Below are positions 1 to 33,594 of a stretch of DNA of 33,594 nucleotides, piece by piece. Numbering within the stretch: the stretch's first letter is position 1; each line of letters opens with the position of its first letter. This DNA is from Microcaldota archaeon. Its GTDB lineage: Archaea; Micrarchaeota; Micrarchaeia; Micrarchaeales; CABMGC01. Made by a program: the position numbers and the translations under genes. The stretch spans positions 1-33,594 of the forward strand of contig DAHXKV010000021.1 in assembly GCA_027366155.1 (NCBI GenBank), read 5' to 3'. The notes under the pieces were generated by a model that was not told the origin of the DNA, searched no databases, and saw nothing but the letters and a program-made list of their open reading frames with translations.

Positions 1-2
1 TA

Positions 3-20
3 TAATTCCCGACGGAATTA
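3..20. repeat. Inverted repeat upstream of pilin copy 1
   Basis: The arms TAATTCC and GGAATTA flank the 4-base centre CGAC and form a perfect 7-bp inverted repeat. The counterpart at 1076-1093 has one arm mismatch. It could be a regulatory dyad or the terminator hairpin of a gene ending before the window. The sequence alone does not decide between these. Confidence 0.45.
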
Positions 21-105
21 ACTGAAGATCCCTTCCCACGCAAACATGGCCAGCATTCTTATTCTAATACTGCCACATAAAAACACTGAGTGATTCTGCG
101 CCATA

Positions 106-120
106 CTTATAAGTATAAAC
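106..120 (+). promoter_or_regulatory. TATA region for pilin copy 1
   Basis: The AT-rich stretch CTTATAAGTATAAAC lies about 36 nt before the ATG at 149. No Shine-Dalgarno is visible, so the transcript should be leaderless or have a leader of about 8 nt. The same element recurs before copy 2. Confidence 0.65.
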
Positions 121-148
121 CTTCCCTTTTCATACATACTCAATTTAC

Positions 149-1006
149 ATGGCGGCATTCAAGCTCCAAAGTGCAATGGAATACCTGATGACCTACGGAT
201 GGGCCATACTCATCATTGCGGTTGTTCTTGGGGCTTTGTTTGAATTGGGCTTCTTCAATTCGTCAAGTCTTGCTCCAACGATACCTGCTGGCGCATGCCA
301 GGTATACAGACCTCAAGGCCCCGGAACAACTGCCTTCATAAACACCGAAGGCACCTGCAACGGAGAACTCCCTCAGGATGTGGCAAAGTTTTCAGGAGGC
401 TCGCAGGCAATAACGATTAGCGGCCTTCCCACATCGCCAACATCGCCCAACAACGATGTGACCATAACCTTCTGGATGTACCTGCAAAGAGGTTCGTCTT
501 CAGGAGACGCATTCGGCTTCACCAAACACACCATCCTTTCCCTTCCTTATATAGGCCTCCAGAGCGCATCATCATTCGGTCAGGTGTTCGTGGCAGATTC
601 CTCAACATCAAACCTCTTCGATACATGGAGCTTCATCGCTTTCTCTTACAATGGATCCACTGGCACCGGAACGCTTTACGTAAACGGAGCGCAGGCCGCG
701 ACAGGGGCCGCAACTTACTTCACCCCTAACCAAGCGGCCGCTATAGGCAATAGGGAACCCGGTGGCTCGGTAGGCTTCAATGGGCTTATCTCCAATGTGC
801 AGCTTTACAATTCCACACTCTCGGCAAACCAGATACAGGCGATGTATACAAGTGGCATTGGCGGAGTGCCGATAGTCCTGAACAACCTTGTCGCCTGGTG
901 GCCGCTGAACGGCAATGCAAACGACTATGGCGGAAGCCAGTACAACGGGGCTCCAGGCGGCGTGGTATTCACGACCTCGTGGAAGTCCTCGTACACTGCG
1001 CCTTGA
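149..1006 (+). CDS. Pilin-like surface protein with LamG domain (copy 1)
   Basis: A 285-residue protein. It starts with a short basic segment (FK), then QSAMEYL and a hydrophobic helix (residues 7-35). This looks like an archaeal class III (type IV pilin-like) signal with the conserved Glu at +5 if cleavage falls before Gln7. Residues 85-270 look like a LamG/concanavalin-A-like jelly roll: TITFWMYL, WSFIAFSYNGS, TLYVNGAQ, the GFNGLISNVQLYNSTLS signature, and a closing VAWWPLNGNANDYG. Such domains often bind glycans or protein partners, so an exposed adhesive subunit is likely; this is inference. An identical architecture follows at 1229. Prepilin peptidase processing cannot be confirmed here, and a simple N-terminal membrane anchor is the alternative. 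Confidence 0.85.
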   Translation: MAAFKLQSAMEYLMTYGWAILIIAVVLGALFELGFFNSSSLAPTIPAGACQVYRPQGPGTTAFINTEGTCNGELPQDVAKFSGGSQAITISGLPTSPTSPNNDVTITFWMYLQRGSSSGDAFGFTKHTILSLPYIGLQSASSFGQVFVADSSTSNLFDTWSFIAFSYNGSTGTGTLYVNGAQAATGAATYFTPNQAAAIGNREPGGSVGFNGLISNVQLYNSTLSANQIQAMYTSGIGGVPIVLNNLVAWWPLNGNANDYGGSQYNGAPGGVVFTTSWKSSYTAP

Positions 1007-1007
1007 C

Positions 1008-1019
1008 CTGCAGCTGCAG
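1008..1019. repeat. Perfect 12-bp palindrome after pilin copy 1
   Basis: CTGCAGCTGCAG lies 2 nt after the stop codon. A wider CACTGC (994-999) / GCAGTG (1016-1021) pairing overlaps the stop. It may act as a weak transcript-end structure. No counterpart follows copy 2, which has a different hairpin. Confidence 0.35.
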
Positions 1020-1185
1020 TGCGACATTCAAGCAGGTCTTGCATGCTCCACATCACACCCGGATGAATTCGCTCATAATTCCCGACGAAATTAACTGAAG
1101 ATCCCTTCCCACGCAAACATGGCCAGCATTCTTATTCTAATACTGCCACATAAAAACACTGAGGATTCCGCGCCGTCGCACCATA

Positions 1186-1200
1186 CTTATAATTATAAAC
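1186..1200 (+). promoter_or_regulatory. TATA region for pilin copy 2
   Basis: CTTATAATTATAAAC is the counterpart of the element at 106-120, with one base changed, at a similar distance from the ATG at 1229. No Shine-Dalgarno is visible. The spacer 1007-1228 holds this promoter region and no other gene that I can support. Confidence 0.65.
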
Positions 1201-1228
1201 CTTTCCTTTTCATATATACTCGATTTAC

Positions 1229-2074
1229 ATGGCGACATTCAAGCTCCAAAGTGCAATGGAGTATCTGATGACGTATGGGTGGGCTATCCTGATAATAGCG
1301 GTTGTCCTTGGCGCTCTCTTCGAATTGGGCTTCTTCAATTCGTCAAGTCTTGCCCCAACGATACCTGCTGGCGCATGCCAGGTATACAGGCCTCAGGGCC
1401 CCGGAACAACTGCCTTCATAAACACTGAAGGTACCTGCAACGGAGAACTCCCTCAGGATGTGGCAAAGTTTTCAGGAGGCTCGCAGGCAATAACGATTAA
1501 CAGCCTTCCCACGTCGCCAACATCGTCCAACAGCGTGACCATAACCTTCTGGATGTACCTGCAAAGAGGTTCGTCTTCAGGAGGTGCATTCGGCTTCGGC
1601 TCGGGCGCAGGCAATTTCATAGGCCTCCAGAGCGCATCATCATTCGGTCAGGCGGGTGTGGCAGATTCCTCAATATCAAACCTCTTCGATACATGGAGCT
1701 TCATCGCTTTCTCTTACAGTGGATCCACTGGCGCCGGAACGCTTTACGTAAACGGGGCGCAGGCAGCTACAGGTACTGCAACCGGATTCACCCCTAACCC
1801 ACAGGCCGCGATAGGCAATGAGGGATTCGGTGGCTCGGCAGGCTTCAATGGGCTTATCTCCAGTGTGCAGCTCTACAATTCCTCACTCTCGGCAAACCAG
1901 ATACAGGCGATGTATACAAGTGGCATTGGCGGAGTGCCAATAGTCCTGAACAACCTTGTCGCCTGGTGGCAGCTAAACGGCAATGCAAACGACTATGGCG
2001 GAAGCCAATACAACGGGGCTCCAAGCGGCGTGGTATTCACGACCTCGTGGAAGTCATCGTACACTGCGCCTTGA
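1229..2074 (+). CDS. Pilin-like surface protein with LamG domain (copy 2)
   Basis: A 281-residue paralogue of the gene at 149. The pilin-like N-terminus matches except Thr3 for Ala3, and the LamG fold runs through residues 83-266. Differences cluster in probable surface loops: after AFGF, copy 1 has TKHTILSLPY where copy 2 has GSGAGNF, and NREPGGSVGF in copy 1 is NEGFGGSAGF here. The gene has its own TATA region and is followed by a strong hairpin. It probably sits in the membrane or a pilus with its LamG domain outside. The cargo or ligand is unknown. Confidence 0.85.
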   Translation: MATFKLQSAMEYLMTYGWAILIIAVVLGALFELGFFNSSSLAPTIPAGACQVYRPQGPGTTAFINTEGTCNGELPQDVAKFSGGSQAITINSLPTSPTSSNSVTITFWMYLQRGSSSGGAFGFGSGAGNFIGLQSASSFGQAGVADSSISNLFDTWSFIAFSYSGSTGAGTLYVNGAQAATGTATGFTPNPQAAIGNEGFGGSAGFNGLISSVQLYNSSLSANQIQAMYTSGIGGVPIVLNNLVAWWQLNGNANDYGGSQYNGAPSGVVFTTSWKSSYTAP

Positions 2075-2102
2075 TGCGTATCAGGGCGACAGCCGTATCC
2101 TT

Positions 2103-2128
2103 AAGGCAGGCCTAAGCTGGCCTTCCTT
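2103..2128 (+). terminator. Hairpin after pilin copy 2
   Basis: AAGGCAGGCC pairs with GGCCTTCCTT across a 6-base loop (TAAGCT) with one mismatch, followed by pyrimidine-rich sequence. It sits 28 nt after the stop at 2074 and about 75 nt before the next TATA-like element (TTTTAGA, 2203-2209). It probably separates the pilin genes from the ATPase cluster. Confidence 0.5.
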
Positions 2129-2230
2129 GTCTCTTCCTTACTTTAATCTGTCCGGCACTAACTCTCCTATGCCGATGATTCCGTCTCTTCGGGCACAAGG
2201 GCTTTTAGACCTTTACTGACAATTATTCCC

Positions 2231-3736
2231 ATGGGCCTTCTGAGAATACAGAACCTCATGAGCAATGAGCTCGCAAAAAGAACATTTATCACAAGGCCTC
2301 CTGAGCCGCCATACGAATTTCTTCTCAATGATCCTACAAACTCCATATTCGTTGGCATAACCAAGCTGTTCAGCATACCCTTCACTTGGTCATACGCCTC
2401 CCTAACCAACCCGCACATAAGCGTAGTCGGAATAACTGGTTCCGGAAAGAGCTTCTTTGTCAAAACGTTTCTTACAAGAGCCAGCTATGTCTGGAACACG
2501 AATGCCATAATAATCGACTGGGCAGGAGAATATATCTCATGGGTCAGGCAAAGCGGCGGAAAGGTGGTCTCATTCTCGAAAGGAGACTACATGAACATAA
2601 TGGACCTGTCAGGAATGAAGCCAATAGACCGGACGAAACAGGTAATGAACTCGCTAGAGATACTCACTGACATAGGCGAATACCCCGAGCAGCGAAGGCT
2701 TACTGAGGAGGCTGTAGAACAGGCGTATGTCAATGCCGGCTTTGTGCTCTCCATGATTCCTCCTCCAGACAGCGAGGCTCCGACACTGAAGGATGTTGTA
2801 AGCCTACTCGAAGAAAAACAGACTGACGGCACATACGCGTATCCCGCGGAGCTTGAAAATGCAATATACCGCCTCAGGCAGTTCTCAAGGGAAGGCGAGG
2901 ACTACTTCGCAAACAAGAGTACAATAGATGTCGGCAAGCTTGCATCCTCTGGTCTTGTAGATCTGGATCTTTCCAGCCTGCCTGATGAGCGCTTCAGGGC
3001 CCTGGCTGCGCTATTCATACTCCAGACGCTAAAGGAGAAGATGCGCATGGAAAAGTGGAGCCCCAGCGCAGGCCTGCGCACCATAGTAACTCTTGACGAG
3101 GCATGGAAGGTGGCAAGCGACGAGAGAAGCGACGCCGTAACAATAATACGCGAGGGAAGGAAGTACTCATTCGGGCTGATAGTCGCCTCACAGAACCCTA
3201 CCGACATCAATGAGGCCATCTTCTCAAACGTTGGCACGACCATAATGCTTAGGATAAGGTTCGAGCGGTTCATGCAGTACTTACAGGGCTCGCTCAACTT
3301 CTCTGATTTCATACGGTCGGAGATAACCAAGCTTGGCGTAGGGCAGGCTGCAGTCGACATGTCGTTCAATACCTCTGTGAAGTTCCCAAACGTCTTCCTG
3401 CTGGAAAGCGTCGTCGGCGAGCTTCCTCTCGATACTTACACTATAACCCTTACTGAGATACTCCAACCTGCAGAGATGTCCGATCCAAATGTCAAGAAAG
3501 AGTACTCGTTCGACAGAATAACCCTGAACTCCAGGCTTGTGGAGAATGGGCTCAATTCGGATTCAATACTGGGTATATTCAAGAAGATCGGCGACCAGAG
3601 CAGGGTAATAGACATAAAGCAGCTGGTCTCCATGATGTCTGCCGAAGGGGTTGCCAGAGACGCCACAGTCTCCTTCCTGAGGAACATAGGTATCTCCGAT
3701 ACCCTGATATCAAGAATATTCACTTACCAACGATGA
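2231..3736 (+). CDS. HerA/VirB4-like P-loop ATPase with C-terminal helical repeats
   Basis: A 501-residue cytoplasmic ATPase. Walker A is GITGSGKS (67-74), Walker B TIVTLDEA (about 285-292), and a conserved VASQNP segment follows (about 318-323). This order is typical of the HerA/FtsK/VirB4 group (DUF87-like), hexameric motors that move DNA or protein. Residues 432-500 form a separate module of three short motifs beginning GL, GV and GI (Gly440, 473, 487). The next gene repeats this module alone. ATG 2231 is preceded by TTTTAGA at 2203-2209 with no Shine-Dalgarno, consistent with a leaderless start. It heads the six-gene cluster ending at 7769. The substrate is unknown; lack of a Nur nuclease neighbour argues against a DNA-end-resection HerA. 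Confidence 0.85.
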   Translation: MGLLRIQNLMSNELAKRTFITRPPEPPYEFLLNDPTNSIFVGITKLFSIPFTWSYASLTNPHISVVGITGSGKSFFVKTFLTRASYVWNTNAIIIDWAGEYISWVRQSGGKVVSFSKGDYMNIMDLSGMKPIDRTKQVMNSLEILTDIGEYPEQRRLTEEAVEQAYVNAGFVLSMIPPPDSEAPTLKDVVSLLEEKQTDGTYAYPAELENAIYRLRQFSREGEDYFANKSTIDVGKLASSGLVDLDLSSLPDERFRALAALFILQTLKEKMRMEKWSPSAGLRTIVTLDEAWKVASDERSDAVTIIREGRKYSFGLIVASQNPTDINEAIFSNVGTTIMLRIRFERFMQYLQGSLNFSDFIRSEITKLGVGQAAVDMSFNTSVKFPNVFLLESVVGELPLDTYTITLTEILQPAEMSDPNVKKEYSFDRITLNSRLVENGLNSDSILGIFKKIGDQSRVIDIKQLVSMMSAEGVARDATVSFLRNIGISDTLISRIFTYQR

Positions 3737-3740
3737 AAAC

Positions 3741-4037
3741 ATGCCAGGAAGCTTCATAGTGTCTGGAATAGCTCTAAAGAAGATGCTTACCTCGCTTGGG
3801 CTTACGGATGCGTCTGCCCAGGGCATAATAAACAACCTCAACAAGATGCACAGGCATATCAATGTGGTCTTATTTGTCGACATGCTCCAGAAGCTGGGGC
3901 TCAGGCAGTACGATGTTACTAACATACTGCGCAGGGTTGGCATAGACGATGCAACAATTGCAGAGGTCTTCAATGTCCTTGACGAGGAACGGATACAAAG
4001 CACCTTCGGCAAGGTGGTAAAGCTAGAGGTCGAGTAA
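3741..4037 (+). CDS. Stand-alone helical-repeat protein homologous to the ATPase C-terminus
   Basis: A 98-residue protein that I do not recognise from any named family. Residues 12-80 align without gaps to residues 432-500 of the preceding ATPase, with about 19 identities in 69 positions. Three repeated motifs are visible: GLTDASAQGIINNL (from Gly20), GLRQYDVTNILRRV (from Gly53) and GIDDATIAEVFNVL (from Gly67). This suggests a small all-helical bundle, perhaps an HhH-like or interaction module that docks on the same partner as the ATPase. It begins 4 nt after the ATPase stop and its TAA abuts the next ATG, so translation is probably coupled. Confidence 0.85.
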   Translation: MPGSFIVSGIALKKMLTSLGLTDASAQGIINNLNKMHRHINVVLFVDMLQKLGLRQYDVTNILRRVGIDDATIAEVFNVLDEERIQSTFGKVVKLEVE

Positions 4038-4448
4038 ATGCGCGAAAGCTATTGCATAATATGCGGGGAGGAGCGGGAAGGCGTTGAGGTCAAGGAAGAC
4101 AGGGTTCTTTCCGCACTAAGGTGGTTCAACAGGACTATACTCAGGATTCCGCCCAGGAACAACTCCATAGTCGTATGCAAGTCCTGCTATCCGACCTACA
4201 AGAAGCAGAGGAAGAAATATCTGGGCAGGCAGAGAACCTATCTCGTGCTCGGATTCCTCTTCGTGCTTTTTGGGGCAATAATCGCCAAGACCGTTGTCTC
4301 TATAGTTGTGGGCCTCGGCCTAATGGTCTTCTTATACTTGCTCTCACTCCTAAGCTACACTCCAGAGCTAAAGGACATAAGCCCAAAACCCGCAAAAGGC
4401 CTATCTAACCCTCCCCCGGCCCTAAAGAGGCGTAGAAAGGCTAAATAA
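4038..4448 (+). CDS. Zinc-ribbon membrane protein
   Basis: A 136-residue protein. The N-terminal part carries two CxxC knuckles (Cys6/Cys9 and Cys47/Cys50) that should form a zinc ribbon. Residues 67-106 are strongly hydrophobic, enough for two membrane helices in a hairpin. The tail is short, basic and proline-rich (KPAKG, PPPALKRRRKAK), so both ends probably lie in the cytoplasm. The ATG directly follows the stop of the previous gene. Function is unknown; it may dock the ATPase or its helper at the membrane. Confidence 0.8.
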   Translation: MRESYCIICGEEREGVEVKEDRVLSALRWFNRTILRIPPRNNSIVVCKSCYPTYKKQRKKYLGRQRTYLVLGFLFVLFGAIIAKTVVSIVVGLGLMVFLYLLSLLSYTPELKDISPKPAKGLSNPPPALKRRRKAK

Positions 4449-4477
4449 ACTTAATCATCCATAAACTGAGTGATTAG

Positions 4478-5203
4478 TTGGCAGAAGAATCGGCTGCGAC
4501 TCCAAAAATGGAGAGAATCTCCTTCCCGGCAAGGCTATCTGCATCGCTGCAAGAGATAAATTCAAAGGTGCAGGGCATTCCGTTCTACGCCTCGAGCCTA
4601 GAAAACGGCCTGCTCTCAATAGCAAGAGTCGAGAGCAGGAACATAAAGAAGATGCCCTACCTTTTTTACGTGATAGAGATAAAGGAGGGCGAGCTCTCGG
4701 TTTCCTACTCGATACCATCAGAGCTGAGCGACATTATGAGGCGTGCACAGATAATGAAGGACATTGCCTCGTTAGCTGCGCTGCTCAGTGCACAGATAAT
4801 TCTTGACCAGGGCAAGGTATTTCAGTATCTTGATTCGGTGATGGATCCTCTACTGAAGGGACTATCCCAACAGTACAGCACCCTGTTCAACCAATACAAT
4901 ACCACGCTGAGTGAATACAGGGCGCTAAAGAGGCTCAACCTTGAGCTCTCCGCGTCAAACAGGAACCTTACTGTGCAGGCGGAGCAGTTAAGCCAGGAAA
5001 CCAAAAGGCTCTCGGAGGAGCTAAAGAAGCTCCAGAAGTATTCCGACGAATCCCTAATGATAATGGTTCAAGACTGGCTTGACGTGCACAACAACACTAT
5101 AGACGTGAACGAGTTCGCAAAGACGTACGGAATAAATGCCCCGCGCGCCGAGGAGATACTCGACAAAATGGTCTCAATGGGCTACCTGGAACTCAAGAGC
5201 TAG
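4478..5203 (+). CDS. Coiled-coil protein with C-terminal winged helix
   Basis: A 241-residue soluble protein of unrecognised family. Residues 15-125 look like a mixed alpha/beta domain, 131-188 a coiled coil rich in Leu, Glu and Lys, and 190-241 a winged-helix-like domain (NEFAKTYGINAPRAEEILDKMVSMGYLEL). The start is uncertain. TTG 4478 is 28-37 nt after a TATA-like CTAAATAAAC (4441-4450), which suits a leaderless start; ATG 4508 is the in-frame alternative and removes ten residues. The coiled coil suggests a structural or linker role within the cluster rather than a classical transcription factor. That is inference. Confidence 0.8.
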   Translation: MAEESAATPKMERISFPARLSASLQEINSKVQGIPFYASSLENGLLSIARVESRNIKKMPYLFYVIEIKEGELSVSYSIPSELSDIMRRAQIMKDIASLAALLSAQIILDQGKVFQYLDSVMDPLLKGLSQQYSTLFNQYNTTLSEYRALKRLNLELSASNRNLTVQAEQLSQETKRLSEELKKLQKYSDESLMIMVQDWLDVHNNTIDVNEFAKTYGINAPRAEEILDKMVSMGYLELKS

Positions 5204-5211
5204 GTGTTATA

Positions 5212-5370
5212 TTGGAATACAAGATAGATGTTAAAAAGAAGTTTAGGTACATGCGCATATATTCTATGAAGAAGAGGGTTAATGACAATACTAATGCCCT
5301 TTCAAGGGCTATCCAGGCATTTGTAGACAAGCACTTTGCGGGCAAGGAGAAAGCTGTCAGGGAAGGTTAG
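5212..5370 (+). CDS. Small basic protein, 52 residues
   Basis: A short reading frame from TTG 5212 to TAG 5370, encoding a basic, probably helical peptide (contains KKKFRYMRIYSMKKR and ALSRAIQAFVDKHF). It fills the gap between two genes of the cluster, starting 8 nt after one stop and ending 2 nt before the next ATG. GGTG lies just upstream as a weak Shine-Dalgarno. An ATG start (MRIYSMKK) would shorten it. Codon use resembles the neighbours. Function unknown. Confidence 0.6.
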   Translation: MEYKIDVKKKFRYMRIYSMKKRVNDNTNALSRAIQAFVDKHFAGKEKAVREG

Positions 5371-5372
5371 GA

Positions 5373-7769
5373 ATGGCACTCTCAAGACTGGCTCTTATGG
5401 GAATTGCATTGGTGCTACTCATAACAATTTCCATTACTGCTATTGTCCTATATACGACAACCGCGGAAAACGCGATACTGGCAAAATACCGCCTGGAACA
5501 AAGTCTCGTGCAGGGCAGGCTCAGCGGCGCAGCGCGGATAACCCATTCAGGTGTACTGAGCTACAACAATTCAAACTACTATGTCGAATACGCCTCCTTC
5601 AACTACCAGTATTCAAACGCGCTATACGAGAACGCCTCGGTCTCTGTCTATGTCTCAAACCCACTCGAAAGGATGTTCTTTGTAAACACGGGCTTCTCCT
5701 GTTTCAGATGCCTGAATGAATCGATGACTTACTCCTACCTAGAAGACTATCTCTACCAATACGGCATAATACTCAACCAGTCAAGCCTGAATTATGTTAA
5801 CTTGAGTGCAGTTCCAAGCCTGCCTGCGAACTCGGTCATCATAATTCCCTCAGGCCTGATTCCCTCCCAGCTGCTTCCTTATTCTGGCACGAGCGGCTCG
5901 TATTCAAATTCCGACATACTCTCCCTTATGCGGAAGGGCGACACTATAATATATGCTGGAGAAAACTTCTCCAGATCAATACAGAACGGGATAAACTACA
6001 TCAGCTCTCCAGAAACCATATCTGCGTTGGGCTCGGCAAGGCTCAACCAGTCTGGCACCAGTGGCTATGTCCCGTCAAACACATTCTATTTCAGGAACCC
6101 CTCGTTCTCATTCACAAACGGTACCTCGTTCGGGCCTATCTCATATACGCGCTATGCCAACGGGACTATTATTGCATTTAGCGGGTATCCTTCTTCAGCA
6201 TGGTCAGGGCCCGAATACCTGGCACACGACATCGCGTTTGCCATCTCAAACAGGTTCTGGATACCGAAAATATCCAGCAGCTACAGATACCTGCTCCCAG
6301 GCGATACTGGCAGCTACGCAATATTCACGACGAAAGTCCCAATCCCCTCGAACTCCTCCGGCTCCCTAATAAATGATACGTATCCGCTTTTGACTATCAG
6401 GGCAACAAACGGTACTTATGCAACCACACAGGAACTGCCATTCTCAGTCAACCTCCGGACGAACGGCACGCTAGGCATGCCAGGCATAGTCCCCGAAGGC
6501 GTCAGCGTGCCCATCTCCATATACATATCAAATACGCAGCTGCAGCAGCTAAACGCCCAGATAGGCAACTTTTCAAAGAATGCGCTTCTCTTCCATCTGG
6601 AGCTGTACAACAGCAACCTTGACTACATTTATTCTGTGCCTATAGGCTTCTTCAATACCTCCCTTGGGGTTGTTATCTACCATTCATTTACTCTTGCTCC
6701 AGGATACTATGTGGTCTCGCTTGCAGACATAAACAGCAAGGTCTACGACAACGCACTCATAGACATCCCGTATTTCACCGTAACCCCGCTAAATGCAGAC
6801 TTCAAAAATGGCACATTCACCCTTGAGGTCACTGATGCAAACACCACTGTCTCCAACATACGCTACACCATCTCGCTCAACGGCCAGTATCCCCAGACGC
6901 AGACGCTAAACAACGGCATAATAAACTATACCCTTCCGCAAGGGACAGCCCTGCCTTATGGTAACCAGACGCTCACTGTCTCGTTACTGGGCGGAAATTA
7001 TTCATACTTCTACTACTATAGCAAGCCTATAACCTCAGGAATACCTCCGATATACATAGAATTTGCAGTAGCCGCAATTGCCATTATCCTATTCAATATA
7101 ATAGCAAAGGCACCAAACAGGGACGATTACTTTATAGACGTGCCTACATTCCCACCGACCAGCAAATTCGAGGTAAAAACCTCCGCCCCATCGATAATAA
7201 ACCTGTTCGATACCATGAACGAGAGGTTCGGGTGGAGCCACATGCCGCTTACAGCCGAAGAGATAAAGCTTGGGATCAGCTCAAACGTCAGGTACAAGAA
7301 CATGCCAATAATGATAACCATGGAAAACACGGCAGAGATACTCTACAAGCTGGCAAACGAGGACAAGCTGGACGTCATCTCTCCCTACTTCATGCCTAAG
7401 AAATGGTCCACAGAGACCCACCATGACATAGAGTATCTTATTGTATTCAGGAAACTCCGCGACTTCTCGGTAAAGAATGCCATACTCTTCACCGAATTGG
7501 ACACGGGCACTGCTGCAGACATGATAATGACGAACAAGGGCAAGCTGCGCTACATCTACATATACTCCAAGGCCTCATCACTAAAGCCCATGCGCGCCGG
7601 GCCCAAGACACAGGCATACATCGCTTTTATAGACAACGAGACAATGATGCAATTCCTAGACAAGCTGTATGTCTCCTACGGCGAAGAGGAGCAGATGCTC
7701 AGGATGGCAATATCCTCCAACAGCATAATGCTCATAAGCACCGAGAATCTGGATCAGCTCCTTTACTGA
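5373..7769 (+). CDS. Large two-helix membrane protein with heavily sequon-rich ectodomain
   Basis: A 798-residue protein. A hydrophobic helix at residues 5-28 anchors the N-terminus. Residues 30-555 form a Ser/Asn/Tyr-rich, beta-type region with 20 N-x-S/T sequons. A second helix lies at about 556-579, followed by a 220-residue soluble domain with only one sequon. This places the middle outside the cell, glycosylated, and the C-terminal domain in the cytoplasm next to the ATPase and coiled-coil protein. GGAAGG (5361-5366) is its Shine-Dalgarno. I recognise no family. A surface receptor or channel-like part of the cluster is a reasonable guess, without a known homologue. Confidence 0.85.
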   Translation: MALSRLALMGIALVLLITISITAIVLYTTTAENAILAKYRLEQSLVQGRLSGAARITHSGVLSYNNSNYYVEYASFNYQYSNALYENASVSVYVSNPLERMFFVNTGFSCFRCLNESMTYSYLEDYLYQYGIILNQSSLNYVNLSAVPSLPANSVIIIPSGLIPSQLLPYSGTSGSYSNSDILSLMRKGDTIIYAGENFSRSIQNGINYISSPETISALGSARLNQSGTSGYVPSNTFYFRNPSFSFTNGTSFGPISYTRYANGTIIAFSGYPSSAWSGPEYLAHDIAFAISNRFWIPKISSSYRYLLPGDTGSYAIFTTKVPIPSNSSGSLINDTYPLLTIRATNGTYATTQELPFSVNLRTNGTLGMPGIVPEGVSVPISIYISNTQLQQLNAQIGNFSKNALLFHLELYNSNLDYIYSVPIGFFNTSLGVVIYHSFTLAPGYYVVSLADINSKVYDNALIDIPYFTVTPLNADFKNGTFTLEVTDANTTVSNIRYTISLNGQYPQTQTLNNGIINYTLPQGTALPYGNQTLTVSLLGGNYSYFYYYSKPITSGIPPIYIEFAVAAIAIILFNIIAKAPNRDDYFIDVPTFPPTSKFEVKTSAPSIINLFDTMNERFGWSHMPLTAEEIKLGISSNVRYKNMPIMITMENTAEILYKLANEDKLDVISPYFMPKKWSTETHHDIEYLIVFRKLRDFSVKNAILFTELDTGTAADMIMTNKGKLRYIYIYSKASSLKPMRAGPKTQAYIAFIDNETMMQFLDKLYVSYGEEEQMLRMAISSNSIMLISTENLDQLLY

Positions 7770-7807
7770 AGAGAGGCTGGTCCATTTTCAGTAGAAAGTA
7801 TCTCCTT

Positions 7808-8164
7808 TCAGGTACCCGCACCGGAACCTCTGTACAACGCTGTTATCTTTTCGTTGAGCTGCTTCTCCCTGCTGCGCATCTCCGTATAAGTCTTGTTTGC
7901 AGACTGGAGCCTTGCATTTGTCAGCGATGCCCTGTCTGATATATCTGCGATGGCCTTCTCCTTTGTCGTCTCAACTATGACTCCGCCTACGCTTATGTAG
8001 ATCTTGCCTGTCGATTTGCCGAGTTCCTCATTGGCCCTTTCCATGTCGAGCTTCTGTGCCTGAAGCTGCTCCACCTGCATGCCTACGCTCCTTATCTGCT
8101 CCTGTAGCATCTGGTAATCCTTCAGAAGCTTCTCAATGTCCGCCTGCTGCTCTCCTGCTGCCAT
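7808..8164 (-). CDS. pfdB: Prefoldin beta subunit
   Basis: A 118-residue protein of the size and pattern of archaeal prefoldin beta (GimC): two long coiled-coil helices (about 8-50 and 75-112) around a central beta hairpin (KIYISVGGVIVETTKEKAI). Prefoldin alpha2-beta4 hexamers hold unfolded proteins and pass them to the thermosome. No alpha subunit is in the window. It converges with the gene ending at 7769 and diverges from the one at 8232, sharing a short AT-rich promoter with it. Confidence 0.9.
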   Translation of the reverse strand: MAAGEQQADIEKLLKDYQMLQEQIRSVGMQVEQLQAQKLDMERANEELGKSTGKIYISVGGVIVETTKEKAIADISDRASLTNARLQSANKTYTEMRSREKQLNEKITALYRGSGAGT

Positions 8165-8194
8165 TAAATCACAAGGAATAATGCCAGATAAGAG

Positions 8195-8205
8195 ATTTAT
8201 ACTTT
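8195..8205. promoter_or_regulatory. Shared central TATA of a divergent pair
   Basis: ATTTATACTTT reads as a TATA-like element on both strands (AAAGTATAAAT on the minus strand). It lies about 35 nt from the prefoldin ATG and about 33 nt from the ATG at 8232. One element, or two overlapping ones, may serve both genes. Confidence 0.45.
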
Positions 8206-8231
8206 CACTACACCATAACAGACAGCCTTAA

Positions 8232-8702
8232 ATGGAAGCCACAAAAGAACCCAGAAAAGAAAGCAGTCCGCTCTCTTTTCTTGGCAACCTTAGCAGAACG
8301 CCGCAGAAGAAGGAAGGAGCCAAGGGTAGAGGCACCTATGTGATAAACAGCGGAGACTACATATGTGCAAGAGCCGAAGCGGCCCCTTCCATGGGGAATC
8401 ACCTTGCGGTGATACTCTCGGAAGGGAATGTGACTGTCTTAACTAAGGAGGAGGAAGCACGGCATCTTAAGACAAAGGAAATCCTGCCTGAAAAGTATGT
8501 ACTGGTGGAGATAAAATGCGGAGACGACCCTTCCGCAAGGAAGGCCGCAGCTGAAATATGGCTTTCCATATCCAAAGGCCGCAGGCGGGCCTTCATGGTG
8601 ACCGGATATGCATCAGACTCCCTCCTGGTTTCCGCAGAGGATATACCCTCTGTAAAATCCGGGCTTGACTCGGCAGGCTTCCGCGACTCCAGCAGGAGAT
8701 GA
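8232..8702 (+). CDS. Hypothetical protein, 156 residues
   Basis: I do not recognise the family. The first 30 residues are basic and probably disordered (KEPRKESS, RTPQKKEGAKG). Residues 32-150 look like a compact alpha/beta domain (strand-like YVLVEIKC, helix ARKAAAEIWLSI, strand FMVTGYASDSLLVS). There is no signal peptide or membrane segment. The basic tail suggests RNA or ribosome contact, which is inference only. The start at ATG 8232 fits the shared promoter at 8195-8205. It ends 8 nt before the convergent gene at 8711. Confidence 0.7.
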   Translation: MEATKEPRKESSPLSFLGNLSRTPQKKEGAKGRGTYVINSGDYICARAEAAPSMGNHLAVILSEGNVTVLTKEEEARHLKTKEILPEKYVLVEIKCGDDPSARKAAAEIWLSISKGRRRAFMVTGYASDSLLVSAEDIPSVKSGLDSAGFRDSSRR

Positions 8703-8710
8703 CCTCCGGG

Positions 8711-9823
8711 TCAGCCTTTGGCCAGGAAGAGCAGCTCCAGCACTATCTCCACGACTATGAGGAACACCACCAGCAGCTCAAGGAAAGACTCGTGCCTCGA
8801 GACTTCCATGTCGGAGACAAATTTCCTCTCGTTGTCTATGGCTTCAAGGTCCCGTTCCATGGAGACCTTCAGCGTGTCCAATTTGAATACTGAGGAGAAG
8901 AGCGAATAAACCCTCGCAAGATACCACTCCCCGAATCCGAATACCGTATCGTTTATGTTATTCAGGACGGCACGCGTGTTGTCATAAACGCTCCCCAGCG
9001 ACCTGTTTATCTGCGAGGTATCGGCCTTCCGCAGCACTGACGCCGAGCCAACACCTATCCTGCGCATCGACCTGCTTGCTGTATCGAGCTCCTTCGCAAG
9101 CACTGCATGGTATATCCGCATCTCTAGCAACTGGAGGTTCGATATCTCGGCTATGAGGAGCTCCTGCTCGTGCTGGTACTCCTTGTCTATCATCACTGCG
9201 CTCTCCCATCCCACAAAAAGGATGCTGCCGGAGTCATACGAGATGCTCTTTCCAAGTATATACTCTATGTATTCTTCTTCCAGCGTGTCTGCATCCTTCT
9301 CGTCGACAAGAAGCCCGGCAATCATCTTCCTGGCCTTTGGAAGTATCTGGTTCTTCTCCCCCTCGATGTAATAGAATCTGTAGGTCTCCATGGTGGCGCT
9401 TATTTTCACCGCGCGTATCTTCATGAGCGCCGCCTCTATCTTCTTCTTGGATCTGGAAACAATCTCTCTTACGAACTCGTTTATCTTTGGGTCAAAAGTT
9501 ATCTTAACGAGCTGCGAGTGCGGCCCTCCCTCTATCTGGTACCTTATCCTTATCGAGAAGCTTCCGAACGTGTATACCGCAACCTGCACCTTGAACCTGT
9601 GCTGTGCTTCTCCCACTGCAAGGACCTCATCCTTGAGGTTGAATATGTGTGGTACGTCGAACGTCGCTATCTCTTCAGGCTCAGGCCGCCTGAACTCGTA
9701 CTTGGAAAAATCCTCCTGGTTCCTGAAGAGCCCATCGAGCTCTGCAGCGCTGACCGGGTCCCCTATGTCATACATGTATAAGTAAATTATCTCACTGTTC
9801 ATTCTCCATCCTCTTGTTGCCAT
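8711..9823 (-). CDS. RMD1/DUF155-like membrane-tethered protein
   Basis: A 370-residue protein. The last part matches the layout of the RMD1 (DUF155) family: a helical region with repeated acidic/basic heptads, then HESFLELLVVFLIVVEIVLELL, which resembles the family's conserved C-terminal His-containing segment and single membrane helix (about 346-367). The N-terminal 240 residues are soluble alpha/beta. The family includes eukaryotic mitochondrial RMND1; its biochemical role in archaea is not established. It follows the Pth2 gene by 7 nt, so the two form an operon. ATG 9823 is used; the Met at residue 8 (MNSEI) is an alternative start. Confidence 0.65.
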   Translation of the reverse strand: MATRGWRMNSEIIYLYMYDIGDPVSAAELDGLFRNQEDFSKYEFRRPEPEEIATFDVPHIFNLKDEVLAVGEAQHRFKVQVAVYTFGSFSIRIRYQIEGGPHSQLVKITFDPKINEFVREIVSRSKKKIEAALMKIRAVKISATMETYRFYYIEGEKNQILPKARKMIAGLLVDEKDADTLEEEYIEYILGKSISYDSGSILFVGWESAVMIDKEYQHEQELLIAEISNLQLLEMRIYHAVLAKELDTASRSMRRIGVGSASVLRKADTSQINRSLGSVYDNTRAVLNNINDTVFGFGEWYLARVYSLFSSVFKLDTLKVSMERDLEAIDNERKFVSDMEVSRHESFLELLVVFLIVVEIVLELLFLAKG

Positions 9824-9830
9824 TTCCTCC

Positions 9831-10232
9831 TCAAAGGAGCTTGAGCGCCGAGGTTATTGCATTCATTTCGGAGGAGATCCAAGGCCCTACTCCAAGCGCT
9901 GTGACGGTCCCCGGAGGAAGCTGCGTGAGCCCCGCGTCGGTTACAAGGGCGCATGGTATTCCCTTGTATTTGAATGCTGCATTAAGCTTCCGCAGCGCGT
10001 CTTCGCTGTCCACCTTCAAGACTATCTTTTTCTCTCCGGTGTCAAGCCATCTGCGCGCTACTCCATTGTTCTGCTTTTCTGCATTGAAGTAGCTCATAAG
10101 GGAGGCATGGGCCACCTGCGCTGCCAGCTTTCCTGTTTCCATCCTAAGGTCCTTCCTTACTATTATTGCTTGCTTGACCTCGTCTGAATCGGACTGCGCA
10201 ATACCACCTAATGATATATATTCTAAAGACAA
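9831..10232 (-). CDS. pth2: Peptidyl-tRNA hydrolase, Pth2 type
   Basis: A 133-residue protein. Residues 19-133 carry the Pth2 signature: KQAIIVRKDLRMETGKLAAQ, then VAHASL, DAGLTQLPPGTVTALGVGP and a final helix. It releases tRNA from stalled peptidyl-tRNA in the cytoplasm. The start is uncertain: TTG 10232 adds about 18 residues before the usual N-terminus, yet no ATG or GTG lies closer. It is the first gene of a two-gene operon with the DUF155-like gene and is divergent from priS with only 23 nt between start codons, so their promoters must overlap. Confidence 0.92.
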   Translation of the reverse strand: MSLEYISLGGIAQSDSDEVKQAIIVRKDLRMETGKLAAQVAHASLMSYFNAEKQNNGVARRWLDTGEKKIVLKVDSEDALRKLNAAFKYKGIPCALVTDAGLTQLPPGTVTALGVGPWISSEMNAITSALKLL

Positions 10233-10255
10233 AACTATAAACTGCTAGGGATGGG

Positions 10256-11401
10256 ATGGACACACAGCACGACCATCAGACTATTACCTCACTTATCCGA
10301 GAATACTATGCCTCGGCAGCTATCGCACCATACAAAACTGAGTCCAGGGAATTCGGCGTAGGCACGTTCGAGCGGAAGATAATGTACAGGCATCTCTCCT
10401 TCCAGAGCCCATCTGACCTAAATGCCTACCTCACCGAGAAAGGTCCGCCATATGTCTCCTATTCCTCTGCCTACTATGCGCGGCCATCCTCAAGGCCCAT
10501 GGAGACCAAAGGGCTTCTCGGTTCCGAGCTTGTCTTTGATCTAGACGCAACTGACATGAAGCTTCCGTGCCAGTCTGTCCACGGAAGATCCTGGGTATGC
10601 GGCATCTGCCTCGATTCCGTCAAGGCAGAGACCATAAAGCTCGCCGAGGATTTCCTGATGCGAGACTTCGGCTTCACCGAGAAGGAACTTGGGATAAACT
10701 TTAGCGGCAACCGTGGATACCACATCCACATAAAAAAGGAATCCGTACTGGGCCTCGGCGCAGCGGAAAGGAAACAGATAAGCGACTACATTGCCGGAAA
10801 TGGGCTTGACATAGAGCTGCTCTTTCCGACGATGGGACAGCGCGGCGTAAGGCTGATAGGCCCGAAACCCACTGACAAGGGCTGGAAAGGCAGGCTCGCC
10901 AGGGGCACAGTATCACTTCTTGAGAAGAGCCCGGAGGAACTAGCATCAATGGGCATCGACAGGAAAGAAGCCGCAAACCTGCACTCAAAGCGTGCCCTCA
11001 TTGCCATGGGGATAAAAAGCGGCAACTGGGACATGGTATACATAAAGAACAAGGCGGCCTTCTGGAAGCTCACTCTCTCGAAGCAGGCAATCTCGCAGAG
11101 CGACAGAATAGACGGAAACGTAACCAACGACCCCTCGCACCTGATACGCCTTCCCGACTCCATACACGGCGAGACAGGCCTAACCTCAAAGAGGATAAAC
11201 TCGCTTGCCGATCTCGCAAGGTTTGAGCCGCTGAGCGATGCGGTAGCGTTCGCCAAGGGCGAGGTCAATGTGATCGCCGAATCCCCAGACGAATTCACGA
11301 TGAACGGTAGATCCTTCGGGCCGTATCACGCGGAGAAAGTAGAGATCCCATCATATGCTGGCATATACCTTGTCCTGAAGGGCAGGGCCCATTTTGCATA
11401 A
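10256..11401 (+). CDS. priS: DNA primase small (catalytic) subunit PriS
   Basis: A 381-residue archaeal/eukaryotic-type primase subunit that makes RNA or DNA primers with PriL. FDLDATD (94-100) supplies two catalytic aspartates. A zinc knuckle follows (Cys105, His109, Cys115, Cys118). SGNRGYHIHI (about 155-164) and NDPSHLIRLPDSIHGETGL are the other conserved primase motifs. Length is normal. The ATG at 10251 is out of frame, so ATG 10256 is the start; a TATA-like GATATATATTC lies near 10213-10223. PriL is not in the window. A perfect palindrome spans its stop codon. Confidence 0.95.
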   Translation: MDTQHDHQTITSLIREYYASAAIAPYKTESREFGVGTFERKIMYRHLSFQSPSDLNAYLTEKGPPYVSYSSAYYARPSSRPMETKGLLGSELVFDLDATDMKLPCQSVHGRSWVCGICLDSVKAETIKLAEDFLMRDFGFTEKELGINFSGNRGYHIHIKKESVLGLGAAERKQISDYIAGNGLDIELLFPTMGQRGVRLIGPKPTDKGWKGRLARGTVSLLEKSPEELASMGIDRKEAANLHSKRALIAMGIKSGNWDMVYIKNKAAFWKLTLSKQAISQSDRIDGNVTNDPSHLIRLPDSIHGETGLTSKRINSLADLARFEPLSDAVAFAKGEVNVIAESPDEFTMNGRSFGPYHAEKVEIPSYAGIYLVLKGRAHFA

Positions 11402-11410
11402 TGCAAAATG
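11390..11410. repeat. Perfect 21-bp palindrome across the priS stop codon
   Basis: The 10-bp arms CATTTTGCAT (11390-11399) and ATGCAAAATG (11401-11410) flank a single central A. It can fold as an 8-bp stem with a 5-nt loop or bind a dimeric protein. The TAA of priS sits inside it. It may terminate priS or be an operator for the eL15 promoter 40 nt downstream. Confidence 0.6.
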
Positions 11411-11421
11411 CCTATCTGGAG

Positions 11422-11437
11422 AGTGCAATCCTGCACT
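11422..11437 (+). repeat. Small hairpin between priS and the eL15 gene
   Basis: AGTGCA and TGCACT are perfect complementary arms around ATCC. Together with the palindrome at 11390-11410, it makes the priS-eL15 spacer (11402-11535) unusually rich in dyads. A terminator role is possible, but no T-run follows directly. Confidence 0.35.
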
Positions 11438-11448
11438 GGAGCATATGG

Positions 11449-11458
11449 TTTTATAAGG
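11449..11458 (+). promoter_or_regulatory. TATA element for eL15 and the Pcc1 gene
   Basis: TTTTATAAGG is the clearest TATA-like sequence in the priS-eL15 spacer. It predicts a start of transcription near 11480 and a leader of about 55 nt before the ATG at 11536, long for this window. A weaker CTTTAGATT (about 11510-11518) would instead give a leaderless transcript. Confidence 0.4.
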
Positions 11459-11535
11459 TAATACTGCATACTAATAGAATACGGCATCGCATTCTGCGAA
11501 CTGCATTGCCTTTAGATTCACCTACGGGTCCAAGC

Positions 11536-12096
11536 ATGGGCGCTTATAAATACATAAAAAACAATTTCCGCGATAGCTACTCGGAGCGCAGCGAGGTCTT
11601 CAAGGCAAGGATAGCCTCGTGGAATTCCGGGCCTTCGATAGCCAGGGTGGACAAGCCCACAAATCCCGCAAGGGCCCGCGAGCTGGGATACAAGGACAAG
11701 CAGGGAGTCATAACTGCAAGGGTAAGGATCAGGAAGGGGCTGAGCAAGAGGGAGAAGCCGAGCGGAGGAAGACAACCCTCAAAGAGCGGAAGGTTCTTCT
11801 CAACAAGGAAGTCAAAACAGGCCATAGCCGAAGAAAGGTCATCGCGCACATACTCGAACTGCGAGGTGCTTAACTCATATTACGTAGGAGAAGACGGCAA
11901 ATCAGTATACTACGAGGTAATGCTGCTGGACAGGGCCGCAGGGCCTGTAATCAATGATCCCATATATGCAAAGATAGTAGCGTCAAGGGGCAGGGCATTC
12001 AGGGGCATAACCTCGTCAGGGAGAAGGCACCGTGGCATAGAGTCAAGGGACGGCACAAGGATCGGTACCGGAGTCCGAAACATTGAACGACAGTAG
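11536..12096 (+). CDS. rpl15e: Large-subunit ribosomal protein eL15
   Basis: A 186-residue protein beginning MGAYKYIKNNF, the standard eL15 N-terminus. Conserved blocks include SIARVDKPTNPARARELGYKDKQG, RVRIRKG, EVLNSYYVGEDG and the C-terminal FRGITSSGRRHRGI. It is a 50S component found only in archaea and eukaryotes. The frame stays open back to 11401, but those 45 extra residues are not eL15-like, so ATG 11536 is chosen. It overlaps the Shine-Dalgarno of the Pcc1 gene (TAGGTG), linking the two. Confidence 0.95.
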   Translation: MGAYKYIKNNFRDSYSERSEVFKARIASWNSGPSIARVDKPTNPARARELGYKDKQGVITARVRIRKGLSKREKPSGGRQPSKSGRFFSTRKSKQAIAEERSSRTYSNCEVLNSYYVGEDGKSVYYEVMLLDRAAGPVINDPIYAKIVASRGRAFRGITSSGRRHRGIESRDGTRIGTGVRNIERQ

Positions 12097-12104
12097 GTGC
12101 TGGA

Positions 12105-12371
12105 TTGCCTGAAGCCAAAATAATAATAAATTTCGGAGAGGATGCAGGTTATGTCGCAAAGGCGATAGACCTGAGCGCCTTTGGATACGAGGATGGCATA
12201 CGCGTCTCATCCAAGGGAAACGAGCTGCGCGCAGAGATAGCCGCGGAGAGCTGCAAGGCTCTCCTCTCAAGGATGCATGGCATGATGAAGCAGATACGCG
12301 TGGCAGGGAGTGCAGGCAGCGCTGCAGGAAAGGCGCACCAGCGCCGAAGCGCACAAGGTTTAAATAAATAA
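12105..12371 (+). CDS. pcc1: KEOPS subunit Pcc1-like
   Basis: An 88-residue protein with the Pcc1 layout: a strand (AKIIINFG), a helix (AGYVAKAID), strands (GIRVSSKGNELRAEIAA) and a helix (CKALLSRMHGMMKQIRV). Pcc1 is the dimerising subunit of KEOPS, which makes t6A at position 37 of tRNAs. The start is TTG 12105, with GGTG overlapping the eL15 stop six bases upstream. The basic 15-residue tail overlaps the TATA of the uL3 operon. A Cgi121-like domain occurs elsewhere in the window (27058-27990). Kae1 and Bud32 are absent. Confidence 0.75.
   Translation: MPEAKIIINFGEDAGYVAKAIDLSAFGYEDGIRVSSKGNELRAEIAAESCKALLSRMHGMMKQIRVAGSAGSAAGKAHQRRSAQGLNK
12359..12368 (+). promoter_or_regulatory. TATA element for the ribosomal operon
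   Basis: TTTAAATAAA overlaps the 3' end of the Pcc1 gene. Transcription would start near 12390, giving a leader of about 25 nt before the uL3 ATG at 12415. GACGTGA just before the ATG resembles a Shine-Dalgarno. Confidence 0.5.
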
Positions 12372-12414
12372 AGAGCGAAGGATACAGGACAAGAAAACAA
12401 GATGACGTGAACGC

Positions 12415-13377
12415 ATGAGAAAGGGATCTTTGGAATTCTGGCCGCACAGGCGGGCTAAAAAACAGATGCCTCGGGTTAGAAGCTCTGTTGCCTCCGAAAC
12501 GCCTTCATTCCTTGGATTCGCAGCGTTCAAGGCGGGAATGACTCACATACTGCGCACAGAAGAAGGGGAAGGCCCGGCAAAAGGCTCTGAAATATACAGG
12601 CCGGTCACAATACTCGAGGCACCGCGCGTACATGTCTACGGCATAAGGTTCTACAGGAAAGGCTATGCATACAGGGAAGTAGCAGGCGAGGTCTATGACC
12701 AAGCCTCTGCAAAGAAGGTCGGGGTAAACAAGAAATCAAGCCATGAACTATCCTATTTCAAGGCAAAGACAGATGAGGTCGAAGATGTGACTGCATTGGC
12801 TTATCTCGACGCCGAGCCTATTGGCATTGCAAACAAGCGCATAATGAGGTTCGAGATACCGCTCGGCGGGAAGAATCCCTCGGAGAAACTCGCATTTGCT
12901 GAAGGATACTTGGGAAAGGACATAAAGCCCTCGGACATACTCAAGCCAGGGGACATGATAGACGTAACCTCGATAACGAAAGGGAAGGGCTGGGCAGGAG
13001 TCATAAAAAGATACAAAGTGGCAAAGCAGTACCGGAAGGCAACCAACAAGGTAAGGCACGTAGGCACTCTTGGGCCATGGCACCCTGCAAAGGTGCAGTT
13101 TGGAGTGCCGCAGGCAGGACACATGGGCTACAATTACCGTACCGAGAGGAATAAGCTCGTGCTCAAGACAGGCACGCAGGGCGATGTGGCATCGGTGAAC
13201 ATAAAGGGAGGCTTCCTAAACTACGGCCTCGTACGGAATGACTTCATAGTTGTGGAAGGCTCTATACCTGGGCCTTCAAAAAGGCTTATACGCATAAGGA
13301 AGGCAATACGCGCATACGGGCAGCAGAAGGAGCCAAAGATAACATACTTCTCGCTGGAATCAAAGCAAGGGTCATGA
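12415..13377 (+). CDS. rpl3: Large-subunit ribosomal protein uL3
   Basis: A 320-residue archaeal uL3. It opens RKGSLEFWPHRRAKKQMPRVRS, a conserved basic extension, and contains KGKGWAGVIKRY and RHVGTLGPWHPAKVQFGVPQAGHMGYNYRTERNK-type segments that line the peptidyl transferase region. Length is normal for archaea. First gene of an eight-protein ribosomal run; its TGA overlaps the uL4 start (ATGA), so the two are translationally coupled. Confidence 0.98.
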   Translation: MRKGSLEFWPHRRAKKQMPRVRSSVASETPSFLGFAAFKAGMTHILRTEEGEGPAKGSEIYRPVTILEAPRVHVYGIRFYRKGYAYREVAGEVYDQASAKKVGVNKKSSHELSYFKAKTDEVEDVTALAYLDAEPIGIANKRIMRFEIPLGGKNPSEKLAFAEGYLGKDIKPSDILKPGDMIDVTSITKGKGWAGVIKRYKVAKQYRKATNKVRHVGTLGPWHPAKVQFGVPQAGHMGYNYRTERNKLVLKTGTQGDVASVNIKGGFLNYGLVRNDFIVVEGSIPGPSKRLIRIRKAIRAYGQQKEPKITYFSLESKQGS

Positions 13378-14162
13378 TCATGAACGCAGAGGTCTATTCA
13401 ATAGATGGCAACAAGAAGGAGGAGGTACAGCTGCCTCATGTCTTCTCATCAGAATACAGGCCAGACCTAATACGCAGGGCGCTACTCAGCGAGCAGAGCG
13501 AAAAGTTCCAGCCTCAGGGCCATTCTGTACTCGCCGGGCTCCAGACTACTGCAACTTACGTCGGCAAATACTCGGGATACCGGAGGGGCAGGCACATGGG
13601 AATAGCAATAAGGCCGAGGCAGAAGCTCGGCGGCGGCGCCATGGGCGACGTGAGGAGGATACCGTCATCGGTGAAGGGAAAGAGGGCACATCCGCACATG
13701 ATAGAGAAAACGCTTGTGGAGCGGATAAACAAGAAGGAGTACCTGAAGGCGCTCTCCGCAGCAATAGCTGGCTGCACAAAAACCGAAATAATACTCAAGA
13801 ACCACCCGGTGGAAAAGCCATTCCCTGTGGTTGTGGAAGACAGCCTGGAGAAAGTAAGCAAAGCAAGCGAGCTCTCCTCGATACTGGGAAAACTGGGCTT
13901 CGCTGCAGACATGGGTCTCTCGCACAAGCCCAGGCTCTCGACAGGCAGGAAATCACAGAAAAGGCATTTCAGGAAGAGCGTACTCATAATAGTTAAAGAT
14001 CCAGCAGCAATATCCATGGCAGGAAAGAACATCCCTGGCATAGACGTAGCCGATGTGAATGGGCTTACTGCAGAACAGCTTGCGCCAGGCGCAATGCCAC
14101 GCCCGACAATATGGACAAAAGGGGCAATCCACTCGCTTGAGAACGCACTGAAGGAAAGGTGA
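13374..14162 (+). CDS. rpl4: Large-subunit ribosomal protein uL4
   Basis: A 262-residue archaeal uL4. The tunnel-loop region is recognisable (YSGYRRGRHMGIAIRPRQKLGGG, then VRRIPSSVKGKRAHPH), as is the C-terminal globular part. The start can be ATG 13374, overlapping the uL3 stop, or ATG 13380 two codons later (MNAEV); the second is closer to the usual N-terminus. A strong GGTGA at its own stop serves uL23. Confidence 0.97.
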   Translation: MIMNAEVYSIDGNKKEEVQLPHVFSSEYRPDLIRRALLSEQSEKFQPQGHSVLAGLQTTATYVGKYSGYRRGRHMGIAIRPRQKLGGGAMGDVRRIPSSVKGKRAHPHMIEKTLVERINKKEYLKALSAAIAGCTKTEIILKNHPVEKPFPVVVEDSLEKVSKASELSSILGKLGFAADMGLSHKPRLSTGRKSQKRHFRKSVLIIVKDPAAISMAGKNIPGIDVADVNGLTAEQLAPGAMPRPTIWTKGAIHSLENALKER

Positions 14163-14166
14163 CCAT

Positions 14167-14418
14167 ATGCCAATACTCCAATACCCGATAGCCACTGAGA
14201 AAGTGCTAAACATGGTAGAGTCACAGAACATAATCGCATATGTGGTGGACATGCATGCCGACAAGCCTTCCATAAAGAAGGAGTTCGAAAGCACATTCAA
14301 AGTAAAGGTCAAGAGCGTAAACACGCACACGAGCCCTGACAACACCAAGAGGGCATACATACAACTTGCGGCAGGCTTTCCCGCATCGGACATAGCAAAG
14401 AAGCTGAAGCTCGTATGA
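14167..14418 (+). CDS. rpl23: Large-subunit ribosomal protein uL23
   Basis: An 83-residue archaeal uL23 (LQYPIATEKVLNMVE, then DKPSIKKEFESTFKVKVKSVNT, KRAYIQLA). It sits at the polypeptide exit of the 50S subunit, where SRP docks. GGTGA at 14158-14162 is a good Shine-Dalgarno. AAGGTG at its stop serves uL2. Confidence 0.97.
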   Translation: MPILQYPIATEKVLNMVESQNIIAYVVDMHADKPSIKKEFESTFKVKVKSVNTHTSPDNTKRAYIQLAAGFPASDIAKKLKLV

Positions 14419-14428
14419 AGGTGTAACA

Positions 14429-15148
14429 ATGGGAAAGAAACTAAAAATGCAGCGGAGGGGAAAGGGCAGCAACGCGTATACAAAGCCGCCGCAGAGCCAG
14501 AAGGCAGAGATATCATACCGGAACGAGAGACTGCAGAAGAAGATGGTCGGCGAGGTAATCCACTTTGTAGATGACCCCGGACACTCGGCGCCCCTCATGC
14601 TTGTAAGATATGATGATTTCACCGAATCGCTCCTCTTCGCACCGGAGGGCATAAAAATAGGCGACAGGATACAGGAAGGAGAAGGTGCAGAGCCGACACT
14701 CGGCAGCATACTTAATCTGCAGAGCCTCCCTGACGGAATGCCTGTATACAACATAGAGTCAAAGCCTGGAGACGGAGGCAAACTAGCGAGGGGTGCAGGC
14801 TCCTACGCTACGATAATTGCCCACACTGGCGGAAAGGTTACAGTCTCGCTGCCTTCTAAGGCTGTCATTGACCTCGAGAACCTCTGCAGGGCAGAGGTAG
14901 GCGTGGTTTCCGGCGGAGGCCAGAGTGCAAAGCCAATAATGAAAGCAGGAAAGAACTTCTACATAATGCATGCGCTTAATAGGAGATGGCCGCTGAACAG
15001 GGGCGTCAAGTCAAACCCTGTAGACCATCCTTTCGGAGGAAAGCAGCACCACAAGGGCGCATCGAGCATGACCTCGAGGAATGCGCCTCCTGGGAGGAAG
15101 GTCGGACACATAGCGGCAAAGAGGGTAGGCAGGAAGAAGAGAGGATGA
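14429..15148 (+). CDS. rpl2: Large-subunit ribosomal protein uL2
   Basis: A 239-residue uL2. It contains GSYATIIAHTGGKVTVSLPS and the C-terminal block from NRRWPLNRGVKSNPVDHPFGG through SSMTSRNAPPGRKVGHIA, which includes the conserved His-rich loop near the peptidyl transferase centre. Normal length for archaea. Shine-Dalgarno AAGGTGT precedes ATG 14429. One base separates its stop from the uS19 start. Confidence 0.98.
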   Translation: MGKKLKMQRRGKGSNAYTKPPQSQKAEISYRNERLQKKMVGEVIHFVDDPGHSAPLMLVRYDDFTESLLFAPEGIKIGDRIQEGEGAEPTLGSILNLQSLPDGMPVYNIESKPGDGGKLARGAGSYATIIAHTGGKVTVSLPSKAVIDLENLCRAEVGVVSGGGQSAKPIMKAGKNFYIMHALNRRWPLNRGVKSNPVDHPFGGKQHHKGASSMTSRNAPPGRKVGHIAAKRVGRKKRG

Positions 15149-15149
15149 G

Positions 15150-15542
15150 ATGGCAAGAATATTCACATTCAGAGGAAAAACAATAGAAGAGCTCCAGAAG
15201 CTCAGCCCTGCGGAATTCATGAAGATGCTGGATTCAAGGCAGAGGAGATCGGTAATCCGCAACGGCCTGCGCTACAAGGAACTCCTCGGAGACATCTCCA
15301 AGGCAAAGTCCTCCGGCTCCGGAAAGGCGGTAAAGACGCACGTGCGTGAAGCAGTGATATTGCCTTTATGGGTCGGCATGAAGTTTGCCGTGCACAATGG
15401 GAAGGAATTCAAGGAGGTAGCCATAACTGAAGAGATGATGGGCCATCGCCTAGGTGAGTTCGCATTCTCTACAAAGAGGGTGTTGCACTCGGCTCCTGGA
15501 ATAAGGGCCACGCGCGGATCAAAGTTCCTCTCGGTGAAATGA
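15150..15542 (+). CDS. rps19: Small-subunit ribosomal protein uS19
   Basis: A 130-residue archaeal uS19. The conserved core is KTHVREAVILPLWVGMKFAVHNGKEF-like, followed by TEEMMGHRLGEFAFSTKRV. It binds the 16S head near the A-site finger. Its TGA overlaps the tandem ATGs of uL22 (15539 and 15542). Confidence 0.97.
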   Translation: MARIFTFRGKTIEELQKLSPAEFMKMLDSRQRRSVIRNGLRYKELLGDISKAKSSGSGKAVKTHVREAVILPLWVGMKFAVHNGKEFKEVAITEEMMGHRLGEFAFSTKRVLHSAPGIRATRGSKFLSVK

Positions 15543-16255
15543 TGGATTATTCAATAAAAGTAGACAACGCTGCAAAAGGCTCAGGAGAGATTGCACTTTC
15601 GCAGCGCTACGACCTCAACGTAAGCTACAAGGACCTCGGCGCAGTCTGCGACGCGGTGAGGTACATGATGGCCTCATCTGCTCTCGAGCTGCTCGAACGC
15701 GTGATCAGGATGGAGACGCCATTGCTCTTCAAGAGGCACAACAAGCACATGGGCTCAAGGCACGAACTTGGGGGCAAGAAGGGAAAATACCCTAGGAAGG
15801 CATCCGCGGAGGTTAGGCTTGCAATACTCAATGCCATGGCAAATGCCAAGAACAACGGGAATCTCGATGCCGAGAAGATGTACGTGATACATGCCGCAGC
15901 AAACAAGACGCAGATACTGAAGAGGAGCCCATCGAAAGGCTCGATAGCATGGGGCCGGGGCATGTACGGCAGGTCGGCAATAAACCACAGCGACCTTGAA
16001 TTTGCAAAGATCGAGATAGGCATAGCTTCCGGAGAATACGCGGGGCTCACCGAGAAGATGAAATACTTCATAAGGGTAAAGAACCGTGCCGCGCGCCCAG
16101 GCGCAAACCTCAAGCAGAAAGGCAAGGCTTCCCAGTCAAAACAGGACGAGGCAAAGCCTGCACACGCAAAAATCACTGTCCCAGCAGCGCACCACGCAGA
16201 GCACACTCAAAAAATCACGGCGAATTCAACTGCCGTCGCAAATAACAACAAATGA
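15539..16255 (+). CDS. rpl22: Large-subunit ribosomal protein uL22 with long tail
   Basis: A 238-residue protein. Residues 1-175 are archaeal uL22, with the exit-tunnel hairpin region around NKTQILKRSPSKGSIAWGRG. The remaining roughly 60 residues are a low-complexity tail rich in Lys, Ala, Gln, His and Asn (KQKGKASQSKQDEAKPAHAK, AAHHAEHTQK), beyond the usual archaeal length of about 155. The start is ATG 15539 or 15542. The tail is probably disordered; its role is unknown. Confidence 0.95.
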   Translation: MMDYSIKVDNAAKGSGEIALSQRYDLNVSYKDLGAVCDAVRYMMASSALELLERVIRMETPLLFKRHNKHMGSRHELGGKKGKYPRKASAEVRLAILNAMANAKNNGNLDAEKMYVIHAAANKTQILKRSPSKGSIAWGRGMYGRSAINHSDLEFAKIEIGIASGEYAGLTEKMKYFIRVKNRAARPGANLKQKGKASQSKQDEAKPAHAKITVPAAHHAEHTQKITANSTAVANNNK

Positions 16256-16264
16256 TATGATATA

Positions 16265-16909
16265 ATGGCTTCCGAAAGAAAATTCATAGAGGATCTGAAG
16301 GTAAAGTACAACATACTTAGGTTCATGGAGAGCTCGCTCTCACGGGCAGGGCTCTCGCGTGTTGAGATACAGAAAACCCCTGTAATAACGAGGATAACGC
16401 CATACGTCACAAATCCAGGGCGCGTAATAGGCAGGGGAGGGGAGACAATCGACGCGCTTACCGAAAGCATGAAGAAGAAATTCCATCTTGAAAACCCCCA
16501 GATAAGTGTTGCGGAGATAGAAAATCCCAAGCTGGAGCCGAGGCTTGTAGCCCGCCAGCTCGTAACCTCGCTTGAGCGCGGCATAAATCCCAGGCGGCTC
16601 ATACACACGGCAGCAAGGGAGATAATGGAGCAGGGAGCACTGGGCGTCGAGATAATAGCAAAGGGCAAGCTTGCCTCAAAAGGCGCCAGGGCAAAGAAGA
16701 TGAAAGTGAGACTGGGCTACCTACCAAAGTCAGGCTTCTCCGTAAGCCTGGTCCACGAGGCAAAAATAGCCGCATACCCTAAGTATGGGGCAATTGGCGT
16801 CACGGTGAGGATAGTTCCCCCGGGAACCAAGTTCCCAGACCGGGAAGTGACTGCAATAGCGCTGCCCAGGCAGATAGCCTCAGCAAGCATAAAATCGAAG
16901 AACTTCTGA
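16265..16909 (+). CDS. rps3: Small-subunit ribosomal protein uS3
   Basis: A 214-residue archaeal uS3. The N-terminal KH type II domain carries VIGRGGETIDALTE, which binds 16S rRNA at the mRNA entry. The C-terminal domain follows (GVEIIAKGKLASKGARAKKMKVRLGYLPKSG). Nine bases separate it from the uL22 stop and the Shine-Dalgarno is weak. Confidence 0.97.
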   Translation: MASERKFIEDLKVKYNILRFMESSLSRAGLSRVEIQKTPVITRITPYVTNPGRVIGRGGETIDALTESMKKKFHLENPQISVAEIENPKLEPRLVARQLVTSLERGINPRRLIHTAAREIMEQGALGVEIIAKGKLASKGARAKKMKVRLGYLPKSGFSVSLVHEAKIAAYPKYGAIGVTVRIVPPGTKFPDREVTAIALPRQIASASIKSKNF

Positions 16910-16926
16910 GGATCTCCCTATAACGC

Positions 16927-16936
16927 TTATATATCT
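16927..16936 (+). promoter_or_regulatory. TATA-like element inside the ribosomal operon
   Basis: CTTATATATC sits in the 46-nt gap between uS3 and uL29, the largest gap of the run, 24 nt before ATG 16956. It may be an internal promoter that raises uL29-eIF1 expression. A good Shine-Dalgarno (GGAAGGT) also lies before the same ATG. Confidence 0.45.
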
Positions 16937-16955
16937 GTCATTGGAAGGTAATACT

Positions 16956-17153
16956 ATGAAAATAAAAGAACTGAGGTCTATCTCAAGCGAAGCCCTTACG
17001 AGCAAGCTCTCTGAGCTAAGGCTCGACGCCGCAATAGAGCGCAGGAAGATAGCAACTACTGGAGTCGCAAGCAAGAAAGTGAAGATAAGGGAAATACGGC
17101 GTACCATAGCAAAGATACTTACCCTTCTCAACGAAAGAGGTGCCAAGGTATAA
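16956..17153 (+). CDS. rpl29: Large-subunit ribosomal protein uL29
   Basis: A 65-residue uL29: two helices (KELRSISSEALTSKLSELRLD and KKVKIREIRRTIAKILTLLNE). It lies next to uL23 at the tunnel exit. ATG 16956 is chosen over the upstream in-frame TTG 16941, because GGAAGGT sits 7 nt before the ATG and the extra five residues are not conserved. Its TAA overlaps the eIF1 start (TAATG). Confidence 0.95.
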   Translation: MKIKELRSISSEALTSKLSELRLDAAIERRKIATTGVASKKVKIREIRRTIAKILTLLNERGAKV

Positions 17154-17455
17154 TGCCTGATATATGCCCAAAATGCGGACTTCCAAAGGAACTCTGCGTA
17201 TGCGATGTTCTCAACAGGGAGACTAACCGGAGAATTAAGGTATATACCGAAAAGAAGAAATTCAAGAAGTACATGACTGTCGTTTCGGGGCTTGCAGGGG
17301 AGGAGATGGAGAAGACTGCCAAGGAGCTGAAGCATACGCTTGCCTGCGGCGGAACCTACAAGAACGGCATAATAGAGCTGCAGGGAGACCACAAGGAAGC
17401 AGTGAAGAAGGCCCTAATATCAATGGGCTATCCTGAAGAGAGCCTCGATGTCTAA
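17153..17455 (+). CDS. sui1: Translation initiation factor eIF1 (SUI1)
   Basis: A 100-residue archaeal eIF1. An N-terminal zinc knuckle (CPKCGLPKELCVC) precedes the SUI1 fold (YMTVVSGLAG, LKHTLACGGTYKNGIIELQGDHKEAVKKALISMGY). It helps select the start codon on the 30S subunit. It is the last gene of the ribosomal run; in most archaea Rpp29 and uS17 follow here, but this strand carries no gene until 19245. Confidence 0.96.
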   Translation: MPDICPKCGLPKELCVCDVLNRETNRRIKVYTEKKKFKKYMTVVSGLAGEEMEKTAKELKHTLACGGTYKNGIIELQGDHKEAVKKALISMGYPEESLDV

Positions 17456-17529
17456 AGAAGCATATTTCTGGACCTGCCTGCCACAAGGTCCTGCAAAAAT
17501 GATGGAAACCGCAGTCAGCTTCAGGGCGT

Positions 17530-18447
17530 TCATCCCTTCCTGTTCCTTATATCCTCGAATAACTTCTCTGTCCAATCCAAGCCGCTCTTCCTCAGGGAGT
17601 TTAACCAATCCCGCATCATCGTTTTTCCATACTCGGTCAGGTTTCTTTCCATCACGTCTATTTCCATCATCTCGAAAACCAGCAACCTGGCTACCGATTC
17701 CTCGAAACTGCTTTTTGGCGCAATCCCCTTCTTGATCTCTATTATTTTCTTTCTTATGTCCATTACGAATGTCCTCTTACTTGTACCACTATCTACGGAG
17801 TCGACGATCATTATGGGGTTGTTCCTGCCTATACTGGCGCTTATTGTCTGGGGGTTTCCATATTCTGTTGCAAGCACCAAGCTCGGCATGCCGTTCCCGA
17901 AAAGGCCCATGTGCTTCAGGTTATTTGCCATGTGCCTCTCTTCCAAGACCAATGCATATTCAAATATCTCCATTCCTTCTGCCATCTTTTTCACTGCAGC
18001 GTCAAATCGGCGCTCGGCTTTTGCCGCTTCAATCAGTTTTCCTGCCTCTGAACGCTTAGCCTCACGGGTACGGTATAACTCCTTTGTCCAACCTTCCCAT
18101 CCTATTCCCACTGGTGAGACCTCAACGTCGCGCTCAGAGAAAGAAGCCAGACTATCCAAAAGAATCTTTTCATGTTCTTCCAGGGTTCTGCCTGGTGCCT
18201 CCCGATCCCTCAGCATGCGCCGATATTCGGAGGTGTTTGGATATGTGCCAAGTCCAATGGCGAACAGGCCCTCCTTATTCATCAATCTATTTGCAATATA
18301 AAGAAATCTCTCGGTGCCTTTCTTGCTTTCGTCATATCCTACTATGTATAGTTCTACTGGATATTCTGCGCCCTTACTCCTTCTAGATGCTGCAGCGTTA
18401 TTTGCAAGGCTGTCAAGTTTTCGTATCTCCCTATCTCTCCAGGTCAT
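17530..18447 (-). CDS. Hypothetical protein, 305 residues
   Basis: I do not recognise the family. The protein is soluble and highly charged, with no signal or membrane segment. Residues 30-60 look like a Rossmann-type strand-helix (ELYIVGYDESKKGTERFLYI). The motif VLEERHMANNL (about 165-175) faintly recalls TraB-type proteins, too little to assign. The C-terminal third is helical. It converges on eIF1 with 74 nt between. An AT-rich stretch (about 18469-18484) upstream of ATG 18447 fits a leaderless promoter. It lies where the second half of the ribosomal operon would normally start. Confidence 0.7.
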   Translation of the reverse strand: MTWRDREIRKLDSLANNAAASRRSKGAEYPVELYIVGYDESKKGTERFLYIANRLMNKEGLFAIGLGTYPNTSEYRRMLRDREAPGRTLEEHEKILLDSLASFSERDVEVSPVGIGWEGWTKELYRTREAKRSEAGKLIEAAKAERRFDAAVKKMAEGMEIFEYALVLEERHMANNLKHMGLFGNGMPSLVLATEYGNPQTISASIGRNNPIMIVDSVDSGTSKRTFVMDIRKKIIEIKKGIAPKSSFEESVARLLVFEMMEIDVMERNLTEYGKTMMRDWLNSLRKSGLDWTEKLFEDIRNRKG

Positions 18448-18513
18448 TTTATCAATAAAACATTGGATTTATGATATATTAATATGCCGCCCAGAGAACC
18501 CGGGAATATGTTC

Positions 18514-19191
18514 TTATGTTCCTGCCCTGCCTGACGCAGCGCTGCTTGGGCATATGTCCTTCAGGACGCACCTTCCGCACTCCTTCGCCCTTGCCCTGCA
18601 AGTATCCTTCCCAAGGGCTATGAGCATATTGGAAGCAGTGCCCCACTCCTTTCTGGGTATTATTCTCATCAAATCCTCCTCTATCAAAGCTGGGCTGTCA
18701 TGTTTCGTAAGCCCAAGCCTCCTCGAGACCGTAATGCAGTGGGTGTCTATGGCTATACCCTCGTTTATCCCGAATCCCTCATTAAGTATCACATTTGCCA
18801 CTTTCCTGCCTACTCCCGGAAGCTCCATAAGCCCCTCCAAGCTCTTCGGCACCCTGCCTCCCGGCGATCTGGTTATCATCCTGGAAGAAAGGATAAGGTT
18901 TCTTACCTTTGTCTTGTAATAGTTAATTCCCTTCAGGTACCTGCCTACCCTCCTCGGATCCGAATCCGCATAATCCTGAAAGCTCCTGAATTTTGAGAAA
19001 AGCATCTCCGTGCTCTTGTTTACCTGTTTGTCTGTGCACTGCGGCGAGAGAAAGACAGAGACAAAGAGTTCTGTGATGTTCCTGTGCTCGAGCTCTGTAT
19101 GCAATCTGTCTGGATACTGCTTCCTGAGCATTCCTAATACAGTGCCAGCAAACCTCTGCCTTTTCAAGCGCACTGCCTCCCTCTCTTTCAT
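18514..19191 (-). CDS. nth: Endonuclease III (DNA glycosylase/AP lyase)
   Basis: A 225-residue base-excision repair enzyme that removes oxidised pyrimidines and cuts the resulting abasic site. The helix-hairpin-helix LPGVGRK (124-130) ends in the catalytic Lys130. Asp149 (IDTH) is the catalytic aspartate. Cys198, 205, 208 and 214 form the C-x6-C-x2-C-x5-C [4Fe-4S] cluster. LSPQCTDKQVN is also standard. It is divergent from the phosphodiesterase gene, sharing the TATA region at 19215-19229. Confidence 0.96.
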   Translation of the reverse strand: MKEREAVRLKRQRFAGTVLGMLRKQYPDRLHTELEHRNITELFVSVFLSPQCTDKQVNKSTEMLFSKFRSFQDYADSDPRRVGRYLKGINYYKTKVRNLILSSRMITRSPGGRVPKSLEGLMELPGVGRKVANVILNEGFGINEGIAIDTHCITVSRRLGLTKHDSPALIEEDLMRIIPRKEWGTASNMLIALGKDTCRARAKECGRCVLKDICPSSAASGRAGT

Positions 19192-19214
19192 AGCCTCTTA
19201 TCTTGGCTGGAAAA

Positions 19215-19229
19215 GGCTAAATAAAAGCC
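19215..19229. promoter_or_regulatory. Shared central TATA of nth and the phosphodiesterase gene
   Basis: GGCTAAATAAAAGCC is a partial palindrome that reads TATA-like on both strands. Its centre is 31 nt from the nth ATG and 32 nt from ATG 19254 of the plus-strand gene. The layout resembles 8195-8205. Confidence 0.45.
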
Positions 19230-19244
19230 CCTTACAACAAATAC

Positions 19245-20714
19245 GTGCATGAAATGAAAACCCTATATCTGATAGGCATCGATGCCGCGCCCCTCTGGCT
19301 TATAAAAAAATTCTCTACTGAAAAGGGGATGGAAGGCTTCATGAAACTCATAAAAAACGGCAATCTTGTAGAGATGGAATCCACCCTGCCCCCGATGACA
19401 GGCGCAGCATGGCCTACGATATACACGGGCCTGCCCCCAGGGAAGCATGGGGTGCCTGATTTTTTCGCAATGCAGAAGGACTATGTCCCAGAGCTGGTAT
19501 ACTACGACTCCTCAAGGGAACCGCCATTCTGGGCAAAGCTTGCAGAAAAGGGCTACTCTTCATTGGTAATAACTCCTGCGACTGACATAACGCTTCCAGA
19601 TTACCCTGGAGTGGACATGATAACCGGGTTTCCACTGAAGGCCAAGTCAAACACCCCCCTCCTACAGTCGCTGATGAAGAAGCATTCTTTCTACGGAGAA
19701 CCGGATGTCGAAAAGGAGATGAAAAGCGGAAGCATGTCCGAAAAGGAAGGAGGACTGCACTTTCTGAAAAGCACAGCAGCCCGTGCGGAGATAGCTAAAG
19801 AGGCCATGCAGTCGAAGGAATACAATCTTGTTTATGTGTGCTTCACCGAGACCGATAGGCTTCAGCATTTCGTGCTTAACAAAAGCAACATGGCAGAATA
19901 CCTCCTTCCAATCTACCAGGAGATAGGGAAGTACACGAACTACGTAATGGAAAAGGCGACCACAGAGGGCGGAAGCGTGATGATCGTCTCTGACCACGGC
20001 GCCCAGCCCATAAAGAAAAAGTTCCTTATCAACAACTGGATGATATCTGAAGGATTCGCATTCCTCAAAGGAGGCGTTGCGCCTGCCGGCTCAGGCGACA
20101 ATAACTCCTATGCGACGGGAGGTCTCCGCGAAAAGCTCATCAAGACAAGGATGCGGAAGGTATACGACAGCCTTCCGCACGGGGCCAAAAGCCTCGTATC
20201 GAGATCGGTGGGCATGATGCTCCCTTCTTCAAAAGGCGGCAAGTTCACTCGAATTCACCTCTTCGATTTCGATATGGAAAAGACCCTTGCATTTGCTGCA
20301 ATATCCAACATAAACGTCTCAACAATCTGGATAAACGACTCACGTTTCGTAAATGGGCATGTGGGGAGCAAGGAAAAGGCAGCACTGATAAAGGAAATAA
20401 AAAGCAGGATGCTGCGCCTCAAGGATCCCTCCGGAAAGCAGTTAATACTGAATATCTATGACGGCAGGAAATACTATGGAAACACGCGGAAGTTTATCCC
20501 TCCGGACATCCTTGCCGAAATACGCCCTGGATACATGATGGACATTTTTTATTACTCTGGTGAAACCATGTTCATGGATCCGGAACCGCCGAAACGCGGG
20601 GACCACACAAGATACGGTATATTTGGGACTTATCCTGAAGCGCCGCTTACAAAATCCGGAAAATTCAAGATAACTGAGGTCTATCGTGCGGTCCTCTCGC
20701 ATTATGGTAAGTGA
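19245..20714 (+). CDS. Alkaline-phosphatase-superfamily phosphodiesterase
   Basis: A 489-residue protein of the type I phosphodiesterase/nucleotide pyrophosphatase group. Metal-site motifs are visible: GIDAAP (first Asp), the nucleophile region MTGAAWPTIYTGLPPGKHGV, TETDRLQH, and SDHG. There is no signal peptide, so it probably acts in the cytoplasm or at the inner membrane face. The substrate is unknown; members act on nucleotide sugars, phosphonates and lipid heads. The start is GTG 19245 or ATG 19254 (MKTLYLIGID); the latter fits the shared TATA better. Its 3' end overlaps the glycosyltransferase gene by 13 nt, tail to tail. Confidence 0.85.
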   Translation: MHEMKTLYLIGIDAAPLWLIKKFSTEKGMEGFMKLIKNGNLVEMESTLPPMTGAAWPTIYTGLPPGKHGVPDFFAMQKDYVPELVYYDSSREPPFWAKLAEKGYSSLVITPATDITLPDYPGVDMITGFPLKAKSNTPLLQSLMKKHSFYGEPDVEKEMKSGSMSEKEGGLHFLKSTAARAEIAKEAMQSKEYNLVYVCFTETDRLQHFVLNKSNMAEYLLPIYQEIGKYTNYVMEKATTEGGSVMIVSDHGAQPIKKKFLINNWMISEGFAFLKGGVAPAGSGDNNSYATGGLREKLIKTRMRKVYDSLPHGAKSLVSRSVGMMLPSSKGGKFTRIHLFDFDMEKTLAFAAISNINVSTIWINDSRFVNGHVGSKEKAALIKEIKSRMLRLKDPSGKQLILNIYDGRKYYGNTRKFIPPDILAEIRPGYMMDIFYYSGETMFMDPEPPKRGDHTRYGIFGTYPEAPLTKSGKFKITEVYRAVLSHYGK

Positions 20715-21787
20715 CTGCCGCTCACCAGCCTTTCATATTTGCGCATGCTTGACTCCATACTGAATCTATGCGAAAGCCTAAGCGCATTTTTTCCCATCCT
20801 TTTTCTCATCTCCGAATCAAAATACAGCATGCCAAACTCCCCGGCAAAGCTGTCCAGATCGCCGTACCTGTAAATGAGGCCGTTTATCCTGTTTTCGACC
20901 AAACTTTTCTTCGGCCTGATTCCGAGCAGCGTATTGTTGCGTTCGTTTATGAGCAAGGGCAGTCCGCATGCCATTGCCTCGACAAACGTACCTGCCATCC
21001 CTTCCCACTCCGAAGACGAGACAAAGAAGGCGGAGTCATTATACAACCTGATAAGCTCATCCCTGCTTACAAAGCTGTGGAATGATATGTTCTTTCCAAG
21101 CCCCAGCCTCATGGAAAGTGATTTGCATGACTGCTCGTCAGGTCCACTTCCAACTATCCTGAGCAGAGTCTTGCCGGAAAGCCTCGGATTCCTATCAACA
21201 AATTCCCTAATTCCCTCGATCAAAAACCTTACCTTCTTCTGGCGCTCATCAAGTCTGCCTACATATATTGCATTTCCCAAGTTCCTGCCTTTCATCTTCC
21301 TGAAATCCGGCGAGTACCAGTTACTTATTGCAACTACTCTGGTCGCACCTGAGAAAAACCTGCGGGCGGCTTCCTCCTGATCTGCCGTAATTGCAACGTA
21401 TATGTCGAGCCATTTCCTCATCTCCCTTGCAAGTAGCTCCCTGGCAATCATCTTCGGCAGAACCCTCCTTACTCCTGCCTTCTTTGAATTGATTATCACG
21501 TTTCCCCTGTCTGTGTAAATGAACCTTGTATGAGAAGCGGGCCGCAAGAGACTTCTTACTACGGGAACATCCCTTATGGAGTTCATGAAGACAGCGTCGT
21601 AGAGGCCAGGGGAGAGGCCTGAGACCTCGACTGGCTTAACTTTATTGTCCAGTTTGGAGAAGTCCCCGAAGAGGTCAACAGCGTACCCCCTGTTCTTAAA
21701 GTAAATATAAGTATCATACGCAGTCTTGGCCGCTCCTCCAAAAGTCCTAAAAGAGCCCGCATCCATTATGAGCAGTTTACCTTTCAT
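20702..21787 (-). CDS. Glycosyltransferase family 4
   Basis: A 361-residue GT-B enzyme. The N-terminal domain begins LLIMDAGSFRTFGGAAKTAYD. The C-terminal domain has the GT4 donor-site block: AIYVGRLDERQKKVRFLIEG, LRIVGSGPD, SFVSRDELIRLYNDS and the EX7E motif in EWEGMAGTFVEAMACGLP. It transfers a sugar from a nucleotide-activated donor, probably during glycan or glycolipid assembly at the inner membrane face. It follows cysN by 10 nt with a GGAGGG Shine-Dalgarno, so it belongs to the RHH-X-cysD-cysN operon. Confidence 0.9.
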   Translation of the reverse strand: MKGKLLIMDAGSFRTFGGAAKTAYDTYIYFKNRGYAVDLFGDFSKLDNKVKPVEVSGLSPGLYDAVFMNSIRDVPVVRSLLRPASHTRFIYTDRGNVIINSKKAGVRRVLPKMIARELLAREMRKWLDIYVAITADQEEAARRFFSGATRVVAISNWYSPDFRKMKGRNLGNAIYVGRLDERQKKVRFLIEGIREFVDRNPRLSGKTLLRIVGSGPDEQSCKSLSMRLGLGKNISFHSFVSRDELIRLYNDSAFFVSSSEWEGMAGTFVEAMACGLPLLINERNNTLLGIRPKKSLVENRINGLIYRYGDLDSFAGEFGMLYFDSEMRKRMGKNALRLSHRFSMESSMRKYERLVSGSHLP

Positions 21788-21797
21788 GACCCTCCCC

Positions 21798-23018
21798 TCA
21801 CCCGGTAACTATACCTATCCCGGAGAACTCCTTTCCTGAATAAAATACGAATCTTCCTATCTCGGGAGTCCTCTCGAACAAATCCACTGCAACCTTCTCC
21901 TCGAGTATCAACTCCACATGGCCAGCATTCAGCGGCTTTATTCTGTCAGAAGGAACGCACTCTCCTGTACTGACGTCTACTTCGTCCTTCACCGAAACCT
22001 TCCTGCACCTCACCCGAATCCCATTTATCCTTATGGAGGCATCCTTGTTAAGACCCGTTGTATTGAGGAGCAGCGCGTTTATCTTACTGGAAGAGACACA
22101 AGCCGTATCAGAATCAGAAGCGACGGAGCCCTTGATGTCTGGCCCGACTGGTGAATCCAGCTCAAGGGTTACCACATCGCCCCTCCCTGCTATTTTCTTG
22201 CTCCTTCCGCTGACTAAGAGCCCCGCAACCTTTGCCCGTTTCCCAGAAGGAAAGATTGTTATCCTGCTCCCCCTGGTCAAGCTTCCAGAGACGACCCTTC
22301 CGAATACGGCTGTATTACTGTCTTCCGAAACCCCCTGGATCTGTATTATGGTGTTTCTGCCTGTAGGGCGTGCTGCGAGTCTAGCCACACCTGCAAGGAC
22401 CTCAATTAGGCATCTTCCTCTGTACCATCCCATTGCCTTTGATGGCCTGACTAGGTTCTCTGCGTTGTATGCAGATATGGGCACAAACCTGACATTCTCG
22501 CTAGGGAACCCTATCCTGGCAAGATACCTGCCTACCCCGTCAGAGACCTCCTCAAAAGCCTCCCGGCTGTATCCTACGGCATCAAGCTTGTTTACGGCGA
22601 CAACAAGCTTGCGTATACCAAGCATCTTTGCAACAAACAGGTGCCTCTTTGTCTGGCTTGTTATCCCTTCCCCCTGCTTAACTGAGACAAGAAGCAATGC
22701 AAAATCTGCATACGAGGCACCGCTCAGCATGTTCTTGATTAGTTCCTCATGGCCAGGAACGTCGATGAACTCAAAGCCTGCCTCCTTGTATCTAACCTGG
22801 GCACGCGTTGTGTCAATAGTCATCTCATTGAGCCGTTCTTCCTCAAAACTGTCGAGTATGTATCCGGGCTCAAATCTCCTCCCAAGCTTCCTGCTCGTCC
22901 TCTTAGCATCATCTATCCTCTGCTCAGAGACAGATCCGGTCTCGATAAGCAGGCTGCCTATCAACGTTGACTTGCCATGATCTTTGTTTCCCAGCACTGT
23001 TACCCTGTTCACTATCAC
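21798..23018 (-). CDS. cysN: Sulfate adenylyltransferase large (GTPase) subunit, CysN-like
   Basis: A 406-residue translation-factor-type GTPase. G1 is GNKDHGKST, then EEERLNEMTID (switch I region), G3 DVPGHE, G4 NKLD and G5 SAYNAEN, followed by two beta-barrel domains. Sequence alone would also allow an EF1A relative. The adjacent cysD, 4 nt upstream, makes CysN the better call: it couples GTP hydrolysis to APS formation from ATP and sulfate. It is shorter than E. coli CysN and has no fused APS kinase domain. The start is GTG 23018, with GTG 23012 as an alternative. Confidence 0.8.
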   Translation of the reverse strand: MIVNRVTVLGNKDHGKSTLIGSLLIETGSVSEQRIDDAKRTSRKLGRRFEPGYILDSFEEERLNEMTIDTTRAQVRYKEAGFEFIDVPGHEELIKNMLSGASYADFALLLVSVKQGEGITSQTKRHLFVAKMLGIRKLVVAVNKLDAVGYSREAFEEVSDGVGRYLARIGFPSENVRFVPISAYNAENLVRPSKAMGWYRGRCLIEVLAGVARLAARPTGRNTIIQIQGVSEDSNTAVFGRVVSGSLTRGSRITIFPSGKRAKVAGLLVSGRSKKIAGRGDVVTLELDSPVGPDIKGSVASDSDTACVSSSKINALLLNTTGLNKDASIRINGIRVRCRKVSVKDEVDVSTGECVPSDRIKPLNAGHVELILEEKVAVDLFERTPEIGRFVFYSGKEFSGIGIVTG

Positions 23019-23022
23019 AGAA

Positions 23023-23823
23023 TCACATATATCCTAGCGCTCTGAGCTTCTCCATGACAAACGCCTTTTCCTTGTCCTGGTCCCTGCCCTGCCTCTCCTC
23101 TATCTTGGTCTTCTCGAGTTCTCTTATTATGTGGTTTATGTCGGCTGCGCCAGACTTTACTGGCGTTGTGCAGTGGGTGCACCCCAGGCTTCTATACCTG
23201 TATCCGTCCCTTGAGAAGTAAAGCGGATTCATCGGCACTTTCTCCCTCTTTATGTAGTTCCAGATATCTACCTCATTCCAGTCCAGGAGAGGATGAACTC
23301 TCACATGGCCGTCAGCTTCCTTCTCCGAAGAGTAATCTCCCCAAATCTCGGCCACCTGGTTTTTGTAATTCCACTTGAAGTTCTTGTCCCTGGGGCTGAA
23401 AACCCTTTCCTTGGCCCGTATTCCGTGTTCGTCCCTCCGTATTGAAACTATGAGTGCATCGAATCCGTATCTATCAAGCACCTTCCTGAGGGCGACCGTT
23501 TTATTTGCTCCGCAGCAAGCAAACCCAGACATCTCCGGCTTTATCTCACTCTTTTCGACTATTAAGTCCAGGTTCCATTTCTTCGCAAGCCTTTCCCTGA
23601 ACTCGTACGTTTCAGGAAAGTCAATCCCATTGTCTATATGTATCACGGGAAAAGGGACCTTCCCGTGGAATGCCTGCCTTGCCAGTGCCAGCATAGTAGT
23701 GCTGTCTTTCCCCATGCTCCAGAGGGCAGCGACCTTCTTGAAATTGGATTTCGCCTCCCTCATCACGTATATGCTTCTCTCTTCAAGCTTATTCAGGTCC
23801 TGCTTTATCATCCTATCATCCAT
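23023..23823 (-). CDS. cysD: Sulfate adenylyltransferase small subunit, CysD-like
   Basis: A 266-residue PP-loop ATP pyrophosphatase. The PP-loop is SMGKDST; IRRDEHGIRAKERVFSPRD and SLGCTHCTTPV are typical of the CysD branch. The last residues, EKLRALGYM, replace the usual CysD ending and closely match the tail of the RHH protein of the same operon. With CysN it should form adenylylsulfate. APS kinase and APS reductase are not in the window. ATG 23823 overlaps the previous gene by 8 nt. Confidence 0.82.
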   Translation of the reverse strand: MDDRMIKQDLNKLEERSIYVMREAKSNFKKVAALWSMGKDSTTMLALARQAFHGKVPFPVIHIDNGIDFPETYEFRERLAKKWNLDLIVEKSEIKPEMSGFACCGANKTVALRKVLDRYGFDALIVSIRRDEHGIRAKERVFSPRDKNFKWNYKNQVAEIWGDYSSEKEADGHVRVHPLLDWNEVDIWNYIKREKVPMNPLYFSRDGYRYRSLGCTHCTTPVKSGAADINHIIRELEKTKIEERQGRDQDKEKAFVMEKLRALGYM

Positions 23824-24103
23824 TGAGTATTGAAAGGCCTTTCAGGTAAATAGTCGCTCCGCCCATTTTGCCTTTTCCGCTATAGAATATCGGCACCTTT
23901 CCAACCCTCTCTCCCCTGCCATTAAACAATTCTGCCTCAGACCTTCTCAGGTCCTGCTTGTTTGCCACCTTGCCCTTCCCAAAGCGAATCTTGTAATGAC
24001 GTATGCTGCTCTTTGGGAGCACTCTTGCAAAAGCCTCCCAGTTCTCTTCTGTTGGCTTTTCCCTAAGCCTCTCCATCGCCTTCAATATCTTGGCATCTTT
24101 CAT
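23816..24103 (-). CDS. Hypothetical protein between RHH regulator and cysD
   Basis: A 95-residue basic protein from ATG 24103 (MKDAKILKAMERL). The frame stays open to an ATG at 24124, but that start lies inside the RHH gene, while 24103 lies just after its stop. Residues 1-30 are helical and 40-95 look like beta strands with many Lys, Arg and Gly (IRFGKGKVANKQD, FYSGKGKMGGATIYLKG). Family not recognised. Its stop overlaps the cysD ATG (ATGGATGA), so it is translated in the same operon and is likely functional. Confidence 0.65.
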   Translation of the reverse strand: MKDAKILKAMERLREKPTEENWEAFARVLPKSSIRHYKIRFGKGKVANKQDLRRSEAELFNGRGERVGKVPIFYSGKGKMGGATIYLKGLSILNG

Positions 24104-24107
24104 ATAC

Positions 24108-24338
24108 TCACATCGTGTATCCAAGGGCCTTCAGCTTCTCAACCACTGCATTCTTTTCCCTGCCCCCTTTCTTCATTTCCATCTCGGCTATGGTCTCCCT
24201 AAGTATATATGTCACGCAATCTGAGACCGAAGAAAAACCGGTGCCCTCTATCTTGTCCCTAATCCGTTCGAAAAGAGGCAGCGGTATAGTTATAGTAGTG
24301 TACTTCCTCTTTGCTTTGTTGGCCGGCATAAAAACCAT
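24108..24338 (-). CDS. Ribbon-helix-helix regulator with C-terminal tail motif
   Basis: A 76-residue protein. RKYTTITIPLPLFERIRDKI supplies the DNA-contacting beta strand and first helix, and SVSDCVTYILRETIAEM the second helix, of an RHH (CopG/MetJ-like) fold. The tail REKNAVVEKLKALGYTM resembles the CysD tail. The gene is first in the operon and a 16-bp palindrome (24349-24364) lies at its promoter, so autoregulation of sulfate activation is likely. This is inference. The start is ATG 24338, or ATG 24329 (MPANK). Confidence 0.82.
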   Translation of the reverse strand: MVFMPANKAKRKYTTITIPLPLFERIRDKIEGTGFSSVSDCVTYILRETIAEMEMKKGGREKNAVVEKLKALGYTM

Positions 24339-24348
24339 TAATTTATTA

Positions 24349-24364
24349 TAATGTAGCTACATTA
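24349..24364. promoter_or_regulatory. Probable RHH operator (16-bp palindrome)
   Basis: TAATGTAGCTACATTA is a perfect palindrome between the TATA element and the RHH gene start. RHH dimers bind such dyads in pairs, so bound protein here would block the operon's promoter. It also lies 48 nt upstream of the divergent zinc-ribbon gene. Confidence 0.65.
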
Positions 24365-24373
24365 ATATATAAA
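24364..24373 (-). promoter_or_regulatory. TATA element for the RHH-X-cysD-cysN-GT4 operon
   Basis: On the minus strand TTTATATATT lies about 30 nt before ATG 24338, overlapping the edge of the palindrome at 24349-24364. The transcript should be leaderless or nearly so. Confidence 0.6.
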
Positions 24374-24411
24374 TCTATCCTCATAGAAAGTAATTTAAAA
24401 TCTCAAACCTA

Positions 24412-24636
24412 ATGATTACCATGTGCAAAGAGTGCCCAGGAAAGTTCGAGTTTGTTGAGGAGAAGGTAAAAGGTATTTCCCCAAACGAGCTCCATTCAAA
24501 AAACCCGAAATACAATACCATGAAGACCGTCCGCAAGAAAATAATGCGCCCATGTACCTGCCACTGCGGTTCGGGACCAGTAGAAAGAAACTCAAGTGGG
24601 AGGAAATATTGCCCCGCGTGCAGCCACTGGCTATAG
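24412..24636 (+). CDS. Small zinc-binding protein
   Basis: A 74-residue protein with several cysteine pairs: CKEC near the N-terminus, CTCHCGSG in the middle and CPAC near the C-terminus, enough for one or two zinc sites. It is basic between them. The family is not recognised; nucleic-acid binding is plausible. ATG 24412 is used, with ATG 24421 three codons later as the alternative. TAATTTAAAA (about 24391-24400) may be its TATA, although it is close to the start. It is divergent from the RHH operon. Confidence 0.7.
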   Translation: MITMCKECPGKFEFVEEKVKGISPNELHSKNPKYNTMKTVRKKIMRPCTCHCGSGPVERNSSGRKYCPACSHWL

Positions 24637-24696
24637 TGGCGTTAGGTTATTAATACATCATTACCAATAAATCCAATACCAACAAGGTCGTCAAAA

Positions 24697-26394
24697 ATGA
24701 AGATTCTCCAGCTCGATGTAGACAACATAACATACACTCCAGTAAAGCCAGAGGCCAGGCTTTATGATGAGGTTGAGCGCAAGGAAGTGTCAATCAACGA
24801 CGTGCTTGTAGTAATGGTATCCGTAGAGAAAGGAGATACAAACGAGATTGCCGCAAAGGCCCTATCCGACATAAGCAGTTTTCTGGAGAAGCTTAAACGC
24901 AAAAAGCTTCTCATATACCCATACGCGCACCTGAGCAACAGCCTTGCGTCCCCTGAAGAGGCGTTGGGCATAATCAATTACATGACCAGCAACGCACCTC
25001 AGGGCATCGAAACGCTACGCGGGCCCTTCGGCTGGAACAAGAAGCTCAAACTTGATATAAAAGGCCATCCTCTTGCTGAGCAGTCCCGGTCATACAGCCA
25101 AAGCGGCAGCGGTGCTCAAGAGATCAAGAAGGCGAAGCCTGCAAGCGTCAATACTTCCATAGTCAAAAAGAGTAGCTGGGCAGGCCTTCCCGAGACCGAC
25201 CATAGGACAATAGGCGAGAAGCTAGACTTGTACAGTTTTCAGGAGGTTTCGCCATCCATGGTCTACTGGCATCCAAAAGGCTTTGTAATATTCAATGAGC
25301 TTATCCGGTTTATACGCGAAAAACAGGAAAAATACGGCTACAAGGAAATAAGTACGCCAATAATAGCAAACACCGCACTATGGCATGTCAGCGGCCACAT
25401 ATCCCATTACAAAGAAAACATGTTTGTCTTTGATACTGAACTGGGAGAACTAGGCCTAAAGCCTATGAACTGCCCTTCCTCCATACTTATCTACAAATCA
25501 CGGAAGTGGAGCTACAAGGACCTTCCATTCAAGACTGCAATATTTGACAAGCTATACCGGAAGGAAGTCTCGGGCGCGCTTACAGGCCTTTTCAGGGTAC
25601 AGGAGATGACGCAGAACGATGGCCACATATTTCTCACCGAAGAACGGCTTGAAGCTGAAATATCTGAAGTAATAAGACTTGTGAAGGAAACATATGATAC
25701 GTTCAAGATGCGTTTTGTTGCGAACATCTCAACTATGCCCGATAACCATATGGGCTCCGAAGAAACATGGGAGAAGGCCACCGGCTCGTTGAAAAGGGCG
25801 ATGGAGTCAAATGGCATAGACTACAGGGTAAAGGAAAAAGACGGCGCATTTTACGGACCTAAAATAGACTTTGATGTCATAGATGCAATGGGGAGATCCT
25901 GGACTTTTTCCACTATACAGGTCGACTACCAGCAACCTCTCCAGTTCAAGCTCGAGTACGTCGCAGAAGATGGAAAAGAGCGAACCCCGATAATGGTTCA
26001 CAGGGCAATCCTCGGCTCTCTGGAACGCACAATAGCTGTATTGGTAGAGCATTACCAGGGCAAGTTCCCGACATGGCTCTCTCCGGTCCAGGTGCGCATA
26101 ATCTCGGTATCAGAGCACACGAGCAGATATGCACAGGAGATATACGCAAAGATGTCAGGTACACGGATAAGGGCAGAACTTGAAACTAGCGACAAGACAA
26201 TGCAGAACAAACTCCGCGAAGCGATATTGGAAAAAGTGCCATACATAGTAATCCTCGGCCAGAAAGAGAGCGAGTCAGGCACCATAACCGTAAGGAGCAG
26301 ATCCGGCAACCAGAAGAGCCTCATCAAGGCAGAAGACTTTATCTCGCAGATATCCGCAGAGATAGAATCAAGGTCAAACGAGTTGATGTACTGA
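24697..26394 (+). CDS. thrS: Threonyl-tRNA synthetase, archaeal type
   Basis: A 565-residue class II synthetase that charges tRNA(Thr). Residues 1-140 form the archaeal editing domain (MKILQLDVDNITY start, related to D-aminoacyl-tRNA deacylases), which removes mischarged serine. The catalytic core holds MNCPSS (zinc Cys), motif 2 in FRVQEMTQNDGHIF (zinc His) and motif 3 HRAILGSLERTI (zinc His). The anticodon-binding domain occupies about 455-565. Length is a little short for the family. CAATAAATCC (24665-24674) is a good leaderless-type TATA. Confidence 0.96.
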   Translation: MKILQLDVDNITYTPVKPEARLYDEVERKEVSINDVLVVMVSVEKGDTNEIAAKALSDISSFLEKLKRKKLLIYPYAHLSNSLASPEEALGIINYMTSNAPQGIETLRGPFGWNKKLKLDIKGHPLAEQSRSYSQSGSGAQEIKKAKPASVNTSIVKKSSWAGLPETDHRTIGEKLDLYSFQEVSPSMVYWHPKGFVIFNELIRFIREKQEKYGYKEISTPIIANTALWHVSGHISHYKENMFVFDTELGELGLKPMNCPSSILIYKSRKWSYKDLPFKTAIFDKLYRKEVSGALTGLFRVQEMTQNDGHIFLTEERLEAEISEVIRLVKETYDTFKMRFVANISTMPDNHMGSEETWEKATGSLKRAMESNGIDYRVKEKDGAFYGPKIDFDVIDAMGRSWTFSTIQVDYQQPLQFKLEYVAEDGKERTPIMVHRAILGSLERTIAVLVEHYQGKFPTWLSPVQVRIISVSEHTSRYAQEIYAKMSGTRIRAELETSDKTMQNKLREAILEKVPYIVILGQKESESGTITVRSRSGNQKSLIKAEDFISQISAEIESRSNELMY

Positions 26395-26435
26395 ACCCCG
26401 CAAAAGGCAGTCCAACGCGTGGAACCTATATACTA

Positions 26436-27074
26436 ATGGACAATAGGGAAAGAAATCTGGAAATAGAAGAAATGCTGTCCAGGTTAGGGATAGAGGTAAG
26501 AAACGCCCAGCTCCCTGTTGGCGATTACATCGTGTCTAAAAGGATGTGCATCGAGAGGAAGGCAGGCAAAGATTTCGAGAGCTCGATAATGGATTCCAGG
26601 CTCTTCGAACAGGCACACAGAATGGCCGAAGCTTTTGAAAGGAGGTTGTTTATAGTAGAAAACAACCACGCTGATCCGGCACTAAGCAGGCACGTGCTAC
26701 TTGGTGCAATCCTAAAACTCTACTCCGAATATGGTACACAAGTGCTTTTTTCAGAAGGCCCCGAGGAAACTGCCTACATTGTGGGAAGACTTGCAGAGAG
26801 GGAACAACAGGAAATGGCTAACGAGCCTCTTGTTATGGGGAGAAAGAAGGCCTATTCAAGAGCACAATGGCAGTTGTTCACCTTGGGTACGATTCCTGGA
26901 ATAGGCCCTGTCCTCTCAAGGAATCTGCTTCTGACGTTCAAGACCCTCCGCAATATAGCAAACCTGGAAATTACAGACCTCACTGTTGTGGAGAAAATAG
27001 GCAGGAAAAAGGCTGAAAACATATACTCGATAATGAACTCGGAGTATAGCGAAGAGGTTAATGCGAATCGGTGA
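26436..27074 (+). CDS. XPF/ERCC4-type structure-specific nuclease
   Basis: A 212-residue protein. The ERCC4 nuclease domain carries DNRE (residues 2-5), GDYIVS and ERKAGKD (40-46), the metal-binding catalytic set. A tandem helix-hairpin-helix region follows (IPGIGPVLSRNLL, VVEKIGRKKAENI, about 153-200). No helicase domain is present, as in crenarchaeal XPF. Dimers cut branched DNA near 3' flaps, usually with PCNA; I see no clear PIP box. The codons before ATG 26436 (TYIL) would complete the usual first strand, so the true start may be slightly upstream at a non-standard codon. It overlaps the convergent gene by 17 nt. Confidence 0.88.
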   Translation: MDNRERNLEIEEMLSRLGIEVRNAQLPVGDYIVSKRMCIERKAGKDFESSIMDSRLFEQAHRMAEAFERRLFIVENNHADPALSRHVLLGAILKLYSEYGTQVLFSEGPEETAYIVGRLAEREQQEMANEPLVMGRKKAYSRAQWQLFTLGTIPGIGPVLSRNLLLTFKTLRNIANLEITDLTVVEKIGRKKAENIYSIMNSEYSEEVNANR

Positions 27075-27990
27075 ACTGGCTTCCTGCCACCTCTGCCGCA
27101 GTTTCTGTATCAAATCGTATCTCAATCTCCTTGAGCAGCTTTACTCTGTTTAATTTAGCAAAGTTCTCCACAGCCTCCCTGCTATTCCCTATTATGATGA
27201 AATCCTTTCCGCCCTTTGCGCCTGCCCTCTCCATGGCTTTGCTTATCTGCATTGTACCTGCAACAAAAAGGAGAACTTCTACTGAAAAGGAGTTGCTGCG
27301 CATCGCACCCTCCTCCATCCTCAACAATGCACTTAATATTGACGGGCCAATCCTTCCAACAATCTTCTTGCTGTAATCCAGAAGTATTATCGTGGCATTA
27401 CTGTCTGGAATTCCTTTAGATGCCTCAATTAGCCTTTCAATTGGTTGCTCTGCCGAAGAACGAAAAGCTACGTACCCTACATTATCTAAGCTCGAGGAGC
27501 GATGCGAAATCCTGCGGTACTCACTTCCCCCAAGCACATAAGCCTTTCTTCCTTCAGGAATCCTTTTTGTGAAGAGTTCCTTCGGGAGGTCTCCGATAGG
27601 CGTCTCTCTGAAACCCAGGTTCAAGAGAAGATTAACCCCCCGTTCAGTATTCTTCTTTATGGCAACTATAGTGCCACCGGGATTCTCGGAAAAATACTTC
27701 TCCACAAGAACTCTTGTTATTTCAGAGCCTATTCCCTGCCCTCTGAATCCCTCATCAACTACTGCAGACCTTAATTCTCCCCATCCGGAATTTTTCCAGA
27801 CATGTATGGCCTCATGCGCAATTATTCTGTCACTGTAGCCTATCACCGAGTTGCCTTTAGATACCCAGTCCAGAACTTCTGCCTTGGTGACCTCCAATAC
27901 TGCCCCGCTAATCCGTGATTCGGCATTTACTAGGCCCACTATGTCCTCCGAATGACTCTTTTCTGCCTTTCCTATCTTTACCTTATGCAT
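27058..27990 (-). CDS. GNAT acetyltransferase fused to a Cgi121-like (KEOPS) domain
   Basis: A 310-residue two-domain protein. Residues 4-155 are a GNAT fold: SAVVDEGFRGQGIGSEITRVL has the acetyl-CoA loop (RGQGIG, 83-88), and GVNLLLNLGFRET is the closing strand-helix. Residues 170-300 resemble Cgi121: IILLDYSKKIVGRIGPSILSA, then SFSVEVLLFVAGTMQISKAM and ERAGAKGGKDFIII, matching the family's S-x-x-x-E-I-L-x-x-A-S-G-x-x-Q-I-x-x-A pattern. Cgi121 helps KEOPS bind tRNA for t6A synthesis. It lies 19 nt after the acetylglutamate-kinase-like gene, so the GNAT half could instead serve acetylglutamate formation. The fusion appears continuous, without a frameshift. Confidence 0.75.
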   Translation of the reverse strand: MHKVKIGKAEKSHSEDIVGLVNAESRISGAVLEVTKAEVLDWVSKGNSVIGYSDRIIAHEAIHVWKNSGWGELRSAVVDEGFRGQGIGSEITRVLVEKYFSENPGGTIVAIKKNTERGVNLLLNLGFRETPIGDLPKELFTKRIPEGRKAYVLGGSEYRRISHRSSSLDNVGYVAFRSSAEQPIERLIEASKGIPDSNATIILLDYSKKIVGRIGPSILSALLRMEEGAMRSNSFSVEVLLFVAGTMQISKAMERAGAKGGKDFIIIGNSREAVENFAKLNRVKLLKEIEIRFDTETAAEVAGSQFTDSH

Positions 27991-28009
27991 AAAATCCTTC
28001 CAAGGCTAC

Positions 28010-28912
28010 TCAGCTTATCCATGTGCCTGAGCTTCCTGGCCTGAAAACCGCCTTCAGCAGTTCATGGTCCTCGCATCCTATTATTCCGGTCTTCACTCCA
28101 GGTATGCCTGCCAGTCCAGCCGCAGCTTTTATTTTTGGGGCCATCCCTCCGTTTATCTCCCCCCTGCTGACTAAGCCAAGAGCTTCTGACCTGCTTATCT
28201 CGTCAACCACCTTCCCACCAACAAAAACACCCTTGGTTTCCGTGACAAAAACTGCCACAGGCGGCGGTGTCAGGGTAACCTTTGCGATAACCTCGGCAAT
28301 CTCGTCAGCATTCACATTCAATACCTTTCCTTTCATGTCCCTCGCGGATGGCGTAACTACCACTACCCTGCCCGAAAGTGCCATGCATCTAAGAATCCCG
28401 CAGCCCTTTCTGTTGATTTCCATTATCCTAAATGTGTCCTCTCCTGAAAATGTCCCAACAAGCCCAAGTTCTGGCTTCTGTTCAGCTACAAAGGCCTTGC
28501 GCCCCAAAACATGGACAGCAACAATTCCATTGCTCCTAAGTTTTGTTACAATGTCTTCCCCAAGCTGCTTCAAGACCTCCTGGACAACCTTGATCGATTC
28601 CGGCGTTGTAACCCGTAGCCCTCCACGGAACTCTACGGGGATTTTGAGTTCGGAGAGGCGTTCATCAATTTTCTTCCCTCCCCCATGTATTACTGTAATG
28701 GGTATGCCAAACTCATGCAGATCATGCAAATCCTCGAGAAGCGTTCCCGTTTTCCCGTTGAGCGATCCTCCTATCTTTACCACGACTCCGCCGCGCTTCT
28801 TTAATCTCCCCACCGTTTCAGTCGCCTCGCTTACTCTCCTCAGTTCAGTAACTATTGAAGACGGTCTTCCGTGAATTTTGCCTACAACCTCTGTGATTCT
28901 CTGGGCTTCCAT
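28010..28912 (-). CDS. argB: Acetylglutamate kinase-like amino-acid kinase
   Basis: A 300-residue amino-acid-kinase-family protein. VVVKIGGSL (about 43-51), HGGGKKID (76-83), GGLRVTTPES (97-106), the KVLNVNADEIAEVIA block and GGMAPKI match N-acetylglutamate kinase or the related LysZ. It should phosphorylate an N-acylated glutamate or aminoadipate side chain. About 42 residues precede the core, longer than in simple kinases. No other arginine or lysine pathway gene is in the window. It forms an operon with the GNAT-Cgi121 gene, and its promoter faces the HTH-ACT regulator. Confidence 0.82.
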   Translation of the reverse strand: MEAQRITEVVGKIHGRPSSIVTELRRVSEATETVGRLKKRGGVVVKIGGSLNGKTGTLLEDLHDLHEFGIPITVIHGGGKKIDERLSELKIPVEFRGGLRVTTPESIKVVQEVLKQLGEDIVTKLRSNGIVAVHVLGRKAFVAEQKPELGLVGTFSGEDTFRIMEINRKGCGILRCMALSGRVVVVTPSARDMKGKVLNVNADEIAEVIAKVTLTPPPVAVFVTETKGVFVGGKVVDEISRSEALGLVSRGEINGGMAPKIKAAAGLAGIPGVKTGIIGCEDHELLKAVFRPGSSGTWIS

Positions 28913-28936
28913 ATTACCAAAGTTATATGGTTTTGC

Positions 28937-28946
28937 TTATATTTAT
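28937..28946 (-). promoter_or_regulatory. TATA element for the kinase/GNAT-Cgi121 operon
   Basis: On the minus strand ATAAATATAA lies about 29 nt before ATG 28912, fitting a leaderless transcript. It is 35 nt from the palindrome at 28981-29000. Confidence 0.6.
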
Positions 28947-28980
28947 GTTTTGTGTGTCAAAAGAATCAAAATTGCCCAGT

Positions 28981-29000
28981 TATGTATCAAATGATACATA
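28981..29000. promoter_or_regulatory. 20-bp palindromic operator at the HTH-ACT promoter
   Basis: The 9-bp arms TATGTATCA and TGATACATA flank AA. The right arm runs into the TATA element CATATAAA (28997-29004), which lies about 28 nt before ATG 29028. A dimer bound here would cover the promoter of the regulator gene. It could also affect the divergent kinase gene. Confidence 0.65.
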
Positions 29001-29027
29001 TAAATGTCTAAGCGCCTTCATACTACC

Positions 29028-29615
29028 ATGTCAATTGCAAACATTGTCCGGCTGTACATATCAAACAAGCCCTTTCTAAGGGAGGCGATAGAAAGCGGCG
29101 TGATAAACCAGAGCGCCTTATCCAGATCTATACAGCGATCCCTGGGCATTAAGGACTACTATGCAGTCAAGGCAGCAGTCAGGCGCCACTGCAATGCCCT
29201 CGGAAAAAACAAGCTTAACATAGAAAAGAGGGCTCTCTCTGTCTTAAAAGGGAACAAACTGACATTGGCAAACAAGATATCGGTGATTGTAACTGAGAGG
29301 GACATAGACTCTGACTTTATTGCAAAGATAAGAATAGGCAACCAGTACACCTACCTTCTGGATTCAGAGAAGCAACTTTCAAAACAGACATATGCAAAAA
29401 CGCAGCGCATCTATAGGAATTGCTCCGCAATAACAATACACTCTGGCGAAGATGTGGAAAATGTTTCTGGAGTAATGGCCTTTGTCACGTCTTTGTTTGC
29501 CGAGTATGAAATAAACATAATCGAGCTTATCTCGTGCTATACCGAAAACGTCCTTGTAGTAAGAGAGGAGGATGCAATGAAGGGCTACAGCCTCCTCTCC
29601 GAGCTTGTCAGGTAG
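29028..29615 (+). CDS. HTH-ACT domain regulator
   Basis: A 195-residue protein from ATG 29028 (MSIANIVRLYI). An ATG at 29004 is in frame, but it lies within the probable TATA box, so the later start suits a leaderless transcript. Residues 1-55 look like a helix-turn-helix domain (ESGVINQSALSRSIQRSLG). The last 70 residues resemble an ACT domain (SGVMAFVTSLFAEYEINIIELISCYTENVLVVRE), which typically binds amino acids. A ligand-controlled repressor of itself and of the divergent amino-acid-kinase operon is likely. The ligand is unknown. Confidence 0.72.
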   Translation: MSIANIVRLYISNKPFLREAIESGVINQSALSRSIQRSLGIKDYYAVKAAVRRHCNALGKNKLNIEKRALSVLKGNKLTLANKISVIVTERDIDSDFIAKIRIGNQYTYLLDSEKQLSKQTYAKTQRIYRNCSAITIHSGEDVENVSGVMAFVTSLFAEYEINIIELISCYTENVLVVREEDAMKGYSLLSELVR

Positions 29616-29645
29616 AATCCCTGCCTGAGAAGGCATCATTTATCT

Positions 29646-30185
29646 TTATCTCAGGTGCGTGACTATTGCCGCCACAATCCCCAAAACTGCCAGGCCTGCG
29701 CCTATCTCAATCCCGTTATCTACCATGCTGTTCTCCCTTCTGGTAGACTTGAGTGCCGTACCTTTCTCTACTGCCATCCAGATATTTCCTGCGGCCGGTT
29801 CGTTCCCGCATTTCTCGGCCTTCAGCTTCTGGACCTGATCGCTATATCTCGCTGCAGCCTTCGCAACCCATACTGGTGGTGTCGAATACGTTGCATTAAA
29901 CTTTCCTCCAACGCCAAGCAACACTACCGTACCATTTGATCCGGCGTACATTCTGCTTGCATTTACATTGCATATCCCGTTGTCATTTTCCGCGGTTATC
30001 CTGTACGTGGTCCCATTCGGGCCTGTGACTGCAATTGCGCCTACCACTGGCTTCTCCGTAGCCCTGCCAGTATTGAAAATACCTCCAAACGTCCCGTTCA
30101 TCTGCCCTGCGCAGCCTCCAAGCATCGCTGCGGCGGTTAATGCGGCAACCGGTCTTATGGTCCTTTGGTTCATCATAGAAATCAT
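29646..30185 (-). CDS. Probable lipoprotein with C-terminal membrane helix
   Basis: A 179-residue exported protein. The N-terminus is basic (NQRTIRP), then hydrophobic, ending in MLGGC, an archaeal-style lipobox with Cys25 as the likely lipid-bearing residue. The middle is Thr/Asn/Gly-rich with NGT and NAS/NAT sequons. Residues about 157-176 (GIEIGAGLAVLGIVAAIVTHL) form a C-terminal helix, so it may be anchored at both ends. Family not recognised. CATTTAAATATC (30206-30217) fits a leaderless start at ATG 30185; ATG 30176 or 30173 are alternatives. Confidence 0.68.
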   Translation of the reverse strand: MISMMNQRTIRPVAALTAAAMLGGCAGQMNGTFGGIFNTGRATEKPVVGAIAVTGPNGTTYRITAENDNGICNVNASRMYAGSNGTVVLLGVGGKFNATYSTPPVWVAKAAARYSDQVQKLKAEKCGNEPAAGNIWMAVEKGTALKSTRRENSMVDNGIEIGAGLAVLGIVAAIVTHLR

Positions 30186-30237
30186 AAGTAAATCTCTATT
30201 TTCAGATATTTAAATGGCTGCATTCAAAAAAAGATAG

Positions 30238-30247
30238 TTTTATAAAC
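30238..30247 (+). promoter_or_regulatory. TATA element for the Nre-family gene
   Basis: TTTTATAAAC lies about 41 nt before ATG 30284, predicting a leader of about 15 nt. It is separate from the minus-strand TATA of the lipoprotein-like gene. Confidence 0.5.
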
Positions 30248-30283
30248 TCACCTCATTAATCGTGTATCTGCCTACATGTAGTT

Positions 30284-31567
30284 ATGCACATCCGACCCAC
30301 CTGCCTGAATGACGATGATATAAATTTTCACAATCAAATGTTTCTTTGTGCTGGGATGTTTGATTTTACCGTGAAGAAGGACTTCTCCGTATACGAAAAC
30401 ATGAAGGATCCATCCTTCCTGAAGAAGTTCTACAAGTTCAAGACAGTTGAAATGATAAAGAGCAATGAGATATACGGCTCATCGCCACCTGACCTCTTTG
30501 TTGGGAGGATAGGATACCCTGACGTCTATATAGGGCCGCTGGTTCCCCCACTTCTGGGAGACACCGGAATCATGGGAACTCCAGAGATGTGGGTAGGTAA
30601 AACAATCAACGAAATAGTAGAGCTACGGTCGCTGCTTGTCAGGGGCATGTACCGGACTAAGGTCACAAACCCCGACAAGGGGAGGATAGAGCAGGCACTC
30701 AAAGAGATAGCCCTTGCCGACAGGTTCACCCCTATCGACTTGACCCTAAAGAACAGGCCTGCGCCTAACATGAGCTTCAGTGAGAACAGCCAGCCTTTCG
30801 GCCCGAGCGCCCCACTCGAAAGCATAACTGTGGGGAACATGCACGCGGAACAGCATGTTGAAGACGCATACCTTGACACGTCAATGCCGGCATCCGAAGC
30901 GATAGTGGAGCTATACTCAAAGGGGGTCCTGGTATCCAAGATACAGAAAGCCCTGGCTGCAGGTCTGCTGGGGCGCGGCAAATCGCGGAGGTTTGTCCCG
31001 ACTCGCTGGAGCATAACTGCTACTGACGACACACTCTCAAAGCACAAGCTGAAAGAGCTAAAGCAGATGGGGACAATAGGCAAGGTGGAGCTTTACGAGA
31101 GCGTCGCACTGGACAACCGCTGGGTGATAATAATGATGCCGGGCCAATGGGAATACGAATCGATGGAGGCGTGGTATCCTAATACTACCTGGAACTCAAG
31201 CAGCAAGGAAATAGACATAGGTGCCTCCTACGAGCCCTTCTGCGGAAGAAAGACCTATGCTGAAATAGGTGGGTGCTACTATGCTGCAAGGCTCGCAGTC
31301 ACAGAGCTCCTCCAGAAGAAGCAAGCCCAGGCGAAAGTACTTATACTGCGGGAAGTGCATTCGGGGTATATAATGCCCGTGGGCGTCTGGAATGTCAGGG
31401 AGCATGTGAGGGCAACCCTTAATGCACCGCCATCAGAATTCGAGAGCATGGCTTCTGCGCTCGCATACGCCTCGAAGAAGCTTGAGATACCCGTACGGAC
31501 ATGGATCGAGAACAGCACCATGCTCAAACGGCACATATACCAAAAACGTCTTGCCACAAACCTATGA
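30284..31567 (+). CDS. nreA: Nre-family DNA repair protein
   Basis: A 427-residue member of the archaeal Nre family (DUF650/DUF651), linked to DNA damage repair together with PCNA. Conserved blocks are GSSPPDLFVGRIGYPDVYIGPL, RRFVPTRWSITATDD, EPFCGRKTYAEIGGCYYAARLAV and REVHSGYIMPVGVWNVRE. The usual N-terminal cysteine-rich zinc motif is absent, and I see no C-terminal PCNA-binding QxxLxxFF. The start could be ATG 30284, or a later Met (residue 19 or 25) nearer the conserved core. It converges on the ATPase gene with 3 nt between stops. The NreA/NreB subtype is uncertain. Confidence 0.85.
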   Translation: MHIRPTCLNDDDINFHNQMFLCAGMFDFTVKKDFSVYENMKDPSFLKKFYKFKTVEMIKSNEIYGSSPPDLFVGRIGYPDVYIGPLVPPLLGDTGIMGTPEMWVGKTINEIVELRSLLVRGMYRTKVTNPDKGRIEQALKEIALADRFTPIDLTLKNRPAPNMSFSENSQPFGPSAPLESITVGNMHAEQHVEDAYLDTSMPASEAIVELYSKGVLVSKIQKALAAGLLGRGKSRRFVPTRWSITATDDTLSKHKLKELKQMGTIGKVELYESVALDNRWVIIMMPGQWEYESMEAWYPNTTWNSSSKEIDIGASYEPFCGRKTYAEIGGCYYAARLAVTELLQKKQAQAKVLILREVHSGYIMPVGVWNVREHVRATLNAPPSEFESMASALAYASKKLEIPVRTWIENSTMLKRHIYQKRLATNL

Positions 31568-31570
31568 GCA

Positions 31571-33586
31571 TCAGTCTTTTTCAAAGGCTATCTCCGAAAT
31601 GCTTCCTCCCACTACCTGAAATGAGTCCCTAGGTTTCTTCTTTCCCGCCTGGCCAATCCACGCTGCATACTCTTTACCCTCCAGCAGCCGTTCAAACCTC
31701 GCCTCTCCCACACTGTCAGTAATGGCATTCCCTACGTTTTCGCCTACATATCTCAATGAAACAGAAAGGCCCCTGAAGCCGTTTCCGTCCTTGTCCCTAA
31801 CCCTTATCACTGTCGGCTGCCTCTCCTCTTCCTGGCAACTATCGCTGGCAGCATTGGATTGTGGAAGAGCGTAAAGCCTTGTCTTTATGAACAAAGAGCT
31901 TGCAGGGCTCTTCACCCCGCCGATTTCGTTCACATAACTAAGTGTGCATATTCTATGCTCAAGCGATTTAAGCTTTTCCTCAAGCGCTTCTGCGTCTTTT
32001 GCGTCAAAAATCAGGTCTGCAACAGCATTTCTGGCAGAATCGGAGCTCTGCCTGAAATAAAGCTTATTCTGGCACAACCTCCTTATATGCAGGTTTATTT
32101 CAGAAGCCCCATGCGTTATCAACATTATGCCCACTCCTTTCTTTCTAAAGTCCTGTATTCTTTGCTTAAGGTCCACTGTTGCTGCAGATATCTCTTCATT
32201 GTCGAAAATAAGCTGCGCCTCCTCCAGGCATACCAGAAGTCTGAGCTTTCCATTCCCATTCAAGTCTAGGCTTTCCGAATAAGCATATATCTGGTTGAGA
32301 ACAAGGGCGTAAAAGAAAGGCTTCATGCTATTGCTTATATTGGAGAGGTCAAATACTACGTTTTCATCGATAAATGACTCAAGGCACGCTCCTTCCTTAT
32401 ATGCAAATTGCGGCTTCATCAGCAGCAACCTCAGGCTCTGCAGTCCTGCGATTATGTTCTCCCCGTGCTTGGTGTACTTCACTCCCGCATTGTTCCTATG
32501 CCCATGTCGCTCTGCAACCGATTCCTCTATCTCCTTGTAAACTTCTGTAGGATCGGGCTTATTAGTCCTTGAATACACCCTTCCAAAACTCGAAAGAAGG
32601 CACTTCTCCATTGCATTTTTATACGGCCCTGCGTTAGATGCATGTGCCATTAGCATTGCAAGATTCTCATAAAAACCCTCCCTCCTTAAATTATCTGGGC
32701 ATCTAAAAAAATTAATCTTCTCCCCCTCGCCACATACTCTCACTATCTTCATCTTATTCTTAATTCCAAAATCAATCCATTCTTCGGTAGGCGCAACAAT
32801 TACTACCTTGGTTTGGTCTCTGTTGAGCACCTGTTCCACAAGGTCCATGGCTGCGAATGTCTTTCCCGAACCAGGAAGCCCGGTCACAAGAGTGCCTAGA
32901 TTCAGGGAAGACAGCACCGAAGATACGCGCGTATCTGTCTCCCTAACGGAGCCCTCCAGATAAGAGCCAAAGACTATCTCCTCCTTCTCACATTCAAGTG
33001 GGTGTTGTGCAAAAACGGCCCTAGAAAGCAGGACTCTATCTGTCAATGTTATCATCCTCGAAGCTCTGCTTTGAGAAAGCTGGACGCCGCGGTACCCCTC
33101 AAGCTTCCGGCGCAGGTCTAGAAAATCGCTGCAGTAAACAGCCTTTTCCTTCAGTATCAGCAACTTGCTCTTCAAGTACCTGTAAAAAAGGCCATCTGCT
33201 GAAATGTTTGATGCGAACACCACTCTATAAGAAAACCCGTTCCCCATTATGATCTCCTGTAAGTTTTCGAGAAAGATGATGTCTGCCCTCTTCTCATCGG
33301 ATCCATGATAAAGCTCGCTTTGAACGGAACCTGAACTTGTCCCTCTCGCCCCAAAATTCCTTGTAATGCGAAGTTCTCCTCCGCTCATATTATTTTCTAC
33401 CCTCCTTATTTCACTCCTTGCATCCTTCAGACTGCCTGGAAAAAATGAGACAAACACCTCGCTTTCTGTGCCTCCAAGCACAGAAAACATATTTTCGAGT
33501 GGCTTTTCGATTCTGTAGCCTTTCTCACTAAAAGGTTCAAAGGCCGAGGCAAAGCGGAACATACTACTCCTCGGAACCGGCGGCAC
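31571..33586 (-). CDS. HerA/VirB4-like ATPase with C-terminal Ig-like domain (5' end may be cut)
   Basis: A 671-residue ATPase from GTG 33586; the frame stays open to the window edge, so the N-terminus may be longer. ATG 33562 (MFRFASAF) is another start. Walker A is GLPGSGKT (236-243), Walker B LLVCLEEAQ (450-458), followed by ITHGASEI, as in DUF87/HerA/VirB4 motors. The first 230 residues are a separate alpha/beta domain. Residues 587-671 look like a carboxypeptidase-regulatory or Ig-like beta domain (TVIRVRDKDGNGFRGLSVSL, TDSVGEARFERLLEGKEY). Such domains are usually extracellular, yet no signal or membrane helix is visible. Distinct from the ATPase at 2231. Confidence 0.82.
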   Translation of the reverse strand: MPPVPRSSMFRFASAFEPFSEKGYRIEKPLENMFSVLGGTESEVFVSFFPGSLKDARSEIRRVENNMSGGELRITRNFGARGTSSGSVQSELYHGSDEKRADIIFLENLQEIIMGNGFSYRVVFASNISADGLFYRYLKSKLLILKEKAVYCSDFLDLRRKLEGYRGVQLSQSRASRMITLTDRVLLSRAVFAQHPLECEKEEIVFGSYLEGSVRETDTRVSSVLSSLNLGTLVTGLPGSGKTFAAMDLVEQVLNRDQTKVVIVAPTEEWIDFGIKNKMKIVRVCGEGEKINFFRCPDNLRREGFYENLAMLMAHASNAGPYKNAMEKCLLSSFGRVYSRTNKPDPTEVYKEIEESVAERHGHRNNAGVKYTKHGENIIAGLQSLRLLLMKPQFAYKEGACLESFIDENVVFDLSNISNSMKPFFYALVLNQIYAYSESLDLNGNGKLRLLVCLEEAQLIFDNEEISAATVDLKQRIQDFRKKGVGIMLITHGASEINLHIRRLCQNKLYFRQSSDSARNAVADLIFDAKDAEALEEKLKSLEHRICTLSYVNEIGGVKSPASSLFIKTRLYALPQSNAASDSCQEEERQPTVIRVRDKDGNGFRGLSVSLRYVGENVGNAITDSVGEARFERLLEGKEYAAWIGQAGKKKPRDSFQVVGGSISEIAFEKD

Positions 33587-33594
33587 GCATCTTT

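Follow-up and report, generated by a model that had tools for sequence, protein, structure and literature searches.

We concluded that ectopic exchange among paralogues, by gene conversion or crossover, very probably accounts for a block of silent differences between two tandem pilin-like genes, A and B, of a Micrarchaeota archaeon. The helix-coding part of A is identical over 86 bp to a paralogue that is otherwise clearly diverged from it, and comparable tracts recur in related genomes. The window analysed here is the whole of contig DAHXKV010000021.1 (33,594 nucleotides; contig C35 of the home MAG), and its features are collected in Table 1. Gene A encodes an invariant N-terminal helix, a conserved stalk, a LamG/pentraxin-like head and a conserved C-terminus. 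Paralogues on other contigs of the home MAG are named after those contigs.

Table 1. Features of the window, with coordinates counted from its first letter.
Feature	Position	Strand	Remarks
Window, entire contig C35 of home MAG G000			MAG of 778 kb, 61 contigs, 78% complete
Element P upstream of A	1..148	+	TATA-like promoter ~107-120
Gene A	149..1006	+	pilin-like, 285 aa; ORF
Exchanged tract in A, maximum extent	173..258	+	86 bp, codons 9-37; identical to G000:C42:5526-5696(-)
Minimum block in A, codons 11-31	179..241	+	silently different from B
Stalk of A, codons 32-90	242..418	+	near-identical among A, B, C27, C23
LamG-type variable head of A	395..838	+	amino-acid changes concentrated here
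Element P upstream of B	1074..1228	+	~90% identical to 1-148
Gene B	1229..2074	+	tandem paralogue of A, 281 aa; protein 89% identical to A
Equivalent block in B, codons 11-31	1259..1321	+	helix DNA common to C23:12284 (2/86 mismatches)
LamG-type variable head of B	1475..1906	+	amino-acid changes concentrated here

The silent block and its donor sequence

A sequence-only reading had described codons 11-31 of A and B as encoding identical residues while 14 of the 21 codons differ, all silently, and the codon comparison reproduced this exactly (codons 11, 12, 15, 16, 17, 19, 20, 21, 22, 23, 26, 28, 30 and 31). The single change that it counted in codons 1-10 was also found, yet it is non-silent (GCA/ACA, Ala3/Thr3). 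Its figure of about seven changes after the block holds if the count is extended to codon 92, but codons 32-90 contain five, every one silent, leaving the protein unchanged. The block was significantly different from its flanks (Fisher p=5e-7). Outside the helix, the pair is evenly diverged at silent sites, at about 8% (17/211 comparable codons), which makes the block an outlier; the helix, with 14 of 25 codons silently different, stood apart from that remainder (p=4e-8). Among the 1284 within-genome pairs scanned, A and B had the most extreme excess of helix over rest. By the Nei-Gojobori method, dS was saturated in the block (14/17 silent sites) and 0.12 in codons 32-90.

The donor search among paralogues proposed in the same reading succeeded. 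The gene at C42:5526(-), on another contig of the same MAG, matches A at 86 of 86 bases over 173-258, which supports the proposed recombination with a family member of the same helix. C42 and A show no relation upstream of codon 9 and differ by 31% in codons 38-82 (42/135 bases). Over codons 1-82, where 60 of 246 bases mismatch despite the perfect tract, the hypergeometric probability of such a run was 4.6e-14; a global permutation on silent codons, corrected over all pairs, gave p=0.0015, and the pair remained significant after site-rate correction (p=0.0009). Silent sites are few per pair, and only A-C42 and a stalk run between C27 and C23 (codons 31-75) passed the genome-wide test in the home MAG. 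A C17-type source for the C27 helix was considered and was not significant (p=0.61).

Helix mismatches per 86 bases were 0 for A-C42, 15 for A-B, 2 for B-C23 and 9 for C42-C51a, the last being the nearest relative of C42 by stalk, and the 135 bases of codons 38-82 contain 5 mismatches for A-B, 42 for A-C42 and 3 for B-C23. The helix of B is thus of the C23 type, though the upstream regions of C23 and B are unrelated. The quartet A, B, C27 and C23 has nearly the same stalk and three clearly different helix DNAs encoding one peptide. Within this quartet, 8 bases are unique to A in codons 11-31, compared with 2 in codons 32-60, which indicates that the helix of A is the foreign one. C42 itself has retained the tract, and we infer a transfer from a C42-type gene to A. 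The helix ancestor of A and C42 (0/86) is younger than that of C42 and C51a (9/86); therefore, the block itself moved recently. Its left edge lies in codons 9-11, exactly where homology between A and C42 begins, and its right edge in codons 31-37, just ahead of the first variable residues.

Predicted proteins and the tandem array

The head of A is a LamG/concanavalin-like lectin fold according to both profile and predicted structure. The Pfam profile Laminin_G_3 (PF13385) matched residues 83-230 with an E-value of 9e-19, and an AlphaFold2 model built on a 70-sequence alignment (pLDDT 86) contains a helix at residues 9-32 and a jelly roll, the modelled fold resembling pentraxin structures with TM values, normalised by target, of up to 0.69. 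A C-terminal motif, NLVAWWPLNGNANDYSGN..NNG (874-1003 in A, 1942-2071 in B), resembles the usual start of LamG domains, and a circularly permuted head is possible in view of this motif. The earlier term "signal helix" was right in substance, the N-terminus being probably of the class-III pilin type: in QSAMEYL, Gln at +1 and Glu at +5 fit a class III signal peptide by eye, although residue -1 in A is Leu and not the Gly/Ala of such peptides, and signal-peptide Pfam models gave no match in the profile search of A and B. NCBIfam gave no usable name for either protein. The MAG encodes type IV pilus machinery, namely an A24 prepilin peptidase (C21), the assembly ATPase T2SSE (C9, C3) and the platform protein T2SSF (C9). 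Judged from these sequence features, the family of A and B likely comprises type-IV-pilin-like surface proteins of a putative filament.

The home MAG is fragmented and seemingly a short-read assembly, and contig C35 stops inside the pilin array, so that copy number and donor list for this genome are incomplete. Among named relatives, the closest are MAGs of Candidatus Micrarchaeota. The end of C27 (C27:1-141, minus) matches window positions 1-141 exactly, a 141-bp overlap of contig ends. From this overlap, the array order is most likely C27 gene, A, B, with at least three tandem copies and start-to-start spacings of 1059 bp (C27 gene to A) and 1080 bp (A to B). Tandem Repeats Finder reported no repeats, as expected with repeat units longer than 500 bp. 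About 12 family members with the same N-terminus occur in the home genome. The genome G012 (JAJYJW, DBS2-1.bin171), of about 0.8 Mb, has about 50, the first 75 residues of which are nearly identical and yet differ at about 35-70% of silent codons.

Several observations concern the surroundings of these genes. Element P was found before A, B and C51a. At C51:9863 (C51b), a gene for a non-LamG protein has codons 1-10 in common with A and B and resembles them in the stretch just upstream, and leader and promoter DNA may thus also move between unrelated bodies. In C23:13108-13359, a pilin gene is followed by 51 bp of element P and then by an inverted copy of C51:77-210 (99.3%). This foldback represents an inversion or else a chimera of the assembly. 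Directly 3' of the array, window positions 2231-3736 encode an ATPase whose closest matches are the DNA-import ATPases CedD/CedB and conjugation ATPases of the VirB4 type, with every match under the NCBIfam cut-offs; a link between the surface proteins and DNA transfer is possible through this gene. Positions 5373-7769, which separate the ATPase group from the genes that follow, encode a 798-aa protein that has no Pfam or NCBIfam match.

Probable exchange across the family and competing explanations

Significant silent-identity tracts (runs at p<0.001, corrected for site-specific rates) were present in 24 of 1258 diverged within-genome pairs, the 24 coming from nine Micrarchaeota genomes, compared with 1.3 expected under a test that assumes silent differences at separate codons to be independent. 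Nine tracts lie in codons 7-37, nine in codons 38-78 and six beyond codon 240; none lies in the variable head, where comparable codons are few and tracts would escape notice. Tandem neighbours were over-represented among the tract pairs (11/24 versus 82/1269, p=5e-8). In G005, of the same genus, one tandem pair is silent-identical at codons 11-38 and diverged elsewhere (global p=0.004). The segment shared between paralogues varies from pair to pair. In G000, G005 and G012, linkage between silent sites weakens the farther apart they lie (0/1000 permutations for each genome), which is a mark of short-patch exchange. Four-gamete clustering within 40 bp was significant in G000 only; this test gave no information for G005 and G012, whose sites are probably saturated.

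A crossover is preserved in G030, a genome of 952,257 bp in one contig, where three perfectly identical 1974-bp tandem units with chimeric pilin genes occupy C1:583652-591548. The units combine the upstream region and helix of gene 591548 with the body of gene 583652. The two parts meet at codons 32-38, and one more small patch lies at codons 59-62. Unequal crossing-over in this same conserved island would be expected to yield such chimeras.

Other origins of the A-B block were weighed against these results. The sequence-only reading had also offered gene conversion of the flanks, by which A and B would be old, diverged paralogues evened everywhere except in the helix block. Near-identical flanks around a diverged block are likewise predicted by this account, and stalk-wide exchange does happen, as in the homogeneous C27-C23 run; however, it requires two independent events stopping at both edges of one block and leaves unexplained why A equals C42 at 86 of 86 bases while C42 and C51a differ at 9. 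It is thus less economical than recombination with a family member, and we consider it very improbable. An assembly or strain-mixing artefact, in which a chimeric contig gave A a helix that belongs to a different copy or strain, would be in keeping with a fragmented MAG whose contigs break within the array, with the exact 141-bp end overlap of C27 and C35 and with the C23 foldback. We nevertheless hold it to be very improbable, as k-mers of the apparent length of 141 should span a block of 86 bp, and the same kind of pattern occurs in the assemblies of other genomes, alongside the crossover in single-contig G030. A local hotspot of silent mutation, or codon-level selection on the helix (for example, lowering DNA identity between tandem copies), is hardly credible, even though the most protein-constrained segment coincides exactly with the block. 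When 41 paralogues from G012 and 17 from G005 were compared, the helix was not consistently more diverged at silent sites than the neighbouring stalk, the reverse pattern of an identical helix and a diverged remainder is common, and an exact donor is not a product of mutation or selection. Even divergence in an alignment of all paralogues had been named earlier as evidence against a mosaic. The family is indeed roughly even, which excludes an intrinsic hotspot, but the exchange specific to the pair remains.

A dedicated variation system, compatible with ectopic exchange but going beyond it, would use the conserved ends as recombination handles and swap LamG heads behind active promoters. The tracts found only in conserved segments around the variable head, the G030 chimeras with promoter and helix of one gene on the body of another, and a pooled head dN/dS of about 0.95 compared with values near 0 in helix and stalk are consistent with this suggestion. 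Against it, the head ratio (interval 0.62-1.44) is not significantly greater than 1 and accordingly gives no support to positive selection on the head. A diversity-generating retroelement was rejected, since the 78%-complete home genome gave no match to the reverse transcriptase profile RVT_1. Moreover, the family copies are intact open frames and not silent cassettes: among the matches listed in 40 genomes the frames are open and have no internal stops, and the retrieved copies, some fragments excepted (C42:16857, C23 end), are either complete or truncated solely at a contig end. Every observation can be explained by ordinary homologous recombination among old paralogues, and a dedicated system therefore appears unlikely on present analysis.

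Considering ectopic exchange as the origin of the block, we have proposed a probable model. The genes A, B and the C27 copy would form a recent tandem array, while homologous recombination between family members at distant loci, probably by enzymes of the RadA type, would copy short DNA patches. After tandem duplication, a C42-type segment probably overwrote the helix-coding part of A (63-86 bp), beginning at the onset of homology (codon 9) and stopping where homology drops (codons 32-37). Under near-absolute constraint on the helix, donor and recipient, as old paralogues, would have retained the same peptide in different codons; the peptides being identical, the swap is visible only as silent differences. 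Protein constraint would keep alignable DNA islands at helix, stalk and C-terminus and confine exchange to them. Exchange in these islands would presumably re-pair promoters and heads too, and exchange of a similar kind must at times join the promoter of one gene to the body of another, of which G030 is an example. A benefit from such head shuffling can be supposed.

Known systems and biological meaning

In the pilE/pilS system of Neisseria, silent, promoterless or truncated cassettes feed a single expression locus, and exchange among family copies produces pilins with a conserved N-terminus and a variable remainder. The family described here is alike in its conserved N-terminus, variable remainder and exchange among copies. 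Unlike pilE/pilS, it consists of intact genes, and neither a single expression locus nor promoterless silent cassettes were seen. The pilins of another archaeal group are likewise several per genome and share a nearly fully conserved N-terminal hydrophobic domain, needed for assembly, in front of differing mature parts; those pilins were characterised experimentally.

In "ARMAN" Mia14, which resembles the home MAG in its phylum-level group and in its LamG expansion, jelly-roll LamG proteins are expanded, some lie beside type IV pilus loci, and a role in host contact was proposed for them (Golyshina et al., 2017, PMC5498576). That account describes the expansion; silent mosaicism, donor tracts and exchange between copies are described here. 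Ectopic gene conversion is known between archaeal paralogues such as mtrA (PMC4632066), and equalisation of copies was reported in Haloferax volcanii (PMC11276520). In these cases the exchange of homologous sequences within one archaeal genome is non-reciprocal, as it probably is here, but they concern housekeeping duplicates or chromosome copies, whereas the present case is a large family of surface proteins in which conserved islands surround a variable head. The process is therefore of a known kind, and our literature search, thin on subscription journals, found no earlier report of exchange or gene conversion in DPANN pilins.

These results call for caution with trees of these pilins and with short-read assemblies of their arrays, both of which are unreliable. 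Since the helix protein is near-invariant and its DNA variable, exchange is recorded at silent sites with hardly any influence of protein selection, and the large, little-known pilin family of these symbiotic archaea provides a natural assay of ectopic recombination, including tract length, edges and neighbour preference. It is a speculative and rather doubtful suggestion that helix, stalk and C-terminus serve both as assembly parts and as recombination handles re-pairing promoters and fast-changing lectin heads in host-dependent Micrarchaeota, whose arrays reach about 50 genes. If it were true, these archaea would possess a surface-variation system that makes no use of silent cassettes. Should exchange reshuffle heads and promoters too, host-dependent archaea would have in it a route to alter their contact proteins.
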